Positions 1 through 64,000 of a stretch of 64,000 bases of DNA are shown here, in pieces. The position numbers and the translations under genes are program-made. Location: contig NZ_SSXE01000023.1 of assembly GCF_021699195.1 (NCBI RefSeq), positions 1 to 64,000 of the forward strand. Reading direction: 5' to 3'. A model generated the notes under the pieces. That model was not told the DNA's origin and did no database searches. It was given only the letters and a program-made list of their open reading frames with translations. This DNA comes from Nonomuraea sp. MG754425. Lineage in GTDB: Bacteria > Actinomycetota > Actinomycetes > Streptosporangiales > Streptosporangiaceae. Within the stretch, counting starts at the first letter, position 1; the number at the start of each line of letters is the position of its first letter.

Positions 1-1
1 C

Positions 2-193
2 ACCCCGACCCTTCGCCCCGCACCCGACCCGCGCCGAGACCCGGACCCCGACCCGCGCCGACGTCCAGACCCCGACTCGCGCCGAGACCCGGACCTCGGC
101 CAGTGCCAAGATCCCGGTCCCGACCTCGACCCGCGCCGGGACCCAGACCCAGACCAGCGCCGAGACCGAGACCCCGGCCCCGGCTTCTCATGA
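2..193 (+). CDS. Possible C-terminal end of a repeat-rich protein (partial at left edge)
   Basis: The frame beginning at base 2 stays open from the window edge to a TGA at 191-193. It reads Asp-Pro-Arg-Arg and Asp-Pro-Asp-Pro units produced by 24 bp (8-codon) DNA repeats. It could be the hydrophilic tail of a gene entering from the left that converges on the epimerase gene, overlapping it by six bases. No domain is visible and the start lies outside the window. The alternative is a non-coding tandem repeat that happens to be open, which is common at such high GC. Confidence 0.25.
   Translation, partial: TPTLRPAPDPRRDPDPDPRRRPDPDSRRDPDLGQCQDPGPDLDPRRDPDPDQRRDRDPGPGFS
26..175. repeat. Degenerate 24 bp tandem repeat, six units
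   Basis: Units of 24 bp based on GACCCGCGCCGAGACC plus eight further bases start at 26, 50, 74, 98, 128 and 152. A 6 bp insertion (GACCTC) lies before the fifth unit. The first three and last two units are most alike and the fourth is strongly diverged. The period is a multiple of three, which fits a coding repeat. Confidence 0.8.
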
Positions 194-1168
194 CGCCAGC
201 AGTCGCGCCTCCACCTCCGGGTCGAGGCCCTTGAGCGGCCGGTCGCTGCGCAACGGCGCCTGCCCGCCGAGCCCGCGCAGCCAGGCCCACGTGTCGGCCA
301 CCGTCTCGGCCACCGGCCGCGGACGCAGCCCCGCCGCCAGCACCTTGCGCACGTCGCCCCCGTGCAGGAAGTCGTAGTCGGCGCCCACCAGCCAGAACGG
401 CAGCCCGATCCACGGTTGCACGCCCTCCGCCAGCAGCCGCTCCTCCTCGATCCAGCGCAGCTCGGCATTCGAGCCGGTCACCTTCACGCACGTCTCCAGC
501 AGCTCCCGCATCGTGGTGAAGCCGGGCGGGCTCACCACGTCGAAGGCCCCGCCGAGGCCCGCGGCCCCCGCCTTCAGGCACCACACGGCCAGGTCGCGGG
601 CGTCGATGTACTGCAGGCCGCGCTCGCCGGGCGCGGGCGCGACCACCGGCCCGCCGCGCGCGATCCGGGTCAGCCACCACGGCAGCCGTCCGACGTTCTC
701 GTGCGGCCCGATGATCAGCCCCGCCCTGGCCAGCAGCGCCCGGTCACCGAACCCGGCCACGGCCCCCAGCTCGGCCCCCGCCTTGTTACGCGCGTAGTCG
801 CCGTCGCCGTCGTCGGCCGTGGCGGCCACCACCGGCGCGCTCTCGTCGGCCCCGAACGGCACCGGCTCGGCGTAGACGGAGCGGCTGGAGACGTAGACGT
901 AGGAGCCGGCCCGCCCGGCCAGCAGCGCGGCGGAGTCCCGGACCGCCGAGGGCGCCCACGACCAGGTGTCGATCACGACGTCCCACTCGCCGCGGTCCAG
1001 CGCGGCCAGCCCGCCGGGCGCCGTGCGGTCGCCGCGTAACGCCGTCGCCCCCGCGGGCGGCGGCTGGCCGCCCCGGTTGAACGTCGTCACCTCCCACCCC
1101 GTCGCCAGCGCCTCCTCGACGACCACCCTGCCCACGAACCCCGTGCCACCCAACACCAGAAGCCTCAT
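188..1168 (-). CDS. NAD-dependent epimerase/dehydratase-like (atypical SDR) protein
   Basis: This 326-residue protein begins with a Rossmann nucleotide-binding motif GGTGFVG (residues 7-13), typical of atypical/extended short-chain dehydrogenases of the NAD-dependent epimerase family. A YxxxK-like catalytic pair fits Y125-ARNK. The RPxPxxE-type C-terminal segment resembles isoflavone-reductase/NmrA-like oxidoreductases that are widespread in actinomycetes. The likely role is NAD(P)-dependent redox or epimerisation of a small, possibly sugar-derived, cytosolic substrate; the substrate cannot be inferred. The ATG is preceded by GGGTGAGG. The gene diverges from the sensor kinase across a 154 bp intergenic region. 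Confidence 0.8.
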   Translation of the reverse strand: MRLLVLGGTGFVGRVVVEEALATGWEVTTFNRGGQPPPAGATALRGDRTAPGGLAALDRGEWDVVIDTWSWAPSAVRDSAALLAGRAGSYVYVSSRSVYAEPVPFGADESAPVVAATADDGDGDYARNKAGAELGAVAGFGDRALLARAGLIIGPHENVGRLPWWLTRIARGGPVVAPAPGERGLQYIDARDLAVWCLKAGAAGLGGAFDVVSPPGFTTMRELLETCVKVTGSNAELRWIEEERLLAEGVQPWIGLPFWLVGADYDFLHGGDVRKVLAAGLRPRPVAETVADTWAWLRGLGGQAPLRSDRPLKGLDPEVEARLLAS

Positions 1169-1322
1169 GGCCTCACCCTGCCCGCCGGGCCGCCCGCGTG
1201 GAAGGCATGAACGCCGTCAGCGGAATCGCCGGCAGCGAAACATGTACGGAGAGTGTCCACCAGAACATGTTGTGACCGTCAGCGCCGGGTAAATGTCACA
1301 GACAGTGACCTAGGAAGGTGGG

Positions 1323-2693
1323 ATGGGATTGTCAGGGCGGCTCTTCCCGCGCTCGATCCGGGCGCGGATGACCATGGCGGCGACCCTGGTGGCCGCCATG
1401 GTGTTCGTGGGCGCGTCGATTCTGACCCTCGCCACCGTGCCCGAGAACCTGCGCGGGGTCGTCTACACCAGGGTGGAGCTGGCCGTGCGGCGCGTGGCGG
1501 GCGAGGCGCGCATGGGCACCCTGCCGGCCGTGCTCCAGACCCCCTCACGCGTCCTGCTCCTGCGCGTGGTCTCGGAGACCGGCGAGGTCCGGGCGAGCAG
1601 CCCGTCCTTTCCCGAGGACCCCCGGATCACGGCGTTCCGGCCGAAACAACTGGACACCCCCGAGACCACCGAACTGCGGCTCTCCCGCCACCCCGACGAG
1701 CCCAGGACCAACTACCTGCTGATGGCCCTCACGGTGCGCACGCCGCAGGGCCCCATGACCGTGTACGGCGCCTCCTCCCTCGCCGACGTGGAGCGGGCCC
1801 TCATGTGGATCCACATCATGGTGTTCATCGGCACCCCCCTCATCCTGGTGATCGTCGCGCTCCTCACCTGGGCCGCGGTCAGCTACGCCCTGCGTCCCGT
1901 CGAGCGGGTGCGCGCCGAGCTGGCCGAGATCACGGGCCAGGACCTCAGCCGGCGCGTCCCCGTGCCGGACACCGGCGACGAGATCGCCGACCTGGCCGCC
2001 ACCACCAACGACACCCTCGACCGCCTGGAACGTTCGGCCGAGACCCAGCGCCGCTTCGTCGCCGACGCCTCGCACGAGCTGCGCAGCCCCATCTCGGCCC
2101 TGCGCGCCCAGCTCGAGGTGGCCAACAGCTACCCCGACGAGACCGACTGGCCGGTCACCGGCGCACGGGCGCTGGCCGCCGCCGACCGCCTCACCGGCAT
2201 CATCGACGAGCTCCTCATGCTGGCCAAGCTCGACGCGGGCGCCCTCACGCAGCGCCGCGTGGTGGACATGCGCCGCCTCGCCGAGGACCAGCTCCGCCGC
2301 CGTGAGGGCAGCCGGGTGCCGATCTTCCTGGACGCCCCCCGCGCGGCACCGGTCCACGGCTCGCCCGTGCAGCTCGACCGCCTCCTGACGAACCTGCTCG
2401 ACAACGCCACCCGGCACGCCGCGTCCAGGATCGATGTGGAGGTGCTGGTACGGGACGGCCGGGTGGTCGTGACGGTCACCGACGACGGCGACGGGATCGC
2501 GCCGAAGGACAGGGAGCGGGTGTTCGAGCGGTTCACCCGGCTGGAGAGCGCCAGGGCCAAGGAGAAGGGCGGCAGCGGCCTCGGGCTGCCGCTGTCCAGG
2601 GAGATCGCCGTGGCGCACGGCGGCGCGCTCGTCGTCGTGGACCACGAGCCCGGAGCCCGGTTCGAGGCCGTGTTCCCGCTGCACCGGCCCTAG
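1323..2693 (+). CDS. Sensor histidine kinase (HAMP-HisKA-HATPase), orphan
   Basis: A 456-residue membrane kinase. An N-terminal membrane segment (about residues 17-42) is followed by an extracytoplasmic sensor region (about 43-155), a second membrane segment (about 158-182), a HAMP linker, a HisKA dimerisation helix with the phosphoacceptor motif ASHELRSPI (about 245-253), and an ATPase domain with N box (NLLDNATRH), G1 box (DDGDGI) and G2 box (GGSGLGLPLS). It should autophosphorylate on the histidine and pass the phosphate to a response regulator. No response regulator lies next to it; the upstream neighbour is a divergent epimerase and the downstream one a MazG-like gene. The ATG has a GGAAGG ribosome-binding site. 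The signal sensed is unknown. Confidence 0.93.
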   Translation: MGLSGRLFPRSIRARMTMAATLVAAMVFVGASILTLATVPENLRGVVYTRVELAVRRVAGEARMGTLPAVLQTPSRVLLLRVVSETGEVRASSPSFPEDPRITAFRPKQLDTPETTELRLSRHPDEPRTNYLLMALTVRTPQGPMTVYGASSLADVERALMWIHIMVFIGTPLILVIVALLTWAAVSYALRPVERVRAELAEITGQDLSRRVPVPDTGDEIADLAATTNDTLDRLERSAETQRRFVADASHELRSPISALRAQLEVANSYPDETDWPVTGARALAAADRLTGIIDELLMLAKLDAGALTQRRVVDMRRLAEDQLRRREGSRVPIFLDAPRAAPVHGSPVQLDRLLTNLLDNATRHAASRIDVEVLVRDGRVVVTVTDDGDGIAPKDRERVFERFTRLESARAKEKGGSGLGLPLSREIAVAHGGALVVVDHEPGARFEAVFPLHRP

Positions 2694-2696
2694 ACT
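2691..2696 (+). promoter_or_regulatory. -10 box for a leaderless MazG-like transcript
   Basis: TAGACT begins on the TAG stop codon of the sensor kinase and ends 7 nt before the ATG of the next gene, where no Shine-Dalgarno sequence is present. This is the geometry of a leaderless actinobacterial promoter, so the MazG-like gene may be transcribed independently of the kinase. Confidence 0.45.
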
Positions 2697-2703
2697 CGGC
2701 GGC

Positions 2704-3006
2704 ATGGACCTGCGCGAGCTGTCCGAGGAGATCGAGTCCATCTCGCGCCGCTACGCCGACCACATCGGCGTGCGGCGCGACGACACCTGGTTCGTGCTCA
2801 AGCTCCAGGAGGAGGTCGGCGAGCTGACACAGGCGTTCCTCATGCTCACCGGCAGAGCCAGGAAGAAGGGCCGCACGGAGGAGGAGCTCGCGACGGCCCT
2901 GCGCGAGGAACTGGCCGACGTGCTGTGTCACGTGCTGCTCATGGCTCGCCAGCACGGGGTGGACCTGGAGGAGGAGGTCGCGCGCAAGTGGCTGAGCCGG
3001 AAATGA
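2704..3006 (+). CDS. MazG-like nucleotide pyrophosphohydrolase
   Basis: A 100-residue all-alpha protein of the MazG/phosphoribosyl-ATP pyrophosphohydrolase superfamily. It has the metal-binding signature EEVGELTQA (about residues 37-45) and a second acidic motif EELADVLCH (about 67-76), which together coordinate Mg2+ in this fold. The expected activity is hydrolysis of (d)NTPs to NMP and pyrophosphate, as in house-cleaning enzymes. The length fits single-domain members. It lies 10 bp after the sensor kinase. The start lacks a ribosome-binding site but has a -10 box at leaderless spacing. The substrate is not predictable. Confidence 0.85.
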   Translation: MDLRELSEEIESISRRYADHIGVRRDDTWFVLKLQEEVGELTQAFLMLTGRARKKGRTEEELATALREELADVLCHVLLMARQHGVDLEEEVARKWLSRK

Positions 3007-3007
3007 G

Positions 3008-3035
3008 CGGGCCCGCCTCCGGGGAGGCGGGCCCG
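3008..3035. terminator. Strong hairpin between convergent genes
   Basis: A 13 bp perfect GC-rich stem (CGGGCCCGCCTCC and its complement) lies between the stop of the MazG-like gene and the stop of the 5'-nucleotidase. It can serve as a bidirectional terminator. There is no U-tract, as is usual in actinomycetes. Confidence 0.75.
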
Positions 3036-3054
3036 GCTGCCGTCGGGAGAGCGG

Positions 3055-4842
3055 TCAGCTCACGACGGTGATGCGGTTCGTGGCCGGGGGCGCGATGGGG
3101 TTGTCCCGGCCGAGGTGCTCGACGAACGCGTCGACGTCCAGCGGCCCGCTCCACAGGTCCGTGCCGTCCCTGAAGGCGAGGAACGCGTCACCGCCGCCCA
3201 CCAGGAAGTTGTTGGCCGCGACCCGGATCGTCTGCGTGTCCGTGACCGGCACGCCGTCGATCTTCATCTCCGACACCTTGGAGCCCCAGGCGGCGCCCTG
3301 GCTGTAGGTGTAGGTGAAGTTCGCCGACGGCTGCAGGATCTTGGTGAACGCCTGGTTGTTCGGCCCGCCGGTGAACTGCTGCTCCAGCACCGTCTTGAGC
3401 TGCGCGCCGGTCAGCGTGACGACCTGCATCAGGTTGTTGAACGGCTGCACGGTGAACGCCTCGCCGTACGTCACGACGCCGTCGCCCTCCTGCGCGGGTG
3501 AGGAGGCGTACGAGAGCGGCGCCCGCACGCCGCCGGGGTTCATCAGCGCGATCTGCGCGTTGCCGCCGGTCCTGGTGGCGGCCAGTTGCGCGTCGGCGAT
3601 GAGGTCGCCGAGCGGGGTCTCGCCGGAGGGCGCGGCGGTGTTGCCGATGTCGGCGCTGATCGTCCCGACCGTCTTGTTCGCGACGGGAGCGACGCGGTCC
3701 TTCCACGTCTGGACGAACGCCGAGATCTCAGGGTCGGCGGCGACCGTCCGGGTCACGACGTGGTTGTCCGCGACGACCGAGGCGCGGTCGATGTCCCGCG
3801 TCTTGACGTTCACGCTCATGTCGATCTGCGTGATGACCCGGCCGAACGAGCCGCCCTGCGAGTACAGGCGCGTGTTGCCCGCCGGGTCCCTGACCTGGCA
3901 CAGGTACGCCTGGTGCGAGTGGCCGCTCAGGATCAGGTCGATCTCGGCGTCCACCTGGGTGGCGATGCGGTTGCCGGCCCCGGGGGTGGCGGCGCAGGCG
4001 TCGGGCGACTGTCCCGCGGTCACCTGGTCGCCCTCGTGCACGAGCACGACCTGCGCCTTCACGCCCACCAGCTTGAGCAGCTTGGAGGCCACGTTCGCGG
4101 CCTTGACCTCGTCCACGAACTTGAGGTCCTTGATGCCCTCGCTCGTGACGATGCTCGGCGTGGTCTGCGTGACGAGCCCGATGAAGCCGATCGGCACGCC
4201 GTTCATCCACTTGATGCTGACCGGCGGCAGCGCGGGCACGCCCCAGTCGGCCAGGACCTTCTTGACCTGGGGAGAGTTCGAGCCGCCGAGCGCCGCCAGC
4301 GCGTCGGTCCGCTCGCGGGGGTTCTTGAACAGGACGTTCGCGCCCACGTAGTCGAACGCGGCGCCCTGCCACTTGCCGGCGGGCGAGCAGCCGTCCACCG
4401 GGTGGCAGCCGCCGTCCATGATGCGCCGCAGCTCGGTGTACCCCTCGTCGAACTCGTGGTTGCCGACGGCGGCCACCTTGAGTCCCAGCTTGTCCATGAA
4501 CTCGATCGACGGCTCGTCGTGGTAGGCGGCCGAGATGAGCGGGGTGGCGCCGATGAGGTCGCCCTGGGCGACGGCGATGGTGTTCCTGTCGGTCAGGGCC
4601 TTCATGTGCGTGGCCACGTAGGCCGCGCCGCCGGCGTCGACCGTGTTGCCGTTCTCGTCCACCATGCGGCCGGAGGAGCCGGTGGGGGGTTCGAGGTTGC
4701 CGTGGAAGTCATTGAGGGCGAGCAGGCGCACGGGGACCGTGCGGGGGGCCTTGCTCGCGTCCGCCGGGAGGGTGGCGAGCAGGACCGCACCCGAGGCGAC
4801 GGCTCCGGCCAGCGCCAGCCGGAGGAAGGAACGAGACGTCAT
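3055..4842 (-). CDS. Secreted bifunctional metallophosphatase/5'-nucleotidase
   Basis: 595 residues of the UshA/5'-nucleotidase family. A signal peptide (MTSRSFLRLALAG..., cleavage near residues 28-30) is followed by a calcineurin-like metallophosphatase domain with LALNDFHGN, AVGNHEFDEG and SGHSHQAYL metal and active-site motifs. The C-terminal 5'-nucleotidase domain recognises the nucleotide (NPGGVRAPL, YGEAFTVQPFNN). It should release nucleosides and phosphate from extracellular nucleotides, which fits the nearby phosphate transporter. There is no LPXTG anchor, so it is probably free. The start at 4842 is preferred over an upstream ATG at 4911 because it gives a normal signal peptide and sits 8 nt after a -10 box. 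Confidence 0.93.
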   Translation of the reverse strand: MTSRSFLRLALAGAVASGAVLLATLPADASKAPRTVPVRLLALNDFHGNLEPPTGSSGRMVDENGNTVDAGGAAYVATHMKALTDRNTIAVAQGDLIGATPLISAAYHDEPSIEFMDKLGLKVAAVGNHEFDEGYTELRRIMDGGCHPVDGCSPAGKWQGAAFDYVGANVLFKNPRERTDALAALGGSNSPQVKKVLADWGVPALPPVSIKWMNGVPIGFIGLVTQTTPSIVTSEGIKDLKFVDEVKAANVASKLLKLVGVKAQVVLVHEGDQVTAGQSPDACAATPGAGNRIATQVDAEIDLILSGHSHQAYLCQVRDPAGNTRLYSQGGSFGRVITQIDMSVNVKTRDIDRASVVADNHVVTRTVAADPEISAFVQTWKDRVAPVANKTVGTISADIGNTAAPSGETPLGDLIADAQLAATRTGGNAQIALMNPGGVRAPLSYASSPAQEGDGVVTYGEAFTVQPFNNLMQVVTLTGAQLKTVLEQQFTGGPNNQAFTKILQPSANFTYTYSQGAAWGSKVSEMKIDGVPVTDTQTIRVAANNFLVGGGDAFLAFRDGTDLWSGPLDVDAFVEHLGRDNPIAPPATNRITVVS

Positions 4843-4950
4843 GGCCACAGACGTTACGGCGGCAACCTGTGCAGCCAATGTCGCAAAGGTAACGATTCGC
4901 CAGGCCGTCACATGGCGTTATTTGCCAGTCCTACGCCTAGAGTTCGTTCT
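4843..4950. promoter_or_regulatory. Divergent promoter region, 5'-nucleotidase and mshD, both apparently leaderless
   Basis: On the minus strand TTGGCT and TAACGT (4856-4851) are 16 nt apart, and the -10 box ends 8 nt before the 5'-nucleotidase ATG. On the plus strand TAGAGT (4938-4943) ends 7 nt before the mshD GTG. Neither start has a Shine-Dalgarno sequence. Both transcripts probably begin at or next to the start codon. Confidence 0.5.
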
Positions 4951-5859
4951 GTGAGCGTGCGAGTGGAGAACCGGGACCTGCTGGAAGACCAGGAAATCGC
5001 CGGGGTGATCGCCCTGGTGGAAGCGGCGACGGAGACCGACGGCGTCCGCCCGCTGAACGAGCACGTGATGCTGCACCTGCGCTACGGCGGCGATCCGCGG
5101 GCCCGCTCCCTGCTGCTGTGGACGGGCGACACGCTGGCGGGCTACGCGCACGTCGACCCCACGGACGAGGTCGAGGGACCGAGCGTGGAACTGGTCATCC
5201 ACCCGTCCCACCGGCGTCAGGGGCACGGGGCGCGGCTGCTGCGCGCCGTCATGGAGCTGACCGACGGCCGGCCGCGCCTGTGGGCCCACGGCGACCACGC
5301 GGGCGCCGGGGCGCTGGCCGCCGCGTTCGGCTTCGACCGGGTGCGGTCCCTGTGGCAGATGCGCCGCTCGCTGTTCGCCCCGCTGACGTCGTACACACTG
5401 CCGCCGGACGTGAGCCTGCGCACGTTCGTGCCCGGACAGGACGAGGAGGCGTGGCTCAAGGTGAACGCCGCGGCCTTCGCCCACCACCCCGAACAGGGCG
5501 CGTGGACGACGGACGACCTGCTGCGGCGCGAGCAGGAGCCCTGGTTCGACCCCGAGGGATTCTTCCTGGCCTTCCGCGGCGACCGGCTGGCCGGCTTCCA
5601 CTGGACGAAGATCCACGGCTCCTCCGACCACGGCCACGAGCCGCTGGGCGAGGTGTACGTGGTCGGCGTGGACCCCGCGCAGCAGGGCTCCGGCCTGGGC
5701 AGGTCCCTCACCCTGGCCGGCCTGTGTCATCTGCGCTCGCGTGGTCTCGCCCAGGCGATGTTGTACGTGGACGAGACCAACACGGCGGCGATCCGGCTGT
5801 ACGAGTCCCTCGGCTTCAACCGGTGGGACGTGGACGTGATGTACGCGCCCCAGCCTTAG
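4951..5859 (+). CDS. mshD: Mycothiol synthase MshD (double GNAT acetyltransferase)
   Basis: 302 residues with two GNAT domains in tandem. The N-terminal one is degenerate (HPSHRRQGHGARLL, about 85-98) and the C-terminal one carries the acetyl-CoA loop (DPAQQGSGLGRSL) and a YVDETNTAAIRLYESLGF motif typical of MshD. It transfers acetyl from acetyl-CoA to Cys-GlcN-Ins, the last step of mycothiol biosynthesis in the cytosol, and so marks the host as an actinobacterium. The GTG at 4951 is chosen because it matches the family N terminus and follows a -10 box at leaderless spacing; the frame is open far upstream with no support for an earlier start. No other mycothiol gene is nearby. Confidence 0.95.
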   Translation: MSVRVENRDLLEDQEIAGVIALVEAATETDGVRPLNEHVMLHLRYGGDPRARSLLLWTGDTLAGYAHVDPTDEVEGPSVELVIHPSHRRQGHGARLLRAVMELTDGRPRLWAHGDHAGAGALAAAFGFDRVRSLWQMRRSLFAPLTSYTLPPDVSLRTFVPGQDEEAWLKVNAAAFAHHPEQGAWTTDDLLRREQEPWFDPEGFFLAFRGDRLAGFHWTKIHGSSDHGHEPLGEVYVVGVDPAQQGSGLGRSLTLAGLCHLRSRGLAQAMLYVDETNTAAIRLYESLGFNRWDVDVMYAPQP

Positions 5860-5880
5860 GGGCCTGCGGGGCGGGCCCCC
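5859..5880. terminator. Short hairpin between mshD and pit
   Basis: GGGGCC and GGCCCC form a 6 bp stem around a 9 nt loop in the 20 bp between two convergent stop codons. It is short, so it may only be a weak terminator. Confidence 0.4.
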
Positions 5881-6887
5881 TAGCCTTCCACCAGGGCGTG
5901 CAGGACGAAGTAGGACACGGCCGCCACGATGGCGGCGGCCGGGATGGTCAGGATCCATCCGGTCACGATGTTCCCCGCGACCCCCCACCGCACGGCGCTG
6001 AGCCGCTTGGTGGCGCCCACGCCCATGATCGCCGAGGTGATCGTGTGCGTGGTGGAGATGGGCGCCCCGAACCCGATGGCGGCCCCGTACAGGACGGTCG
6101 CCGCCGCAGACTCCGCGGCGAACCCCTGGGGCGGGTCCAGCGCGATGATGCGCCGCCCCAGCGTGCGCATGATGCGCCAGCCGCCCGCGTACGTGCCGAG
6201 GGAGATCGCGCCCGCGGCGGCCAGGATGACCCACTGCGGGATGGGTTCCCCCTTCTGGGCGAACCCGCCGACGGTGAGCGCCAGGAAGATCACGCCCATC
6301 GTCTTCTGCGCGTCCTGCAGCCCGTGCCCGAGCGCCATGGCGGCGGCCGAGACGGTCTGCGCGTAGCGGAAGCCGCGGTTGGTGCGACCGGGCTGGCTGT
6401 TGCGGAAGATCCAGTAAATCGCGATCATGACCAGTGCCGCGAGGGTGAACCCGATCAGCGGCGACAGCACCATCGGGATGACGACCTTCTCCAGGACACC
6501 GTCCCAGTGCACCAGACTGGACGACGCCAGCGCGGAGCCCACCAGGCCGCCGATGAGCGCGTGACTGGAGGAGGAGGGCAGGCCGAAGTACCAGGTGATC
6601 AGGTTCCAGGTGATGGCGCCGATCAGTCCCGCGGCCACGATGACCAGACCGTGGGAGCCGTCCGGGGCGTCGATGATGCCTGAACCGACCGTCTGCGCCA
6701 CCTGAGTGCCCAGATGGGCGCCGATGAAGTTCATGGCCGCGGCCATGAACAACGCGGCTCTGGGGGTCAGGGCTCTGGTGGAGACGGAGGTCGCGATGGC
6801 GTTCGCCGCGTCGTGGAACCCGTTGGTGTAGTCGAAGACCAGAGCGATGACGACCACGCCGATGACGAGGGCGAGCGTGAGGTCCAC
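5880..6887 (-). CDS. pit: Low-affinity inorganic phosphate transporter (Pit family)
   Basis: A 335-residue integral membrane protein with about ten hydrophobic segments. It carries the PiT signature near the N terminus (FDYTNGFHDAANAIATSVST, about residues 19-38) and the internal repeat of this signature in the C-terminal half (ALGHGLQDAQKTMG). Members carry phosphate, often as a neutral metal-phosphate complex, driven by H+ or Na+. It follows the DUF47 gene by 9 bp in the same direction, the standard bacterial arrangement in which the PhoU-like protein controls Pit. The upstream region contains a candidate PHO box. Confidence 0.95.
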   Translation of the reverse strand: MDLTLALVIGVVVIALVFDYTNGFHDAANAIATSVSTRALTPRAALFMAAAMNFIGAHLGTQVAQTVGSGIIDAPDGSHGLVIVAAGLIGAITWNLITWYFGLPSSSSHALIGGLVGSALASSSLVHWDGVLEKVVIPMVLSPLIGFTLAALVMIAIYWIFRNSQPGRTNRGFRYAQTVSAAAMALGHGLQDAQKTMGVIFLALTVGGFAQKGEPIPQWVILAAAGAISLGTYAGGWRIMRTLGRRIIALDPPQGFAAESAAATVLYGAAIGFGAPISTTHTITSAIMGVGATKRLSAVRWGVAGNIVTGWILTIPAAAIVAAVSYFVLHALVEG

Positions 6888-6896
6888 TGCTGGGGC

Positions 6897-7514
6897 CTAG
6901 CTTTCCTTGACCGCGATCGACTCGACGGTGTTGGCCACGCTCTCGAAGGCGTCGGCCGCCTCTTCGAGGGCGTCGACGACCTCCTTCATCTTCATGACGG
7001 TGAGTGCGTCGTACTCGCCGCTGAACAGCTTGGCCAGCAGTCGCCGGTAGACCTGGTCGCCCTGGTTCTCGAGGCGGTTGACCTCGATCCAGTACTCGTT
7101 GAGGTTCTTCATCGAGCGCAAGCGCGGCATGGCCTCGGCGGTCAGCTCCGCCGCCCGCTCGAGCACCTCCACCTGACGCACGACGTCCTTGGGGAGGTGG
7201 TCGAGCTGGTACAGGACGATGAGGTCGGAGGCGGCCTCCATGGCGTCCATGACGTCATCGAGGTTGGAGGCCAGCCGGTAGATGTCCTCGCGATCGAACG
7301 GGGTGATGAAGCTCTCGTTGAGCCGGTTCATGATCGCATGGGTACGTTCGTCACCAGCGTGCTCGCAAGCGCGCATCTTCTCGGCCAGGGCCTCCCTGTC
7401 CGAGCCGTCGCTGATGATCTCAACCAGTAGACGGGATGCCGTGACCAGGTTGTTCGCCGAGTCGGCGAACAGGTCGTAGTAGCTGTCCTCACGTGGCGTG
7501 AGACGCAGGCGCAC
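6897..7514 (-). CDS. DUF47 (PhoU-like) phosphate transport regulator
   Basis: 205 residues, all-alpha, with the DUF47/PhoU_div N terminus RLRLTPREDSYYDLFADSA. Heptad-like helices carry ExxxD metal-binding motifs (REALAEKMRACEHAGDERTH; NLDDVMDAMEAASD). Family members dimerise, bind metal and modulate the adjacent Pit transporter. The GTG start at 7514 is chosen because GGAG lies 6 nt upstream and it matches the family N terminus; the reading frame itself is open further upstream. It is the first gene of the DUF47-pit operon. Confidence 0.92.
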   Translation of the reverse strand: MRLRLTPREDSYYDLFADSANNLVTASRLLVEIISDGSDREALAEKMRACEHAGDERTHAIMNRLNESFITPFDREDIYRLASNLDDVMDAMEAASDLIVLYQLDHLPKDVVRQVEVLERAAELTAEAMPRLRSMKNLNEYWIEVNRLENQGDQVYRRLLAKLFSGEYDALTVMKMKEVVDALEEAADAFESVANTVESIAVKES

Positions 7515-7742
7515 GTCGTTCTCCAGATGTGCGGGGATGGTCCGTGGAAGAGGGTATGGCTTACCAGGCGAAATGCGAACTTCATCTGCCCTTCGCCTAC
7601 TGGCTACCCGGCGTATGTTGTACGACACCGCAGACCCGCGTAGTTTCAGGGGTTTTTTGCAGCTCGCAGCTATTTCGGGACTGTTCAGAACCCTCATCAG
7701 GGCAGGGCGGAGCGGGGGATGACACCAAGGTGTTCCCCGCAT

Positions 7743-7769
7743 GTTCATCTGTTGTTCATCTACGTTCAG
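7743..7769. promoter_or_regulatory. Candidate PHO box upstream of the DUF47-pit operon
   Basis: Direct repeats GTTCATCTGTT (7743-7753) and GTTCATCTACG (7754-7764) are followed by another GTTCA beginning at 7764. The 11 nt GTTCA-type direct repeats resemble PhoP-binding PHO boxes of streptomycetes. The site lies about 230 bp before the DUF47 start and overlaps the 3' end of dcd, so the leader would be long. Regulation by phosphate starvation is an inference. Confidence 0.4.
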
Positions 7770-8341
7770 ATCTTGGTGCGGTGGAAGTTCCGGTACGACC
7801 TCGACGGGGTCGGACCCCGCTGGCCCTGGTAGCGGGAGCCGTACTTGCTGGACCCGTACGGGTGCTCGGCCGGGGAGGTGAGCTTGAACACACACAACTG
7901 CCCGATCTTCATCCCCGGCCAGAGCTTGATCGGCAACGTCGCCACGTTCGACAACTCCAGCGTCACGTGCCCGCTGAACCCGGGATCGATGAACCCCGCC
8001 GTCGAGTGCGTCAACAACCCCAGCCGGCCCAGCGAACTCTTGCCCTCCAGCCGCGAGGCCAGATCGTCGGGCAACGAGATGACCTCGTACGTGGAGGCGA
8101 GCACGAACTCACCCGGATGCAGGATGAACGGATCGTCCCCCTCGGGCTCCACCATCCGCGTAAGATCCGGCTGCTCGACAGACGGGTCGATGTGCGGATA
8201 CCGGTGGTTCTCGAACACCCGGAAGAACCGGTCGAGCCGGACGTCGATGCTCGACGGCTGGATCATCTCCAGGTCGAACGGGTCGAGGCCCAACCGGCCG
8301 GCTTCGATCTCAGCGAGGATGTCACGGTCAGATAGCAACAC
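7766..8341 (-). CDS. dcd: dCTP deaminase
   Basis: 191 residues, the standard Dcd length, starting [11 protein letters not shown]. Trimeric dUTPase-fold motifs are visible: QPSSIDVRL (about 28-36), the nucleotide-binding [11 protein letters not shown] (about 108-118), [13 protein letters not shown] with the catalytic Glu region, and the C-terminal [13 protein letters not shown] that closes over the active site. It converts dCTP to dUTP (or directly to dUMP in bifunctional members) for thymidylate synthesis. The GTG start at 8341 is preceded 7 nt upstream by TAAGTT and has no ribosome-binding site, indicating a leaderless mRNA. It diverges from tRNA-Gly. Confidence 0.95.
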
Positions 8342-8348
8342 GGTGAGC

Positions 8349-8354
8349 AACTTA
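8349..8354 (-). promoter_or_regulatory. -10 box of a leaderless dcd transcript
   Basis: Reading the minus strand, TAAGTT ends 7 nt before the GTG of dcd and no purine-rich ribosome-binding site intervenes. Confidence 0.4.
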
Positions 8355-8442
8355 CCGGTCCGGTCCCGGGAGTGTGGGGCTGGGATTGCGGTTGAGAGCC
8401 AAGTTTCCGCTACAGTGGGGGACGCAGCCTTCAAGGGCGTGC

Positions 8443-8513
8443 GCGGGTGTAGTTCAATGGCAGAACATCAGCTTCCCAAGCTGACAGCGCGGGTTCGATT
8501 CCCGTCACCCGCT
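8443..8513 (+). tRNA. tRNA-Gly (anticodon CCC)
   Basis: A 71 nt cloverleaf. The acceptor stem GCGGGTG pairs with CACCCGC (8506-8512), the anticodon stem CAGCT/AGCTG encloses loop TTCCCAA (anticodon CCC), and the T arm contains GGTTCGATTCC. The discriminator base is T and CCA is not encoded. Its 3' half is duplicated at 11895-11936, so the gene is the integration site of the element to its right. Confidence 0.95.
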
Positions 8514-8514
8514 C
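8473..8514 (+). repeat. Left attachment site: 3' half of tRNA-Gly (42 bp direct repeat)
   Basis: These 42 bases, from the anticodon loop to one base past the tRNA, recur without a mismatch at 11895-11936. Integration into the 3' end of a tRNA by a tyrosine recombinase leaves exactly such a pair, with the intact tRNA at one end. Confidence 0.9.
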
Positions 8515-8524
8515 GCAGAATGAA

Positions 8525-8558
8525 AAGCCAGGTCGGGGATGGATTCCCAACCTGGCTT
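8525..8558 (+). terminator. Terminator after tRNA-Gly
   Basis: A 9 bp stem AAGCCAGGT/ACCTGGCTT lies 11 nt after the tRNA and is followed by a T-rich stretch (TCGTTTT). It is the element-borne equivalent of the hairpin that follows the second attachment copy. Confidence 0.7.
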
Positions 8559-8588
8559 CAATCGTTTTCGGGGCAGTTTTCGATCTTC

Positions 8589-8610
8589 CGTGCAATTAGC
8601 GTGCAACTAG
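8589..8610. promoter_or_regulatory. Integrase arm-type repeats, left end
   Basis: GTGCAATTAGC is followed at once by GTGCAACTAG, an 11 bp direct repeat. It overlaps the stop codon of the integrase gene. The same doublet occurs just inside the right attachment site at 11789-11810, which is how integrase arm-binding sites are arranged. Confidence 0.6.
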
Positions 8611-9611
8611 CTCACGGGAGCCGGCACCCCCGCCGAGCCGTCGTCATCGCCCTCATCACGCTGCTTGAGCTGCCGCTCTATGGCGTCAGTGATCGCCTGA
8701 TCGGCCCCTCTGACCGCGTGCTGGTAGATCATGGCGGCCCGGACGTTGTCATGCCCCATGCGTGCCATGAGGTCTTTCAGACCCGCGCCCGACTCGGCGG
8801 CGAGCATGTTCCCCGTGTGGCGTAGATCGTGAAGGTGCAGGCCGGGCAGGCCCATATCCTTGACGACGTCCACCCATCGGGTACGCGCGTTGAAGCCGCT
8901 ACGCCGCAGCGGACCACCTTTCGCGCCGGGGAACATCAGCGCTCCGGGATCATCCTGGACGAACGTCTCCATGTGCTCTTCGAGGATGGGGACGATGCTC
9001 TCGGGGATGCCTACCGTCCGCCGGCCCGCCTTGGACTTGGGCGGCCCCAGCACCAGACCACCCGTCGAGCGCTCCACGAACGCGGCCCGGACGCGTACGG
9101 TCTTGGCGATGAGATCGACGTCCATCCGCCGAAGCGCGCTGACCTCTCCCCACCGGAGGCTGGCGAATGTGGTCAGCAGGATCATGGCGCGGAACCGGCG
9201 ATCCTGGTCCGAGTCGGCTCTACCGTTGGCCGCCATCTCCCACAGCGCCCGCTCTGCTTCCAACCTGGTACCGAAGACCTCAGGGTGCGTCCGCATCGCG
9301 CCGTGGCGCTGGAACCGCAGCCTGTAGACCTCGTTCGCGACCTTGCGCACGTTGCCGACAGGACGACGGCCGACGCGGTCAGCCAGTTCGAAGACCTGGG
9401 CACGGTGAGCACCGGTCGTTCGGCGGCATGCTCGGCGTCAGCGCCCCGGATCCGGCACGGGGCGCTGGATGATCCTGTCGTCTTCCGCCGCCGTCATGAG
9501 TACGGCCCGCAGCAGACGATAAGCCTTGGCCGCCATTCCAACTGACACACCCTTGCCGAGCAGATCGGCTCTCCACCGGCGGATCGTCGCGGTCGAGAGC
9601 TTTCCAAACGA
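8607..9611 (-). pseudogene. Phage-type tyrosine recombinase (integrase), frameshifted
   Basis: The catalytic domain is intact in one frame (8607-9350): first Arg in SLRWGE, HDLRHT box, MGHDN, and the Tyr nucleophile in IYQHAV. The core-binding domain (FGKLSTATIRRWRADLL, then RLLRAVLMTAAEDDRIIQR) lies in another frame up to about 9611. Between them the reading frame shifts near 9455-9465 (after IIQR) and again near 9398 (after RPVLTV). The N-terminal arm-binding domain is missing where the sequence runs into the 5' end of the divergent deaminase. It formerly integrated the element at the adjacent tRNA-Gly. Confidence 0.85.
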
Positions 9612-10061
9612 GACCGGGAATGGCTGCAAACGGCGATTGATCTCTCTTGCCGGTGCCCACTCTCGTACACCGCCTTCTCCGTTGGTGCCGTGATCGTGGA
9701 CGAGCACGGCAATGAGCTCAGCCGCGGCTACTCTCGCGAGACAGACGACCACGTACACGCCGAAGAGTCCGCCCTGTCCAAGCTCCCCGCCAACGACCCG
9801 CGTCTGAAGCGAGCCACCCTCTACAGCAGCTTGGAGCCGTGCACCAAGCGGCGATCACGCCCGAGAACCTGCACACAGTTGATCCTTGAGGCAGGCATCC
9901 CACGCGTAGTGATCGCTTGGAAGGAACCCCCTACCTTCGTCATCGACGCCCACGGGGCCGAGGCCCTTGCCGCCGCCGGCATCACCGTGATCACGCTTCC
10001 CGAGCTGGCCGAGGCGGCACGGTCTGTCAACGCCCACCTTGTCGGTAGACCCGGCTCGTAG
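9546..10061 (+). pseudogene. Cytidine/deoxycytidylate deaminase-like protein lacking its start
   Basis: The conserved frame runs DREWLQTAIDLSC (from about 9610), then TAFSVGAVIVDEHGNE, the zinc ligand motif HAEESAL, and YSSLEPCTKRRSRPRTC with PCxxxxxxxC-type ligands. It ends NAHLVGRPGS. This is the RibD/CDA-type deaminase family common in actinomycete integrative elements. No ATG, GTG or TTG codon precedes the conserved block after the in-frame stop at 9543-9545; the first usable one (GTG 9690) would remove the first beta strand. The 5' end has apparently been lost together with that of the integrase. Confidence 0.65.
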
Positions 10062-10102
10062 TTCCGGGGAATCTTGCCGAGTTGTTCTTATAGGGATCAA
10101 GG

Positions 10103-10148
10103 CGGCGGCGCACGCGCCGCCGCGCGGCCCGAGCTTGCGGGCCGCGCG
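10103..10148. repeat. Two adjacent strong GC hairpins
   Basis: CGGCGGCG/CGCCGCCG (8 bp stem, loop CACG, 10103-10122) directly abuts CGCGCGGCCCG/CGGGCCGCGCG (11 bp stem, loop AGCTTG, 10121-10148). They fill the 153 bp gap between the deaminase remnant and the SUKH gene. They may form a terminator for the deaminase or be a relic of a replication or transfer origin; the sequence does not decide. Confidence 0.7.
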
Positions 10149-10604
10149 CTGCGCGTGCGGCCTGGGGGCCGTTCTCGCGCGCACCCGCCACTCGGGCCGC
10201 ACTGAGAGGACTCCTCACCACCTTTCACACACCAGCGGATGACCTTCGGCGCCTTCAGCGAATCCGCTGCTGTCGTATCGAATGCCCGAAGCCCACCCCA
10301 CCAGCCGCTCCGTCATGGTTTCCGCGATGGGCGGCTCTTGATCGGAGTCGTGAGGAACGACGATCACCGGCCATTCTTCAGGCTCACCTATGGTCAACCA
10401 GCCGATCGCGTCGCCGTCGATTGTGCTACCCCACCGGAAGAAGCCGCCGAGCTCTGGCCACATGGCAAGGGAATACTCTTCGGGGGAGTCCTCTCGCCAC
10501 TCTCGGTAGTAGTCCATCTCTTGAGGCATTTGAGCACAAGCCTCTTTGCTGAGAAGGCGCATGTCGTTGATGCCAAGCCAGCGAGCGAACTGACAGCTGC
10601 CATA

Positions 10605-10698
10605 CAGAAAATGAAGTGCCAGGGTGACGGTCCGACTGGGCCGCTCACCTGCTCAAACACTCGCCCGGTCGATAACCTTGGCCTTTGATCCTCTGTAC
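10605..10698 (+). repeat. Left terminal inverted repeat (94 bp)
   Basis: Identical, in inverted orientation, to 11231-11324. At its inner edge a further hairpin (GTACCGGC/GCCGGTAC, 10695-10713) could end transcription coming from the cargo gene. Confidence 0.9.
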
Positions 10699-10788
10699 CG
10701 GCCAAGCCGGTACCCCTTTCCATGGCGTAATAAAGGCGATCAATCGGTGGCGATAATCGTTTACGATAGGGGTGCCCAGGAGCAGTTG

Positions 10789-11091
10789 TTATTTGCTCTC
10801 GACTGAGGGGTGTCGAAGCGCCGGGCGGTTGGAGGGGCAGGTCACTGCGGACTTTACGCTTCCGCTCGCCCAGCGGCCGTATACCGTTTTATACATCGGG
10901 TAGAGGTTATCATTCATACAGCTTACCTTAAGACGATGGGTTCCTTGGGCGCACATAATCCAGCCCCTATCGGGTTCTGACTTGAAGTTAAGCACCATCC
11001 TGCAGTTTGGCATTGCCGCGTTTGCAGCGGTGGGATTGGCCAGCACAAACGTGCTCGCCGCGATGGCGAGTGCGAGTGCGACTCTCCGCAT
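10789..11091 (-). CDS. Small secreted Cys-containing protein, cargo of the TA element
   Basis: 100 residues with a clear Sec signal peptide (MRRVALALAIAASTF..., cleavage after the ANA at about residues 23-25). The mature part of about 75 residues has four cysteines (about 29, 47, 58, 84) that could form two disulfides, and basic residues. ACGGAGGAC ends close before the ATG, a strong ribosome-binding site. The gene lies entirely between the inverted repeats and is read toward the left one. I do not recognise the family. Candidates are a small exported inhibitor, toxin or signalling peptide, but nothing in the sequence proves a role. Confidence 0.7.
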   Translation of the reverse strand: MRRVALALAIAASTFVLANPTAANAAMPNCRMVLNFKSEPDRGWIMCAQGTHRLKVSCMNDNLYPMYKTVYGRWASGSVKSAVTCPSNRPALRHPSVESK

Positions 11092-11230
11092 GCGTCCTCC
11101 GTGTCATGGGGTGATGGTCTTCGGAGGTCAGTGAAACAGTCGCCGGTATGTTGGTGGTATATCTTCGCGAGGGTAGGCAGGCCACGTGCGGCTGCGGTGT
11201 ACAGCGCGCCCAGCACGTGTGCGAGGGGGC

Positions 11231-11324
11231 GTACAGAGGATCAAAGGCCAAGGTTATCGACCGGGCGAGTGTTTGAGCAGGTGAGCGGCCCAGTCGGACC
11301 GTCACCCTGGCACTTCATTTTCTG
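11231..11324 (-). repeat. Right terminal inverted repeat (94 bp)
   Basis: Inverted perfect copy of 10605-10698, followed by the duplicated TA at 11325-11326. Confidence 0.9.
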
Positions 11325-11586
11325 TAGCGCTCGATGAAGACGACGTAGTCGTCCGGAAGCCGGATCCCGATATCCGCGAAGAGCTCATCCCATGCGCGAG
11401 TACCGAAGAGCGGCGACGACGGTGGAGGAACCAGAGCAACGAGTTGGTCCAGAGGCGCGGAGTTGTATGCCACGGCCCCCGACGTTAGCGGTAGTGACAG
11501 ACAAACCCATGCCTCCGGCGGGGGCCTCCGACTCCGGGATGATGCCTGACGCGGACCTTGAGGTCATGGAGGGGTTGAGGTGGGAG

Positions 11587-11739
11587 CCTGATCATCCCGC
11601 CCGCCATCGACCCGGGACAAGCCGAGCAGACCAGGGCCATGGGTACCAGATCGTTCGTCCGGTGGGGCGCTCCATCTGGTACCCATGGCCCTGGCCCGCT
11701 TCCCCTTCGGGCGGGTCGACGGCAGACGGGATGATCAGG
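11587..11739. repeat. Long imperfect inverted repeat (inverted duplication of a coding fragment)
   Basis: Arms of about 65 bp surround a 22 nt loop (11652-11673). The inner 21 bp (CCAGGGCCATGGGTACCAGA plus T) are perfect, and the outer 25 bp (CCTGATCATCCCG...) differ at three positions. Both arms, each read toward the loop, encode related peptides beginning LIIP-x-A-x-DP, so this looks like an inverted duplication of part of a gene. No intact gene is present. The stretch 11474-11788 otherwise holds nothing I can support. Confidence 0.75.
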
Positions 11740-11788
11740 CGCAGGGTGCGCGCGTCGCGCGAGAAACACCAGGTCGTGAGCTGATCGC

Positions 11789-11810
11789 CGTGCAATTAGC
11801 GTGCAATTAG
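11789..11810. promoter_or_regulatory. Integrase arm-type repeats, right end
   Basis: GTGCAATTAGC followed by GTGCAATTAG, matching the left-end doublet at 8589-8610 in the same orientation except for one base. It lies 85 bp inside the right attachment copy. Confidence 0.6.
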
Positions 11811-11894
11811 ACAGGGTAACGAGGGGTCAATCACGGTCACTCACGACCGGGTTCCCGCCCAGCTCAGAGCCCTCACATGCCGTTATCCTTCCAG

Positions 11895-11936
11895 TTCCCA
11901 AGCTGACAGCGCGGGTTCGATTCCCGTCACCCGCTC
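11895..11936 (+). repeat. Right attachment site: duplicated 3' half of tRNA-Gly
   Basis: Perfect 42 bp copy of 8473-8514. The bases before it (CCAG) do not continue the tRNA, so this is only the 3' half and no second tRNA gene. Confidence 0.9.
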
Positions 11937-11947
11937 TCATTGTGAAA

Positions 11948-11980
11948 GCCCAGGTAGACCGATGGACTCGGTGCCTGGGC
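11948..11980 (+). terminator. Ancestral tRNA-Gly terminator hairpin
   Basis: GCCCAGG (11948-11954) pairs with CCTGGGC (11974-11980), 11 nt past the attachment copy. This is the same position and a similar stem as the hairpin behind the intact tRNA, so it was probably the chromosomal terminator before integration. Confidence 0.5.
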
Positions 11981-12064
11981 CTTGGTGTTTCCTGATGTCG
12001 TTGATCTTTGCGGTGCCATTTGGTCATGATCACTCTGCCGGAACCAGCGGGGCCGGGGCATCGC

Positions 12065-12478
12065 TCAAACCTTGATGACAGTGACGCGTGGACCGCACAG
12101 TGCGGCGAGGTCTTCGGGGTCGGAGGTGAGGATCGTGGCGGGGCCTGGGGCTGCGAGGGCGGTAGCGCTGAGCATGGCGTCGATGGCGTACTTATGCCCG
12201 TGCAGGCCGGCGTTGGACAAGAGTGTGGCGGCGTGACGGGCGATCTGTTCGGTGATCGGCTCGATGACGAGGCGGGACAGCGTCCATTCCAGGGCCGTCC
12301 GGTTGACATGGGGGTGGACCACCTCGACGAGGGTGGCGGCAGAGGTGATGACGCGGAGGTCGTCAGCACGGGCGAGGGCGAGCCAGGTGGTGACCGTACG
12401 GTCGCGAAGGACTGCCTTGGCCAGTCCTTCGCTGTCGAGGACAAGGGTGCCGCCGGGAGTGGCGGGAGAACGGGTCAC
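12065..12478 (-). CDS. PIN-domain ribonuclease toxin (VapC-like)
   Basis: 137 residues of the PIN fold. The acidic metal ligands are visible as LVLDSEGL (first Asp about residue 15), the Glu in ATLVEVVHP, the Asp in KYAIDAML, and TSDPEDLAAL near the C terminus. VapC-type toxins cut specific RNAs, usually tRNA or rRNA, in a Mg2+-dependent way. The start GTG overlaps the antitoxin stop by four bases (GTGA), so the two are translationally coupled. It lies directly outside the right attachment site. Confidence 0.85.
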   Translation of the reverse strand: MTRSPATPGGTLVLDSEGLAKAVLRDRTVTTWLALARADDLRVITSAATLVEVVHPHVNRTALEWTLSRLVIEPITEQIARHAATLLSNAGLHGHKYAIDAMLSATALAAPGPATILTSDPEDLAALCGPRVTVIKV

Positions 12479-12735
12479 GCAGCCGCCCCACCATTGGCCG
12501 GTCCCCGTCGGGTCTGGTGGAGTTGGTCACGCAATGCCTGGATCTCGTCGTCGGTGATGGGGCCGTGCTCGGCCTCGGCGACCTGGATGAGTTCGCTGAG
12601 GTTGTCACGCTCGATCTGGCGGGCGACGGCGGCGGCGACGTAGGCGGACAGGCCGGAAGGGCCACTCCGCGATCGGGCGGCCTCGGCGATGTCACGCGGC
12701 ATGGTGATCGAATACTTACCAGTAGGCTCGCTCAT
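12475..12735 (-). CDS. Ribbon-helix-helix type antitoxin
   Basis: 86 residues from the ATG at 12735. The N-terminal KYSITMPRDIAEAARSR forms a beta strand plus helix as in CopG/RHH dimers, followed by GLSAYVAAAVARQIERD. The C-terminal half is acidic and probably wraps around the toxin. It should bind its own promoter and neutralise the PIN protein encoded next. An earlier ATG at 12756 is in frame, but 12735 is preferred because AGGAT lies at a normal distance and the N terminus then fits the family. Confidence 0.8.
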   Translation of the reverse strand: MSEPTGKYSITMPRDIAEAARSRSGPSGLSAYVAAAVARQIERDNLSELIQVAEAEHGPITDDEIQALRDQLHQTRRGPANGGAAA

Positions 12736-12756
12736 GCCCTCTATCCTACCTCTCAT

Positions 12757-13117
12757 CCTCCTGTGGTCGCCGGCGGAGAGTTGTGCATTGGTGAGAGCTG
12801 ATCGATCTCCAACTGGTGAGGCCCAGGTGGGGACATGAATCCCGACCGGAGCTTTTGATGGTTCCGGACTTCTTCGATTTTCGCGGCCACTAACCCGTGA
12901 TCACCCTGTAGGGACCAGGACGTCGGTTGTGCCCCCGTCATCGTCGTCGTTCCGTGCTTTGAGCCGGCCTGTTGCCCGTGCATGGGGACGATGGTTGCCT
13001 CAACCCCCGGCTCACCGAGCACTGCGGTTTGACGATCAGCGGGATGGCCCGCCCCTACCCTCGTCCTTCGGTTGGCGGGCGAAGCGGGGGCCTTGTGAGC
13101 TGTTCACGGCTGGCACT
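12757..13117. other. Intergenic stretch, no gene supported
   Basis: About 360 bp between the toxin-antitoxin promoter and the 3' end of the phosphotransferase gene. A minus-strand open frame (12753-13022) has no ribosome-binding site and no recognisable motif. The promoter of the antitoxin must lie at its left end. I see no repeats or hairpins of note. Confidence 0.5.
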
Positions 13118-13846
13118 TCATTCCAATGCAGATTGCAGGAACGCCATGTGCTCGTAGACAAGTTCGCGGTCAGCCGTCGCCCAGGCGATGGCGGCTTGGG
13201 CGTGCCGGCGACGGACGGCGGTGAGGTGGCGATTGTTTACGTTGACTGCTTCCGCGTCAGCGATGCTGGTCTGCCCGCGCACTATCGCATCCAGGAGTTG
13301 TTCGGGTTCGACGTCGCCGTAGCCGTCGCGTAGTTCACGCAGATGCCGGGCCTGTTGGTCGATCGGCACGCGGCCTTGGGACTGGATGCACCAGGTCCAC
13401 GCCATGTAGCCGAGATCGTCGAGCCGGTTTCCGGGACGGCTTGACGACCAGTCGATGAAGGCCACCGGCAGACCTTTTTGGAAGACGGTGTTGAACGGGC
13501 CTGGATCACCGTGGACGACGCATTCGGCGGCGGCTGCCAGCACGTGCCCGGCGGTTGCCGCGTGCAGGGCGCGGAGCATTCGACCCCCGCAGGCGTACGC
13601 GCCGGGTGCTCGCTGCGTGGGATGGTCAGTGGTGTTGCCCGGAATGAAGGTCAGTATGTCCCGGCCGTGTTCGTCGATACCGAGGTGGCGTGGTGCGTGC
13701 GCATAGCCGACGGACTCCAAGTAGATCAGCGCCTGGGAGGCGAACTCGGCGCCCGCATCACGAGCGCGGCGCACCGTGTCGCCAACGCGGACCACTTCCA
13801 GCGCATTGTTTCCACCGGTGAGAGGTTCCTCGATCACAACCTCCAT
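13118..13846 (-). CDS. Aminoglycoside phosphotransferase-family (APH/choline kinase-like) protein
   Basis: 242 residues. The N terminus EVVIEEPLTGGNNALEVVRVGDTVRR matches the nucleotide-binding strands of this family. The catalytic motif VVHGDPGPFNTVF and the metal-binding VAFIDWSSSRPG follow the HxDxxxxN and DxD-like pattern of APH kinases. The substrate is unknown; many such proteins are not antibiotic-resistance enzymes. The start at 13846 is chosen by similarity. The frame continues upstream to a GTG at 13909 and neither start has a clear ribosome-binding site. It diverges from the small membrane peptide gene. Confidence 0.8.
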   Translation of the reverse strand: MEVVIEEPLTGGNNALEVVRVGDTVRRARDAGAEFASQALIYLESVGYAHAPRHLGIDEHGRDILTFIPGNTTDHPTQRAPGAYACGGRMLRALHAATAGHVLAAAAECVVHGDPGPFNTVFQKGLPVAFIDWSSSRPGNRLDDLGYMAWTWCIQSQGRVPIDQQARHLRELRDGYGDVEPEQLLDAIVRGQTSIADAEAVNVNNRHLTAVRRRHAQAAIAWATADRELVYEHMAFLQSALE

Positions 13847-13985
13847 GATGGGACATGCCGCTCCAGCATGGAGGCGCACCCCGGGGTGCCTCAGTGCCTC
13901 GCCGACCACCGGCCCGCCGCCGCCCAGGCACTACGAGCGACGTCGGCCGCCGGCGACTGATCCTTTTCGCGGATAGCCTCGCAGG

Positions 13986-14114
13986 GTGGACGACGATGAT
14001 CCTGTGATCCAGTTGTGGAGCGACGCCGAGCTCGCTGTCGGAGCCGGCTTCATAGCCCTGTTGGTTCTGCTGCCCACCATCATCTGGCTTGCCGTGGTGA
14101 TGCTGCGCCGGTAG
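13986..14114 (+). CDS. Small single-span membrane peptide (42 aa)
   Basis: The frame encodes VDDDDPVIQLWSDAELAVG followed by one strongly hydrophobic helix (about residues 20-39) and a C-terminal Arg-Arg. TAGCCT (13974-13979) ends 6 nt before the GTG, and GCAGG also lies there, so either leaderless or normal initiation is possible. An acidic N terminus, one membrane span and a basic end predict N-out/C-in topology. No family is recognised. Confidence 0.45.
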   Translation: MDDDDPVIQLWSDAELAVGAGFIALLVLLPTIIWLAVVMLRR

Positions 14115-14147
14115 TTCGGTGCGCTCCGCGGCGACGTCGTGTTCGGG

Positions 14148-14672
14148 CTATTCCGCCAGCTTGCCGAAGACGTAGGTTCCGGGGGCGTCCGGGTTGTCGC
14201 CGGCCCAGAACTCCGTCCAGTGGATGCGGAACTCGTCGCGGGTGAGGTGGCCGTCGCCGTCCAGGTCGAGGCGGGGGAAGATCTCGTCGGTCGCTGAGGG
14301 CGTCCCGTTCCACGTTGCGATGAGCGCGCCGTATTCCGCGCAGGAGATGAGGCCGTCGCCGTTGAGGTCGATGGCCTCGAACATCGCGTCGGCGGTGCCG
14401 GAGACCGCGTCGGTCATGTCACCGAGTCCATCCACGACGCGGAGGACCTCGTCGAGGGAGACGGCGTCGTCGCCAGGGTCGGAGGCGGCGCGGAGCACCG
14501 GCCACCAACCGGTCATGATGGCGGCCAGTCGCTCCGGGTCGACGGACCCCGCGACGGCGGTCCAGCGGTGGGCGAGCGCCTGGAAGTCGGTCTGGGTCAG
14601 CCGGCCGTCGCCGTCCACGTCCATCGCCCGGAAGACTCCGCCGACCTTTTTACGCTGGAACTCACTGGCCAC
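14148..14672 (-). CDS. EF-hand calcium-binding protein (calerythrin-like)
   Basis: 174 residues with three canonical EF-hand loops: DVDGDGRLTQTDF (about 18-30), DLNGDGLISCAEY (about 101-113) and DLDGDGHLTRDEF (about 135-147). A degenerate second hand occurs around DPGDDAVSLDEV. The four-hand layout and the C-terminal APGTYVFGKL resemble bacterial calerythrins, soluble cytosolic Ca2+ buffers or sensors. The GTG start follows GTGGAGGC. A second protein of the same type is encoded at 47285-47830, with a similar C-terminal DAPG motif. Confidence 0.93.
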   Translation of the reverse strand: MASEFQRKKVGGVFRAMDVDGDGRLTQTDFQALAHRWTAVAGSVDPERLAAIMTGWWPVLRAASDPGDDAVSLDEVLRVVDGLGDMTDAVSGTADAMFEAIDLNGDGLISCAEYGALIATWNGTPSATDEIFPRLDLDGDGHLTRDEFRIHWTEFWAGDNPDAPGTYVFGKLAE

Positions 14673-14934
14673 ATCGCCTCCACTTCTCGGGGAGACTCAA
14701 TGCTGTCGGGGTGTCACTAATCGTGACCATAGTCATGTGAGTGACGAAGCTCTTACGTACCGTGAGTCCAGGAGGCTCGTTCGGTCGGCGTGCCGTTCGT
14801 CAAGCAGCCGTGACGAAGCGCAGTGCCTGTGGCCGGGGCGATTCGGCTTCGGGATGAGGGTTGTGCCGGGCCGTGAGTGGCTGAGGAGAAGGTGTGCATA
14901 CCCGTCCCATACCGTCGTTCCCTAGGCTCTGGCG
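14673..14934. other. Intergenic stretch, nothing clear
   Basis: No gene or strong hairpin is supported. The promoter of the EF-hand gene must lie at its left end, and TAGGCT at 14923-14928 is a possible -10 box for the small frame beginning at 14935. Confidence 0.4.
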
Positions 14935-15093
14935 GTGACAGTCAGTCGAGTGTCGCAAGGGGAGAGCATGTGGCTGGGGGAGGTGGCCGTGGCCGTGGTG
15001 GGGTCGCTCTGTGGGGTGCTGGTTCCGCGTCGGTGGCGGGTCGCCGGAACCCGGTCGTGCCGTCGGTCGCCGCTGCCAGGCCGGTGCGGGTGA
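14935..15093 (+). CDS. Possible 52-residue membrane peptide
   Basis: A GTG-initiated frame begins 6 nt after TAGGCT. An in-frame ATG at 14968 has GGGGAG just upstream, so one of two starts could be used. The product has one moderately hydrophobic stretch (EVAVAVVGSLCGVLVP) followed by an Arg-rich tail. No homologue is recognised. The following 250 bp to the methyltransferase gene show no further gene. Confidence 0.3.
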   Translation: MTVSRVSQGESMWLGEVAVAVVGSLCGVLVPRRWRVAGTRSCRRSPLPGRCG

Positions 15094-15338
15094 GTGCGCG
15101 GGTCCTGGCGGGGGACGGCCGAGTGCGCCGTTTCCTGGACGGTGTGGCGGCTCCTCTTGGAGTGGGTTGCTCCGAACAGGTAGTGCGTCAAGGGGATGGA
15201 GTGGGGCGGCGTGGCCGAACGGGTCGCGTCGTCCCGCCACTTCCCGGCTGACGGTCGCGCTTCGGGGGAGTTTCGCCGGCTGTCGTCGTTACGCTGCAAG
15301 CGTTGCCGCGGAGCCTGGGCCGCCGCCGAGGGCGGTAC

Positions 15339-15344
15339 TACGGT
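15339..15344 (+). promoter_or_regulatory. -10 box of a leaderless methyltransferase transcript
   Basis: TACGGT ends 6 nt before the ATG at 15351 and no ribosome-binding site is present. Confidence 0.4.
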
Positions 15345-15350
15345 GTGCGC

Positions 15351-16184
15351 ATGTCCCCCATTTCTTCGGAACAGGCCGGGTCCGCCGAGGTTCAGCCTCA
15401 TCGGCACCGGCAGATGGCGGAGTCGTTCGGCGCGGACGCCGAGCGCTACGACCGCACTCGTCCCGGCTACCCCGATGCCCTGATCGAGCGCGTCGTCGCC
15501 GTGCTCCCGGGCACGGACGTCCTCGACGTCGGCTGTGGCACCGGTACGGCGGCCCGGCAGTTCCGGGCGGCCGGGTGCGCGGTGCTCGGCGTCGAGCCCG
15601 ACGCGCGGATGGCGGAGGTCGCCAGGCGCGGCGGGATCGAGGTCGAGGTGGCGACGTTCGAAACCTGGGATCCGGCCGGCCGGGCGTTCGACGCGGTGGT
15701 CGCCGGGACGGCCTGGCACTGGGTCGATCCGGTCGTGGGCGCGGAGCGGGCGGCCCAGGTGCTGCGGCCGGGTGGTCTGCTCGCGCCGTTCCACCACGTG
15801 TTCGAGACCCCGCCCGAGGTGACGGCGGCGCTCGCCGCGGTCTACCGGCGGGTGGTGCCCGACTCGCCGGTCGACCTGGGCCGCCAGGCGTCGAGTCCGG
15901 CCGCGGAGTTGTATCAGCCGCTGTTCGACCGGATCGCCGACGGGATCCGGCAGGCGGGCGGGTTCGGCGAGCCGGAGCAGTGGCGGTTCGCCTGGGAACG
16001 TTCGTACACGCGTGACGAGTGGCTCGATCAGTTGCCCACCCACGGAGTTCTCACCGGGCTGCCGGCGGACAGGCTCGCGGAGGTGCTGGAGGGTGTCGGG
16101 GCCGCGATCGACGCGATGGGGGGCGGTTTCACGATGTCCTCCGTCACGGTGGCGGTGAGCGCGGTGCGGCAGGGTGCCGTCTGA
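15351..16184 (+). CDS. Class I SAM-dependent methyltransferase
   Basis: 277 residues. The SAM-binding motif I DVLDVGCGTGTAARQF (about residues 54-69) is followed by motif II-like VLGVEPDARM, and FDAVVAGTAWHWVDP is the motif-IV region typical of the methyltransferase 11/25 family near YcgJ and UbiE-like proteins. It methylates an unknown small molecule in the cytosol. The start at 15351 is chosen because a -10 box lies at leaderless spacing; the frame is open to 15303. It converges on the esterase gene with only 5 bp between stops. Confidence 0.88.
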   Translation: MSPISSEQAGSAEVQPHRHRQMAESFGADAERYDRTRPGYPDALIERVVAVLPGTDVLDVGCGTGTAARQFRAAGCAVLGVEPDARMAEVARRGGIEVEVATFETWDPAGRAFDAVVAGTAWHWVDPVVGAERAAQVLRPGGLLAPFHHVFETPPEVTAALAAVYRRVVPDSPVDLGRQASSPAAELYQPLFDRIADGIRQAGGFGEPEQWRFAWERSYTRDEWLDQLPTHGVLTGLPADRLAEVLEGVGAAIDAMGGGFTMSSVTVAVSAVRQGAV

Positions 16185-16189
16185 GGGGG

Positions 16190-17350
16190 TCAGGGCCGGG
16201 CGCAGGCCGTGGGGCAGAGCTTGGCCTCGGGGTGGCCGGCTGACGGCTGGTCCAGGAGGGGGCGCTGCTTCGACTTCAGGTGCCGGTCGAGGAAGGCCAC
16301 CACGTACGCGCGGGTGAGCTCGGACGAGCGGCCCGCGGCCAGCACCCCGGGGGTGGGCTTGACGCCGAGCACCCCGGCCAGCAGCGGCGCGTCCGTGAAG
16401 GACTGGTGTTCGGCCCCGGACAGCACGATCCAGCGTTTCCACCCGGTCAGCAGCTTCCAGTCGCGGTCCCACGTGGCGTCGCGGCCGCCGGGCACGTGCT
16501 CCGGCGACCCCATGAACAGGAACGGCCGGGAGAACCCGGTCTTGGGGAGGCGGGCGTAGGTGGTGCCGTCCATGTCGATGCCGGCCCGGACGCGCGGGTC
16601 CTCGACCATGGTCGCCAGCGCGCTCGCCCCGCCGATCGACTGGCCCGCCATCGCGATCCTGGAGCGGTCGATCACGCTGGAGCCGTCCCAGGCCGACGGC
16701 AGCCGGTCGAGCACGAACGAGACGTCGGCCGCCCGCCCCCGCACCACGCCCGTGCCGAAGCCGGGGTCGGTGTCGCTGTCGCAGGCGAGGCACTCGGCGA
16801 TCCGCCCGCCCGACAGGGTCGTGGCGTAGCTCTCGTAGGCGTGGTCGATGCCGGCCACGACGTACCCGTGGCTGGCCAGTTCCTCGGCCAGGGACGTCAG
16901 GGTGCTCACCGGCTTGGTGAAGCCGGGGGACAGCACCACCAGCGGGAGCTTTGCGCCGGTGGCGGGTGCGGCGTCCTTGACGGCGTTCGTCCGGGTGCCG
17001 CTCAGCGTGCCGGACGGCACGCCCACGATCCGCAGGCCCTTCAGCAGGAGCGCCGACTCCTCGGGCGACACGTACGGCGCGTGCCGCCCGTCCCGCCGAT
17101 CGGCCGGGTACCACAGGGTGACCTTGAGCTCTCTGGAGGCGGCGTCGAGGTTCCAGGGGTCGGGGCGGGAGGTGTCGTTCAGGTGCAGGACGGTGGTGCC
17201 GACCGGACGGCCGCCGGTCGGCGCGGGCAGGGTGACGGGCCCGGTCGGCGTGGGGGACGGCGCGGTGGCGGCGCGGGGCGGCGCGGGCGCGCTGCAGGCC
17301 GGCACGGCGAGGAGCGCCAGTCCGGCGGCGACCGCCAGGAGGTGTCTCAT
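16190..17350 (-). CDS. Lipoprotein alpha/beta-hydrolase (PAF acetylhydrolase-like esterase)
   Basis: 386 residues. A lipoprotein signal with lipobox-like LAVPAC puts the lipidated Cys at residue 19. The catalytic domain resembles plasma platelet-activating-factor acetylhydrolase and dienelactone hydrolase: LPLVVLSPGF oxyanion region, GIDHAYES, nucleophile elbow GQSIGG (Ser 238), DMDGT, and a C-terminal His in GAEHQSF. It is probably an exported, membrane-anchored esterase or lipase. The ATG overlaps the stop of the S41 protease gene by four bases, so it is the last gene of the GntR-ABC operon. Confidence 0.88.
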   Translation of the reverse strand: MRHLLAVAAGLALLAVPACSAPAPPRAATAPSPTPTGPVTLPAPTGGRPVGTTVLHLNDTSRPDPWNLDAASRELKVTLWYPADRRDGRHAPYVSPEESALLLKGLRIVGVPSGTLSGTRTNAVKDAAPATGAKLPLVVLSPGFTKPVSTLTSLAEELASHGYVVAGIDHAYESYATTLSGGRIAECLACDSDTDPGFGTGVVRGRAADVSFVLDRLPSAWDGSSVIDRSRIAMAGQSIGGASALATMVEDPRVRAGIDMDGTTYARLPKTGFSRPFLFMGSPEHVPGGRDATWDRDWKLLTGWKRWIVLSGAEHQSFTDAPLLAGVLGVKPTPGVLAAGRSSELTRAYVVAFLDRHLKSKQRPLLDQPSAGHPEAKLCPTACARP

Positions 17351-18780
17351 CGAGGGGTCCCTTCACTGCCGAGCAAGGTCAGGGCCTTGGTCAGGGCGGG
17401 GTCACGTCCGCCGGCCGCGTCCTCGGGGGTCTGGGGCACGTGGTGGTCGGGGGGCACGCCGACGCGGTCGATCGTCTCGCGGCCGGGTCCGAGGTGGTGC
17501 CTGCTGGGGAAGCTCAGGACGGTGTTGTCGCGGAGCAGGTGCGGTTGCCCGGGACCGGAGATGACGCCGGCGGTCCTGGTTCCGACCAACTGGCCGAGGC
17601 GCAGGTCCTTGACCGCTGAGCTGAAGTGCTCGCACGCCGAGGCGCAACCGCGGTCGGTGAGCACGACCAGCGGCAGGCCGAGCAGTTCGACGGTGTCGTC
17701 GGTCGGCAGGGCCTGGCACGTGTCGTCCACGGTGCACAGGTAGGCGGTGGTCTTGCCGTGCGCGAACGCGCTCAGCAGCCTGACCGCCTCGGTGGGGCTG
17801 CCGCCGCCGTTGCCGCGCAGGTCGAGGACGACGCCGGTGAGCGTGCGGCCGTCGCGCTGCCGGGAGATCGCCCTGAGGACCCGGTTCGCGGCGTCGGTGC
17901 TGAACCCGCGCAGCCGTACGTAGGCGACGCCGTCCTTCAGCAGCTTCGACTGCACCGTCTGGAGGGTGGCCAGATCCTGTTCGTAGAGGCCGGGTTCGAG
18001 GGTGGCGCTCCAGCGGCGGCCGGTGCTCTGCCGCAGCAGCCGCAGCCGGACCGGGGCCGCCTCCGGATAGCGCGGGTACAGGGCGGCGATCGCGGGGGTG
18101 GCCCGTCCGCCGATGAAGGGCGCCGATCCGTTGATCGACTCGATGACGTCACCCGGACGCAGCCCGGCGGCCCGCGCCGCGCCGCCCGCCACGGTGGTGA
18201 CGAACAGCGGCGGGACGGCGGTGCCGGGGTTGACGGTCACCTGCGGGCCGTTGACGTTCGCCTGGAGGCCCAGGCCGTAGCCGTCGCCCTCGTAGCGGTC
18301 GGGGTGCCGCTCGACGCCGTGCGTCCAGACGGCGTGGTCGTCGCCGAGGGCGGCCACGATGGCTTCCAGGGTGACGACGGCCAGCTTGTCGCGCAGATCG
18401 GGGACCGGATCGGTGGTTCTGCGGTAGGCGGTCTCGAAGGCGGTCCAGTCGGTGTCGCGGTCTCCGGTCAGCGCGGGCATGGTGGCCTCGGGCACGTCGT
18501 GCCCCTCGCGGTTGAGCTCCTGCGTCAGCGCGACGAACCCGGCGGTCAGCAGCACGCGCGGGTCCAGGACGGAGCCGCTGTAGTACTCGCCGAGGATGCA
18601 GCGGTACGCCTGCTCGATGACGTCGATGGTGGCGGGCGTCTCCGCCCCGGGCGGGCTCTGCGGCGGCGGGCAGACCGGGGCGGCCGACGTGCTCGCCTGG
18701 CCGCGGGGCGGCGTCGGCGCGGTGCAGGCCGCCGCCAGGACGAGGGCGAGCCCGGCGGCGGCGCACCTGGCGGCTCTCAT
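17347..18780 (-). CDS. Lipoprotein S41-family (C-terminal processing) protease with PDZ domain
   Basis: 477 residues. A lipoprotein signal peptide (VLAAAC, Cys about residue 19) is followed by a helical region, a PDZ-like domain (AGLRPGDVIESINGSAPF, about 205-225) and the S41 peptidase domain with VAYVRLRGF, VLDLRGNGGG and the Ser region TDRGCASACEHF; a Lys follows in AVKDLRLG. Such enzymes cut exported proteins near their C termini. It is embedded in the operon, overlapping the permease and esterase genes by four bases each. The frame extends far upstream inside the permease gene; the ATG at 18780 is fixed by the lipoprotein signal. Confidence 0.88.
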   Translation of the reverse strand: MRAARCAAAGLALVLAAACTAPTPPRGQASTSAAPVCPPPQSPPGAETPATIDVIEQAYRCILGEYYSGSVLDPRVLLTAGFVALTQELNREGHDVPEATMPALTGDRDTDWTAFETAYRRTTDPVPDLRDKLAVVTLEAIVAALGDDHAVWTHGVERHPDRYEGDGYGLGLQANVNGPQVTVNPGTAVPPLFVTTVAGGAARAAGLRPGDVIESINGSAPFIGGRATPAIAALYPRYPEAAPVRLRLLRQSTGRRWSATLEPGLYEQDLATLQTVQSKLLKDGVAYVRLRGFSTDAANRVLRAISRQRDGRTLTGVVLDLRGNGGGSPTEAVRLLSAFAHGKTTAYLCTVDDTCQALPTDDTVELLGLPLVVLTDRGCASACEHFSSAVKDLRLGQLVGTRTAGVISGPGQPHLLRDNTVLSFPSRHHLGPGRETIDRVGVPPDHHVPQTPEDAAGGRDPALTKALTLLGSEGTPR

Positions 18781-19817
18781 GACCGGCGTCTCCGGAGCCA
18801 CCAGAAGCACAGCCAGGTGAGGCCGAGCGTGAGCAGGGCGTAGATGCCGGTCTCCAGCCATTGGAAGGTCCAGAAGCGGGCGAGCGGGTGGTAGATCGCC
18901 TGCTGCCGGTAGCCGAGCCGGTTGATCTCGGCCATGCACAGCTCCATGCCCTGCGGGGCGCAGGGGCCGGACGTCGTGGAGATCGGGATGGCGGCATCGT
19001 CGCCGGCGGCGGCGATCCTGCGTCCGGACGGGTCGAGCAGCACGCTGGACAGCACCCAGGCGCCGGTGTTGCCGGGCACGATCGAATCCAGCATGACGCG
19101 TGCGGTCCCGCCGCCCTCCCGCGGGATGCCGAGGTGACTCACGTTCCCGGTGCCGAGCTCGTAGGTCGCGGTGACCGGGGTGCTCAGGTAGGGACGTACC
19201 AGCGTCGGCATGGCGAGCTGGACCACGGCGAAGAGCACCAGGGTGAGGGCCATGGCGGGCAGGGTGCGGCGGACGAGCATGCCCATGGTCACGCCGAGCG
19301 CGAAGGCGAAGGCCGCGTACCCCATCGGCACGATGCCGCGCGCGTCGAACACCAGGGGGTCCATCAGGCCGTAGCCCGCCATCGCCGACTTGTCCAGCGG
19401 GTCGGACCACCAGGTCACGGCCAGGCCGCACAGGCCGGCGGCGAGCACGGCGGCCAGGCCGACGAGCCCGAGCTTGACCGTCAGCCAGCGGGCGCGGGTG
19501 ACGCTCTGGTTCCACACCAGCAGGTGCGTGCCGGCCTCCAGCTCGCGGGTGAGCAGCGGCGCCCCCCAGAAGAGCCCGACGATCGCGGGCAGGAGCAGCA
19601 CGATGAGGCAGAGCGCCATGAACGGGGTCTGGTACTCGTCGAAGAACTGGTCGTAGAAGCGGGCGCAGGAGTCGTCCGGGGTGCAACCGGCGATCCCGGC
19701 GGAGTACCTCTCGACCAGGTCGGGGCCGGTCACGGCCAGGGCGGCGGCCAGGACGACGAGCACGGCGGCCGTCAGCACGGCCGAGCCGCGGAACTGGCGC
19801 CAGGTCAGCCAGATCAT
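18777..19817 (-). CDS. ABC transporter permease, ABC-2 type
   Basis: 346 residues with six or more membrane helices. A first helix (about 13-32) is followed by a long extracytoplasmic loop with a Cys pair (GCTPDDSC), then helices with LLTRELEAGTHLLVWNQSVTRARW, the cytoplasmic motif of actinobacterial ABC-2 permeases paired with YtrB-like ATPases. A second large external loop lies before the last helix. It forms an exporter with the ATPase encoded just upstream (four-base overlap). Confidence 0.9.
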   Translation of the reverse strand: MIWLTWRQFRGSAVLTAAVLVVLAAALAVTGPDLVERYSAGIAGCTPDDSCARFYDQFFDEYQTPFMALCLIVLLLPAIVGLFWGAPLLTRELEAGTHLLVWNQSVTRARWLTVKLGLVGLAAVLAAGLCGLAVTWWSDPLDKSAMAGYGLMDPLVFDARGIVPMGYAAFAFALGVTMGMLVRRTLPAMALTLVLFAVVQLAMPTLVRPYLSTPVTATYELGTGNVSHLGIPREGGGTARVMLDSIVPGNTGAWVLSSVLLDPSGRRIAAAGDDAAIPISTTSGPCAPQGMELCMAEINRLGYRQQAIYHPLARFWTFQWLETGIYALLTLGLTWLCFWWLRRRRS

Positions 19818-20704
19818 CGCCGCACCTCCAGGGCGGTCCGGCTCGGCTCGGCGGGGCGCTGGTCCATGTAGGCGAGGATGAGGTCCTCCAGGCCGAGCTG
19901 GGTGACCGTCCAGACGGGGTCGTGGATCGGGTCGACGGTGCGGATCACGTACGTGCTCTGCCGGTCGGTGTGGCGGGCGGAGACCACCTGCTGGCCGGAG
20001 GGCAGCCGGTCGGGGTCACGGCGCGGGCCCGTGAGCCGGTAGTGGGTGGCCAGCAGCTCATCGACCTCCCCGGCCACCTGGACGCGCGAGTCGGTGAGCA
20101 CGATCAGGTAGTCGCACGTGCGCTCCAGGTCGGAGACCAGGTGCGAGGAGAGCACGACGCTGAACTCGTGCTCGACCGTCGCCTCCATCAGCCCCTGGAG
20201 GAACTCGCGGCGGGCCAGCGGGTCGAGCGAGGCGACCGGCTCGTCCAGGATCAGTAATTCGGGACGTTTGGCCAGGCCCATCGTGAGGGCGAGCTGGGCG
20301 CGCTGGCCGCCCGACAGCTTGCCCGCCTGGTGACCGGGATCGAGGCCGAGCCGGGTGATGCGATCTCGCGCCGTCGCGGCGTCCCAGGACGGGTTGAGCC
20401 GGGCTCCCAGCCGCAGGTGCTCGGCGACGGTCAGCCCTGCGTAGACGGGGGTGTCCTGGGCGACGAAGCCGATCTTGGCGAGCTGTCCGGGGCCGGCCGC
20501 GGGACGACCGCCCAGCACGGTGATGTCGCCCGTCGTGGGTGCCAGTTGGCCGCTGGCCAGCTTCAGCAGGGTCGTCTTGCCGGCGCCGTTGGGGCCGACC
20601 AGGCCGACGACGTGCCCCGCCGGGATGTCGATGGTGCACTCGCGTAGCGCCCAGCGTTTGCCGTATCTCTTGCCCAGTCCCTGGGCCTCCAGGACCGAAG
20701 TCAC
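19814..20704 (-). CDS. ABC transporter ATP-binding protein
   Basis: 296 residues. Walker A GPNGAGKTTLL (about 35-45), Q-loop VAQDTPVYAG, signature LSGGQRAQLAL, Walker B LLILDEPVASLDP and the switch His in LSSHLVSDLE are all intact. The C-terminal 70 residues are a regulatory extension seen in antibiotic-export ATPases. The GTG start at 20704 overlaps the GntR stop (GTGA) and has AGGAGG 8 nt upstream, so the longer frame to 21106 is not used. It energises the downstream permease. Confidence 0.93.
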   Translation of the reverse strand: MTSVLEAQGLGKRYGKRWALRECTIDIPAGHVVGLVGPNGAGKTTLLKLASGQLAPTTGDITVLGGRPAAGPGQLAKIGFVAQDTPVYAGLTVAEHLRLGARLNPSWDAATARDRITRLGLDPGHQAGKLSGGQRAQLALTMGLAKRPELLILDEPVASLDPLARREFLQGLMEATVEHEFSVVLSSHLVSDLERTCDYLIVLTDSRVQVAGEVDELLATHYRLTGPRRDPDRLPSGQQVVSARHTDRQSTYVIRTVDPIHDPVWTVTQLGLEDLILAYMDQRPAEPSRTALEVRR

Positions 20705-21093
20705 GCTATGTCCTCCTGTGCGGTGCTCCGAAAGGTGGTCATGAACAGGGCCTCGATGCTCTCCTCGTCGAGCCCGGCCCGGCGGGCCTTGGCCAGCCAG
20801 CGCTGCAACTCCAGGCGCAGCGGGCCGTGCGCGGCCAGCGAGGTGCCGGTGAGCGTCGCCGTCACGAACGTCCCGACGCCGGGACGGGCGGTGACCAGGC
20901 CCTCGTGTTCGAGCTCCCGGTACGCCTTGAGCACGGTGTTGGCGTTGATCGCCAGGTGCGCCACGACCTCCTTGACGGTCGGCAACTGGTCGCCCTCGCG
21001 CAGCATGCCGAGCCGTAGCGCGTGGCGTACCTGCTGGACGATCTGCAGGTATGGCGACAGACCCGACTTGGCGTCCAGGTGGAACTCGATCAC
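20701..21093 (-). CDS. GntR-family regulator, YtrA subfamily
   Basis: 130 residues. An N-terminal winged helix-turn-helix (SPYLQIVQQVRHAL, QLPTVKEVVAHLAINANTVLKAYRELE, GLVTARPGVGTFV) is followed by a short C-terminal helical segment with no ligand domain, as in YtrA. Such regulators repress an adjacent ABC exporter operon and are relieved by envelope stress or cell-wall antibiotics. Here it heads the operon and a 24 bp palindrome lies 15 bp upstream of its start. The gene end is coupled to the ATPase. Confidence 0.92.
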   Translation of the reverse strand: MIEFHLDAKSGLSPYLQIVQQVRHALRLGMLREGDQLPTVKEVVAHLAINANTVLKAYRELEHEGLVTARPGVGTFVTATLTGTSLAAHGPLRLELQRWLAKARRAGLDEESIEALFMTTFRSTAQEDIA

Positions 21094-21108
21094 CTGATAC
21101 CTCCATTT

Positions 21109-21132
21109 ATCTAATGTCCTAGGACTTTAGAT
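21109..21132. promoter_or_regulatory. Palindromic operator for the GntR regulator
   Basis: ATCTAATGTCCT is followed by AGGACTTTAGAT, a 24 bp palindrome with a single mismatched pair and a CCTAGG centre. It lies 15 bp upstream of the regulator gene, where autorepression is expected. Confidence 0.7.
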
Positions 21133-21192
21133 GTTGGCAGGTATGGCGATGGTTAAGAAACACTTGTGGTGATTTGTTCGCTGCTGCGGGGG

Positions 21193-22161
21193 TCAGGTCA
21201 GGATGACGGGGTTGGTGAGAGCGGCTATCCGCCCTCCGGCATGCCGCACCTCGACGCGGACGAACGACTCCGCCGCGCCGGTCCGCCACTCCACCGTGCC
21301 CGATCCGTCAGCGGGCAACGTCTCGCGCCGCACCGCGCCGCGTTCGGTGTGGAAGGTGACGACGCCGGAGGGGACGCCCCGCACGTCCACGCGCACGGTG
21401 GCGGGCCCGCCACCGGTCACCAGCCGTTCGCCGGGGCCGGCGCGGTGCTCGCCGGCGGCGGCGTGGAACGACAGGTTGATCGCGGTCGACTCGGCGATCC
21501 AGCTCCGGCCCGCGCGGATGGCGGCGAGAAAGGCGCGGGCGCTCGGCTCCTCGGCCAGGACGACGGTGTGCGGGGTGCCGATCTGGCCGTCGAGATGGGC
21601 GTCGCTGTTGCCCATCGCCGGCCGCCAGGACCCCCGGTGGACGTCGTAGGCCAGGGTGCGGCCCCATTCGGCCAGCGCCGCCTCGTTGTCGGCGTTCCAC
21701 GGCAGGTCGGAGGCCCACCGGCCGTTCCACACCTCGACCACGTCGAACCCGCCGTAGGGGTACATGAAGACGCCGGACGGGTACGGCGCGTACGGGTGGG
21801 CCGCGACGCACAGGCCGCCCGACCGGCGCACCCGGTCCACGTGGCGGTGCACGACGCCGTCGCGGACGCCGTAGCGCCACTCGATCGGCGGGCCGGGGCG
21901 CAGGCCGAGCGCCAGCCAGTGCCCGGTGCGGGTGACCACCTCCTGGCCGGGGATGACCAGCAGACCGTCGCCGGACAGCGCGCTCCAGGCCTCGTACGTG
22001 GCGGTGGTGTTGTGCTCGGTGGCCGCGATGAAGTCCAGCCCGGCGGCGCGCGCGGCGGTCGCCAGTTCGGAGGGCGTCAGGTCCGCGCCGCTGGAGTGCA
22101 GCGAATGGACGTGGCAGTCGCCGCGGTACCAGCGGCGTCCCGTTCGCTGATCGGTTGTCAT
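21193..22161 (-). CDS. PHP-domain metallohydrolase (CehA/McbA-like phosphoesterase)
   Basis: 322 residues. PHP motifs are visible: GDCHVHSLHSSG (metal His pair, about 14-25), ATEHNTT (about 46-52), AAHPYAPYP and GNSDAH. This composition matches stand-alone PHP phosphoesterases/CehA-McbA hydrolases rather than the PHP module of DNA polymerase. The C-terminal about 100 residues form a beta-rich accessory region. It should hydrolyse a phosphoester or carbamate-like substrate with a trinuclear metal site; the substrate is unknown. It follows the UMP-kinase paralogue by 13 bp and is probably co-transcribed. Confidence 0.83.
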   Translation of the reverse strand: MTTDQRTGRRWYRGDCHVHSLHSSGADLTPSELATAARAAGLDFIAATEHNTTATYEAWSALSGDGLLVIPGQEVVTRTGHWLALGLRPGPPIEWRYGVRDGVVHRHVDRVRRSGGLCVAAHPYAPYPSGVFMYPYGGFDVVEVWNGRWASDLPWNADNEAALAEWGRTLAYDVHRGSWRPAMGNSDAHLDGQIGTPHTVVLAEEPSARAFLAAIRAGRSWIAESTAINLSFHAAAGEHRAGPGERLVTGGGPATVRVDVRGVPSGVVTFHTERGAVRRETLPADGSGTVEWRTGAAESFVRVEVRHAGGRIAALTNPVILT

Positions 22162-22174
22162 CGCGGTGGGGTGG

Positions 22175-22909
22175 TCAGGGTTCGTCGGGGTCGTCGACGG
22201 TGATGCGGGTGCCGATGTCCTCGCCTTCGCAGATCGCCCGCATGACGCCCCTGGCGGCGACGTCGAAGACGTGCATGAGCAGGCGCTGCTCGTTGGCGAG
22301 CACGAACGCGCTCTCGTCCATCACCCGCACCCCGGCCGCCAGCGCCTCCCGGTAGGTGAGGTTGGTGTAGCGCTTGGCGTCCGGGTTGACGTTCGGGTCG
22401 CTGTCGTACACGCCGTCCACGCCCCGCTTGGCCACCAGCAGCGCATCGGCGTCGAGCTCCAGGGCCCGCTGCACGGCGGGATAGTCGGTCGTGACGTACG
22501 GCTGGCCGATGCCGCCCGCGAGCAGCACGATGAGGCCGCGCCGCAGGTGCCGGTCGGCGCGCAGCCGGATGTACGGCTCGGCCACGCTCTGCATGGGCAT
22601 CGCGGTCATGACGCGCACGTCCGTCTCCGAGCGGGCGGTCAGCACGCCCCTGAGCATCAGCGCGTTCATGACCGTGCCCAGCATGCCGATGTTGTCGGCC
22701 TCGGCCCGGCCGATGCCCCAGCCCTGCGCCATCCGGCCGCGGAAGTAGTTGCCGCCGCCGATCACCACCGCGATCTGCACGCCGAGGTCGCTGACCGAGA
22801 GGATCTCGTCCGCGAGCTGGGCCAGACTGGCGGGGTCGCTGCCCCATCCGGTCTCTCCGGCGAGCGCCTCGCCGCTGAGCTTGACCACGACACGTGAGTA
22901 ACGACGCAT
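22175..22909 (-). CDS. UMP kinase-like amino acid kinase (PyrH paralogue)
   Basis: 244 residues of the amino-acid-kinase fold: VVVKLSGEALAG (P-loop-like start), VVIGGGNYFRG, NIGMLGTVMNAL, GGIGQPYVTTDYPAV and LVAKRGVDGVYDSDPN, all typical of hexameric bacterial UMP kinases (UMP + ATP to UDP + ADP). The canonical gene sits next to rpsB-tsf-frr; here none of these is present and the partner is a PHP hydrolase. It is probably a second copy with a specialised or changed substrate. The start ATG follows a G-rich ribosome-binding site. Confidence 0.85.
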   Translation of the reverse strand: MRRYSRVVVKLSGEALAGETGWGSDPASLAQLADEILSVSDLGVQIAVVIGGGNYFRGRMAQGWGIGRAEADNIGMLGTVMNALMLRGVLTARSETDVRVMTAMPMQSVAEPYIRLRADRHLRRGLIVLLAGGIGQPYVTTDYPAVQRALELDADALLVAKRGVDGVYDSDPNVNPDAKRYTNLTYREALAAGVRVMDESAFVLANEQRLLMHVFDVAARGVMRAICEGEDIGTRITVDDPDEP

Positions 22910-22986
22910 GCCCCAACCCCTTCACGGCCGCGCGCTCGGCGACCCGGCCAAGGATACGCGGGGGTCCGACGAACCACCGGGTGACC

Positions 22987-23763
22987 TTACGACCCGGTGG
23001 GCTCGGCCGCCGTCCTGAGGAGGCGGGCGACGACCGTCTCGGCGGGCCTGCCGAGCACCTGCTCCAGGTCGGGGGACCGCCGCTCCAGCGCGCCCGCGCG
23101 GATCTGTCCGTTGATCCAGCTCATCGGGCCGGAGCCGGTGTCGGGGACCTCCCGGTAGGTGACCCCCAGCGCCTGCGCCGCTTCAGGATGGGTCCAGAGC
23201 GGGCCGGTGAGGTCGTACGCGCGGCCGAGATGCCCCTCACCCGTCAGGACGTTCGCCGCGGCCTCGGCCAGGTCGGACCGGAACGCCGTGTTCAGGCCGC
23301 GTCCTCCGGTGCTGCCCGTCAGCTCCCCGCCGGCGACCCGTGGCAGGAAGGCGTCGCTGTAGAAGGGATGCCGCATGATCGTGTACGGCAGGCCGCTCGC
23401 CAGGATGGCCCGCTCCGTGGCGTGGTAGGCCGCGGTCAGGCCGGTCGCGGAGGTGTCGGCGTCCAGGAAGCTGGTGAAGACGATCGCGCCGACACCGGCG
23501 TCCGCGGCGGCGGACACGGCGGCCAGGTGCTGGGCGGTCCGGCGGGCGGTGTCGAGCTCGGGGGAGGAGATCAGCAGCAGGCGATCGACGCCCTCGAAGG
23601 CCGCGCGCAGGCCGGCCGGGTCGTCGTAGTCGCCGCGCCGCGCCGGTACGCCCGCCGGGGCGCGTGCGGGGTCGCGGACCACCGCCACCACCTTCGTCCG
23701 GGTGCGCAGGTGGTCGATGACGAGGCGGCCGAGTGCGCCTGAGGCGGCCGAGACGGCGATCAT
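22987..23763 (-). CDS. NAD(P)H-binding NmrA/QOR2-like reductase
   Basis: 258 residues. The Rossmann motif SAASGALGRLVIDHL near the N terminus and a VVAVVRDPARA cofactor-selecting strand fit the NmrA-like/quinone oxidoreductase 2 group of atypical SDRs. LPYTIMRHPFYSD and the later YREV segments match this group. It probably reduces a quinone or acts as a redox-sensing NADPH-binding protein. The ATG at 23763 is chosen because the Rossmann strand begins there and GAGGGAG lies upstream. Its downstream neighbour is unrelated. Confidence 0.82.
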   Translation of the reverse strand: MIAVSAASGALGRLVIDHLRTRTKVVAVVRDPARAPAGVPARRGDYDDPAGLRAAFEGVDRLLLISSPELDTARRTAQHLAAVSAAADAGVGAIVFTSFLDADTSATGLTAAYHATERAILASGLPYTIMRHPFYSDAFLPRVAGGELTGSTGGRGLNTAFRSDLAEAAANVLTGEGHLGRAYDLTGPLWTHPEAAQALGVTYREVPDTGSGPMSWINGQIRAGALERRSPDLEQVLGRPAETVVARLLRTAAEPTGS

Positions 23764-23825
23764 TGCGTGAGACTCCCTCTGGAACGGATGATCCAGTGGA
23801 CTCCCCGAACAGCCCACGCTGCCAC

Positions 23826-24593
23826 TCATTTTCCGGCCACCCGAGTCGCGCGCGTGACCGGGTAGCGCACCTCGAACCGGCTCGCGTCGCGGCGAGTGAC
23901 GTTCACCTCCACAACGCGCCCTTCGGCGATCCCGGCGGTGGCGATGGCCGTACGGGCGATGGCGAGCACCGGCACGCCCGGAGCAAGGCCGAGCAGACGG
24001 CCCTCGTCAGCGGTGGCGGGTCTGGAGCTGATCACGCCCTGCCAGGAGAGCGGGCCCCAGCCGAGTTCGCCCTCCATGCGGTCGTAGATACCACCGGGGC
24101 CGGTGTCGGGCTCGGCCAGCACGGTCCCCGCGGCCAGGTCGGTGGGGAGGTAAGAGGTCGCCAACTGGACGACCTGGCCGGTTTCGGGATTTCCCATCAG
24201 ACGGTCGCGAATGATCACTGGGTCGCCGGTCCGGAGTCCCAGCAGGTGGACCACATCGGGCGGGCAGGGTCCTTCGCTCACGGTGGGCGGTTCCACCGGC
24301 CGCAGGCCCTGCACGGCACTGCTGAAGTAGTAGCCGAGTTCGTCGCGGTACGCGTGTGTGTCAAGAGCGAGAGGATGCCGTTCGGGCTGCTCCCGAACAG
24401 TTGTGCCGCCCTTGCGGACGGGCAGGACGAGCCCCTCGGTGGTGAGCTGCGCGATCGCGCGGCGAATCGTGGTCCGACTGCAGCCGAACCGCTGCTCCAA
24501 CTGGCCTTCGGTCGGGATCTTGGTGCCGGGCGCATAGGCGCCTGCGGTGATGGCCTCGCGCAGGGCCTGAGCGACTTCATGCCAGCGCGCCAT
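23826..24593 (-). CDS. GntR-family regulator, HutC/UTRA type
   Basis: 255 residues. N-terminal winged helix-turn-helix (WHEVAQALREAI, KIPTEGQLEQRFGCSRTTIRRAIAQL, GLVLPVRKGGTTV, about 4-68) and a C-terminal UTRA ligand-binding domain (IIRDRLMGNPETGQVVQLATSYLP ... VEVNVTRRDASRFEVRYP). UTRA regulators respond to small metabolites. The gene diverges from the SAH-hydrolase-like/NUDIX pair over 104 bp with palindromic sites, so it very likely controls that pair. AAGGAGTC precedes the ATG. Confidence 0.9.
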   Translation of the reverse strand: MARWHEVAQALREAITAGAYAPGTKIPTEGQLEQRFGCSRTTIRRAIAQLTTEGLVLPVRKGGTTVREQPERHPLALDTHAYRDELGYYFSSAVQGLRPVEPPTVSEGPCPPDVVHLLGLRTGDPVIIRDRLMGNPETGQVVQLATSYLPTDLAAGTVLAEPDTGPGGIYDRMEGELGWGPLSWQGVISSRPATADEGRLLGLAPGVPVLAIARTAIATAGIAEGRVVEVNVTRRDASRFEVRYPVTRATRVAGK

Positions 24594-24620
24594 GACTCCT
24601 CCTTCGAATACGGGCCATTA

Positions 24621-24681
24621 CATCACTATCTATTGATGGTTAGGTCGGCCAAGCGGACACTCCGAATTAGGTAACTACCTA
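24621..24681. promoter_or_regulatory. Candidate operators in the GntR divergent promoter
   Basis: CATCA (24621-24625) and TGATG (24634-24638) form an interrupted palindrome. A perfect 14 bp palindrome TAGGTAACTACCTA occupies 24668-24681, 16 bp before the start of the divergent gene. GntR dimers bind sites of this kind; which one is used is unknown. Confidence 0.5.
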
Positions 24682-24697
24682 TTCCGAAGGAGGGATC

Positions 24698-25639
24698 GTG
24701 CTGGAGGACTTCGAGCGAGGACGTGTCACCGCGTTCTTCCGCCGGGTCGCTGACGCCATCCCCGTCATCGACCGGCCCTCAAGCCTGGCCATCACTCACC
24801 TGCTCGCCGAGCGACCGGCATTCCTGGAAGGAGTGGCTCGCCTCACCCACATCGCAGCCGTGCTGCCGAAACCACGCTCCATCAACGAGGCCGCGCTTCG
24901 CGCGGTTCGCACCAGCTTGCAGGTGGACACGCTCGACCGCGAACAGTTCGCCAACGCGGACTCCGCACTCGCCTACGTCGAGTCGCGAGCCGCAGGAAGG
25001 GACCTGATCCTGCTCGACGTCGGAGGCTACTTCGCTCCGGTCCTGGGCCACCTGCACGCCCACTTCACCGGTCGGATCATCGGAGTGGTGGAAGACACGG
25101 AGAACGGCCACCAACGTTACGCCGTACTCGACAAGCTGCCCTGTCCCGTCTTCAGCGTCGCCCGCTCGCCGTTGAAGGAGCCTGAAGATTATCTCGTCGG
25201 CCAAAGCGTCGTCTTCTCCACAGAGGCCCTCGTGCGTAGTCGGGACGACATCCTCAACGGCCGCCCGGCCTGCGTCATCGGGTACGGCAAGCTGGGCCGC
25301 AGCATCGCGGCCATGCTGCACGCGAAGCACGTCGGGGTCACCGTCTACGACGTTGATCCCGTGCGTCGCGTCCAAGCTCTCTCACAGGGGTACCGTGCCG
25401 CTGCCACGCTGATCGAAGCGCTCACCGGGGCCGGGATCGTCGTCTGCGCGACTGGAAACTTCGCCCTGCGGGAGGACGACTTCTCCCGTGTGGCCAACGG
25501 CGCCTATATCGCATCCGTGACCAGCAGCGACGATGAGCTCGAACTGTCGGCGCTCACCGGTCTGTACACGCGGACGCATATCGAGCCGCACGTCACCCAC
25601 TACGCCCGCACCGGGCACTACTTCCATGAAGCCTCATGA
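24698..25639 (+). CDS. S-adenosylhomocysteine hydrolase-like NAD-binding protein
   Basis: 313 residues. The C-terminal half has a glycine-rich NAD site VIGYGKLGRSIAAML (about 190-204), followed by VTVYDVDPVRRVQALSQGY and IVVCATGNFALREDDF, as in the cofactor domain of SAH hydrolase. The N-terminal half lacks the usual catalytic Cys/His signature blocks and the protein is about 110 residues shorter than SahH, so normal SahH activity is doubtful. GAAGGAGGG precedes the GTG start. Its stop overlaps the NUDIX start by four bases. A role in metabolite repair or modification together with that enzyme is an inference. Confidence 0.75.
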   Translation: MLEDFERGRVTAFFRRVADAIPVIDRPSSLAITHLLAERPAFLEGVARLTHIAAVLPKPRSINEAALRAVRTSLQVDTLDREQFANADSALAYVESRAAGRDLILLDVGGYFAPVLGHLHAHFTGRIIGVVEDTENGHQRYAVLDKLPCPVFSVARSPLKEPEDYLVGQSVVFSTEALVRSRDDILNGRPACVIGYGKLGRSIAAMLHAKHVGVTVYDVDPVRRVQALSQGYRAAATLIEALTGAGIVVCATGNFALREDDFSRVANGAYIASVTSSDDELELSALTGLYTRTHIEPHVTHYARTGHYFHEAS

Positions 25640-26196
25640 CAGTGACTTCCGAGGAGATCAGCGCCGTGCTGGCGCGCTACCTCGCCGCTCATCCCGACCG
25701 AGGCACGGACGTCGCCCGCTTGATCGCGGCGCTCGACTCGGGGCGGGATCTGACCTCACGTAAGACGTTTCCGCTGCACATCACCTGCAGCGCCGCCGTC
25801 GCCGCCGATGGCCGGGTCCTCGTGATCCACCATCGGACGCTGGATCGCTGGCTGCTCCCAGGTGGGCACGTCGAGCCGGAGGACCACAGCCTGTACGGCG
25901 CTGCCCTGCGGGAGCTGGAGGAGGAAACCGGTGTCGCCTGGCGGCGCGCCGTCTCGCCGCCGGCGTACGACGTCGTTCCGGTGGACGTGGACGTTCACGA
26001 AATTCCTGCCAACCTCGCGAAAGGCGAACCGGAGCATCTGCATGCCGACTTCCGGTTCGCCTTCCGGGTCGAGGACAGCGAGATATCCCTCCAGTCGGAG
26101 GAGGTGACCGCGTTCGACTGGCGCGCCCCGGCCGATCTGCCGACACCACGACTCGCGGGCGGCGCTTTCAGGTCGGGCGGCTGGTGGCCTGTGTGA
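25636..26196 (+). CDS. NUDIX hydrolase
   Basis: 186 residues. A NUDIX box GGHVEPEDHSLYGAALRELEEETGV follows the strand RWLLPG (about 74-100), with REL-EE residues correctly spaced for Mg2+ binding. The N-terminal 45 residues form a helical extension and VDVDVHEIPA lies in the variable loop. NUDIX enzymes cleave nucleoside diphosphates linked to another moiety. It is coupled to the SAH-hydrolase-like gene (ATGA). Its 3' end overlaps the 3' end of the convergent GxGYxYP gene by 29 bp. Confidence 0.88.
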   Translation: MTVTSEEISAVLARYLAAHPDRGTDVARLIAALDSGRDLTSRKTFPLHITCSAAVAADGRVLVIHHRTLDRWLLPGGHVEPEDHSLYGAALRELEEETGVAWRRAVSPPAYDVVPVDVDVHEIPANLAKGEPEHLHADFRFAFRVEDSEISLQSEEVTAFDWRAPADLPTPRLAGGAFRSGGWWPV

Positions 26197-28174
26197 GGAG
26201 GGTGAAGAAGGTGTCGCCGCGGACGAGCTCGAACGGGTCGCCGAGGAGTTCGGCCAGTTCGGCGATGTCGCTCGCCGACCAGTTCCAGGCGTTGACCGCG
26301 CCCGCGATGAACAGCGGGCTCGTGCCGTCCCAGCTCTCGATGTGCCTGAGCAGCGTGTCCCGGTACTCCTGGGCCTTGCCCTGCGGGGAGAAGTTGCCGA
26401 TCACGGGCAGGCCGGCGGGGGCCGACCGAAGGTCGCCGGTCTCCCACGACTGGATGATGCCGCGCAGCGGCGTGTTCTTCCGGTACGAGGCGGCGATGCG
26501 CTCGTCGAAGGCCACCCAGCCGTCGCCGGCCGCGTTGCGGTGGTTGTAGGCGTAGACCAGGTCCATTCCGGTACGGCGCAGGAAGCGTCCGGTCAGTTCG
26601 GTGTAGGCGTCCACGTCGCTCGGCGGCCACGAGCCCGGGTAGGTGTAGCCCGCTCCGGACGGGCCCGCGACCAGCAGATCGTTGCCGGTGGCCGTGCGCT
26701 GGTAGTACGCCAGCAGCGCGGGGCCGATGTCGGCCAGCAGCGGGCTGACCGTCCAGTTGGTGGGCACCCGGCCGCGGGCGGGGTCGTCCCAGATCTGCCG
26801 CATCCGGCGCTGGCAGTACTGGACGTTGTCGCCCTCGCCGACCGTCAGCGTGAGGTAGACCCGGTCGCGCAGGGTGGCCGGCGGGCGGGGACGTACGCGG
26901 TCGGAGACGGTGGCCTGGACGCCCGCGTGCACGGTGGCGTTCATGTAGTAGTCGGCGGGCACCACCTCGACCGCGTGTTGCGAGGCCCGGTCCACGCCGC
27001 CCCACTCGCCGGCCACGTCGTTGGCGAACCAGCCCGCGTACGGGGTCGTCGGGCGTACCTTGGCCAGGATCTCGTCCAGCAGCGCGCCCGTCTCGCCGCT
27101 GGGCGGCAGCCAGAACACCATGGCGCGCATGGCCACCGTGTAGTCGCGGAAGTACGGGAAGGGCTCCACCCGGGTCGGCGCGGTGGTGGTGGCGGTGACC
27201 AGGAACTGGTTCCACAGGTCCACCTCGACGAGCAGTTGCCGGGTGCCGGCGGGGGCGGTGAAGCGGTAGACGAAGTAGTTGCCGCCGTCGGCGAAGCGGT
27301 TGGCGTCGCCGCCGACGGCGGAGTTGAGGCCGTCGAAGAGGAACGGGGTCTCGGCGTCCGTGCCGGGTGTGAACGAGGCGATCTGGACGCCGTCGGCCCG
27401 CACCACGACCGAGCCGACCGACGCGCCCCAGCCGTCGTCGCCGAGCGAGTCCTGGAAGCGCAGGTAGACGCCGTCCTGGCCGGACAGTTCCTGGCTGAGG
27501 TCGAAGGTGCGCACCTGCCGGTTGGAGGAGTCCCTGACGCGCTCGCTCTCCCTGGCCACCTCGCGCCACGCGACGCCGTCCACCTTCACGGTCCTGGTCG
27601 GCGGGAGGCCGCTGAGCAGGGCCTTGGTGCAGCGCGGGAACAGGGTGTCGAGCTGCCAGCGGTAGGTGGCCAGGACGTCGTCCGGGTCGAAGCGGCCACG
27701 CAGGTCGGTGATGGTGCCGAAGCCGTGCTCGGCGGCCTGTTCGGCGGTGGCGGCCACGGCGTTCTCCAGCCCGGCCAGGGTGGTCGCGACGTTCACCGAG
27801 TCGGGGACGTCCGGGTCGTGCAGGATCGCGCCCCGGGCCTCGCCCTTGTAGCGGGCGATCAGGTCGAGGGGGTCGTCGTGCTGGGTGACGGCGGCGCCGG
27901 TGCCGTCCAGCCAGCGGGTGTCGTAGCCCTCGGCGGTGTAGTTGAAGTACAGGCGCGGGCGGCGGCGGTTGACGACTCCCTGGAGGGTGGTCAGGAGGAG
28001 CTGGTCGTCGCCGTGCAGGGCGGTGAGGTCGGCGAAGTCGAGGCGGGACGGACGGCCGAAGCCGGGCAGGAGAGGGGTCGCGGCGGCGGCGGACGGGGCG
28101 GGCAGGGTGACCCCGAGCCCGCTGGTCGCGAGGACCACGCCGTTCGCCCGCAGGAAGGTACGTCGAGACACCAT
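26168..28174 (-). CDS. Secreted GxGYxYP-family protein (putative glycoside hydrolase)
   Basis: 668 residues. A Tat-type signal peptide (SRRTFLRANG, then a hydrophobic stretch and AAAA near residue 30) is followed by an N-terminal GxGYxYP domain (LTALHGDDQLLLTTLQGVVNR, PRLYFNY). An inserted beta-sandwich/carbohydrate-binding-like segment occupies about 190-340 (GVYLRFQDSLGDDGWG, NYFVYRFTAPAG). The C-terminal catalytic-type domain contains the family motif GAGYTYPG and VGEGDNVQY. Members are putative glycosidases, largely uncharacterised. The insertion within the two family halves is notable. It lies downstream of, and in the same direction as, the LAL regulator. Confidence 0.82.
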   Translation of the reverse strand: MVSRRTFLRANGVVLATSGLGVTLPAPSAAAATPLLPGFGRPSRLDFADLTALHGDDQLLLTTLQGVVNRRRPRLYFNYTAEGYDTRWLDGTGAAVTQHDDPLDLIARYKGEARGAILHDPDVPDSVNVATTLAGLENAVAATAEQAAEHGFGTITDLRGRFDPDDVLATYRWQLDTLFPRCTKALLSGLPPTRTVKVDGVAWREVARESERVRDSSNRQVRTFDLSQELSGQDGVYLRFQDSLGDDGWGASVGSVVVRADGVQIASFTPGTDAETPFLFDGLNSAVGGDANRFADGGNYFVYRFTAPAGTRQLLVEVDLWNQFLVTATTTAPTRVEPFPYFRDYTVAMRAMVFWLPPSGETGALLDEILAKVRPTTPYAGWFANDVAGEWGGVDRASQHAVEVVPADYYMNATVHAGVQATVSDRVRPRPPATLRDRVYLTLTVGEGDNVQYCQRRMRQIWDDPARGRVPTNWTVSPLLADIGPALLAYYQRTATGNDLLVAGPSGAGYTYPGSWPPSDVDAYTELTGRFLRRTGMDLVYAYNHRNAAGDGWVAFDERIAASYRKNTPLRGIIQSWETGDLRSAPAGLPVIGNFSPQGKAQEYRDTLLRHIESWDGTSPLFIAGAVNAWNWSASDIAELAELLGDPFELVRGDTFFTLLTQATSRPT

Positions 28175-28297
28175 CGGCGTTCACTGCTCCTCGTGGGGGT
28201 CCTTCGTGGGAGGGGACCGGGGATGACAGCGTTGTCATGCGTTCTCTGGAGTGAACGTAACAATGTGCCGGAATGTTGTCCACGTACCCTGCGGGCT

Positions 28298-31219
28298 CTA
28301 GGCGGGTCCGTCGGGGGGACCGCCCGGCGCGCCGTCCAGGAGGAAGGTGCGCAGGTCTCTGCGCGAGGACAGGCCGAGCTTGCGCAGCGCGTTCGCGACG
28401 TGGCTCTCGACCGTGCGCCTGGACAGGAACAGCGCGTCGGCGATCTCCTGGTTCGTCCGTCCCGCCGCCGCCAGCAGGGCCACCTCGTGTTCCCTGGACG
28501 ACAGCGTGCCTCCATGCGAGGGGCGTCCGCCGCGCCAGGGGTAGGGGATGGGCACGCCGTTCTGCCGCATGATCCGGCAGACGCGGGCGATGTCGCGATC
28601 GGCCCCCATCGCCCCGTACGCCCGCAGGGCCGCCTCCAGCAGCGCCCCGCCGTCGCCCGCGACGCCTTCGCGCTCGCAGCGCCACCGCCCCAGACGTTCC
28701 GCGGCCAGCGCCTCCTCGTAGCGCAGCCCCGCCGTCCGCAGCACGGCGAGCGCCTGCTCCAGCAGCCGATCGGCCTGCCCGGGAGCCCCGGCCCGCGCCA
28801 GCACGGCTTCGGCGCTCAGCAGCGCCGCACGGGCGAGCGGCGCGTCGGCCCCGTCGAGGCCGGTACGCAACTCGGCCACCAGACCCGCTGCCTCGTCCGC
28901 GCGGCCCACCGCGTCCAGGGCGTCCACCAGGCACGACACGCTCTCGGCGCCCCACACCCAGTTCCCCTTGGCCCGGACCAGCGCCAGCGCGGCCCGCGCC
29001 TGCCCGGCGGCGCCCGCCGCGTCGTCCAGGGATAGCAGCAGCCGTGACAACGTCGTCCTGGCCGGGACGAGCGGGAACACCGCCCCCACCCGCTCGGCGA
29101 CCGCGATCACTTCACGCAGGCAGTCGGCGGCCCGTTCGGCGGGGCCCATGGCGGCGAGCAGCGCCCCGTGCAGCAGCCGCGACTCGGGGGAGGCCGCGGC
29201 GAACCTGGCGGAGGCGCCGCCCAGCCGTCCGACGCGGGCCGCCAGCCCGTCCCAGCGGCCGGCCGCGCGATCCACGGCCGCCGTCACCAGCGCGACGACC
29301 TCGGCCACCCGCAGGTAGTCGGCCTCGTCCGTCACCCGCCGGCCCTCGGCCAGCAGCGACTCGGCGCGGTCGAGCCGGCCGACGTGCAGCGCGCCCTGGG
29401 CCCAGTTGAGGCAGGCGCGGGCGTGCTCGCGGGGGGTCGCGCGCAGCCGTTCGTCGCCGAGCAGCGCGTCGATCAGCTGCCACGCGCCCGGATCGCCCTG
29501 CTCCAGCAGCAGCGATGCGCGGGCGATGCGGACCGCGATGCCGACGTCGGGGTCGCCGCCCCGGAAGGCGGCCCGCTCGGCCTGGTCGCAGCGGGCGGTG
29601 TGCTCGGCGATGGTCCGGTCGACGACGGTCTCGGGCGCGGCGAGCACGGCCAGCGCCCGGCCCAGCAGCGCGGGACGCTCGCCGAGGTCGTCGATGGCGT
29701 GCTCGATCTGCAGGTAGCCGGCCCGGACCGCGCCGTCCTGGCGCAGCAGGCGGCCGAGCGCGAAGCGCAGCTCACCGCGCAGTGCGGCGGGCAGCGGCTC
29801 GGTGGCCAGCAGGTGTTCGAGCACCGGGACGGCCTCGGCGTGCGCCAGCCCGTCCACCGCGGCCCGGCCGAGCTTGACGGCCAGCCGCACCCGTACGTCA
29901 CGGGGCAGCTCGACGACCTCCAGCGCCTGGAGCAGGAACCGGGCGGCCGTGGCGTCGTTGCCGTGGGAGAGCGCCGTGTCGGCGGCGGCCTCGGCGTTGC
30001 CGACGAAGTCGGCGGTGCGGCCCGCGTGCCGGAAGTGGTGCGCGAGCCGGGCGACCGGCCGGGGGCCGCCGCCGGGTTCCAGGGCGCAGGTCTCCAGGGC
30101 TCGCGCGGTCCGCAGGTGCAGCCAGCGCCGTCCGGACGCGGCCACGGACTCGTACACGATCTGCCGGGCCAGCGCGTGCCGGAAGCGGGAGCGGCCGTCC
30201 TCCTCGTGCAGCAGCCCGACCGACTGGGCCCTGGCCAGCGCCTTGGCCACCTCCAGCGGGCTGCGGTCGCTGACCTCGGCCAGCACCCGGTCGTCCGGGG
30301 TCATGCCGATGACGGCCGCGGCGCCGAGGATCTCCTGCGCGGGGTCGTCGAGGGAGGACAGGCGTTGCAGCAGGACGTCCCGCAGCACGGTCGGGACGGC
30401 CAGGTCGGCCAGCACGTCGGGGCGGCCGGGCAGCTCGTGGGCGGGCAGCCGTTCCAGCAGCGTGCGCAGCACCTCTTCCACCACGAACGGGATGCCGCCG
30501 GTCTTCTCGTACAGGGGGGCGGTGAAGGTGGGCGGGAGGTCGGCCTTGAGTATGCCGCGGGCCAACTCCTCCACCTCCGCCGGGCCCAGGGGCGCCAGGC
30601 CGATCGTGCGCGCCGGGCCGGACGGCGCCCTGGCGAACGCCTCGCGGATCGGCAGCAGGCCCGCCTCGGTGCGTACGGTGAGGATCACCGCCACGTCGCG
30701 CGGCAGGTGCGCGGCCAGGAAGGCGAGGAAGTCGTGGGTGCCGCCGTCGGCCCAGTGCACGTCCTCCAGCACGAGGACGAGCGGGCTCAGGTGGTCGAGC
30801 AGCGCGACCGCGGCGCGGAAGACGCGGTGCCGCTCGGCCCGCTGGTCGGGCAGCGGCGGGAGTGGCGGGGGCAGGTGCTCGGCGATCTCGGGCAGCAGCG
30901 GCGCCAGCGCCCCGGTGACGGGGTTGGGCGGGCCGGACCGGGCCAGCTCGTCCCCGGCCAGGCGGAAGGCGTCCAGCAGCGGGGAGAGCGGCAGCGGCTC
31001 CTGGAGCTGCTCGCACTGGCCGACGAGCCGCCGCGTCCCGGCCAGGTCGGGTTCCGCGAACAGCTCTGCCACCAGGCGGCTCTTGCCGATGCCCGCCTCG
31101 CCCTCGACCAGGGCGAGCGACGGTGGCGACGCGATGACCGAGCGCAGCAGCGCCAGCTCGGAACGGCGGCCGACGAGCACGTCGGAGAGCGAGCCCGAGG
31201 GGGCCGGTCCCAGAGGCAA
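28298..31219 (-). CDS. LAL-type LuxR regulator (AAA ATPase, TPR-like, HTH)
   Basis: 973 residues. An N-terminal AAA/NACHT-like module has Walker A EGEAGIGKSRLV (about 38-49) and Walker B LVLVLEDVHWAD (about 147-158). A long helical, tetratricopeptide-like middle follows, and a C-terminal LuxR helix-turn-helix with LSSREHEVALLAAAGRTNQEIA and LSRRTVESHVANALRKL. These large regulators activate carbohydrate or secondary-metabolite genes in actinomycetes. The likely start is TTG at 31219 with GGGGGTGG upstream. It faces the subtilase gene across 163 bp, and a 7 bp inverted repeat lies between. Confidence 0.92.
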   Translation of the reverse strand: MPLGPAPSGSLSDVLVGRRSELALLRSVIASPPSLALVEGEAGIGKSRLVAELFAEPDLAGTRRLVGQCEQLQEPLPLSPLLDAFRLAGDELARSGPPNPVTGALAPLLPEIAEHLPPPLPPLPDQRAERHRVFRAAVALLDHLSPLVLVLEDVHWADGGTHDFLAFLAAHLPRDVAVILTVRTEAGLLPIREAFARAPSGPARTIGLAPLGPAEVEELARGILKADLPPTFTAPLYEKTGGIPFVVEEVLRTLLERLPAHELPGRPDVLADLAVPTVLRDVLLQRLSSLDDPAQEILGAAAVIGMTPDDRVLAEVSDRSPLEVAKALARAQSVGLLHEEDGRSRFRHALARQIVYESVAASGRRWLHLRTARALETCALEPGGGPRPVARLAHHFRHAGRTADFVGNAEAAADTALSHGNDATAARFLLQALEVVELPRDVRVRLAVKLGRAAVDGLAHAEAVPVLEHLLATEPLPAALRGELRFALGRLLRQDGAVRAGYLQIEHAIDDLGERPALLGRALAVLAAPETVVDRTIAEHTARCDQAERAAFRGGDPDVGIAVRIARASLLLEQGDPGAWQLIDALLGDERLRATPREHARACLNWAQGALHVGRLDRAESLLAEGRRVTDEADYLRVAEVVALVTAAVDRAAGRWDGLAARVGRLGGASARFAAASPESRLLHGALLAAMGPAERAADCLREVIAVAERVGAVFPLVPARTTLSRLLLSLDDAAGAAGQARAALALVRAKGNWVWGAESVSCLVDALDAVGRADEAAGLVAELRTGLDGADAPLARAALLSAEAVLARAGAPGQADRLLEQALAVLRTAGLRYEEALAAERLGRWRCEREGVAGDGGALLEAALRAYGAMGADRDIARVCRIMRQNGVPIPYPWRGGRPSHGGTLSSREHEVALLAAAGRTNQEIADALFLSRRTVESHVANALRKLGLSSRRDLRTFLLDGAPGGPPDGPA

Positions 31220-31291
31220 GAGGCCACCCCCAACCGGATATCAGCGCCCATAGGCTACCGGATCTCAAATTTCCATTTAATGACGCCATAA

Positions 31292-31310
31292 ATCCGTATG
31301 CGGTACGGAT
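31292..31310. promoter_or_regulatory. Inverted repeat between the LAL regulator and subtilase genes
   Basis: ATCCGTA and TACGGAT are perfect arms around TGCGG. The site lies 73 bp before the LAL start and 73 bp before the subtilase start, a symmetric position for an operator controlling both. Confidence 0.5.
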
Positions 31311-31382
31311 GTCGTACCCACCCGCCCCTCAATAGCCTCGGCGATCATCCGCGTGACCCGCGGAACGCATGAAGGGGCGACG

Positions 31383-34300
31383 ATGCATCTGTCCACATCC
31401 CCCAGACGGCTGGTGACGACAGCCGCGCTGACCGGGCTGACGATGGCCGGGCTCGCCTGGCCCACCGCGGCCACCGCGGCAGCCGGCGCGGAGGAGCAGA
31501 AGACCTACATCGTGCGACTGGCCGAGGAGCCCGTCGCGACGTACGAGGGTGACGTGGCCGGGCTGGCGAGGACCAAGCCCGCCGACGGCGAGAAGATCGA
31601 CACGGGCTCGGCCGAGGTGACCGACTACGTCGGCCACCTGAAGGGCCGCAACGACGCCGCGCTGCGCAGGGCCGGCGGTCGCAAGCTCTACGAGTACGCG
31701 TACTCGTTCGGCGGTTTCGCCGCCCGGCTGACCTCCGCCGAGGTCGCCAAGATGCGGGCGTTACCCGAGGTCGTGTCCGTGACCGAGGACCGGAAGGTCT
31801 CGGTGGCGACATCCTCGACCCCGGCCTTCCTCGGCCTCGACGCCCGCGGCGGCCTGTGGGAGCGGCTCGGCGGCCCGACGGGCGGCCGGAAGGGCAAGGG
31901 CGCCGGGGACGGCCTGGTCATCGGCGTGATCGACAGCGGCATCTGGGCGGACAGCCAGAGCTTCGCCAACCCCGACCCGAGCGGCGCGAAGTACGGCCCG
32001 GCCGGCGGCTTCCACGGCGGCTGCGTGCGTACCAGCCCCGACGCGTCCTGGAACGCCGCGCTCTGCAACGGCAAGATCGTCGCGGCCCGGCACTACAACG
32101 CGGGCTGGGGCGGCGACGCGGGCGTCAAGGAGCAGCTCCCCTGGGAGTTCCAGTCGCCGCGCGACTACAACGGCCACGGCACCCACACCGCCTCCACGGC
32201 GGGCGGCAACCACGACGTGACCGTGACGGGCCCGGCGGCGGCGTTCGGCAAGGTCAGCGGCATCGCGCCGCGGGCCAGGATCGCCGCGTACAAGGCGTTG
32301 TGGTCCACCCAGGACGCCTCGACGGCCAACGGCTACTACTCCGACCTGGTCGCCGCCATCGACCAGGCGGTCGCCGACGGCGTGGACGTGATCAACTACT
32401 CGGTGTCCGGCACGAGCACGGACCTGCTGGACCCGGCCGAGGTGGCGTTCCTGGCCGCGGCGGAGGCAGGCGTGTTCGTGGCCGCGGCGGGCGGCAACAG
32501 CGGGCCCGCCGCCGCCACGGTGGCCCACCCCTCCCCATGGGTGACGACGGTCGCCGCCGGCACCCACAACTGGGCCACGACGGGCTCGGCGACGCTCGGG
32601 AACGGCGCCTCGTACGGCGGCGCCTCGCTGGCCGCCGCCAAGGCGGGGCCCGCGCCGCTCATCGACGCCGCGACGGCCGGGGTGGCCGGGGCGGACCCGG
32701 TGAAGGCGGCGCAGTGCTGGGCCGCCAGGGACAACGGCGGCACGGCGGTGCTCGACCCGGCCAAGATCCAGGGCAGGATCGTGCTCTGCGACCGCGGGAT
32801 CACGCCGCGGGTCAACAAGAGCGTCGCGGTCGCCGAGGCGGGCGGCATCGGCCTGATCATGGCCAACACCGACGAGAACTCGCTCAACGCCGACCTGCAC
32901 ACCATCCCGACCGTGCACCTGGCGGTCAAGGACCGGCAGGCCGTCAAGGACTACGCCGCCACCGACGGGGCCACGGCCACGATCGAGCAGGCGAGCATCA
33001 CCACCGACGCCCCGGCCCCGTACGTGGCCGAGTTCTCCTCGCGCGGGCCGCTCCAGGCGGGCGGCGGCGACCTGCTCAAGCCCGACCTGATCGCCCCCGG
33101 CCAGGACATCCTGGCCGCCTACGCGCCGCCGGGCGCGAACGGGCTCGACTTCAACTTCTCCAGCGGCACCTCCATGGCCGCCCCGCACGTGGCCGGGCTG
33201 GCCGCGCTGCTGAAGGACCTGAACCCGCGCTGGTCCCCGATGGCCATCAAGTCGGCCCTGATGACCAGCGGCTCCGACGTCAAGGACGGCCCCTCCACCG
33301 ACCCGGCGGTGATCTTCGGCCAGGGTGCCGGGCACGTCACCCCGAACAGCGCCGCGGACCCCGGCCTCGTCTACGACAGCGGCATCAAGGACTGGACGGC
33401 CTTCCTGTGCGGCAGCACGAACGCCGTCGAGCCCAAGGTCTGCGCCGCCCTGGCCAAGAAGGGCCACTCCTTCGACGCCAGCGACCTGAACGTCCCGTCG
33501 ATCGCGGTCGGCAGGCTGCCCGGCACCCAGAAGGTGACCCGCTCGGTGACGAACGTGGGCCGCTCGACCGCCACCTACGACGCCGCGGTCACCGGCCTCG
33601 ACGGCGTCACCGCCGAGGTCTCGCCGAAGCGGCTGACGCTGCGGCCGGGGCAGACGAAGTCGTTCACGGTGACGTTCACGCGGAGCACGGCCCCGATGAA
33701 CGCGTACGTGGGCGGGCAGCTCGTCTGGAAGAACCGCGAGCACAGCGTGCGCGTGCCCGTCATCGTGCGCCCGGTGCCCGAGACCTGGGCGGCCACGTAC
33801 GGCGTCGCGGGCGGCAAGGACTCCGCCGAGTTCATCGTCAACGACCCCAAGGGCGAGCGGGTCTACGTGACCGGCGCCAGCTACGGCTCCGCGCCCGGCA
33901 CGCTCAGCCCGAGCATCGCCACCGTGGCCCACGACGCCGTCACCGGCAAGGTGCTGTGGAGCAGGACCTACGTGGGCCCGGCGGGTGACTACGACGAGCC
34001 GGCCGCCCTGGAGGTGAGCCCCGACGGGAGCAAGCTGTTCGTGGCGGGCCTCAGCGCGGGCACCGACACCGGCAACGACGGGGTCACCCTCGCGTACGAC
34101 GCGGCCACGGGCGAGCAACTGTGGGAGGCCCGCTACACCGCCGAGGGGGCGCGCTCCGACCACGCCAACGCGGCCAAGGTCGCGCCCGACGGCAGGACCC
34201 TCTACGTGACCGGCATGACCACGGTGGGCGGGAACGGCGAGGCCGACTACTTCGTCACCGCGTACGACACCGCCGACGGCAAGGAGAAGTGGCAGGCTCG

Positions 34301-35132
34301 CTTCGACGGCCCCGGCCACGGCACCGACGACCCCCGCGTGATCGAGCTGACCCCGGACGCGACGAAGGTCTTCGTCAGCGGCCAGAGCAGCGGCGAGAAG
34401 GGCACGGGCCTGGCCGACTGGGGCACGGTCGCCTACGACGCCGCCACCGGGCAGCAGCTCTGGACGGCCATGCGCAACGGCCCGGCCAACGGGATCGACA
34501 TCTCCTCGGGCATGGCCGCCGACGAGCGGGCCGTCTACGTCACGGGGAGCGTCGTCACCCGCGACACGCAGAGCGACGTGCTGACGGTCGCCTACGACGT
34601 CACCACCGGAAAGGAGTTGTGGGCCGACCAGTACGACGGCCCCGGTCACCAGAGCGACACCCCGCACGACATGACGCTCGCGCAGGGCCGGATCTACGTC
34701 ACCGGCAACACCACCGGTGAGGGCACCGGCTCCGACTACACCACGCTCGCCTACGACGCCGCCACCGGGCAGCGGTCCTGGGTGCAGCGCTTCGACGGGC
34801 AGGCGAAGAACGAGGACTACGCCTGGGCCGTCAGGGTGACGCCGGACGGCGGCAAGGTGGTCGTCGCCGGGCAGAGCGCGGACGACCAGGAGAAGGGCCC
34901 CGACTACGTGACCATCGCCTACGACGCCGCGACCGGCGACCCGATCTGGACCGGCCGCTACGACGGGACGGTGGGCGCCACCGACACCGCCCACGGCCTG
35001 GCCGTGGACGCCACCGGCGCCGACGGGGTCCGGATCTTCGTGACCGGCGCCAGCGCGACCGGCGGCACCCCGCCGTGGGCCCTGGACGTCGACTTCGCCA
35101 CGGTCGCGTACTTCGAGCCGTGGCTGCGGTGA
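31383..35132 (+). CDS. Secreted subtilase (S8) with PA insert and C-terminal propeller-like domain
   Basis: 1249 residues. A signal peptide (to about residue 32) is followed by an inhibitor I9 propeptide (TYIVRLAEEPVATYEG ... FAARLTSAEVAKMRALPEVVSVTED) and the peptidase S8 domain with catalytic Asp184 (VIDSGIW), His265 (GHGTHTAS) and Ser597 (GTSMAAPHVAG). A PA domain is inserted between His and Ser (ILCDRGITPRVNKS, about 465-485). A fibronectin-III-like region (TRSVTNVGRST) ends near 795. The last about 440 residues contain about eight repeats of the form VAYDAATGxxLW...RYDGPGH, as in PQQ-type beta propellers. This fusion suits an exported protease that binds a partner or surface. GAAGGGGC precedes the ATG; MTRGTHEG upstream is not needed. 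Confidence 0.93.
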   Translation: MHLSTSPRRLVTTAALTGLTMAGLAWPTAATAAAGAEEQKTYIVRLAEEPVATYEGDVAGLARTKPADGEKIDTGSAEVTDYVGHLKGRNDAALRRAGGRKLYEYAYSFGGFAARLTSAEVAKMRALPEVVSVTEDRKVSVATSSTPAFLGLDARGGLWERLGGPTGGRKGKGAGDGLVIGVIDSGIWADSQSFANPDPSGAKYGPAGGFHGGCVRTSPDASWNAALCNGKIVAARHYNAGWGGDAGVKEQLPWEFQSPRDYNGHGTHTASTAGGNHDVTVTGPAAAFGKVSGIAPRARIAAYKALWSTQDASTANGYYSDLVAAIDQAVADGVDVINYSVSGTSTDLLDPAEVAFLAAAEAGVFVAAAGGNSGPAAATVAHPSPWVTTVAAGTHNWATTGSATLGNGASYGGASLAAAKAGPAPLIDAATAGVAGADPVKAAQCWAARDNGGTAVLDPAKIQGRIVLCDRGITPRVNKSVAVAEAGGIGLIMANTDENSLNADLHTIPTVHLAVKDRQAVKDYAATDGATATIEQASITTDAPAPYVAEFSSRGPLQAGGGDLLKPDLIAPGQDILAAYAPPGANGLDFNFSSGTSMAAPHVAGLAALLKDLNPRWSPMAIKSALMTSGSDVKDGPSTDPAVIFGQGAGHVTPNSAADPGLVYDSGIKDWTAFLCGSTNAVEPKVCAALAKKGHSFDASDLNVPSIAVGRLPGTQKVTRSVTNVGRSTATYDAAVTGLDGVTAEVSPKRLTLRPGQTKSFTVTFTRSTAPMNAYVGGQLVWKNREHSVRVPVIVRPVPETWAATYGVAGGKDSAEFIVNDPKGERVYVTGASYGSAPGTLSPSIATVAHDAVTGKVLWSRTYVGPAGDYDEPAALEVSPDGSKLFVAGLSAGTDTGNDGVTLAYDAATGEQLWEARYTAEGARSDHANAAKVAPDGRTLYVTGMTTVGGNGEADYFVTAYDTADGKEKWQARFDGPGHGTDDPRVIELTPDATKVFVSGQSSGEKGTGLADWGTVAYDAATGQQLWTAMRNGPANGIDISSGMAADERAVYVTGSVVTRDTQSDVLTVAYDVTTGKELWADQYDGPGHQSDTPHDMTLAQGRIYVTGNTTGEGTGSDYTTLAYDAATGQRSWVQRFDGQAKNEDYAWAVRVTPDGGKVVVAGQSADDQEKGPDYVTIAYDAATGDPIWTGRYDGTVGATDTAHGLAVDATGADGVRIFVTGASATGGTPPWALDVDFATVAYFEPWLR

Positions 35133-35156
35133 GCGCCTGAGAGCTGACCGATCGAG

Positions 35157-35187
35157 AAGCGCCCTCCGGGAGACCGGGGGGCGCTTT
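35157..35187 (+). terminator. Rho-independent terminator after the subtilase gene
   Basis: AAGCGCCC (35157-35164) pairs with GGGCGCTT (35179-35186), and a T follows. It lies 24 bp past the stop codon. Confidence 0.75.
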
Positions 35188-35253
35188 CCGGTTCTGGCGC
35201 GGATTCCGGTTCGGGGAAATGCCCGGAACACCACGGCACAGCCCACCGCACGG

Positions 35254-35826
35254 TCAACGTGACCCCTTGGCGGCGCGGGCCAGGTCGAGGGCGAGGTGCG
35301 AGCGGTGCAGGCGGCGGGTGGCCGCCAGGCGGGCCACGTCGGCGCGAGTGTCGTGCATGAGCTGCAGGTGGAAGTAGTTCACGTGCTCCAGCAGCGCGAA
35401 CACCCACAGCGCGGCCCCCGGCCAGACCCGCGTGCCGGAACCGCCCATGAGCAGTCCGGCGCCCACCACGACGGCCCCCGCCGCCAGCAGGCCCACGTTG
35501 ATCCAGGAGATCACGCGGTACACCGCCATCCCCGCCGGAACCGGTGACCGGGAAGAGAGCTGGGCGAACTTCAACCACCAGTACCCGCCGCCCTCGACCA
35601 GCACGATCAGCACCAACCCGAGCCCTGCCGCATTGGCCGGGGTCAGAGGCATGCCCAGCACACCCGTCAGCACCCCGGCGATCAGCGGAACGTTGACGAA
35701 CTCCAGCACAGCCAGGGACTTCACTCGACGAAGCATGGACGCACGCGGGGAGAGCACAAAGGCCATCATTCCCGACCGCTGCCGAGAGCGGGTGGCGAGG
35801 ACCACGGTGGACCTCGACCGCGACAT
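35254..35826 (-). CDS. Four-helix membrane protein of unknown function
   Basis: Up to 190 residues with four hydrophobic segments (about 38-60, 66-85, 103-127, 133-150) and a basic C-terminal tail containing LMHDTRADVARLAATRRLHRSH. No catalytic motif is visible. The start is uncertain: ATG at 35826, 35769 and 35736 are in frame and none has a good ribosome-binding site. The neighbours (secreted protease, other small membrane proteins) do not indicate a role. Confidence 0.6.
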   Translation of the reverse strand: MSRSRSTVVLATRSRQRSGMMAFVLSPRASMLRRVKSLAVLEFVNVPLIAGVLTGVLGMPLTPANAAGLGLVLIVLVEGGGYWWLKFAQLSSRSPVPAGMAVYRVISWINVGLLAAGAVVVGAGLLMGGSGTRVWPGAALWVFALLEHVNYFHLQLMHDTRADVARLAATRRLHRSHLALDLARAAKGSR

Positions 35827-35927
35827 CGCGTGAGCGGAGCCGAACCGCAGGGGATCCCGCCCGGGAGGGAGCGACCTCCCCCGTAGGAGGGAGTGACGCT
35901 CGGAGCGCCGCGGCTACGGTCGTGACC

Positions 35928-36377
35928 ATGGTTGATCTCGCTCGTCCACGGCGCTGGCCGGCGTATGCGCTCGCGGTGCTGCTCCTCGGTTACCCCGCGG
36001 GCAAGGCGGCCTTCGCGCTTCAGTCCCGGCTCGGGTTCCCGGGCGGTCCACCCGTGTCGGACGCGGAGACCGGCGGCTACTTCATGGCGGCGGACACCGC
36101 ACAGTGGCTCGCGAGCGCGTCCGGCGTGGTGGGCGCGTGCCTCGCCGTCATCACGGTCACGGCCCCGGGGCGCAGGGCGCCGAAGGCGTTGATGGTGCTG
36201 GTACTGGGCGGGATGTTGCCGGCCGTCGGGGGCGGCGCGGGGATCATGATCGTGGACGGCTTCGCCGGCATCGGTGTGGGCTGGCAGTGGTATCACGGCG
36301 TGGTCGGAATCGTGGTGATCGGGCTGTTCCTCGAGATGGTCCGGTCCTATGCGGTGGTCAGACATGCCACGAGCTGA
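35928..36377 (+). CDS. Small membrane protein of unknown function
   Basis: 149 residues with four membrane helices (about 10-28, 58-80, 84-105, 115-138). The ATG at 35928 lies 7 nt after TACGGT (35915-35920) without a ribosome-binding site, so the mRNA is probably leaderless; an ATG six bases earlier is too close to the -10 box. It overlaps the next membrane-protein gene by 14 bp, and the two probably form one unit. No family is recognised. Confidence 0.65.
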   Translation: MVDLARPRRWPAYALAVLLLGYPAGKAAFALQSRLGFPGGPPVSDAETGGYFMAADTAQWLASASGVVGACLAVITVTAPGRRAPKALMVLVLGGMLPAVGGGAGIMIVDGFAGIGVGWQWYHGVVGIVVIGLFLEMVRSYAVVRHATS

Positions 36378-36933
36378 TCGAGCGTGGGTGGGCGCCTACG
36401 GCGCGGCGGTGTGCGCGTCGGCGTACGGATCGATGAAACTCGCCCAGGCGCTGGGTGCCGATGCCCTGGCGGACAAGGACCCGCTGCCCCCTGACCTGCG
36501 CGAACGGCTGCTCGCGCGTGATCCGCTGTTCGTGACGAGCCACTGGGTGCTCGCCGTCGCCGCGATGGTCGGTGTCGTCGTCGCGCTGGCCACGGTGCGG
36601 CCCTGGGGTGCGGCCGTGCCGCGCCGGCTGCTGCTGACGATCACCTGGACGCTGGGGATCTTCATGATCGCCCGGTCGATCGGGTTGCTGGGCTTCGGCT
36701 TCGTCGGCGACACGCTGCTGCTGACCGGAGTCCGTCCGCCACCGTCCGGGCACGTGGCGCTGGCCCACGAGCTGGCGTACTGGGATCTGCTGCTGTGGTC
36801 GCCGTTCTTCCTGCTCTGGGGCGTGTGCTGGATCACGGCGGCCCGGTGGCTGGGCGGGCACCGGTTCACCCGCCACCGTGGGCGCGGCCGAGCACGTGAA
36901 GACGGACGGACAGGTCGGGCCGGTCGGCCGTGA
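36364..36933 (+). CDS. Membrane protein of unknown function (DUF3995-like appearance)
   Basis: 189 residues with four membrane helices. The first contains GAYGAAVCASAYGSMKLAQALGA, the others lie at about 55-75, 88-110 and 130-152, and a basic tail follows. The GxxxxxxYGxMK pattern and the small size resemble actinobacterial DUF3995-type proteins, but this is a weak resemblance. The start at 36364 is preferred over 36349 because it minimises overlap with the upstream gene; the choice is not secure. Confidence 0.6.
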   Translation: MPRADRAWVGAYGAAVCASAYGSMKLAQALGADALADKDPLPPDLRERLLARDPLFVTSHWVLAVAAMVGVVVALATVRPWGAAVPRRLLLTITWTLGIFMIARSIGLLGFGFVGDTLLLTGVRPPPSGHVALAHELAYWDLLLWSPFFLLWGVCWITAARWLGGHRFTRHRGRGRAREDGRTGRAGRP

Positions 36934-37064
36934 CCCGATCACGCATCACGTCGAGCCGCGCCGGACCCGCTTTCCGCCGCCGTGCCGCCGGGCGGAGTTT
37001 CAACCCCGACGGCGGCGGGAAAGCCGACGGTAATTTCTGAGCTGCCTGTTTTCAGGAGCCACAG

Positions 37065-37406
37065 ATGTCCCGCATCACGCTCACCCCCGCGGCCCGGCAG
37101 GCACTGCGAAGCGAAGAAGTGCTCTTCTTCGACTGGCACCGGACCGGCCTGTGTTGCGGGGATGCCGGAGAGTTCTCGCTCAGGGCGTTGCGCCGCTCGA
37201 AACTGCCCCGCCGAACCCGCCCGCTGGGTCCCGCCGGCCTCGTGCACGCCCATCCGACCGCCTGGTCGCACCTCGCCGACCTGCCCGTCACGATCGACTG
37301 CCGCCCGCTGTGGCGCTGGCGGCGCTTCGTCTCCGATCTGCCGCCGGACGCCGGTCTGCGCTGCTGCCTGGGGCGCCCTATATATGACCCGCTATATAGG
37401 AGGTAA
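37065..37406 (+). CDS. Small Cys-rich protein coupled to cstA, N terminus resembling IscA/HesB
   Basis: 113 residues. The N terminus ITLTPAARQAL is the opening of A-type iron-sulfur carriers (IscA/HesB), and two Cys-containing turns follow (GLCCGDAGEF, about 30-39, and GLRCCLGRP, near the C terminus). The canonical CGCG motif of A-type carriers is absent, so the resemblance may be superficial. AGGAG precedes the ATG. Its last codons (AGG AGG TAA) form the ribosome-binding site of cstA, whose GTG follows 3 bp later, so translation is coupled. A role in CstA assembly or regulation is an inference. Confidence 0.7.
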   Translation: MSRITLTPAARQALRSEEVLFFDWHRTGLCCGDAGEFSLRALRRSKLPRRTRPLGPAGLVHAHPTAWSHLADLPVTIDCRPLWRWRRFVSDLPPDAGLRCCLGRPIYDPLYRR

Positions 37407-37409
37407 CCG

Positions 37410-39527
37410 GTGAAGCTGCGTTCCATCATCATCTGGACGGCGGTGGCCGTCGTCGGGGCCGTCGGGTGGGCGGTGCTCGCCCTGTCCAGGGGCGAGAACG
37501 TCAACGCGGTGTGGCTGCTGTGCGCGGCGCTCGGCTCGTACGCCATCGCCTATCGGTTCTACGCCCGCTTCATCGTGCGCAAGGTGCTGCGCGCCGACGA
37601 CCGCAGGGCGACCCCGGCCGAGCGGCTCGACAACGGCATCGACTACCAGCCGACCGACCGCCGCATCCTGTTCGGCCACCACTTCGCCGCCATCGCCGGG
37701 GCCGGGCCGCTGGTCGGGCCCGTGCTGGCGGCCCAGATGGGCTACCTGCCCGGCACCATCTGGATCGTCGCGGGGGTGATCTTCGCCGGGGCCGTCCAGG
37801 ACATGGTGATCCTGTTCTTCTCCATGCGGCGCAACGGCAGGAGCCTCGGGCAGATGGCCCGCGAGGAGATCGGCCCGGTGGGCGGGGCCGCCGCGCTGGT
37901 CGCGGTCTTCGCCATCATGATCATCCTGCTGGCCGTGCTGGCGCTCGTCGTGGTCAACGCCCTCGCGCAGTCGCCGTGGGGGGTCTTCTCCATCGCCATG
38001 ACCATCCCGATCGCCCTGTTCATGGGGTTCTACCTGCGGGTGATCCGGCCGGGCAAGGTCGTCGAGACCACGGTCATCGGGGTCGCGCTGCTGATCCTGG
38101 CGATCATGGCGGGCGGCTGGGTGCAGGGGTCGAGCTGGGCGCCGTTCTTCACGCTGAGCCCATCGGCGCTGGCGTTGTGGCTGATCGCGTACGGGTTCGT
38201 CGCGGCCGTGCTGCCCGTGTGGATGCTGCTCGCGCCGCGCGACTACCTGAGCACCTTCATGAAGATCGGCACGATCGTGCTGATCGCGGTCGGCATCGCC
38301 GTCACCATGCCGCCGCTGCGGACCACCGCCTTCACCGACTTCGCCTTCAACGGCAAGGGGCCGGTCTTCGCCGGGTCGCTGTTCCCGTTCGTGTTCATCA
38401 TCATCGCCTGCGGCGCGCTGTCGGGGTTCCACTCGCTGATCTCGTCCGGCACGACGCCCAAGATGATCCAGAAGGAGACCCAGGTCCGCATGATCGGGTA
38501 CGGCTCCATGCTGATGGAGTCGTTCGTGGCCATCATGGCGATCACGGCCGCCAGCGTGCTGAGCCCCGGGCTCTACTTCGCGATGAACTCCCCGGCGGGC
38601 GTCGTCGGAGCCACCGTGCAGACCGCGTCGGAGGCGGTCACGAACATGGGCTTCGTCATCACGCCCGAGCAACTGCAGGCCGCCGCCGCGGCCGTGCAGG
38701 AGGAGACGCTGATCGCCCGTACGGGCGGCGCGCCCACGCTGGCCGTGGGCATCTCGCAGATCTTCTCCGGCTTCCTCGGGGGCGGGGCGCTCCAGGCGTT
38801 CTGGTACCACTTCGCGATCATGTTCGAGGCGCTGTTCATCCTCACCACCGTCGACGCGGGCACCCGAGTCGGACGGTTCATGCTCCAGGACACGCTGGGC
38901 AACCTGTGGAAGCCGATCTCCCGGGTGAGCTGGTGGCCGGGGCTGATCGCGAGCAGCGCCGTGGTCGTGGCCGCCTGGGGGTACTTCCTCTACCAGGGCG
39001 TCAACGACCCGCTCGGCGGCATCAACCAGCTCTTCCCGCTGTTCGGCATCGCCAACCAGCTCCTCGCGGCCGTCGCGCTGACCGTGGCCACCACCCTGCT
39101 GATCAAGAGCGGCCGGCTCAAGTGGGCCTGGGTGACCGGCGTGCCGCTGGCCTGGGACGTGGCGGTCACGCTGACCGCCAGCTACCAGAAGGTGTTCTCG
39201 TCCGACCCCACGCTCGGCTTCTTCGCCCAGCGCGACCGCTACCAGGCCGCGCTCGACCAGGGCCAACTGCTCGCCCCGGCCAAGAGCACCGGCGCGATGC
39301 GGCAGATCGTGCTCAACTCCACCGTGGACGGCGTCCTCGCGGCGCTGTTCGCGATCCTGATCATCGTGGTGATCGTCGACGCCGCCCGCGTGTGGCTCAA
39401 GGCGATCCGGGCGCGTGAGCCGCTGGCGACCACCGAGGCGCCGTTCGAGGAGTCGAAGATCTACGCGCCGGCCGGGCTCATCGCCACCCGCGAGGAGAAG
39501 GAGGCGATCGCCAAGGCCGGCGGCTGA
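37410..39527 (+). CDS. cstA: Carbon starvation protein CstA (peptide/pyruvate transporter family)
   Basis: 705 residues with about 16-18 membrane helices. CstA signatures are GHHFAAIAGAGPLVGPVLAAQMGYLPG (about 88-115), VQDMVILFFSMRRNGRSLG, and GALSGFHSLISSGTTPKMI (about 340-360), plus a C-terminal CstA-C domain (LFGIANQLLAAVALTVATTLLIKSG). The family takes up peptides or pyruvate when carbon is short. The GTG is positioned behind AGGAGG inside the preceding gene. The usual small YbdD/KYXD partner is not seen downstream; the upstream Cys-rich gene takes its place. Confidence 0.95.
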   Translation: MKLRSIIIWTAVAVVGAVGWAVLALSRGENVNAVWLLCAALGSYAIAYRFYARFIVRKVLRADDRRATPAERLDNGIDYQPTDRRILFGHHFAAIAGAGPLVGPVLAAQMGYLPGTIWIVAGVIFAGAVQDMVILFFSMRRNGRSLGQMAREEIGPVGGAAALVAVFAIMIILLAVLALVVVNALAQSPWGVFSIAMTIPIALFMGFYLRVIRPGKVVETTVIGVALLILAIMAGGWVQGSSWAPFFTLSPSALALWLIAYGFVAAVLPVWMLLAPRDYLSTFMKIGTIVLIAVGIAVTMPPLRTTAFTDFAFNGKGPVFAGSLFPFVFIIIACGALSGFHSLISSGTTPKMIQKETQVRMIGYGSMLMESFVAIMAITAASVLSPGLYFAMNSPAGVVGATVQTASEAVTNMGFVITPEQLQAAAAAVQEETLIARTGGAPTLAVGISQIFSGFLGGGALQAFWYHFAIMFEALFILTTVDAGTRVGRFMLQDTLGNLWKPISRVSWWPGLIASSAVVVAAWGYFLYQGVNDPLGGINQLFPLFGIANQLLAAVALTVATTLLIKSGRLKWAWVTGVPLAWDVAVTLTASYQKVFSSDPTLGFFAQRDRYQAALDQGQLLAPAKSTGAMRQIVLNSTVDGVLAALFAILIIVVIVDAARVWLKAIRAREPLATTEAPFEESKIYAPAGLIATREEKEAIAKAGG

Positions 39528-39529
39528 CC

Positions 39530-39542
39530 CGAGCCGGGCTCG
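39530..39542. terminator. Short hairpin between cstA and tenA
   Basis: CGAGCC and GGCTCG form a 6 bp stem around a single base, in the 15 bp between the two convergent genes. Stability is doubtful because the loop is too small without opening a pair. Confidence 0.3.
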
Positions 39543-40211
39543 TCAGGGCGCGAGCCAGCCCTCCGTGGGCCAGCTCTCGCGCCGCCACGCGCTGTCCCAG
39601 AACATCCACTCGTACGCCGCCGCCCGGCAGTACGCCCGCGCCATCGCCGCGCGGGTGTCCGGGCCGGCGGCGCCGGCGAGCCGGTCGGCGATGCCCTTGG
39701 CCCGCTCGACGGAGGCGGCGAAGCCGGGGTCGGAGTAGGTGGAGATCCACCTGCCGTACGGGTGGCCCTCGGTGCCGCCGGCCCGCTTCAGCAGCGCCGT
39801 GCCGACGTCCTGGTAGATCCAGAAGCACGGCAGCACCGCCGCCGCGATCACCGGGTAGGGCGCGGTCAGAGCCGTGGCCTGGAGGTACGACGCGTACGCC
39901 AGGCACGTCGGCGACGTCGCCAGGTCCCCGGCCCCCAGCTCCTCGACGTACCCGGCGTGCAGCATGCGCTCGGCGGCCAGCGCGGTGTGCGCGCTCTGCG
40001 CCCAGAACGCCGCGTCCGCCGGGTCGGAGGCCCGCGCCGAGGCCGTGGCCAGCGCCCTGGAGAACGCCTCCAGGTAGCGGGCGTCCTGCACGATGTAGAA
40101 CCCGAACCGGCCGGGGTCGAGGCTCCCGTCGCCGAGGGCCTGGATGAACGGGTGCTCGTGGATGGCGCGCATCAGCTCGGCCGTGCGCTGCCAGACGTCG
40201 TCGCTGAACAT
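39543..40211 (-). CDS. tenA: TenA-family thiaminase II / aminopyrimidine hydrolase
   Basis: 222 residues from the ATG at 40211 (AAGGG lies 8 nt before); a GTG at 40226 that overlaps the thiD stop is the alternative. The all-alpha TenA fold shows HPFIQALGDGSL, FYIVQDARYLEAFSRAL (Asp substrate ligand) and AVLPCFWIYQDVG, where the Cys is the catalytic nucleophile, followed by WISTYSDPGF. It salvages thiamin breakdown products into the pyrimidine precursor. It is coupled to thiD under a TPP riboswitch. Confidence 0.93.
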   Translation of the reverse strand: MFSDDVWQRTAELMRAIHEHPFIQALGDGSLDPGRFGFYIVQDARYLEAFSRALATASARASDPADAAFWAQSAHTALAAERMLHAGYVEELGAGDLATSPTCLAYASYLQATALTAPYPVIAAAVLPCFWIYQDVGTALLKRAGGTEGHPYGRWISTYSDPGFAASVERAKGIADRLAGAAGPDTRAAMARAYCRAAAYEWMFWDSAWRRESWPTEGWLAP

Positions 40212-40222
40212 GGCGGAGCCCT

Positions 40223-41026
40223 TCACCAGATGGCGTGGAAGTGGTGGACGGGGCCGTGCCCGTGGCCGACGTGCAGGCTGTCGGCCGCGCGCAGCGCCCC
40301 GGTCAGGTACTCCTTGGCCGCGCGCACCGCGCCCGCCCAGTCGTCGTGGCGGGGACGCAGCGCGGCGATGGCCGACGACAGCGTGCAGCCCGTGCCGTGC
40401 GTGTTGCGGGTGCGCACGCGGGGGGCGGCCAGCTCGATCGTGCCCTCGGGCGTCGCCAGCACGTCCACGCAGGTGTCGCCGTCGAGGTGGCCGCCCTTGA
40501 GCAGCACCTGCCGCGCGCCCAGCGCCCGCAGCCGCCCGGCCTGGTCGTGCATCTCGGCCAGGCTCGCGGCGGGCTTCTCGTCGAGCAGGTCGGCCGCCTC
40601 GGGCAGGTTGGGGGTGATCAGATCGACCCGGGGCAGCAGCGTCGCGCGCAGCTCGGCCACCGCGTCGGACGGGAGCAGCCGGTCACCGCTCTTGGCCACC
40701 ATGACAGGGTCGAGCACGACGTACGCCGGCCGGTACGCGTCCAGTGCCGCCGCCACCGCCCTGATCAGCGCCGCGTTGCCCAGCATGCCGATCTTCACGG
40801 CGTCGGCCGGCACGTCGGCCAGCAGCGTGTCGAGCTGCTCGGCCACGAACGCGGCGGGCACCTCGTGGATGCCGGTCACGCCCGTCGTGGTCTGCGCCAC
40901 CAGCGCGGTCACGACGGTCATGCCGTACGCGCCGAGCGCGGAGAAGGTCTTCAGGTCCGCCTGGATCCCGGCGCCGCCGCTGGGATCGGTGCCCGCGATG
41001 GACAGGACCTTGGGGACAGCGTTCAC
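40223..41026 (-). CDS. thiD: Hydroxymethylpyrimidine/phosphomethylpyrimidine kinase ThiD
   Basis: 267 residues of the ribokinase-like fold: SIAGTDPSGGAGIQADLKTF (about 9-28), VKIGMLGN, VLDPVMVAKSG, TPNLPEAADLL and the anion hole NTHGTGCTLSSAIAA (about 209-223) with the catalytic Asp/Cys region. It phosphorylates HMP to HMP-P and HMP-PP for thiamin synthesis. It is the first gene after the TPP riboswitch and precedes tenA, so salvage and activation of the pyrimidine are co-regulated. Confidence 0.95.
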   Translation of the reverse strand: MNAVPKVLSIAGTDPSGGAGIQADLKTFSALGAYGMTVVTALVAQTTTGVTGIHEVPAAFVAEQLDTLLADVPADAVKIGMLGNAALIRAVAAALDAYRPAYVVLDPVMVAKSGDRLLPSDAVAELRATLLPRVDLITPNLPEAADLLDEKPAASLAEMHDQAGRLRALGARQVLLKGGHLDGDTCVDVLATPEGTIELAAPRVRTRNTHGTGCTLSSAIAALRPRHDDWAGAVRAAKEYLTGALRAADSLHVGHGHGPVHHFHAIW

Positions 41027-41035
41027 GGCTGTGAC

Positions 41036-41109
41036 GTCCCTTCGCTAGTCCGAACTAGATCAGGTTCGACGGGTGTGATCTCAGCCCGGCCTTCCGGGCA
41101 CCCCGCGTC
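41036..41109 (-). promoter_or_regulatory. TPP (THI-box) riboswitch
   Basis: Read on the minus strand, it contains GCGGGGTGCCC, the conserved GGGCTGAGATCACACCC core and the element GAACCTGATCTAGTTCGGAC, ending GCGAAGGGA. These are the standard pyrimidine- and pyrophosphate-sensor parts of the TPP aptamer. It lies 9 bp before the thiD ATG, so it probably hides the ribosome-binding site (GAAGGGA) when thiamin pyrophosphate is bound. Confidence 0.93.
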
Positions 41110-41117
41110 AACGGCCC

Positions 41118-41123
41118 ACTGTA
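41118..41123 (-). promoter_or_regulatory. -10 box for the riboswitch/thiD transcript
   Basis: On the minus strand TACAGT ends 8 nt before the first conserved riboswitch base, placing transcription start at about the beginning of the aptamer. Confidence 0.45.
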
Positions 41124-41133
41124 ACAGGGGCGG

Positions 41134-41181
41134 TCTCAGACGCGGAGCTCGGGTGGGAAGCCGGGCCGGCGCAGCTCGGCG
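41134..41181 (+). repeat. Island border repeat, left copy (remnant of phosphatase gene 3' end)
   Basis: 48 bases beginning TCTCAGACGCGGAG match 47967-48014 at 45 positions, in the same orientation. The right copy is the genuine 3' end and stop codon of the histidine-phosphatase gene; this one is an orphan fragment. Confidence 0.8.
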
Positions 41182-41275
41182 ACGTCATCATGGTGCGGTC
41201 AGGCGAGGGCTTGGCGGGAAGGTGTCTCACACGGCGACGTCGCCGACCGGGTCGATGCCTGGATCACCGTACTCT

Positions 41276-42976
41276 TCAGGTGCGTTCTCCATGATCAGGA
41301 GTTGCACCGGAAGCCGTGCGGTCCCGGGTCGGGCTGGTGAGGATGGTGTTCTGTTCGCTGATCCGTCGCTGGGTCAGGGCTCGTTGCCATTTCCCGCTGG
41401 TGGTGCGGGGCAGCCAGCCCGGCCGCGCCGGGTGGACGTACACGGCCGTCAGCGCCAGGTGATCGGCTATCGTCTGGCGGATCTCGGTGCAGACGACGGT
41501 CGGGTCGTGGCGAGGGGCGATTTCGGCGACGACCACGACGTGCTCGTTCTCGGCGTAGGCGACGCACCGGCCGCGATGCACGCCGGTCTGCCGGGCGGCG
41601 AGGACTTCGACGTCTTCGGGAAAGTAGTTCTGCCCTCGAACGATGATCATTTCTTTGCTGCGGCCGGCGATGAACAGGTCGCCATCGAGTTGGAATCCGA
41701 GGTCCCCGGTGTGCAGCCATGGGCCTTCGAAAAGCGCGGCGGTGGCGGCTGGGTCGGCGTAGTAGCCGGAGGTCACGGAAGGACCGCTGATCTGGATCTC
41801 GCCGACCTGTCCCGGCGCGCAGTCGGATCCGTTCGCATCGACGAGTCTCAATCGCAGGTCCTGGACCGGGCGGCCGACGCTCACCAGTGGTTTGGCGGCT
41901 GGATCGTGGGGGGCCGCCAGCACGCACCGGCCGTGGTCGGACAGTTGCGTCCGGTCCACGTGGATGATGCGCGGGACGGTTCCAGGCTCGGGAAACGTGA
42001 TGGGCAGGGTGGCTTCGGCCATCCCGTACACCGGGTACATCACCGACTCCGGCACCCTCGCTGAGGCGAAGCATCGGGTGAAGGCATCCACGGTGGACGC
42101 CTTCACCGTTTCGGCGCCGTTGAACGCCAGTCTCCAGCGGGAGAGGTCGAGGCCGGACACGAGTTCGGGGGTGGCGGCGGCCACCAGCCTGTCGTAGGAG
42201 AAGTTCGGCCCCATGAGCAGGGTCCCGCCGTGGTCGGACAGGAGTTGCAGGACGCGGGCCGGCCGCCGGATGAAGGCCAGCGGGGACAGAACCTGGCCGC
42301 TGCCACCGGCCATGAGCACCGCCAGCAGGCCGAACAGGCCCATGTCGTGGTAGTGCGGCAGCCAGGTCACCATGGTGTCCTGGCGGGTCAGGCGCGCCGA
42401 GGCGACGATCGCCCGGAGCGCGGCCAGCACGGCCGAGTGCGGCAGCATCACCCCTTTGGGATGGCCGGTGCTGCCCGAGGTGTACTGCAGGACAGCCAGG
42501 TCACCCTCGGCGACCTCGGGAAGCCGGCCGGGTGGGGCGGTCAGGTTCGCGTCCAGCACGACAAGGCCGGGGCACGTCCGCTGGAGGATGTGCGCGATGT
42601 CGGAGTGCTCCTCGTGCACGACGAGGTGACGCATCCGAGCGGAGCTGACGACGAGCGCCAGCCTCTCGGCAGAGCGCTCGGGTGTCCCGGCCGCCGCGCT
42701 CAGCATGCTCGCCGCGGCGCCGGCGCGCACCACGCCGAGCAGCCCGAGCAACACCTGGGGGCCGGTGGGCAGCAGCAGTCCGACCACCTCGCCCGGTTTC
42801 ACTCCGGCGGCCACCAGCCCGGCCGCGAATCGCTCGGATCCGTGGTCCAGGTCGGCGGCCGTGAGCTGCTCTCCGGTACCGGGGAAGGACACCGTCACAC
42901 CGGGATCAAGCATGGACGCCGCTTCGGCCAGGGTGGCACAGTCGAGAGCTCGGCCGCTGCCGAGTCCGCCACTCAT
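41276..42976 (-). CDS. Fatty-acyl-AMP ligase (FAAL-type adenylation enzyme)
   Basis: 566 residues of the ANL superfamily. The P-loop YTSGSTGHPKG occupies about 165-175, followed by WLPHYHDMGL, the FAAL-typical FIRRPARVLQLLSDHGGT, WRLAFNGAE and YPVYGMAEATL, and the C-terminal lid with GRSKEMIIVRGQNYFPEDVE and the catalytic Lys in TTSGKWQR (Lys 529). It should activate a fatty or aryl acid as the adenylate and load it on the nearby acyl carrier protein. The ATG overlaps the P450 stop (TGATG) with AGGAGG upstream; the longer frame is not needed. A 21-codon frame (41227-41292) overlaps its end. Confidence 0.88.
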   Translation of the reverse strand: MSGGLGSGRALDCATLAEAASMLDPGVTVSFPGTGEQLTAADLDHGSERFAAGLVAAGVKPGEVVGLLLPTGPQVLLGLLGVVRAGAAASMLSAAAGTPERSAERLALVVSSARMRHLVVHEEHSDIAHILQRTCPGLVVLDANLTAPPGRLPEVAEGDLAVLQYTSGSTGHPKGVMLPHSAVLAALRAIVASARLTRQDTMVTWLPHYHDMGLFGLLAVLMAGGSGQVLSPLAFIRRPARVLQLLSDHGGTLLMGPNFSYDRLVAAATPELVSGLDLSRWRLAFNGAETVKASTVDAFTRCFASARVPESVMYPVYGMAEATLPITFPEPGTVPRIIHVDRTQLSDHGRCVLAAPHDPAAKPLVSVGRPVQDLRLRLVDANGSDCAPGQVGEIQISGPSVTSGYYADPAATAALFEGPWLHTGDLGFQLDGDLFIAGRSKEMIIVRGQNYFPEDVEVLAARQTGVHRGRCVAYAENEHVVVVAEIAPRHDPTVVCTEIRQTIADHLALTAVYVHPARPGWLPRTTSGKWQRALTQRRISEQNTILTSPTRDRTASGATPDHGERT

Positions 42977-44148
42977 CACCTGACCTCCTGCAACCGCACG
43001 AGGAGCGGCTCGGAGGGGGTGACGCTGGTGCCGTTGGGCGAGGCGTCGCCGATGTGCGGGCCTGGTGGAGCGTGGAGGTGGAAGCGGTGCAGTACGGCAG
43101 CGGTGATCAGCTTGGTCTCCATTGTTCCCACGTGGATACCTGCGCAGAGCCGTCGGCCCGCGCTGAACGGAGTCATCGCGAAGCGGCCGCGCCTGGTGTC
43201 GGTCGAGGCGAACCGCCGGGGTCGGAATTCGTCTGGATCGGCGAAGGCCGCCGGATCGCGCTGTGTGTCGGCGATGGAGTAGAACACTTCGGTGCCGGCA
43301 GGTAGCAGGGTGTCTCCGAAGACCAGGTCGGTCTCCGCTCGGCGCGGCAACCAGAACAGCGGCGGGTGCAGCCGCGCGGTTTCGGCGAAGGCAGCCTCCA
43401 GGAGCCGTGAGTCGCCTGGATCCGAGGCGGCCAGGTCCTCGCGAACGGCGCTCTGCTCTGCCGGGTGGCGAGCGAGCAGCCACAACAGTCGAGCCGAAAG
43501 ATACGCCGTTGTCTCGAATCCGGCGAGAAGCAGGATCGCGATATGGCCGGCGATCTCTTCATCCGTGGGAGGGGCGGGCAATGCGCGCAGGCGCGCCACC
43601 AACCCCGCCACCCCGTAGCTGCGCTCGTCGTCCACGGCGGTTGCCCGGTCGAGCGCGGTCAGCAGCAGCGCGCGAACCCGGCGGCGGCTCCGGGCGAAGT
43701 CACGGATCAACCGGGCTCCGCCGGGTGTGCCGAGTTCGAGATCGGGTGCCTGCAGCGTGGTGAACAGATCGAGGAGTTCCGCCGCCTCTGAGGCCGACAG
43801 CCCCGCGAAGACGGCCGCCGCGACCTCGAACGTCACCCTCTTGGTGAAAGCGTGCAGGTCAACGGCCTCATCGACGGGCAGTGCCGGGACGGCGCGGTCG
43901 AGGATCTCGCCGGCCACCGAGGCGTACTCGGCTGTCGCCTTCCGGCTCAGGACCGCCATCAACGCTCTGCGGGCTGCCCTGTGCGGTTCGCCGTCGAGGT
44001 TCAGCAGTCCTCTGCCGAACCGGTCGCCGAAGATCAGGTCCCAGCCGCGGGCGTGCGACAGGTCCGAGTCGGCCGCGTTGAAGAAGTGCTCGGCCATGGC
44101 CGGGCCACGTAGGTAGATCCGCGGACCAGGAACCGGGCAACCGCTCAT
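42976..44148 (-). CDS. Cytochrome P450
   Basis: 390 residues, slightly short for a bacterial class I P450. The I-helix oxygen-binding motif is LLAGFETTA (about 215-223), the K-helix motif is ETARLHP, and the haem loop FSAGRRLCAG holds the thiolate ligand Cys335. No ferredoxin gene is nearby, so electrons must come from general redox partners. Sandwiched between an ACP and an acyl-AMP ligase, with four-base and one-base overlaps, it most likely oxidises an acyl chain bound to the carrier protein. Confidence 0.93.
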   Translation of the reverse strand: MSGCPVPGPRIYLRGPAMAEHFFNAADSDLSHARGWDLIFGDRFGRGLLNLDGEPHRAARRALMAVLSRKATAEYASVAGEILDRAVPALPVDEAVDLHAFTKRVTFEVAAAVFAGLSASEAAELLDLFTTLQAPDLELGTPGGARLIRDFARSRRRVRALLLTALDRATAVDDERSYGVAGLVARLRALPAPPTDEEIAGHIAILLLAGFETTAYLSARLLWLLARHPAEQSAVREDLAASDPGDSRLLEAAFAETARLHPPLFWLPRRAETDLVFGDTLLPAGTEVFYSIADTQRDPAAFADPDEFRPRRFASTDTRRGRFAMTPFSAGRRLCAGIHVGTMETKLITAAVLHRFHLHAPPGPHIGDASPNGTSVTPSEPLLVRLQEVR

Positions 44149-44417
44149 CGTGAACTCACCTGTGCGACACAGATCTGCTCCACCAGGCTGTTGAGGGTCG
44201 GGGGAGTCATGAAGATCCGTGGATCCACTTCCTCCTCCATGCCGAACGCCTCTTCCAGCGCCAGCAGCAGTTCCACCCGAGCGATCGAATCCAGGCCCAG
44301 CTCGGCGGCGATGTGCTCCTCACCGCTGATCGGCCCGGTCAGTTCCGGCCGGATGCCGCGGACCGCTGCCACCAGGACTTCCAGGATCGCTTGGCTGTTG
44401 ATTTCCCAGGCACTCAA
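44145..44417 (-). CDS. Acyl carrier protein
   Basis: 90 residues. The phosphopantetheine attachment motif LGLDSIARVE places the modified Ser at residue 44, and the preceding ISGEEHIAAE and following LLLALEEAFG helices fit a four-helix carrier. The start is an unusual TTG with GGAGGG 7 nt upstream. It overlaps the P450 start by four bases, so ACP, P450 and ligase are made together. The protein tethers the acyl substrate that the ligase loads. Confidence 0.92.
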   Translation of the reverse strand: MSAWEINSQAILEVLVAAVRGIRPELTGPISGEEHIAAELGLDSIARVELLLALEEAFGMEEEVDPRIFMTPPTLNSLVEQICVAQVSSR

Positions 44418-44498
44418 CAGATGCCCTCCGAGGCGGTGATTTTCTTGCCCGACAGTTACCCTGTGTATTCAACTCGAAACTCAGAGTAAAGGATGGGC
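44418..44498. promoter_or_regulatory. Divergent promoter of the island's two operons
   Basis: These 81 bp separate the ACP operon (minus) from the SDR operon (plus). They are AT-richer than the surroundings, with TATTCAACTCGAAACT near the centre. No clear palindrome is visible and no regulator gene is within the island. Confidence 0.4.
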
Positions 44499-45227
44499 AT
44501 GGGCTCACTCCCGGGCAAGACGGCACTGGTCACCGGTGGATCTCGCGGTATCGGACGATCCATCGTCGAACGGCTCACAGCGGAAGGAGCACGGGTCGTC
44601 TTCAGCTACCGCCAGGCCAAGGACGCCGCCCATGAGGTCGCGGCCGCCACCGGCGCACAGCCGATACAGGCCGACATCGCGGTGGCCTCCGAGCTCGCCG
44701 ATCTGTTCGACCTGGCCGAGCAGTCCGTCGGGCGCCTCGACATCCTGGTGAACAACGCTGCGGTCTGGCTGCCCAGCGGACGGATCGAAGAGGCCGACGA
44801 GGCAACCTACGACACGATGATGGCCGTCAACGCCAAAGGCACATTCCTGGCGCTCCAGCACGCGGCGGCCCGCCTCGCCGACGGTGGCCGAGTGATCAAC
44901 CTCTCCTCGATCGGCACGCGGCGTCCGGCCCCGGGCAACGCCATCTACGCGGCCAGCAAGGCCGCCGTCGAGCAGTTCACCGCCATCGCCGCGCTGGAAC
45001 TGGGAGTACGCCGCATCACGGTCAACTGCGTCTCCCCTGGCGCCACCGACACCGCCATGCTCGAGCAGTCGCTACCGCCGAAGCTGCATGCACGCGCCGC
45101 GCGCAACACCGTCCTGGGCCGCCTGGGAACAGGTGACGACATCGCCGGCATCATCGCCTTCCTGGCGGGTCCTGACGCCGGGTGGATCACCGGGCAGACC
45201 ATCAGCGCAAACGGCGGCCTGCTCTGA
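44499..45227 (+). CDS. Short-chain dehydrogenase/reductase (SDR)
   Basis: 242 residues of a classical SDR. The cofactor motif TGGSRGIG occupies about 13-20, NNAAVW about 85-90, and the catalytic residues lie in NLSSIGTRRP with YAASKAA (Tyr-xxx-Lys) near 150. The FabG-like overall pattern, including PGATDTAM and SANGGLL, fits NADPH-dependent reduction of a 3-oxo group. The start at 44499 has AAAGGA 5 nt upstream; an ATG at 44493 is too close. It faces the ACP operon and is followed by the GMC oxidoreductase gene. Confidence 0.92.
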   Translation: MGSLPGKTALVTGGSRGIGRSIVERLTAEGARVVFSYRQAKDAAHEVAAATGAQPIQADIAVASELADLFDLAEQSVGRLDILVNNAAVWLPSGRIEEADEATYDTMMAVNAKGTFLALQHAAARLADGGRVINLSSIGTRRPAPGNAIYAASKAAVEQFTAIAALELGVRRITVNCVSPGATDTAMLEQSLPPKLHARAARNTVLGRLGTGDDIAGIIAFLAGPDAGWITGQTISANGGLL

Positions 45228-45445
45228 CCCTGGCCTCCGCCGTCTCGACGGGCGGCTTGCCGGGCCGCCCGCCCGCCGGGAAACGAGATCGACCGAGCCC
45301 TCGCCGCCCGTACGGGTCACCAAAGGATCACCAAGCAGCCACAGACGATCGTTACTCTGCGTGCTTGAGTGCTGACTGTGAGTGCTCAACGGCTCCCGCT
45401 GCTGTCCGTCGCACGGGACCGAACCTGCGATTCTCCGGGACATTC

Positions 45446-47233
45446 ATGGACAACGCTCAAGCAGATGATCCGTCCGAAACGTCCACCTACGACTACATAG
45501 TCGTCGGCTCCGGACCGGGCGGCGGGACCGTCGCCGCGAATCTCGCCGAGGCCGGTTTCTCGGTGCTCGTCCTCGAGGCGGGTCCGCCCAGCGGCAACGA
45601 GGTCTACCGGGACGTTCCCCTGTTCTTCGCCCAGGCCACCGAGGACCCTGAGGTGGCCTGGGAGTACTGGGTGCAGCACAACGACGGGGGCAAGGCCGCC
45701 CACGGTGACATGTGGGTCGATGAGAAGGACGGGGTCCTCTACCCCCGGGCGTCGGCCCTCGGCGGCTGTGCCATCCACAACTCCGGCATCATCATGTACC
45801 CGGCGCACAGCGACTGGGACGACATCATGGAGCTGACGGGCGACACCGGATGGCACCACGAAGCCATGTGGCAGCACTGGCAGAAGGTGCTCGAATGGCA
45901 GGCCGTCTCCTCCAAGAACCCGTTCGCCCAACTGGAGTCACCCCGAACCGATCCCGGCAACCTGATCGCGTCGCTCAAGGACCCGGGCTGGTTCCTCAAG
46001 TCGATGGAGAACGCCGAACGCTCGGGGGAACTCAACGACAAGAACAACGTCGGCACCCCAGGACCCTGGCACCTGCAGATCGGGATCAAGGGCGGCGTGC
46101 GCCACGGCGTCCGGGATCGCCTCATCTCGGCCGAGCGAAACTGCCCGACCCTTGAGATCCAGTGCGATGCGCTGGTGGAGAAGATCCTCTTCGAGCCCGG
46201 ACAGACAGGCCCGAGGGCGGTGGGCGTCCAGTTCCTGAACGGACGTCACCTCTACCAAGCCTCACCGAAGTTTCAGGAGACGACCGAGGAAGAGCGGGCA
46301 ACCCTGCGGCAGGTGGTCCGAGCTCGTCGAGAGGTCATCATCGCGGGCGGCACCTACAGCAGCCCGCAGCTTCTCATGCTGAGCGGCATCGGCCCCGCCG
46401 ACCACCTGCGGGAGCACGGCATCGACGTCCTCGTCGACTCACCTTGCGTCGGCACCAACCTGCAGGACCGGCGCGAGATCTCCGTCATCGACCGCTACGC
46501 CCTGCCGGAGCTGACGGAGAATCCCTATGTAGGCGCACTCGTCAAGTCGCTCAGCCCGGCAGGGCCACGGCTGAGCGTCTGCCTGTCCGGGTGGCGGGCC
46601 GACCCGGAGAATTCGCAACTCGGCCAGTTCGGCGTTCCGTGCATCACCTATCGCACCGAGGGCGCCGACGGATCGGCCACCAACTGCGTCACGATCGGGG
46701 TGCCCATCCAGTTCCGGGCCCACCACCCCGACTGGGTCAAGGAGGCGTTCGCACACGTCGGCCAGTCCTGGACCTGGTTGACGCTCATGGGGTACACCGG
46801 GGACCGGAACGGCTACGTGCGCCTGCGTTCGGGTGACCCCACCCACAGCCCGGACATCAACTTCCGCGCCTTCGGCAACGGTGCGGGCGGAGCGAAAGAC
46901 CTCGCCGCACTGACGCAGGCCATCGAGATGTGCCGCGAGCTGAACCGCCTCGAGCCCGGCGAAGGCGAGATCTTCCCCGGCCCCGACGTCCAGGATCTCG
47001 GCGACTTCATTCGCAAGGAGCACTACGGCCACCACGCGGCGTGCTCCAACCCGCTCGGAAGGACCATCGAGGACTCCGTCGTCGACAGCTCCTTCAAGGT
47101 CCACGGAGTGGAAGGGCTGCGCATCGTGGACGCTTCGGTCTTTCCGAAAATGCCCGGCCTGTTCCTCATCGCAGCCGTCCAGACCCTCTCTCAGAAGGCC
47201 AGTGTCGACATTCTTCGCGACACGAGCGGCTGA
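45446..47233 (+). CDS. GMC-family FAD-dependent oxidoreductase
   Basis: 595 residues. The FAD-binding dinucleotide fold IVVGSGPGGGTVAANLAEAG lies near residue 18 and is followed by VLEAG. The central region has the GMC signature GGTYSSPQLLMLSGIGP (about 300-316). The C-terminal domain carries the active-site His in HYGHHAACSNPLG and the closing GLRIVDASVFPKMPG. It oxidises an alcohol using oxygen or an acceptor. A frame extends upstream to 45182 inside the SDR, but homology begins at the ATG 45446; a weak GGGA precedes it. The gap to the SDR (218 bp) has no other gene and may contain its own promoter. Confidence 0.9.
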   Translation: MDNAQADDPSETSTYDYIVVGSGPGGGTVAANLAEAGFSVLVLEAGPPSGNEVYRDVPLFFAQATEDPEVAWEYWVQHNDGGKAAHGDMWVDEKDGVLYPRASALGGCAIHNSGIIMYPAHSDWDDIMELTGDTGWHHEAMWQHWQKVLEWQAVSSKNPFAQLESPRTDPGNLIASLKDPGWFLKSMENAERSGELNDKNNVGTPGPWHLQIGIKGGVRHGVRDRLISAERNCPTLEIQCDALVEKILFEPGQTGPRAVGVQFLNGRHLYQASPKFQETTEEERATLRQVVRARREVIIAGGTYSSPQLLMLSGIGPADHLREHGIDVLVDSPCVGTNLQDRREISVIDRYALPELTENPYVGALVKSLSPAGPRLSVCLSGWRADPENSQLGQFGVPCITYRTEGADGSATNCVTIGVPIQFRAHHPDWVKEAFAHVGQSWTWLTLMGYTGDRNGYVRLRSGDPTHSPDINFRAFGNGAGGAKDLAALTQAIEMCRELNRLEPGEGEIFPGPDVQDLGDFIRKEHYGHHAACSNPLGRTIEDSVVDSSFKVHGVEGLRIVDASVFPKMPGLFLIAAVQTLSQKASVDILRDTSG

Positions 47234-47284
47234 GAACCGACGCGACGGTACGTCATCGGAGCGTCACAACAGAAAGGATCCTCC

Positions 47285-47830
47285 ATGTTCACCCAGCTCC
47301 AGCAGCGCAAGATCGACCACTTCTTCGAAGTACTCGACCCCGACGGGGCCGGCGCTCTGACCTTGCCAACCGTGGTGGCCATCGGTGACCGCTACGCCCG
47401 GATCCGCGGCTATGCCCCCGACTCCGCCGAGGCGCACCGCCTGCGCGCCGCTCTGGAGCACTGGTGGAAGGTGGTGCTGTCTCCCATGGACACCGACGGC
47501 GACCATCGCATCGCCCGCGAGGAACTCACGCAGCGGATGGCGGAGGCGCTTCCCGACGCCGACGGAGCCGACGCGTTCCGTGGTGCCGCCGACGCGTTCT
47601 TCGAGGTCGCCGACGCCAACGGGGACGGTCGCCTGGTCAAGGACGAATACGTGGACATGTTCGCCGTCGGATGCGGGCTGGCGCGGCGAGACGTGATCCA
47701 GGCGTTCCAGCGCCTGGATCTCCAAGGACGGGGCTACCTGGACCTGGACGAGTGGCGCAAGCTGGTCGACGAGTTCTTCACGAGCACCGACGCCGACGCC
47801 CCCGGGAACTGGCTCTACGGCAGCTACTGA
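47285..47830 (+). CDS. EF-hand protein (calerythrin-like), island copy
   Basis: 181 residues with the four-hand layout. The first hand (VLDPDGAGALTLPTV) is degenerate; DTDGDHRIAREEL (about 69-81) and DANGDGRLVKDEY (about 109-121) are good Ca2+ loops; the fourth (DLQGRGYLDLDEW) lacks ligands. It is similar in length and C terminus (DADAPGNWLYG) to the protein at 14148-14672. It follows the GMC gene by 51 bp in the same direction. Why a Ca2+-binding protein accompanies a fatty-acyl pathway is not clear. Confidence 0.9.
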   Translation: MFTQLQQRKIDHFFEVLDPDGAGALTLPTVVAIGDRYARIRGYAPDSAEAHRLRAALEHWWKVVLSPMDTDGDHRIAREELTQRMAEALPDADGADAFRGAADAFFEVADANGDGRLVKDEYVDMFAVGCGLARRDVIQAFQRLDLQGRGYLDLDEWRKLVDEFFTSTDADAPGNWLYGSY

Positions 47831-47966
47831 ACCACGACGCATCCGCGTCACCTTGCTTCGAGGTGGTCCCGCACCTCGAAGCCTCGATAACCCCACCCGC
47901 CCGCGGATCGAAACGTGGGCGGTGGGCCGAACACCCAGTTCGTCGGGGGGATGCCGACGGGTGCGA

Positions 47967-48014
47967 TCTCAGACGCGGAGGTCGGGTGGGAAGCCGGTCC
48001 AGCGCAGCTCGGCG
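47967..48014 (+). repeat. Island border repeat, right copy
   Basis: This copy is the last codons and stop of the minus-strand phosphatase gene. It matches the left copy at 41134-41181 except for three bases. Confidence 0.8.
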
Positions 48015-48538
48015 GGCAGGTGCCCCATGTCGTTGAACAGGAGCAGGGACGGCGGGCGGCCCTCGGTGTAGCGGATGGCGGTCAGGGCGGCGTTGGCGTG
48101 GTTGAGCCCGAGCCAGCGGTGCGCGGGGGCGTCCATGGCGGCGCGGACCAGCCAGCCGATCAGGAAGTTGTGGGTGACGACCAGCTCGTGGCGGACGTCG
48201 TCCACCGGGCCGGTGAACAGGTCGAGGGCCTCCTGCGCGAGCGCCGGGTCCGCCGTGAACTGCCTGACGAAGGCGGCGAAGACCGGGGGCACTTCCTCGT
48301 CGTACGGGACGTAGTCGCCGGCGGCCTCCGAGACGTGGAGCGGGACGCCGGGCAGGCGCTCGCCGATCAGCCGGGCCGTCTCGGCGGCGCGGGGCAGCGG
48401 GCCGTGGTGCACGGCGGCGAGGGGCACGTCCCGCAGCCGGTCGCCGAGCAGCGCGGCCTGGCGGCGGCCGGCCTCCGTCAGCCGGCTCTCGTCGGGCGTG
48501 GCCTCGCCGTGGCGGGTGAGGTAGAGAAATCGGGTCAT
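47969..48538 (-). CDS. Histidine phosphatase (phosphoglycerate mutase-like) family protein
   Basis: 189 residues. The phosphohistidine motif LTRHGEA lies at residues 7-13, a second Arg in LPRAAETARL, and the second catalytic His in VVTHNFLIG. The fold is the branch of small actinobacterial phosphatases rather than the glycolytic mutase. GGAAGG precedes the ATG at 48538; the frame to 48673 is not needed. It diverges from the LigD-type polymerase. Its 3' end is the border of the island. Confidence 0.88.
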   Translation of the reverse strand: MTRFLYLTRHGEATPDESRLTEAGRRQAALLGDRLRDVPLAAVHHGPLPRAAETARLIGERLPGVPLHVSEAAGDYVPYDEEVPPVFAAFVRQFTADPALAQEALDLFTGPVDDVRHELVVTHNFLIGWLVRAAMDAPAHRWLGLNHANAALTAIRYTEGRPPSLLLFNDMGHLPAELRWTGFPPDLRV

Positions 48539-48593
48539 CGCCGACCTTCCGTGGTTGTTGACCATACGTTCGAACATCGGCATCGTAGAGCGG

Positions 48594-49541
48594 GTGGCCG
48601 CTGATGAGACACGTGACGGTGTCGACCTCACCAACCTGGACCAGGCGCTGTTCGACGGCGCCGGCGCCACCAAGCGCGACCTGGTCGACTATCTCGACGC
48701 CGTCCGCGACCGCATCCTCCCCGCCCTGCGCGACCGGCCGCTGTCGGTGATCCGCGTGCGCCCGGGGCAGGCGCCGTTCATGCAGAAGAACCTGCCCAAG
48801 TACGCCCCCGACTGGGTGCGGTCGGTGTCGCTGTGGGCGGAGGCGTCGCGCAGGCAGGTGACGTACGCGTTGTGCGACGACAGGAAGACGCTGCTGTGGT
48901 TCGCGAACCAGCGGGCGGTGGAGTACCACCCGGGGCTGTTCGCCGGCGGGCATCCCACCCACATGGTCCTCGACCTCGACCCGCCCGAGCACGACGACTC
49001 CTTCTCGCTGGCCGTGCGCGGCGCGCTGCTCGTCCGGCAGGCGCTTGAGGACGCCGGGCTGGCCGGGGCGGTGAAGACGAGCGGGGCCAAGGGCGTGCAC
49101 GTGTTCGTGCCCGTCGCCGAGGACACGGCCATGGACGACCTGGCGGCGGCCACCCGCGCGCTGGCCGCCCGCGCCGAGCGGCTGGACCCGGCGCTGGCGA
49201 CCACGGCGTTCATCCGCGAGGACCGCGCGGGCAAGGTGTTCCTCGACTCGACCCGCGCGGGCGGCGCCACGGTGGTGGCCGCCTACAGCCCCCGCATCCG
49301 GCCGGGCGTGCCGGTCTCCTTCCCCTTGTCGTGGTCGGACGTCGATCGGGTCTCGCCACTCGACTTCACCCTGCGTACCGCGCCGGGGCTGCTGAAGGAC
49401 GCCGACCCGTGGGCCGGGCAGATGCCCGCGCCGCAGCGGCTGCCCGCCGACCTCGTCGCGGAGGGGCACACGATCCCGGTCGCCCGCGTGCAGGCCATGC
49501 ACGAGGGCAAGCGGCGCGCCCGCGCCCGCCGCGCGGAGTGA
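48594..49541 (+). CDS. LigD-type polymerase/primase (stand-alone PolDom)
   Basis: 315 residues of the archaeo-eukaryotic primase fold as found in LigD: LTNLDQALFDGAGATKRDLVDYL near the N terminus, PFMQKNLPKYAPDW, metal-binding LDLDPP (about 128-133), SGAKGVHVFVP, and STRAGGATVVAAYSPR. In bacterial non-homologous end joining it adds ribo- or deoxynucleotides at breaks, with Ku and a ligase. No ku or ligase gene is present here. The GTG at 48594 is a best guess; the frame is open to 48555. Confidence 0.88.
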   Translation: MAADETRDGVDLTNLDQALFDGAGATKRDLVDYLDAVRDRILPALRDRPLSVIRVRPGQAPFMQKNLPKYAPDWVRSVSLWAEASRRQVTYALCDDRKTLLWFANQRAVEYHPGLFAGGHPTHMVLDLDPPEHDDSFSLAVRGALLVRQALEDAGLAGAVKTSGAKGVHVFVPVAEDTAMDDLAAATRALAARAERLDPALATTAFIREDRAGKVFLDSTRAGGATVVAAYSPRIRPGVPVSFPLSWSDVDRVSPLDFTLRTAPGLLKDADPWAGQMPAPQRLPADLVAEGHTIPVARVQAMHEGKRRARARRAE

Positions 49542-49666
49542 CGGTCGGAATCTCGGAGATTTGCCACACATGTGGGTCTTCACGATGATTCCTGGCCGGG
49601 TTACGTTCGGGCAGCGGCGGCTCGGGGGGAGAGGCCGCGTTTCCTGATGACTCATGGGGGACACGT

Positions 49667-51166
49667 ATGCGAAGAATCGCCATCGCGCTGCTCGCGGCGC
49701 TCGCCCTGCTCCTGACCACGGCCGCGCCGGCGCACGCCGGCGGCCTCGACGACGTCTTCGCCAGACTGCTCGTCAAGAAGGTCAAAGGGACCAACGTCAA
49801 GAAGCACCTGGAGGCTCTCCAGGCCATCGCCGACGCGAACGGCGGCACCCGCGCCACCGGCACGCCCGGCTACGACGCCTCCGTCGACTACGTGGCCGGC
49901 AAGTTGCGCAAGGCCGGCTACCAGGTCACGCGGCAGCCGATCAAGTACGTCAAGAGCTGGCGCGAGAGCAGCCCGCCGGTCCTCGACCGCACCGCGCCCG
50001 CCGCGCGGTCGTACGTGCCGGGCGACGACTTCTTCACCTTCCAGCCCTCCCCGTCGGGCGACGTGACCGCGCCGGTCCAGGCCGTGGACCTGACGCTGCC
50101 GCCGTCCCCGGCGCCCGGCTCGACCAGCGGCTGCGAGACGGCCGACTTCGCCGGCTTCGTGTCCGGCCGGATCGCGCTCGTCCAGCGCGGCACCTGCCCG
50201 TTCGTGCAGAAGGTGGACAACGCCGCCGCCGCCGGAGCGTCCGGCATCATCATCTTCAACGAGGGCCAGCCGGGACGCACGGACGCCTACCCGCTGGACC
50301 TCGGCGAGTGGCGGGCCGGGATCCCCATGGTGTTCGCCGACTTCGCCGTGGGCGACGAACTGGCCCGTACGTCCGGAGCCACCGTCCGCCTCAAGGTGGA
50401 CGCCGACCTCGTGCTCGGCACCAACGACAACGTGCTCGCAGAGAGCCGCACCGGCGACCCGCGCAACGTCGTCATGGTCGGCGGCCACCTCGACAGCGTG
50501 CCCGAGGGGCCCGGCATCAACGACAACGGCTCCGGCAGCGCGGCCATCCTGGAGATCGCGGAGGAGATGGCCGGCCTCCCGGTCAAGAACAAGGTGCGTT
50601 TCGCCTTCTGGGCGGGCGAGGAACTCGGCCTGCTCGGCGCCGACCAGTACGTGGACTCCCTGACGGAAGCGCAGCGCGACCGGATCAGGGTGTACCTGAA
50701 CTTCGACATGATCGCCTCGCCGAACTACGCGTACAAGCTGTACGACGGCGACGACTCCGACGGCGTCGGCTCGCCGGCCGGCCCGCCCGGGTCGGCGCGG
50801 ATCGAGCGGCAGCTCGCGGACTTCCTCGGCTCCCGCTCACTGCCGACCGTCGGCACCGACTTCGACGGCCGCTCCGACTACGGGCCGTTCATCGCCGTCG
50901 GCATCCCGTCAGGCGGCATCTTCACCGGCGCCGAGGGCCTCAAGACGCCCGAGGAGGCGGCGCTGTTCGGCGGCACGGCGGGGGTGGCGTACGACGCCTG
51001 CTACCACCAGGCGTGCGACACGATCGCCAACATCGACGACACGGCGCTCGACGTGAACTCCGACGCCATCGCGGACTCGGTCGCCCGGTTCGCCTACAAC
51101 CTGAAGGCCATCCCGCCGAGGACCGTGCCCCAGGCGGCGGCCCTGACGGCTGATTCGTCGGGCTGA
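49667..51166 (+). CDS. Secreted M28-family zinc aminopeptidase with PA domain
   Basis: 499 residues. A signal peptide (to about residue 24, AHA-G) is followed by an N-terminal peptidase half, a PA domain (about 140-245; IALVQRGTCPFVQKV) and the catalytic zinc domain: [24 protein letters not shown] (His and Asp), FAFWAGEELGLLG (Glu pair), LNFDMIASPN and CYHQACDT. The pattern is that of secreted Streptomyces-type leucyl aminopeptidases. It converges with a second M28 peptidase gene across a shared terminator. Confidence 0.93.
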   Translation: MRRIAIALLAALALLLTTAAPAHAGGLDDVFARLLVKKVKGTNVKKHLEALQAIADANGGTRATGTPGYDASVDYVAGKLRKAGYQVTRQPIKYVKSWRESSPPVLDRTAPAARSYVPGDDFFTFQPSPSGDVTAPVQAVDLTLPPSPAPGSTSGCETADFAGFVSGRIALVQRGTCPFVQKVDNAAAAGASGIIIFNEGQPGRTDAYPLDLGEWRAGIPMVFADFAVGDELARTSGATVRLKVDADLVLGTNDNVLAESRTGDPRNVVMVGGHLDSVPEGPGINDNGSGSAAILEIAEEMAGLPVKNKVRFAFWAGEELGLLGADQYVDSLTEAQRDRIRVYLNFDMIASPNYAYKLYDGDDSDGVGSPAGPPGSARIERQLADFLGSRSLPTVGTDFDGRSDYGPFIAVGIPSGGIFTGAEGLKTPEEAALFGGTAGVAYDACYHQACDTIANIDDTALDVNSDAIADSVARFAYNLKAIPPRTVPQAAALTADSSG

Positions 51167-51184
51167 CCCGGACCCGTCCGGCCG

Positions 51185-51215
51185 AGGCGGTGTCTCCAGC
51201 CCGGAGACACCGCCT
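51185..51215. terminator. Strong bidirectional terminator between the two M28 peptidase genes
   Basis: AGGCGGTGTCTCC (51185-51197) pairs perfectly with GGAGACACCGCCT (51203-51215): 13 bp stem, 5 nt loop. It lies 19 bp after one stop and 6 bp before the other. Confidence 0.88.
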
Positions 51216-51221
51216 CCCCGT

Positions 51222-52829
<1,608 letters not shown>

Positions 52830-52944
52830 CTAGGTGCTCGCTGCCGGAAGCTCCGGCCGGTGCTGGGTTCATCGACTTCGGCGGCAAGTGATCGTCAAGT
52901 GCGCTCGGCTACCTTGACCACCGACCGAGATGGAGGGGGCGACC

Positions 52945-53343
52945 ATGGGTGGACTTCCGGGGTCCGGCAGAACGGCCGTACTCGTCACGATCGGCGGGCT
53001 CGTGGGCGGGGCGCTCGCCTGGAGCGGGAGCGCGATGGCCGACCGGCCCGCCGGCACCGCGGCCGCGCAGCAGGTCACCGTCGTGACGGAGAACAGAGAG
53101 GTTCCTCCCGGCTACCTCGGCACGAACGTGGTCTGCCCGAAGGGGCGGCGGGCCATCAGCGGCGGTTACGCCTACCACGGTGTCCACAGCACCAGAAACC
53201 CCGTGATCGTCGAGGTGAACGCACCCGGCCGCACCAGCGACCGGCCGGACGCCGTGGCCGACGCCTGGGACCTCTTCTTCCTCAACAGCAAGGACAAGAC
53301 GATCACCGTCGAGGTCCACGTCGTCTGCACACCGATCGACTAG
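52945..53343 (+). CDS. Small secreted or membrane-anchored protein, family not recognised
   Basis: 132 residues. A hydrophobic N-terminal segment (TAVLVTIGGLVGGALAWSG, about 10-28) acts as signal or anchor. The exported part has two Cys (VVCPKG and VVCTPI) and a conserved-looking core AISGGYAYHGVHSTRNPVIVEVNAPGR. Similar short proteins occur in actinomycetes without assigned function. GGAGGGGGCG precedes the ATG at 52945; an ATG at 52930 lies before that site. Confidence 0.65.
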   Translation: MGGLPGSGRTAVLVTIGGLVGGALAWSGSAMADRPAGTAAAQQVTVVTENREVPPGYLGTNVVCPKGRRAISGGYAYHGVHSTRNPVIVEVNAPGRTSDRPDAVADAWDLFFLNSKDKTITVEVHVVCTPID

Positions 53344-53349
53344 GCCCGG

Positions 53350-53961
53350 CTAGGTGCTCTGTGCGGCCTGCTCGGGGCGCAGCGCCGCCAGCATCGCCTC
53401 GGGCGCGTCGGCGAAGAACCGGATCGAGCGCACCTCCGCCCGGCCGCCGAGCGGGCGCACCACGGTGACCGGCTCGGCCAGCTCGACCGTCAGGTTGGTC
53501 CGCGAGGAGACCGCCACGCTCAGCCGGCCGTCCTTGACGGAGACCATGCCGTCCTCGTTGAACGTCCGGCTCGTCCGTACGGCGGTGACGAGGTCACGGG
53601 GGATGTGCAGGTCGAAGTAGGCGCCGTACCGGATGCGCAGCGCGTCACGGGTGACGACGTGCGGCCGGGTGGCGCAGGACGCGGCCAGCATCGCCCCGAA
53701 CAGCAGGCCGTACAGGTCGGCGATCAGCACCCCGTACCGCAGCCACGCGGGCACGTCGAGCGCGACCAGCAGCAGATCCACCACCACGGTCTCGACCGCC
53801 ATCGCGAACAGCATCAGCGTCAGCATGAACGCCTGCTCCTTGGCGTAGCTCACGACGACCGCGCCCCGGGGCACCCCGTGCTTGCGGCGCACGACCCACA
53901 GCCCGATGGCGGCCAGTCCCTTGACCTCGAACCCCACGATCCGCAGCACGGCTCCGACCAT
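53350..53961 (-). CDS. Two-to-three-helix membrane protein with C-terminal cytoplasmic domain
   Basis: 203 residues. An N-terminal hydrophobic region (about 1-22), then helices at about 43-66 and 74-94, and a C-terminal beta-rich domain (about 100-195) containing RDALRIRYGAYFDLHIPRDLVTAVRTSRTF, which resembles PH-like or bPH domains of bacterial membrane proteins. Its function is unknown. AGGAGGAG precedes the ATG at 53961. It converges on the small secreted-protein gene with 6 bp between stops. Confidence 0.65.
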   Translation of the reverse strand: MVGAVLRIVGFEVKGLAAIGLWVVRRKHGVPRGAVVVSYAKEQAFMLTLMLFAMAVETVVVDLLLVALDVPAWLRYGVLIADLYGLLFGAMLAASCATRPHVVTRDALRIRYGAYFDLHIPRDLVTAVRTSRTFNEDGMVSVKDGRLSVAVSSRTNLTVELAEPVTVVRPLGGRAEVRSIRFFADAPEAMLAALRPEQAAQST

Positions 53962-54052
53962 CACGTACTCCTCCTTCGGCAGCTCGCCTCCATGAGAAAC
54001 GTTGCCGCCGCGTCAAGGTCAAGTCGTACGGACGCGCTGGGGATCGATCCGC

Positions 54053-54775
54053 TCAGCCGCCGCCCCTCGTCGCGCGGGCGCCGAGGACCGGGATGGCCGC
54101 GATCTTGTCAGCGGGCATGCTGGACCAGATCAGCCCCCGGGGTCGCGGAGCGCGGGGGCAGGTGATGACCTCGTTCTCCGTGACGATCACGTCCACCCGG
54201 AAGTCGTGCTCTCCTTCGGGCAGCGGTTCGTCCAGCACCTGAAGAGAGTGGACCGTCGTGACGATCACGGTGTCGTCATCGACGAGGCCGTCCTCGATGA
54301 GGAGGGCCACTTCGATGTCAGAGTATCCAGCCCCCTTGCCGAGGCGCACACCGTCCCGATTCGCCGCGACCGTTCCGCACACGACCAAGTCGATCGGGCG
54401 CATCCGCTCCGTGCCCACGCGCGGGCTCGCCTTCTCGGCGGCCTCGCAGGTGGCGGCCTGGTCAGGTGGCAGCTTGGAGCGGGCGGGGTCGATGAAGTAG
54501 AACGGCTCGACGGTCGCCATCCTCGGAACGGCCATGTAGAGGATCTTGCCTTCGGCGAGGGCGCGCGTCCGCACCGGGAGCTGGGCGTCGTCGGGGTTCG
54601 CCTTCACGGCGCGCGCTCGTCGCCAGGCGTCGGTGGCGGCGAGCAGCTCAGCGGCCTGGTCGGAGCCGACGAACCGGGGGATGTAGCCGCGTGCGTCCGG
54701 CGTGGAGATCCGAGCGTCGATCAGCGCCGACCAGACACGTTCGCGAACCGCGCTCTTGCCGTCGTCAAGGCTCAT
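54053..54775 (-). CDS. 5-formyltetrahydrofolate cyclo-ligase family protein
   Basis: 240 residues. N-terminal VRERVWSALID and VKANPDDAQLPVRTRALAEGKILYMAVPR carry the substrate and nucleotide-binding Arg/Lys. The conserved GVRLGKGAGYSDIEVALL motif (about 158-175) is the glycine-rich ATP site of the family. It converts 5-formyl-THF to 5,10-methenyl-THF with ATP. The C terminus (PPRPRGLIW-like) is typical of actinobacterial members. No folate gene is adjacent. The 3' end runs close to the preceding gene's promoter. Confidence 0.88.
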   Translation of the reverse strand: MSLDDGKSAVRERVWSALIDARISTPDARGYIPRFVGSDQAAELLAATDAWRRARAVKANPDDAQLPVRTRALAEGKILYMAVPRMATVEPFYFIDPARSKLPPDQAATCEAAEKASPRVGTERMRPIDLVVCGTVAANRDGVRLGKGAGYSDIEVALLIEDGLVDDDTVIVTTVHSLQVLDEPLPEGEHDFRVDVIVTENEVITCPRAPRPRGLIWSSMPADKIAAIPVLGARATRGGG

Positions 54776-54895
54776 ATCGCCAGTTCATCACCTCGCCATC
54801 AGAGCGAACAGGCGATCGCTGATCTCCTCGGCTCTGCTCACAGGGCTGGCGCGGTAGGCGCTGGGGCACAATGGCGTTCTCGGTGGGGCGGGGTG

Positions 54896-55522
54896 GTGAG
54901 GGTGGCGCTTGGGGTTGAGTTCGCGAGTGTGGTCGGGCGGGTGGTGGAGGCCGATCGTGTGCTTTCCGGTGGGCTGGATGTCTTCGCGCCGGCCCAGCAG
55001 GGCTACAGCGAGGACGAGCACCTCTTCCGGGTCGGGTTCATGAGCGTCGGTGAGGCGGGTGAGCTGCGCGGGCGGTTGCTGTCGATGGGGATGCCTGAAG
55101 AGGCGGTCACCGTGGAGCGGATGGATCAGCCCGTGCCCGCCTGGTTGCGGCGCGGTGAGGTCGACGGTCATCGAGCGGTCTGGCTCGCCGGGCGGGAGCC
55201 GGGCGGGCTCGTGCCGCCGCTGCAAGGGGTCATGGTGCGCGGGTCGTCGCGGTTGTGGGAGGTCGTCGAGTCGATGCGGGCTCGCGGCGAGGTCGCAGTG
55301 CGGCGGGGGCCGGCGGACCCGATCGTGGACGAGGCCGGCGGCGAGCGGTTCGAGGTCGTACGCGGGGATGCCCTCGTCGATCTCCACGTCATCCGGGCGT
55401 CGGACGGCTCCGGCGGCGTCGGGCTGTGGGCGGCGCGTCGTCAGGAGCGTAATCGCGGCTGCCGTTCCGACATCGAGTTGTTGCGGCGGTTGAAGGTGGT
55501 GCTGGAGGCTGCCGGGTCCTGA
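54896..55522 (+). CDS. Hypothetical protein
   Basis: 208 residues from the GTG at 54896, which has GGGGCGGGG upstream. The composition is acidic and basic with no membrane segment: VALGVEFASVVGRVVEADRVL at the start, and SMGMPEEAVTVERMDQPVPAWLRRG and WEVVESMRARGEVAVRRGPAD in the middle. No motif is recognised. The long frame upstream to 54002 overlaps the cyclo-ligase gene in antisense and is not real. Confidence 0.6.
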   Translation: MRVALGVEFASVVGRVVEADRVLSGGLDVFAPAQQGYSEDEHLFRVGFMSVGEAGELRGRLLSMGMPEEAVTVERMDQPVPAWLRRGEVDGHRAVWLAGREPGGLVPPLQGVMVRGSSRLWEVVESMRARGEVAVRRGPADPIVDEAGGERFEVVRGDALVDLHVIRASDGSGGVGLWAARRQERNRGCRSDIELLRRLKVVLEAAGS

Positions 55523-55640
55523 AACCGCGGGTCCGTTCAGCGGGTTCGCAGCGGTGTCAGCGCGGCGGCGTGGGTCACGCCGTAGGACGCGGGCAGCCGG
55601 CCCGCCAAGGCCGGTCGTTCTGGCCGGTCAGGGGCTGGGT

Positions 55641-55661
55641 GCCCCCGGCGTTGCCGGGGGC
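55641..55661 (+). terminator. GC hairpin after the hypothetical gene
   Basis: GCCCCCGGC and GCCGGGGGC form a 9 bp stem with loop GTT, 118 bp after the stop codon and 71 bp before the beta-helix gene. It could end transcription from both sides. Nothing else is seen in the 210 bp gap. Confidence 0.6.
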
Positions 55662-55732
55662 CGGGCGCGGGGCGGTGTTCGGGGCCGGGTTCGTGGCGCG
55701 GCCCCGCTTCGTCCCTCGCGCTTGTTCGAGGT

Positions 55733-56608
55733 TTAGTTGACGCACCCCGCGACAGGCGTGGGTGCGCAGTTCGTCGGGGTGTTGCCCCGCACGACCGAGG
55801 CCGTCAGCGTCACGGTGCCGGCGCCGCCCTCGTTGTCGATACCGCCCGGAGCATTGTTCGCCCTGTTGTTGTTGACCACGCTACGGGTGACCGTCGCGGT
55901 GCCGGGGCCGATATTCGCGATACCTCCGCCGACGTTTCCGGCCGTGTTGTCGTTGACCGTGCTCTGGTTCACCACGAGTATTCCGTCGCTCGCTATTCCG
56001 CCGCCCTTCGCCCCGGCCTGGTTGTTGTTGATGACGCTGTTGGAGAAGGTCATCCGGCCGTCATTGGCCGCGCCGCCGCCGTTCAGGGTCGCGGAGTTGC
56101 GCTGAATGACGCTGTTCGTCACGTTGACGATGGTTCCGTTGATGCCGCCGAGGCCGCCGGAGAAGGTGCCGGTGTTGTTCGTGATGATCAGGCTGTCGAG
56201 GTTCGTGGTGCCGCTGTTGACCGCGACGGCTCCGCCGAATGCTCCTGGGGAGGTGGACGCGTCGCCTCCCATGAGCCGGACCCGGTCGAGGTTGAAGTTG
56301 CTGTTGACGGTGAACAGGCGGAAGGGGCTCGATCCCGAGGCCCGCTGGATCGTGCTGTTGCGCCCGTGGATGGTGAGGGGCGTGTTGATCGGCGGGAGCG
56401 GGCCGGTCGAGTTGTTCAGGACGTACGTGCAGCCCGGCGTGAGATTGAGCGTGGCGCCCGGCGCGGCGGTGTTGATCGCGGCCACCAGTGCGGCCCCGGA
56501 GCAGGGCACGATCGTGACGATCGCGTGGGCCGCCGGAATTCCGGCCACGAATGCGGCGGCGGAGAGAACGCCGCCGCCGATGGCCTGATAGATCCTGGTT
56601 TTATCCAT
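55733..56608 (-). CDS. Secreted right-handed beta-helix repeat protein
   Basis: 291 residues. A signal peptide (cleavage after AHA, about residue 28) precedes CSGAALVAAINTAAPGATLNL, the usual cap of bacterial beta-helix proteins. Then Asn-rich coils follow with recurring I-x-N-N and GGG-x-x-N (about 125-280: TNNTGTFSGGLGGI, NNNQAGAKGGGIASDG, NDNTAGNVGGGIANIG). Asn ladders and Gly-rich turns fit a parallel beta helix of the chlamydial-polymorphic-protein/adhesin-like type. It is probably an extracellular surface or binding protein. GGGGGAAC lies before the ATG. Confidence 0.85.
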   Translation of the reverse strand: MDKTRIYQAIGGGVLSAAAFVAGIPAAHAIVTIVPCSGAALVAAINTAAPGATLNLTPGCTYVLNNSTGPLPPINTPLTIHGRNSTIQRASGSSPFRLFTVNSNFNLDRVRLMGGDASTSPGAFGGAVAVNSGTTNLDSLIITNNTGTFSGGLGGINGTIVNVTNSVIQRNSATLNGGGAANDGRMTFSNSVINNNQAGAKGGGIASDGILVVNQSTVNDNTAGNVGGGIANIGPGTATVTRSVVNNNRANNAPGGIDNEGGAGTVTLTASVVRGNTPTNCAPTPVAGCVN

Positions 56609-56857
56609 TGAACTGTTCCCCCTGATCGGACTATAGGCGAAATGCGTGGCGTTTCGCCCGATCGATCATGCCCGGGGCAGAGAAGCCCTACACGTATGAC
56701 TTAACCGGCATAAACTTAAAATCTGGTCATTCGTGGCATGTCATCCCATCGGGTTCCGTGAAGAGCGTGATGGGGATTTAGTGGGGGTTTGATCCGTTGA
56801 ATTCCGGCTAATTCGAGTTCGGGTGTTTCGGCAGGGTGCCGGTTCTTCCGGGAGCGG
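56609..56857. other. Intergenic region, comparatively AT-rich, promoter of the beta-helix gene
   Basis: About 250 bp between the beta-helix gene start and the MarR gene end. It includes AT-rich segments (AAACTTAAAATC near 56713, then TGAATTCC) but no reading frame or clear hairpin that I can support. Confidence 0.4.
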
Positions 56858-57292
56858 TCAGGCTCCGACCTCGTCGGCCAGTCGCCGCAGGTAGGCGGCG
56901 AACCGGAGCCGGTCGGCCTCGTCCCAGGAGGCGGTCAGCTCGTCGAAGGCGTGCCGCTGCCACTCGCGCGACCCCGCCAGCAGAGCGTGCCCACGCTCCG
57001 TGAGCCGCAGCGCGGCGCGGCGGCGGTCGTGCGGGGAGGTGGCGCGCTCCAGGTGACCGGCGTCCACGGCCTCCTTCACCATGCGGCTCGCGCCGGAGTG
57101 GTCGAGGCCGAGTTGGTGGGCGACGGTGCCCACGGTCGCCTCGCCGGGCGCGGTGCGTACGGCCTCCACCACCATGACGTGCTGGACGTGCCGCGCCTCA
57201 CCCGTGGGCGCCGCCGCCTGCCCGGCCCAGCGCCGCGACCAGAACCGCACCAGCCGGAAGAGCGCGGGCCCGCCGCCGTCCATGTCACTCAT
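56858..57292 (-). CDS. MarR-family transcriptional regulator
   Basis: 144 residues. The winged helix-turn-helix contains ATVGTVAHQLGLDHSGASRMVKEAVDAGHLERATSPHDRRRAALRLTERGHALL, with the DxRR wing (about 45-105). The start at 57292 is chosen because GTGAGG lies just upstream; the frame to 57352 would start inside the operator. It diverges from a VOC-family gene, and a perfect inverted repeat lies between them. It probably represses both. Confidence 0.9.
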   Translation of the reverse strand: MSDMDGGGPALFRLVRFWSRRWAGQAAAPTGEARHVQHVMVVEAVRTAPGEATVGTVAHQLGLDHSGASRMVKEAVDAGHLERATSPHDRRRAALRLTERGHALLAGSREWQRHAFDELTASWDEADRLRFAAYLRRLADEVGA

Positions 57293-57313
57293 GGGCCTCA
57301 CCTTACGCCGGAT

Positions 57314-57355
57314 TGCATGCGATACGCACATATGATTGTGTGCGTATCGCATGCA
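57314..57355. promoter_or_regulatory. Perfect 17 bp inverted repeat, MarR operator
   Basis: TGCATGCGATACGCACA (57314-57330) and TGTGCGTATCGCATGCA (57339-57355) flank TATGATTG. It fills the promoter between the MarR regulator and the VOC gene. Confidence 0.85.
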
Positions 57356-57381
57356 TTCAAGCTCTTGAAAAGGATCCCGGC

Positions 57382-57759
57382 ATGACCATCGTCATGAACC
57401 ACCTGATCGTCCCCGCCACCGACAAGCACGCCTCGGCCGCGTTCCTCGCCGGCCTGCTCGGCCTGCGGACGGAGCCGCAGGCGGGGCCGTTCATCCCGGT
57501 CAGGGTCAACGACGACCTCGCGCTCGACTTCGACGACCGCAGCGACCCCCAGCCCGGCCACTACGCCTTCCTCGTGGACGACGCCACCTTCGACGCGGTG
57601 CTCGACCGCCTCCGGACGGGCGGCGACGGCATCGACTACGGCTCCGGCCCCATGAACGGCTGGGACCGGCGGATCAACCACCTCGCCGGCGGCCGGGGCG
57701 TCTACGTGCGCGACCCCGACGGGCACAGCTACGAACTGTTCACGGTCGTTCCCGGCTGA
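57382..57759 (+). CDS. VOC-family (glyoxalase/bleomycin-resistance-type) protein
   Basis: 125 residues of the paired beta-alpha-beta-beta-beta fold. The first half is NHLIVPATDKHASAAFLAGLLGLR with a metal-ligand-type His at residue 7, and the C-terminal end GRGVYVRDPDGHSYELFTV carries the usual second His and Glu ligands. It could be a lyase, dioxygenase or drug-binding protein. AAAAGGATCC precedes the ATG; the frame to 57313 starts inside the operator. It is controlled by the divergent MarR protein by position. Confidence 0.88.
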   Translation: MTIVMNHLIVPATDKHASAAFLAGLLGLRTEPQAGPFIPVRVNDDLALDFDDRSDPQPGHYAFLVDDATFDAVLDRLRTGGDGIDYGSGPMNGWDRRINHLAGGRGVYVRDPDGHSYELFTVVPG

Positions 57760-57941
57760 ATCCCCGCCGCTCTCCCACTGCCCGGAAGAGATTTCCGGAA
57801 TTCGCTTGAACCCTTTCCCGGCCGACCGCGTACAACCAATCGGAAAAGGGCATCCGCGACCCCAAGAAAGCCGCCTGAACTGCTCGGAAGGCGACTTTCG
57901 CGGGTGCCTGCCGCGCTTATTCGGCCTGCACGGGGATGGCG
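57760..57941. other. Intergenic region before the type VII-like locus
   Basis: 182 bp with no gene. TTCGCTTGAACCC and TACAACC at about 57803-57837 could hold promoter elements for the pseudokinase gene, but no consensus is convincing. Confidence 0.35.
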
Positions 57942-59210
57942 ATGGAATTTCAGGGATGGAGCGACGGCCTGGCCCTGAGGCCGCGCGATTACCTGGGAGA
58001 GGGCGAATCGCTCGCCGCTGCCGTCGCGGCGGCGGGCCCGCTCAGGGGCGACGCGCTCCACCTGTTCACGCTCGGCGCCGCCACCACCATGGCCAGGCTG
58101 CACCTGGGCGGGATCGCGGGGCTGCGGCTCGGCCCGGACAACGTCATGATCGGGCCGCCCGGCCAGGTGTCCTTCGCGCCGGGGCCGCGCGACAGCCTGT
58201 TCCCGGCCAGCGACGTCAGGGACTGGGCGGACGTGATCGTCTTCGCGGCGACCGGGCACCGGCCGGGCGACGGAGCCGACCTCGACCGGCTGCTGCCCGC
58301 GCTGCGCGCCGTGATCGACGAGTGCCGCCGGCCCGACGCGGCGGCCCGTCCCTCGGCCGTCGATCTGGTGCGCGTCCTGCTCGGCCACGACAGCGCCGCC
58401 CGTGCCGCCACCGCGTCCGAACTGCTGCTGGAGGCCGAGCGGCGGACCCGGCCCCAGGAGCCCGCGCCCTACGAGGAGAGCCTCGTGGCCACGCCGTTCT
58501 GGCGCAAGCCCGCCTACCTGGCGGGCATCGGCATCGGCGTCGCGATCGTCACGGTGGCGGCGGGCGCCGTGATTCTGATCTCCGGCCAGGCGAGCCCGCC
58601 GCAGACCGGCGTGGGAGACGTGCTCAGCGCGATCGGCCGGCGCACGGCGACCTTCCGCCAGGTGACGGAGGAACCGAGGCCGAAGCGGCGGGCCGTCGCC
58701 GAGGGGCGGCTGAGCTTCGACGGGAACGCGCCCGCGACGTCGTACGACATGGAGCTGACCTGCGGGAACGACGCGAGCCCCACAGTCGTGTCCCTCGTCG
58801 GGAGCAGGGGTGTGGCCGGGGGCGTGCCGTTCGACGCCGACCGGCCGCCGGTGGAGCCGTGCGCGGGGTGGCAGGCGCACCACGTCCGCGACCTCAGCTC
58901 GCCGCGCACGATCAAGGGCCTGCTGGACGCGGCGGGGCCGGACGTGCGCGTCACCGGCGCGGACGGCCGCACGTTCGCCGGCTCGGCCCTGGCCCACCGG
59001 GTCAGGGGCGAGGAGGGCCAGGCCACGTACGCGGGCCTGCCGGCCGAGGGGCCGGTGCGCTTCACCCTGCGGGTGGACGCCCAGGGCCTGCCGGAACGCC
59101 TGGAACTGCGCATGGACAGCCGCACCGGCGGCCCCCAGATCATCGAGACCGTCTATCGGGACTGGCGCGCGTTCGAGGCCATCGCGGGGGAGACGACGTC
59201 CAATGGCTGA
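57942..59210 (+). CDS. Membrane-anchored pseudokinase with extracytoplasmic domain, type VII locus
   Basis: 422 residues. The N-terminal about 160 residues resemble the C-lobe of a Ser/Thr kinase: GLRLGPDNVMIGPPGQVSFAPG (in place of catalytic and DFG loops), then DWADVIVFAATGHRP and CRRPDAAARPSAVDLVRVLLGH. The catalytic HRD and DFG residues are missing and the N-lobe is absent. A membrane helix (about 193-217) precedes an external domain of about 200 residues (LSFDGNAPATSYDMELT), which resembles lipoprotein LpqN/LprG-like folds in pattern only. The stop overlaps the following ESX-like gene. It heads an operon of small type VII-associated proteins and probably has a scaffold role. Confidence 0.75.
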   Translation: MEFQGWSDGLALRPRDYLGEGESLAAAVAAAGPLRGDALHLFTLGAATTMARLHLGGIAGLRLGPDNVMIGPPGQVSFAPGPRDSLFPASDVRDWADVIVFAATGHRPGDGADLDRLLPALRAVIDECRRPDAAARPSAVDLVRVLLGHDSAARAATASELLLEAERRTRPQEPAPYEESLVATPFWRKPAYLAGIGIGVAIVTVAAGAVILISGQASPPQTGVGDVLSAIGRRTATFRQVTEEPRPKRRAVAEGRLSFDGNAPATSYDMELTCGNDASPTVVSLVGSRGVAGGVPFDADRPPVEPCAGWQAHHVRDLSSPRTIKGLLDAAGPDVRVTGADGRTFAGSALAHRVRGEEGQATYAGLPAEGPVRFTLRVDAQGLPERLELRMDSRTGGPQIIETVYRDWRAFEAIAGETTSNG

Positions 59211-59496
59211 GGAGTTCACCGCCGACCGCCAGGAGGCCGCGAAGGTCTCGGGGGATCTCAAGGCCGTCCGCGCGGCGCTGGACGGCGGCCGGTCCGGGGC
59301 GCTCGACGCGCGGACCGGCTCGCAGCGGGTGGACGACGCCGTACGGAGGTTCTTCGAGGAGTCCTCCGACAACCGCGAACGCATGGACCAACTGCTCGAA
59401 CGCGCGGCGGGCCTGCTCGACGCCCTCGTGGAGGGCACGGGCACGCTCGACGGCTCGCTGGCAGGCTCGCTCTCGACCGGTTCGGGGGGCTCGTGA
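59203..59496 (+). CDS. Small helical ESX-like protein
   Basis: 97 residues, mostly two helices (VSGDLKAVRAALDG and VDDAVRRFFEESSDNRERMDQLLERAAGLLDALV) with a flexible Gly-Ser C terminus. Size, helix-turn-helix shape and position match type VII secretion substrates of the WXG100 superfamily, although no WxG motif is present (RFFEES occupies the turn). It overlaps the pseudokinase stop by eight bases and its stop overlaps the next start. Confidence 0.65.
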   Translation: MAEEFTADRQEAAKVSGDLKAVRAALDGGRSGALDARTGSQRVDDAVRRFFEESSDNRERMDQLLERAAGLLDALVEGTGTLDGSLAGSLSTGSGGS

Positions 59497-59708
59497 TGAA
59501 GGCGCTCGGGCTCGGCGTGCTCACCGGCGTCCTGGCCGCGACGATCGCGGCGTCGCTGGTCTTCGCGCTGACGGACCGTCCGGACCCGGCTCCGGAACCG
59601 GCGGCCGGCACGGGTGCGGCGCGTGCCGGTCAGCCCTGGGCGGGGCACCCCGAGGAGCCGCCGGCCGCGTCACTCCCGAACCCGTGGACGCCGTCAAGGA
59701 GGAACTGA
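59496..59708 (+). CDS. Small single-span membrane protein
   Basis: 70 residues. One membrane helix (about 3-25) is followed by a Pro/Ala-rich exterior or cytoplasmic tail. TGATG couples it to the preceding gene; a GTG one codon earlier is possible. Function unknown; it is part of the type VII-like operon. Confidence 0.6.
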   Translation: MKALGLGVLTGVLAATIAASLVFALTDRPDPAPEPAAGTGAARAGQPWAGHPEEPPAASLPNPWTPSRRN

Positions 59709-59711
59709 CCC

Positions 59712-60308
59712 ATGGCTGAGCTGCCCTTCGGTTTCACCGTGCGGGTGCCGGAATCCTGGTACGAGTTCGACGTCTGGCGGGCCGGCCGCACCGGTGACCT
59801 GGCCCGCCTGGTGGACGCCCGCGTGGCGACCGCCCCCGACCTGGCCCCGCACCGGGCGGTGCTGCTGAAGGTGCTGCGCGAGGTCGCCGGGCTGGCGGCG
59901 CGGCACGGGGCGGTGTTCAGCGCGGCGATGACCGACCACGTGCAGGACGCGGGCACCGTCCTGGCCACGCTCATGGTCCTGCATACGAAGGGCCGCGCCG
60001 ACCCCGAGGGCAACACGGTCGAGGCGATCGCCTCGGGGGTCGTCGCCGTGCCGCGCGCGCCGGGCACGCCCGCCTGGCGCCGCGTCGAGATCGTCGAGGT
60101 GGACGCGGGCCGCGCCGTACGCGTGACCGGGGTCGAGACCGGCGAGATCGACGCGGTGGTCATGCAGACGCTCGTCCCGGTGCCCGGCGGGCACGGCGTG
60201 CTGGACCTGGTGCTCACCAGCCCGCACCTCAGCCTGGCCGAGCCGATGCTCGACCTGTTCGACGCGATCAGCGCCACCCTGGCCTGGTCCGACCCCCGAG
60301 GAGAGTGA
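59712..60308 (+). CDS. Hypothetical type VII locus protein
   Basis: 198 residues, soluble, alpha/beta. The core FGFTVRVPESWYEFDVW ... AVVMQTLVPVPGGHGVLDLVLTSPHLSLAEPMLDLFDAISATLAW resembles proteins of unknown function encoded beside ESX-like genes in actinomycetes. It could be a chaperone-like partner of the small secreted proteins, but there is no EspG signature. It follows the membrane-protein gene by 3 bp, and the WXG100 gene starts 6 bp later. Confidence 0.65.
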   Translation: MAELPFGFTVRVPESWYEFDVWRAGRTGDLARLVDARVATAPDLAPHRAVLLKVLREVAGLAARHGAVFSAAMTDHVQDAGTVLATLMVLHTKGRADPEGNTVEAIASGVVAVPRAPGTPAWRRVEIVEVDAGRAVRVTGVETGEIDAVVMQTLVPVPGGHGVLDLVLTSPHLSLAEPMLDLFDAISATLAWSDPRGE

Positions 60309-60314
60309 ACCGTC

Positions 60315-60617
60315 ATGGCAGGTGGGACCCATCACCTCAGCTTCCCGCAGGTGGAGAACAGCGCCACCCGGCTGAACAAGGAGAGGGAGGACATCGAGAG
60401 CCGCCTGACCCAGCTCAAGGCGATGATCGACCAGCTCGTGAGCAGCGACTTCGTCACCGAGCGGGCCTCGGGCAAGTTCCAGCAGGACTACGACCAGTGG
60501 AACAACGGCGCCAGGCAGGTCATCCAGGGGCTGGAGGGCATGAGCCAGTTCCTCAAGACGGCCATCGCCAAGCACCGCGAGCTGGACGCCTCGCTCAGCG
60601 GCGGCGTCGGCGGGTGA
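60315..60617 (+). CDS. WXG100-family ESX protein
   Basis: 100 residues. Two amphipathic helices are joined at WNNG (the WxG turn, about residue 63), preceded by FPQVENSATRLNKEREDIESRLTQLKAMIDQL and followed by ARQVIQGLEGMSQFLKTAIAKH. The length is exactly that of the family. It should be exported as a dimer by a type VII secretion system whose ATPase may be the FtsK-type protein at the right window edge. The GAGGAGAG ribosome-binding site precedes it. Confidence 0.9.
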   Translation: MAGGTHHLSFPQVENSATRLNKEREDIESRLTQLKAMIDQLVSSDFVTERASGKFQQDYDQWNNGARQVIQGLEGMSQFLKTAIAKHRELDASLSGGVGG

Positions 60618-61183
60618 GGCCGTGCCGGGCGGACGAGACGTACGCGCACCGGCCGCCGAGGCGGGCCCGTGAGGCGGACGCCGATCGGTCGCGCGTCCGC
60701 CGGAGCGCCGGGAGCCGGGCCGTACGGGAGACCGGGCAGCCGCCCGAAGCCGATGGAGCCGCGGCCGGTTCCTGGGCCGGTTCCTGGGCCGGTTCCTGGG
60801 ACGGCTCCTGGGACGGCTCCTGGGACGGCTTCGTCTCCTGCGCCGGCACGGTGGCGGCGGTGGCCGGGCTGGTCGTGCTGGCCACCTCCGCCCCCGGCGG
60901 CCCGGCAGGCGTGGCGACGGTGACGGGCGCGATGATGCTGGACGCCGCGCTGCACAGGTACCAGCGGGGCGACGGCTCGCTGGATCAGGTGGGCCTGGCC
61001 GCGCTGGGCGTGCTGCCGATCGGCCGGGGCACCGCCCTGCTGGGCCGAGGTGCCAGGGCCGTCATCGGCCTGCGCGGCGCGACGGCCGCACTACGCGTCG
61101 GCGGCGCGAGCCTCGCCCCCGGCGTGGGCACGCCCCACCACGACGACCTACGAGAACAACCGACCGGCGCCCATCCGGTCTAG
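60614..61183 (+). CDS. Type VII locus protein with GSW repeats and hydrophobic segments
   Basis: 189 residues from the GTG that overlaps the WXG100 stop (GTGA). A basic N-terminal region (about 1-45) is followed by the repeats GSWA, GSWA, GSWD, GSWD, GSWD (about 52-71) and then FVSCAGTVAAVAGLVVLATSAPGG, a hydrophobic stretch. A Gly-rich region (LLGRGARAVIGLRGA) and GVGTPHHDD follow. It resembles the hydrophobic linker part of larger WXG-associated toxins but lacks a visible toxin domain; it may be truncated. An ATG-initiated alternative is absent. Confidence 0.55.
   Translation: MRPCRADETYAHRPPRRAREADADRSRVRRSAGSRAVRETGQPPEADGAAAGSWAGSWAGSWDGSWDGSWDGFVSCAGTVAAVAGLVVLATSAPGGPAGVATVTGAMMLDAALHRYQRGDGSLDQVGLAALGVLPIGRGTALLGRGARAVIGLRGATAALRVGGASLAPGVGTPHHDDLREQPTGAHPV
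60767..60826 (+). repeat. Five 12 bp tandem repeats
   Basis: Units GGTTCCTGGGCC (two), GGTTCCTGGGAC (one) and GGCTCCTGGGAC (two) lie head to tail within the preceding gene and encode Gly-Ser-Trp plus Ala or Asp. The period of four codons permits copy-number change without a frameshift. Confidence 0.9.
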
Positions 61184-61401
61184 AACGGCGCCAGACCCAC
61201 GAATGCGCCCGTTCGGTCCGGGGCTTCGCGAACGGCGTCAGCTTCACGAGTGCGCCCGGCCGATCTAGGGCTCCGACCCGCCCCAGCTCACATCCACTCG
61301 TGAACACCCCAGAGGGAACGAAATCCGGCGCTGGCCACAGGGCCGGGATCCGGACGCCCGTCGCCGTTGATCAATCCTGGAGATGTAACTGACGCTGAGA
61401 C
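61184..61401. other. Intergenic region, nothing recognised
   Basis: About 220 bp between two convergent genes. It contains two degenerate direct repeats of AGAACGGCGCCAGACCCACGAA and GAACGGCGTCAGCTTCACGAG type (61183 and 61228), each followed by TGCGCCCG. No gene or terminator is apparent. Confidence 0.4.
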
Positions 61402-62193
61402 TTACAGGTAGCGGGCCAGTTCCCATGGGTCGTGCGCCGAGAACACCTCGACGTCACCTTGGGGATCGAGAGTCATCTCACGCAGTGTCGCGACACCCGC
61501 GAGGCGCTGCTCGCGATCTACCTCCCCCGAAGCCTGGACCAGCTCCATCAAGGGATGAGTGTCGGGCGTGGGCCGATCGACTTCGCCGTGGTACATGTAT
61601 GCGTCACCTGCATGGATCAGCCACCGGTCTGTGTCCCGCACCGCGACTCCTGCATGGCCTGGTGTGTGCCCGTGCAGCGGGATCAGCAAGATCTCCTCAG
61701 CGATGGCGTCAAGGGCTTGAACTCTGTCAAAACCCTTCCATCGCTCTCCAGATCCGCTGTTGTAGGTCACCCACTTCGGGCCGTGCGCGAGCTGGGCCGG
61801 AGTCTTGCCGCCGTCCGCCAGTTCCGCCTCGAACAGGTGCACCGCCGCGTCGGGGAAGTCGCTCAGTCCGCCGGCGTGGTCACGGTGCAGGTGGGTGAGC
61901 ACGATATGGCGGACGTCCGCTGGGGACAGGCCAAGTGCCGTGATCTGTGCGACTGCCGTCGTGGCGGGATCCAGCGACGGCTGGGTGAGCTCCACCCAGT
62001 CGTTCAGCAGCCGCTCGGCCGGGTTCGCGATGTCGGCGTGGCCGATGCCGGTGTCCACCAGGACGAGCCCGGACGAGTCCGTCTCGACCAGCAGGACATG
62101 GCTGACCGCGGCGGCGGGACTGAGCGGGCTGTCCGGCCCGTCTGCCGGCTCGATCTCCAGCATTCGGGCACAGTCGAAGTGATGTACGCGCAT
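61402..62193 (-). CDS. Metallo-beta-lactamase-fold hydrolase (lactonase-like)
   Basis: 263 residues. The zinc motif HLHRDHAGG (about 101-109) is followed by PLHGHTPGHAGV (third His), AGDAYM (bridging Asp) and a C-terminal AHDPWE with the last His. The sequence resembles N-acyl-homoserine-lactone lactonases of the metallo-beta-lactamase fold, but the substrate is unproven. It follows the TetR gene by 54 bp in the same direction. Confidence 0.88.
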   Translation of the reverse strand: MRVHHFDCARMLEIEPADGPDSPLSPAAAVSHVLLVETDSSGLVLVDTGIGHADIANPAERLLNDWVELTQPSLDPATTAVAQITALGLSPADVRHIVLTHLHRDHAGGLSDFPDAAVHLFEAELADGGKTPAQLAHGPKWVTYNSGSGERWKGFDRVQALDAIAEEILLIPLHGHTPGHAGVAVRDTDRWLIHAGDAYMYHGEVDRPTPDTHPLMELVQASGEVDREQRLAGVATLREMTLDPQGDVEVFSAHDPWELARYL

Positions 62194-62247
62194 GAGACTT
62201 TCCTGGATTGCGATGATACGGGCGGGTGAGTATTGAGCCGACGATCG

Positions 62248-62826
62248 TCAGTTGGCGGCCTGTGCGATCAGGTCGCCGAGTTGTGCGGTGATCGTGCCTA
62301 TGACGGCCACGTCCTTGCGGACTCGGGCGAGCATCACGGCTCCCTGGATGGACGACAGGACAAGTGCGGCGAGTGGCTCCACCTGCTCTTCGGGGACGCC
62401 CCAGCCGCGCAGCGCCAGTGCGATTCCCTGCTGCCACTGACCGTAGGCGCCGTCGCAGGCCAAGCGGATGGTCTCGTTCTCGGCGGCGGTCTCCAACGCC
62501 ACGGTGGCGACCGGGCATCCCTTGGCGAAGTCCGACTCCAGCAGGCTGCGGGCGAAGTGCTCGCCCATGGCGGCCATGCCGGATCGGCCGTCCTTCATGG
62601 TGATCAGCAGCCGCTGGAGGGACTCGCCGACCTCCCGCCCGGACCGTGCGACCGACTCTGACGCCAACTGCTCCTTGCCGTCCGGGAAGTGGAAGTACAG
62701 CGACCCCTTCGGCGCCCGGCTCTCCGCGAGCACCTGGGTCAGCCCGGTGCCGTGGTAGCCCTGCCGCTGGAACAATTCCGCCGCCGTCCGCAGGACTCGT
62801 TCTCTCGTCTCACCCTGAGCTGCCAT
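62248..62826 (-). CDS. TetR-family regulator
   Basis: 192 residues. N-terminal helix-turn-helix RERVLRTAAELFQRQGYHGTGLTQVLAESRAPKGSLYFHFPDGKEQL (about 8-55), then a ligand domain with the LmrA/YxaF-type pattern (GCPVATVALETAAENE). A near-perfect operator lies immediately upstream. It likely represses itself and the metallo-beta-lactamase-fold hydrolase encoded downstream. Confidence 0.92.
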   Translation of the reverse strand: MAAQGETRERVLRTAAELFQRQGYHGTGLTQVLAESRAPKGSLYFHFPDGKEQLASESVARSGREVGESLQRLLITMKDGRSGMAAMGEHFARSLLESDFAKGCPVATVALETAAENETIRLACDGAYGQWQQGIALALRGWGVPEEQVEPLAALVLSSIQGAVMLARVRKDVAVIGTITAQLGDLIAQAAN

Positions 62827-62837
62827 GACCCTTACTC

Positions 62838-62879
62838 TAGGGCGACCGGTCTAGAGAAACAAGTAGACTGGTCACCCTA
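62838..62879. promoter_or_regulatory. TetR operator
   Basis: TAGGGCGACCGGTCTA (62838-62853) and TAGACTGGTCACCCTA (62864-62879) are inverted copies at 14 of 16 positions, separated by 10 bp. GACCGGTCTA/TAGACTGGTC is the classical core of operators of the LmrA/YxaF TetR group. It lies 11 bp before the regulator start. Confidence 0.8.
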
Positions 62880-62920
62880 TTTTGAGCGAAGTCACGACGC
62901 CTCTCTTTTCGCGTACTCCT

Positions 62921-64000
62921 CTAGAGCTGCGCGAACTGCACCAGGTCCAGTCGCCGCCCCGTCCCCATGTAAGCCCGCCCCACCGGCCCTCCGAAGAACT
63001 GGTCGGGCTCCAGGTTGATCCCGTGTTCCCGGGCGTGCACCCGGCTGGTCGGCGTCAGCAGGAAGCGCGTCCCCGACCTCAGCACCTCGGCCACCTCGCC
63101 CGCCAGCGCCCGCCGGTGTCCCTCCAGCAGCGGCGTGGCGTCCCCGCACAGGACGAGGGCCCGCCGCCCCAGCTCCGACGGCGCGAGGAGGTCCTGCAAC
63201 AGGGTCGGCAGGGTGTCGAAGCCCTGCTCCCGGGGCGTGACGGTGACCTGGTCGACGTCGTCCACCACGACCGCGTACCGCTCGCCTTCGAACGCTTCCA
63301 CGGCCTCGCGCAGCGCGGCGTCGGTGAACGAGGTGCCCGCCAGCGCCCGCGCCTCGGGCAGCGAGCGCACCAGGGGCGAGCGCGGCGGCCCGACGGCCAG
63401 CACGCGGACGCCCGCCCGCAGCAGCACGCTCGCGATGACCAGCGCCGCGTTGCTGCGTCCCGACCCCGAAGGGCCCGACACCAGCGCGAGGTGCGGCCCG
63501 TGGTCGAAGAGGTCCAGCTCGACGGGCGTGACGCCGGGACCGCCGACGCCGACGGCCGCGCCCGGCAGCCGGTTCGACGGCAGGCTGACCGGCAGCGGCG
63601 GGAACGGCTTCGGCCCGGACCCGGGCTCGCGGCCGTGACGGGCGGCAGCGGGCGCGACCGGCGGGCTCTCGGGCGGCAGGCAGATCTGGACGTGCAGCCC
63701 CGAGGCCGCCTCGATGGCCCGCCCCGGCAGGACCGGCGGCGACACCATGCCCGCCGACAGGTAGGACCGCCGCGTCTCCTCCCGGGGGAACGGCAGGAAC
63801 AGCCGCCGCGAGAACAGGTCGGGCGTCTTCCCCCGCACCATGTCGTGCCCGCCCGCGGCCACCGTGTGGATCCCCACCGGAGGCCCTCCCGCGACGATCC
63901 CGCGCAGCGTGACGAGCAGCGGCGTCTCGAAGAAGTCCGGGCTGCCGCGGTCCTCGAAGTACTCCCACCCGTCGATCACCAGCACGATCACCGGCGCGGA
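62921..64000 (-). CDS. FtsK/SpoIIIE-type (EccC-like) ATPase, C-terminal part, cut by the window edge
   Basis: The minus-strand frame enters from the right edge with a Walker B-like VLVIDGWEYF, continues FETPLLVTLRGIVAGGPPVGIHTV, and has LFLPFPREETRRS. A linker then leads to a last domain with Walker A GPSGSGRSNAAL, in which the Lys is replaced by Arg, and Walker B YAVVVDDVDQ. It ends RAYMGTGRRLDLVQFAQL. This arrangement is the end of a multi-domain type VII secretion ATPase. A degenerate last ATPase domain is common in EccC. The start lies beyond the window. It may serve the WXG100 operon to its left, though it is on the opposite strand. Confidence 0.8.
   Translation of the reverse strand, partial: SAPVIVLVIDGWEYFEDRGSPDFFETPLLVTLRGIVAGGPPVGIHTVAAGGHDMVRGKTPDLFSRRLFLPFPREETRRSYLSAGMVSPPVLPGRAIEAASGLHVQICLPPESPPVAPAAARHGREPGSGPKPFPPLPVSLPSNRLPGAAVGVGGPGVTPVELDLFDHGPHLALVSGPSGSGRSNAALVIASVLLRAGVRVLAVGPPRSPLVRSLPEARALAGTSFTDAALREAVEAFEGERYAVVVDDVDQVTVTPREQGFDTLPTLLQDLLAPSELGRRALVLCGDATPLLEGHRRALAGEVAEVLRSGTRFLLTPTSRVHAREHGINLEPDQFFGGPVGRAYMGTGRRLDLVQFAQL

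Follow-up and report, generated by a model that had tools for sequence, protein, structure and literature searches.

The locus and its genes

The window, the stretch of 64,000 nucleotides of Nonomuraea DNA analysed here, belongs to a contig of a draft genome of 11.3 Mb. Three genes at positions 23826-26196 were confirmed as real by open reading frame and Pfam searches: a GntR/UTRA regulator, a protein resembling S-adenosylhomocysteine hydrolase (SAHH) and a NUDIX hydrolase (Table 1). A preliminary description of this DNA had a UTRA regulator facing the SAHH-like gene and a NUDIX gene coupled to the latter, and both the coordinates and the 4-base ATGA overlap agree with it. It also held that the NAD site is kept; the PF00670 NAD domain indeed scores 63 bits in the window protein against a cut-off of 27, and 66.2 bits in the full-length protein of Nonomuraea candida (NZ_JOAG01000004.1; L071). 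This species, of the same genus as the window, has the closest SAHH-like orthologue, and a GntR counterpart with 81% identity occupies the same position there. Two further SAHH-related genes are present in the Nonomuraea genome, both on another contig (C105).

Table 1. Features of the three-gene locus, in order of position in the window
Feature	Position	Strand	Evidence or remark
GntR/UTRA (HutC-type) transcriptional regulator, 255 aa	23826..24593	-	Divergent from the cassette; PF00392 67 bits, PF07702 48.9 bits, both above cut-off
Operator-like box 1, ATTACATCACTATCTATTGATGG	24617..24639		Conserved in the two orthologous promoters compared
Operator-like box 2 (near-palindromic), TTAGGTAACTACCTATT	24667..24683		Conserved in the two orthologous promoters compared
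SAHH-like NAD-binding protein with truncated C-terminus, 313 aa	24698..25639	+	PF00670; alignment; residue mapping of relatives
NAD-binding GYGKLG (GxGxxG) motif, residues 195-200	25280..25297	+	Three glycines in 52/52 full-length relatives
TACTTC, junction repeat of the 189-bp deletion	25619..25624	+	Single copy in the window
ATGA overlap of SAHH-like stop and NUDIX start, 4 bases	25636..25639	+	Sequence
NUDIX hydrolase, 186 aa	25636..26196	+	PF00293 53.2 bits; AlphaFold2; Foldseek
Nudix box, GGHVEPEDHSLYGAALRELEEETGV	25861..25935	+	R92, E93, E96, E97 invariant in 45 aligned sequences
Atypical NUDIX tail	26158..26196	+	Unlike 15 other aligned NUDIX sequences

The regulator has both a GntR and a UTRA domain, as do HutC-type regulators; of the 25 NCBIfam families among the matches listed, it reaches the cut-off of none. 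For the NUDIX protein, the PF00293 score compares with a cut-off of 21.1 bits, the AlphaFold2 model has a pLDDT of 92.9, and the top Foldseek match is the NUDIX hydrolase 3fcm. The strict Nudix box is GX5EX7REUXEEXGU; the window protein has the REUXEEXGU part, with the preceding spacing one or two residues longer. The NUDIX gene runs 29 bases into the 3' end of a convergent gene for a GxGYxYP protein, and its tail may represent the right edge of the cassette.

An apparently recent deletion in the SAHH-like gene of the window

Comparison with N. candida revealed that the SAHH-like gene of the window has lost 63 codons at its C-terminus through an in-frame deletion of 189 bp; the N. candida protein is 63 residues longer, with 84% identity across the shared part. 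The missing segment is flanked in N. candida by TACTTC and TACTTT, 189 bp from each other (positions 9508 and 9697 of L066), and in the window the end of the gene comes directly after TACTTC. Full-length relatives of the protein have about 373 residues, and the match reaches at least residue 372 in 79 of the 80 relatives kept as the best-scoring of 210. An assembly gap was rejected as the probable cause, since a sequence search found the segment nowhere in the remainder of the Nonomuraea assembly, and the same query recovered it in 3/3 other Nonomuraea genomes, including the one that supplied it. Moreover, a junction repeat of 5 to 6 bases would be too short to collapse an assembly. Nor was the tight junction with the NUDIX gene created by the deletion, as the relatives commonly have an ATGA overlap or a short gap there.

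Over the remaining 309 residues, the window protein departs only once at the 89 columns with a conservation of 98% or more, and the pairwise dN/dS against the N. candida gene is 0.12. The rest of the protein thus lacks decay, and the loss looks recent. The lost segment includes the NAVNF stretch with the equivalent of N346, an NAD contact, as well as the last helices of the N. candida model. The window copy of the enzyme is probably dead, in which case the NUDIX hydrolase and the regulator would be what remains at the locus.

A complete SAHH fold with an altered active site

Relatives were sought by scanning named genomes with the patterns D[VI]GGYFAP and GV[VI]EDTEN. This gave 210, the best 80 of which were kept, nearly all from Streptomyces and other Actinomycetota. 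From these 80, 52 sequences were picked as full length for alignment, with L082, matched only to residue 326, dropped. The 52 sequences were used to model the full-length N. candida protein; the model has a pLDDT of 90.8 and aligns with 7zd9 with a Z of 37.9 and an rmsd of 3.5 over 359 residues; SAH hydrolases were matched along its entire length. The whole SAHH fold is therefore found in this full-length relative, and the window protein falls short of it by 63 codons. The preliminary statement that the protein lacks much of SAH hydrolase does not hold for the family: the shortness is the 189-bp lesion of the window copy.

Residues were mapped with 11 canonical SAHHs from actinobacterial genomes as the reference, using the SAHH numbering of the catalytic His301, His353 and Asp131. 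The equivalents of H55, K186, D190 and N346 are kept in all 52 full-length relatives, as are the GxGxxG glycines. H301 is replaced by Ser and T57 by Leu in 52/52, H353 by Val and E156 by Asp in 51/52. The T276 row was dropped as a wrong pattern match, and the rows for D130, D131 and C195 fall in gaps of this mapping; in two other alignments the D131 equivalent is Val in one and Ile in the other. Finding the relatives through the two patterns above accounts in part for the D131 and E156 replacements, but not for those at H301 and H353. Since H301 and H353 are replaced though the NAD motif and H55, K186 and D190 are kept, the family, judged by these residues, is not an ordinary SAH hydrolase. 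The preliminary description had reasoned that a complete site would make the protein an ordinary paralogue; in the N. candida model and the mapped residues, the fold is complete and the site altered.

Distant relatives from Aeromonas, Rhizobium, Lactiplantibacillus and Staphylococcus keep H34, K160, D164 and S276 in an alignment of six sequences. In a distant Agrobacterium relative (L245), D164, the equivalent of D190, is Ala, and a Photobacterium reading (L246) is without the N-terminal part. The truncated window protein scores 69.2 bits against the TIGR00936 adenosylhomocysteinase equivalog, for which the cut-off is 497.6. In SAHH, a C-terminal tail caps the NAD of the neighbouring subunit; the three family rows examined stop before this tail.

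Gene neighbourhood in Actinobacteria

Neighbourhoods were read with a purpose-made simple gene caller and one Pfam representative per family. A NUDIX gene lies directly downstream in 73 of the 80 actinobacterial loci, at a spacing of -7 to +15 bases, with +5 and -4 the commonest values. At L112 and L141, both among the 73, the match spans only the first two thirds of NUDIX; the seven loci without NUDIX include one at a contig end (L102) and the copy matched only to residue 326. An XRE regulator is near 32 of the 80 loci, DUF218 near 31 and WbqC near 30. Loci that do not have a GntR like that of Nonomuraea nearby carry an XRE gene, a HATPase gene or no match to the queries used.

A long operon with genes for thymidylate-synthase-like, carbamoyltransferase, epimerase and cytidylyltransferase proteins is present at 8/80 loci, three of which are missing the NUDIX gene, and absent from the other 72. 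A subfamily of the SAHH-like protein has no NUDIX neighbour in the stretches examined (L052, L053, L069, L180, L184, L186-L188, L190 and L198), and the pairing of the two genes is thus not obligatory.

Loss pattern of the unit

Among 341 genomes of the bacterial family, NUDIX-type copies of the SAHH-like gene were full length in 23 cases and broken in 10 (10/33). This count leaves out a copy at a contig edge (L194), copies like those of the NUDIX-less subfamily (including the broken L184), L197, and the more distant matches, such as L195, L196 and those below 125 bits. The neighbouring GxGYxYP gene, taken as a control, was broken in 3/16 (19 matches less 3 at contig starts). Exceptional decay of the SAHH-like gene was therefore rejected, the comparison with this control showing no excess (Fisher p = 0.50). 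Outside the bacterial family, three more broken copies were seen (L049, L054, L055).

An intact NUDIX gene was found at 11 loci where the SAHH-like gene is broken (6) or reduced to a short remnant just upstream (5; L229, L230, L233, L235, L239), and a full SAHH-like gene without NUDIX at one or two (L172, perhaps L197). Set against the share of gene length, the bias in loss has p = 0.06 or 0.15, kinship being ignored. Adding eight NUDIX genes without an SAHH-like remnant, including L240, an additional NUDIX gene near a complete unit, gives 19/20 or 19/21 and p = 0.004 or 0.015, again with kinship ignored. The count draws on 14 loci that were fetched, the lower-scoring L242 and partial NUDIX matches in G572, G511, G464 and G481 being left out. 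The excess of SAHH-like over NUDIX losses is suggestive only.

The GntR/UTRA regulator and the promoter boxes

Both boxes lie within the 104-bp promoter shared by gntR and the SAHH-like gene, and the orthologous promoters of N. candida and Nonomuraea sp. SYSU D8015 have both, together with a divergent gntR. Among 54 Nonomuraea genomes, box 1 has four matches with at most one mismatch, each beside a gntR of this type, and the exact pattern of box 2 occurs at four places, all at such promoters. The two palindromes of the preliminary description are thus present and conserved as boxes, but the palindromy of the window boxes is not above chance, the observed score being reached by 114 of 500 simulated sequences. 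In genome G332 both boxes accompany a gntR judged very similar by eye, which stands beside a different gene and on a contig other than that of the SAHH-like remnant and NUDIX. At L068 and L070, where a gntR of this type is not adjacent, the boxes are absent. Presence with the regulator and absence without it imply that the boxes follow the regulator, and GntR would be predicted to bind to both.

Plasmid-borne members in Bacillota

On the Lactiplantibacillus and Staphylococcus plasmids read, the SAHH-like gene overlaps a gene for an HD-domain protein, with an MFS gene nearby, and Pediococcus plasmid rows have the same overlap. On one Lactiplantibacillus plasmid the PadR, MFS, HD and SAHH-like genes all run in one direction. 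The HD protein was found in 148 plasmid records at E<=1e-15, 120 of these with at least 60% identity, and the SAHH-like protein in 59 at the same threshold, 52 of them with a coverage of 80% or more. The records are close kin and do not count as independent events. Only the first 43 residues of the SAHH-like protein are left in five plasmid records. An IS30 transposase lies at the break in both broken plasmid loci that were read, and one plasmid locus has MFS and HD without the SAHH-like gene.

A plasmid of S. epidermidis carries the SAHH-like gene with genes for a phosphoribosyltransferase, a TIGR00730 protein (LOG-like), HpaB, an M24 peptidase, a PLP enzyme, NUDIX and HD. The literature listings gave no support for 6-N-hydroxyaminopurine as a candidate product of this cluster. 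Database annotation calls family members adenosylhomocysteinase or SAH hydrolase; a Streptomycetaceae plasmid and many Lactiplantibacillus plasmids are examples.

Comparison with known systems

With AhcY (S-adenosylhomocysteine hydrolase) the family shares the whole fold, the NAD site and the H55, K186 and D190 equivalents. It differs in that the D131, H301 and H353 equivalents are replaced, the C-terminal tail is missing, the length is about 373 residues, and the gene is paired with NUDIX or HD. AgmF, the SAHH-like dehydratase of angustmycin A biosynthesis, does not use SAH but acts with NAD on a nucleoside, and in it H56, D129, K184, D188 and H299 are all essential by mutation (PMC8599513). 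Three of these five (H56, K184, D188) are kept in the family, and the equivalents of D129 and H299 are replaced, as mapped through the SAHH numbering rather than the AgmF sequence. Taken together with the residues kept and lost in the family, this would mean that the sugar-oxidising side of the site is kept and the 5'-leaving-group side changed. We infer from the sequences that the family carries out an NAD-dependent oxidation of a nucleoside sugar.

The tgs operon for 6-thioguanine is a small purine-analogue cluster with NUDIX proteins, but TgsA-F, as listed in the excerpts of that report, include no SAHH-like enzyme (PMC7994395). Our literature searches found no description of an SAHH-like/NUDIX unit, AgmF being the sole lead, and the preliminary description likewise knew of no described pathway with this set; the available text of a 2026 SAHH review has nothing on 'SAHH-like', 'dehydratase' or 'Nudix', and a tested function was found for no member of the family. 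Among defence systems, PADLOC had no family for the SAHH-like protein at E<=0.1, the only matches being weak ones of NUDIX to PDC-S07 (18 bits) and of the HTH of GntR. Phage records gave only two weak SAHH-like matches, to annotated ahcY.

Interpretation

The reading that we prefer, tentatively and at a little under an even chance, is that of a widespread, apparently unstudied two-gene unit consisting of an enzyme of nucleotide-analogue metabolism and its phosphohydrolase partner. The full-length SAHH-like enzyme would be an NAD-dependent oxidoreductase, or a dehydratase or epimerase working through a 3'-keto step, and its target the sugar moiety of a nucleoside or nucleotide analogue. Its NAD site is kept, as are the Lys and Asp with which SAH hydrolase handles the sugar, but residues serving 5'-leaving-group chemistry are gone. 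The coupled NUDIX hydrolase would cleave phosphate or diphosphate from the same or a related compound, thereby finishing or clearing it, and the GntR/UTRA protein would act as a metabolite sensor controlling the shared promoter. A nucleotide-linked role, as in the preliminary description, is supported by context only, that is, by NUDIX at 73/80 loci, HD on the Bacillota plasmids and two nucleotide-type kinds of cluster. For Nonomuraea, the dedicated sensor proposed with it is plausible; across the relatives, however, only 6/80 have a GntR of this kind nearby. Either making or clearing of a nucleotide analogue would fit these data.

An inducible cassette for detoxification or self-immunity, in which the SAHH-like enzyme and NUDIX (or HD) destroy an incoming nucleoside antibiotic sensed by GntR, is possible, though we consider it rather unlikely. 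It would suit the 72/80 loci without the long biosynthetic operon and the resistance-like layout of the Lactiplantibacillus plasmid; however, if both enzymes were needed, roughly equal loss would be expected, and the SAHH-like gene appears to be lost more often, suggestive as that bias is. It is more doubtful still that a single NAD-dependent step of the SAHH-like enzyme turns a common cellular nucleotide into a toxic or signalling one, which NUDIX, or HD in Bacillota, then destroys. This would explain both the loss of the SAHH-like gene with the hydrolase kept and the occurrence on plasmids, and, if true, the pair would behave like a metabolic toxin-antitoxin or chemical-defence unit.

A protein that binds NAD as a regulator or scaffold and does no catalysis would account for the lost H301, H353 and D131 equivalents. 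We regard such a pseudo-enzyme as improbable, because a scaffold has no need of the H55, K186 and D190 equivalents, invariant in 52/52 and in the six-sequence alignment, although that of D190 is gone from the Agrobacterium relative. Fold and Pfam domain would be the same in an ordinary SAH hydrolase paralogue serving methyl recycling, but the changes at H301 and H353, the missing tail in the rows examined, the low TIGR00936 score of the truncated window protein and the two other SAHH-related genes in the genome make this the least credible reading. As for the window copy itself, there is little chance that it functions in its short form as a natural variant with a new role. Its open frame, single departure from the conserved columns and low dN/dS would fit, but a recent deletion accounts equally well for the low decay, and the copy has lost the NAVNF/N346 segment and last helices from a protein that is otherwise near full length in 79/80 kept relatives.

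Proteins of this family that are annotated as adenosylhomocysteinase are unlikely to be SAH hydrolases, and what chemistry the altered active site performs is a well-defined question. Small gene sets that contain a family member probably produce or remove unusual nucleotides, and the family may thus serve as a handle for finding new nucleoside antibiotics or resistances.

Possible edges of the unit and the regulator elsewhere

An NmrA-like NAD(P)-binding protein is encoded downstream of gntR. In Nonomuraea candida, our own gene calls place a differently sized gene at this position, and the NmrA-like gene therefore probably lies outside the GntR/SAHH-like/NUDIX unit. At the other end, the final dozen residues of the NUDIX protein are unlike those of the 15 other sequences in the alignment, and the gene runs tail to tail into the convergent GxGYxYP gene, stopping inside its 3' end. 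This segment may be the right-hand junction of a cassette insertion or excision.

Features discussed in this section
Feature	Record	Position	Strand
NmrA-like gene	window	22987-23829	same as gntR
Atypical NUDIX end	window	26158-26196	
Cluster with SAHH-like gene	L264 (S. epidermidis 24.9-kb plasmid)	270-10805	

On contig C2 of another Nonomuraea genome, G332 (stretches L250/L253), a GntR judged by eye to be very similar, together with both operator-like boxes, faces a different gene, which points to the regulator as a movable module.

SAHH-like genes in other settings

Longer reading frames at L056, L057 and L060 encode SAHH-like proteins from other subfamilies; the L060 frame runs on into a second dehydrogenase-like part. 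At eight Streptomyces loci (L094, L115, L129, L133, L136, L146, L147, L150), the SAHH-like gene sits in a long conserved operon with thymidylate-synthase-like, carbamoyltransferase, methyltransferase, APH-type kinase, histidine phosphatase, epimerase and cytidylyltransferase genes, an arrangement resembling a pathway for a nucleoside or a nucleotide sugar. The small plasmid cluster of S. epidermidis encodes a TIGR00730 protein, HpaB, NUDIX, an M24 peptidase, a PLP enzyme, a phosphoribosyltransferase, an HD protein, the SAHH-like protein and an MFS protein. This cluster looks like a nucleobase-analogue pathway; its gene set is distinct from the 6-thioguanine tgs genes.
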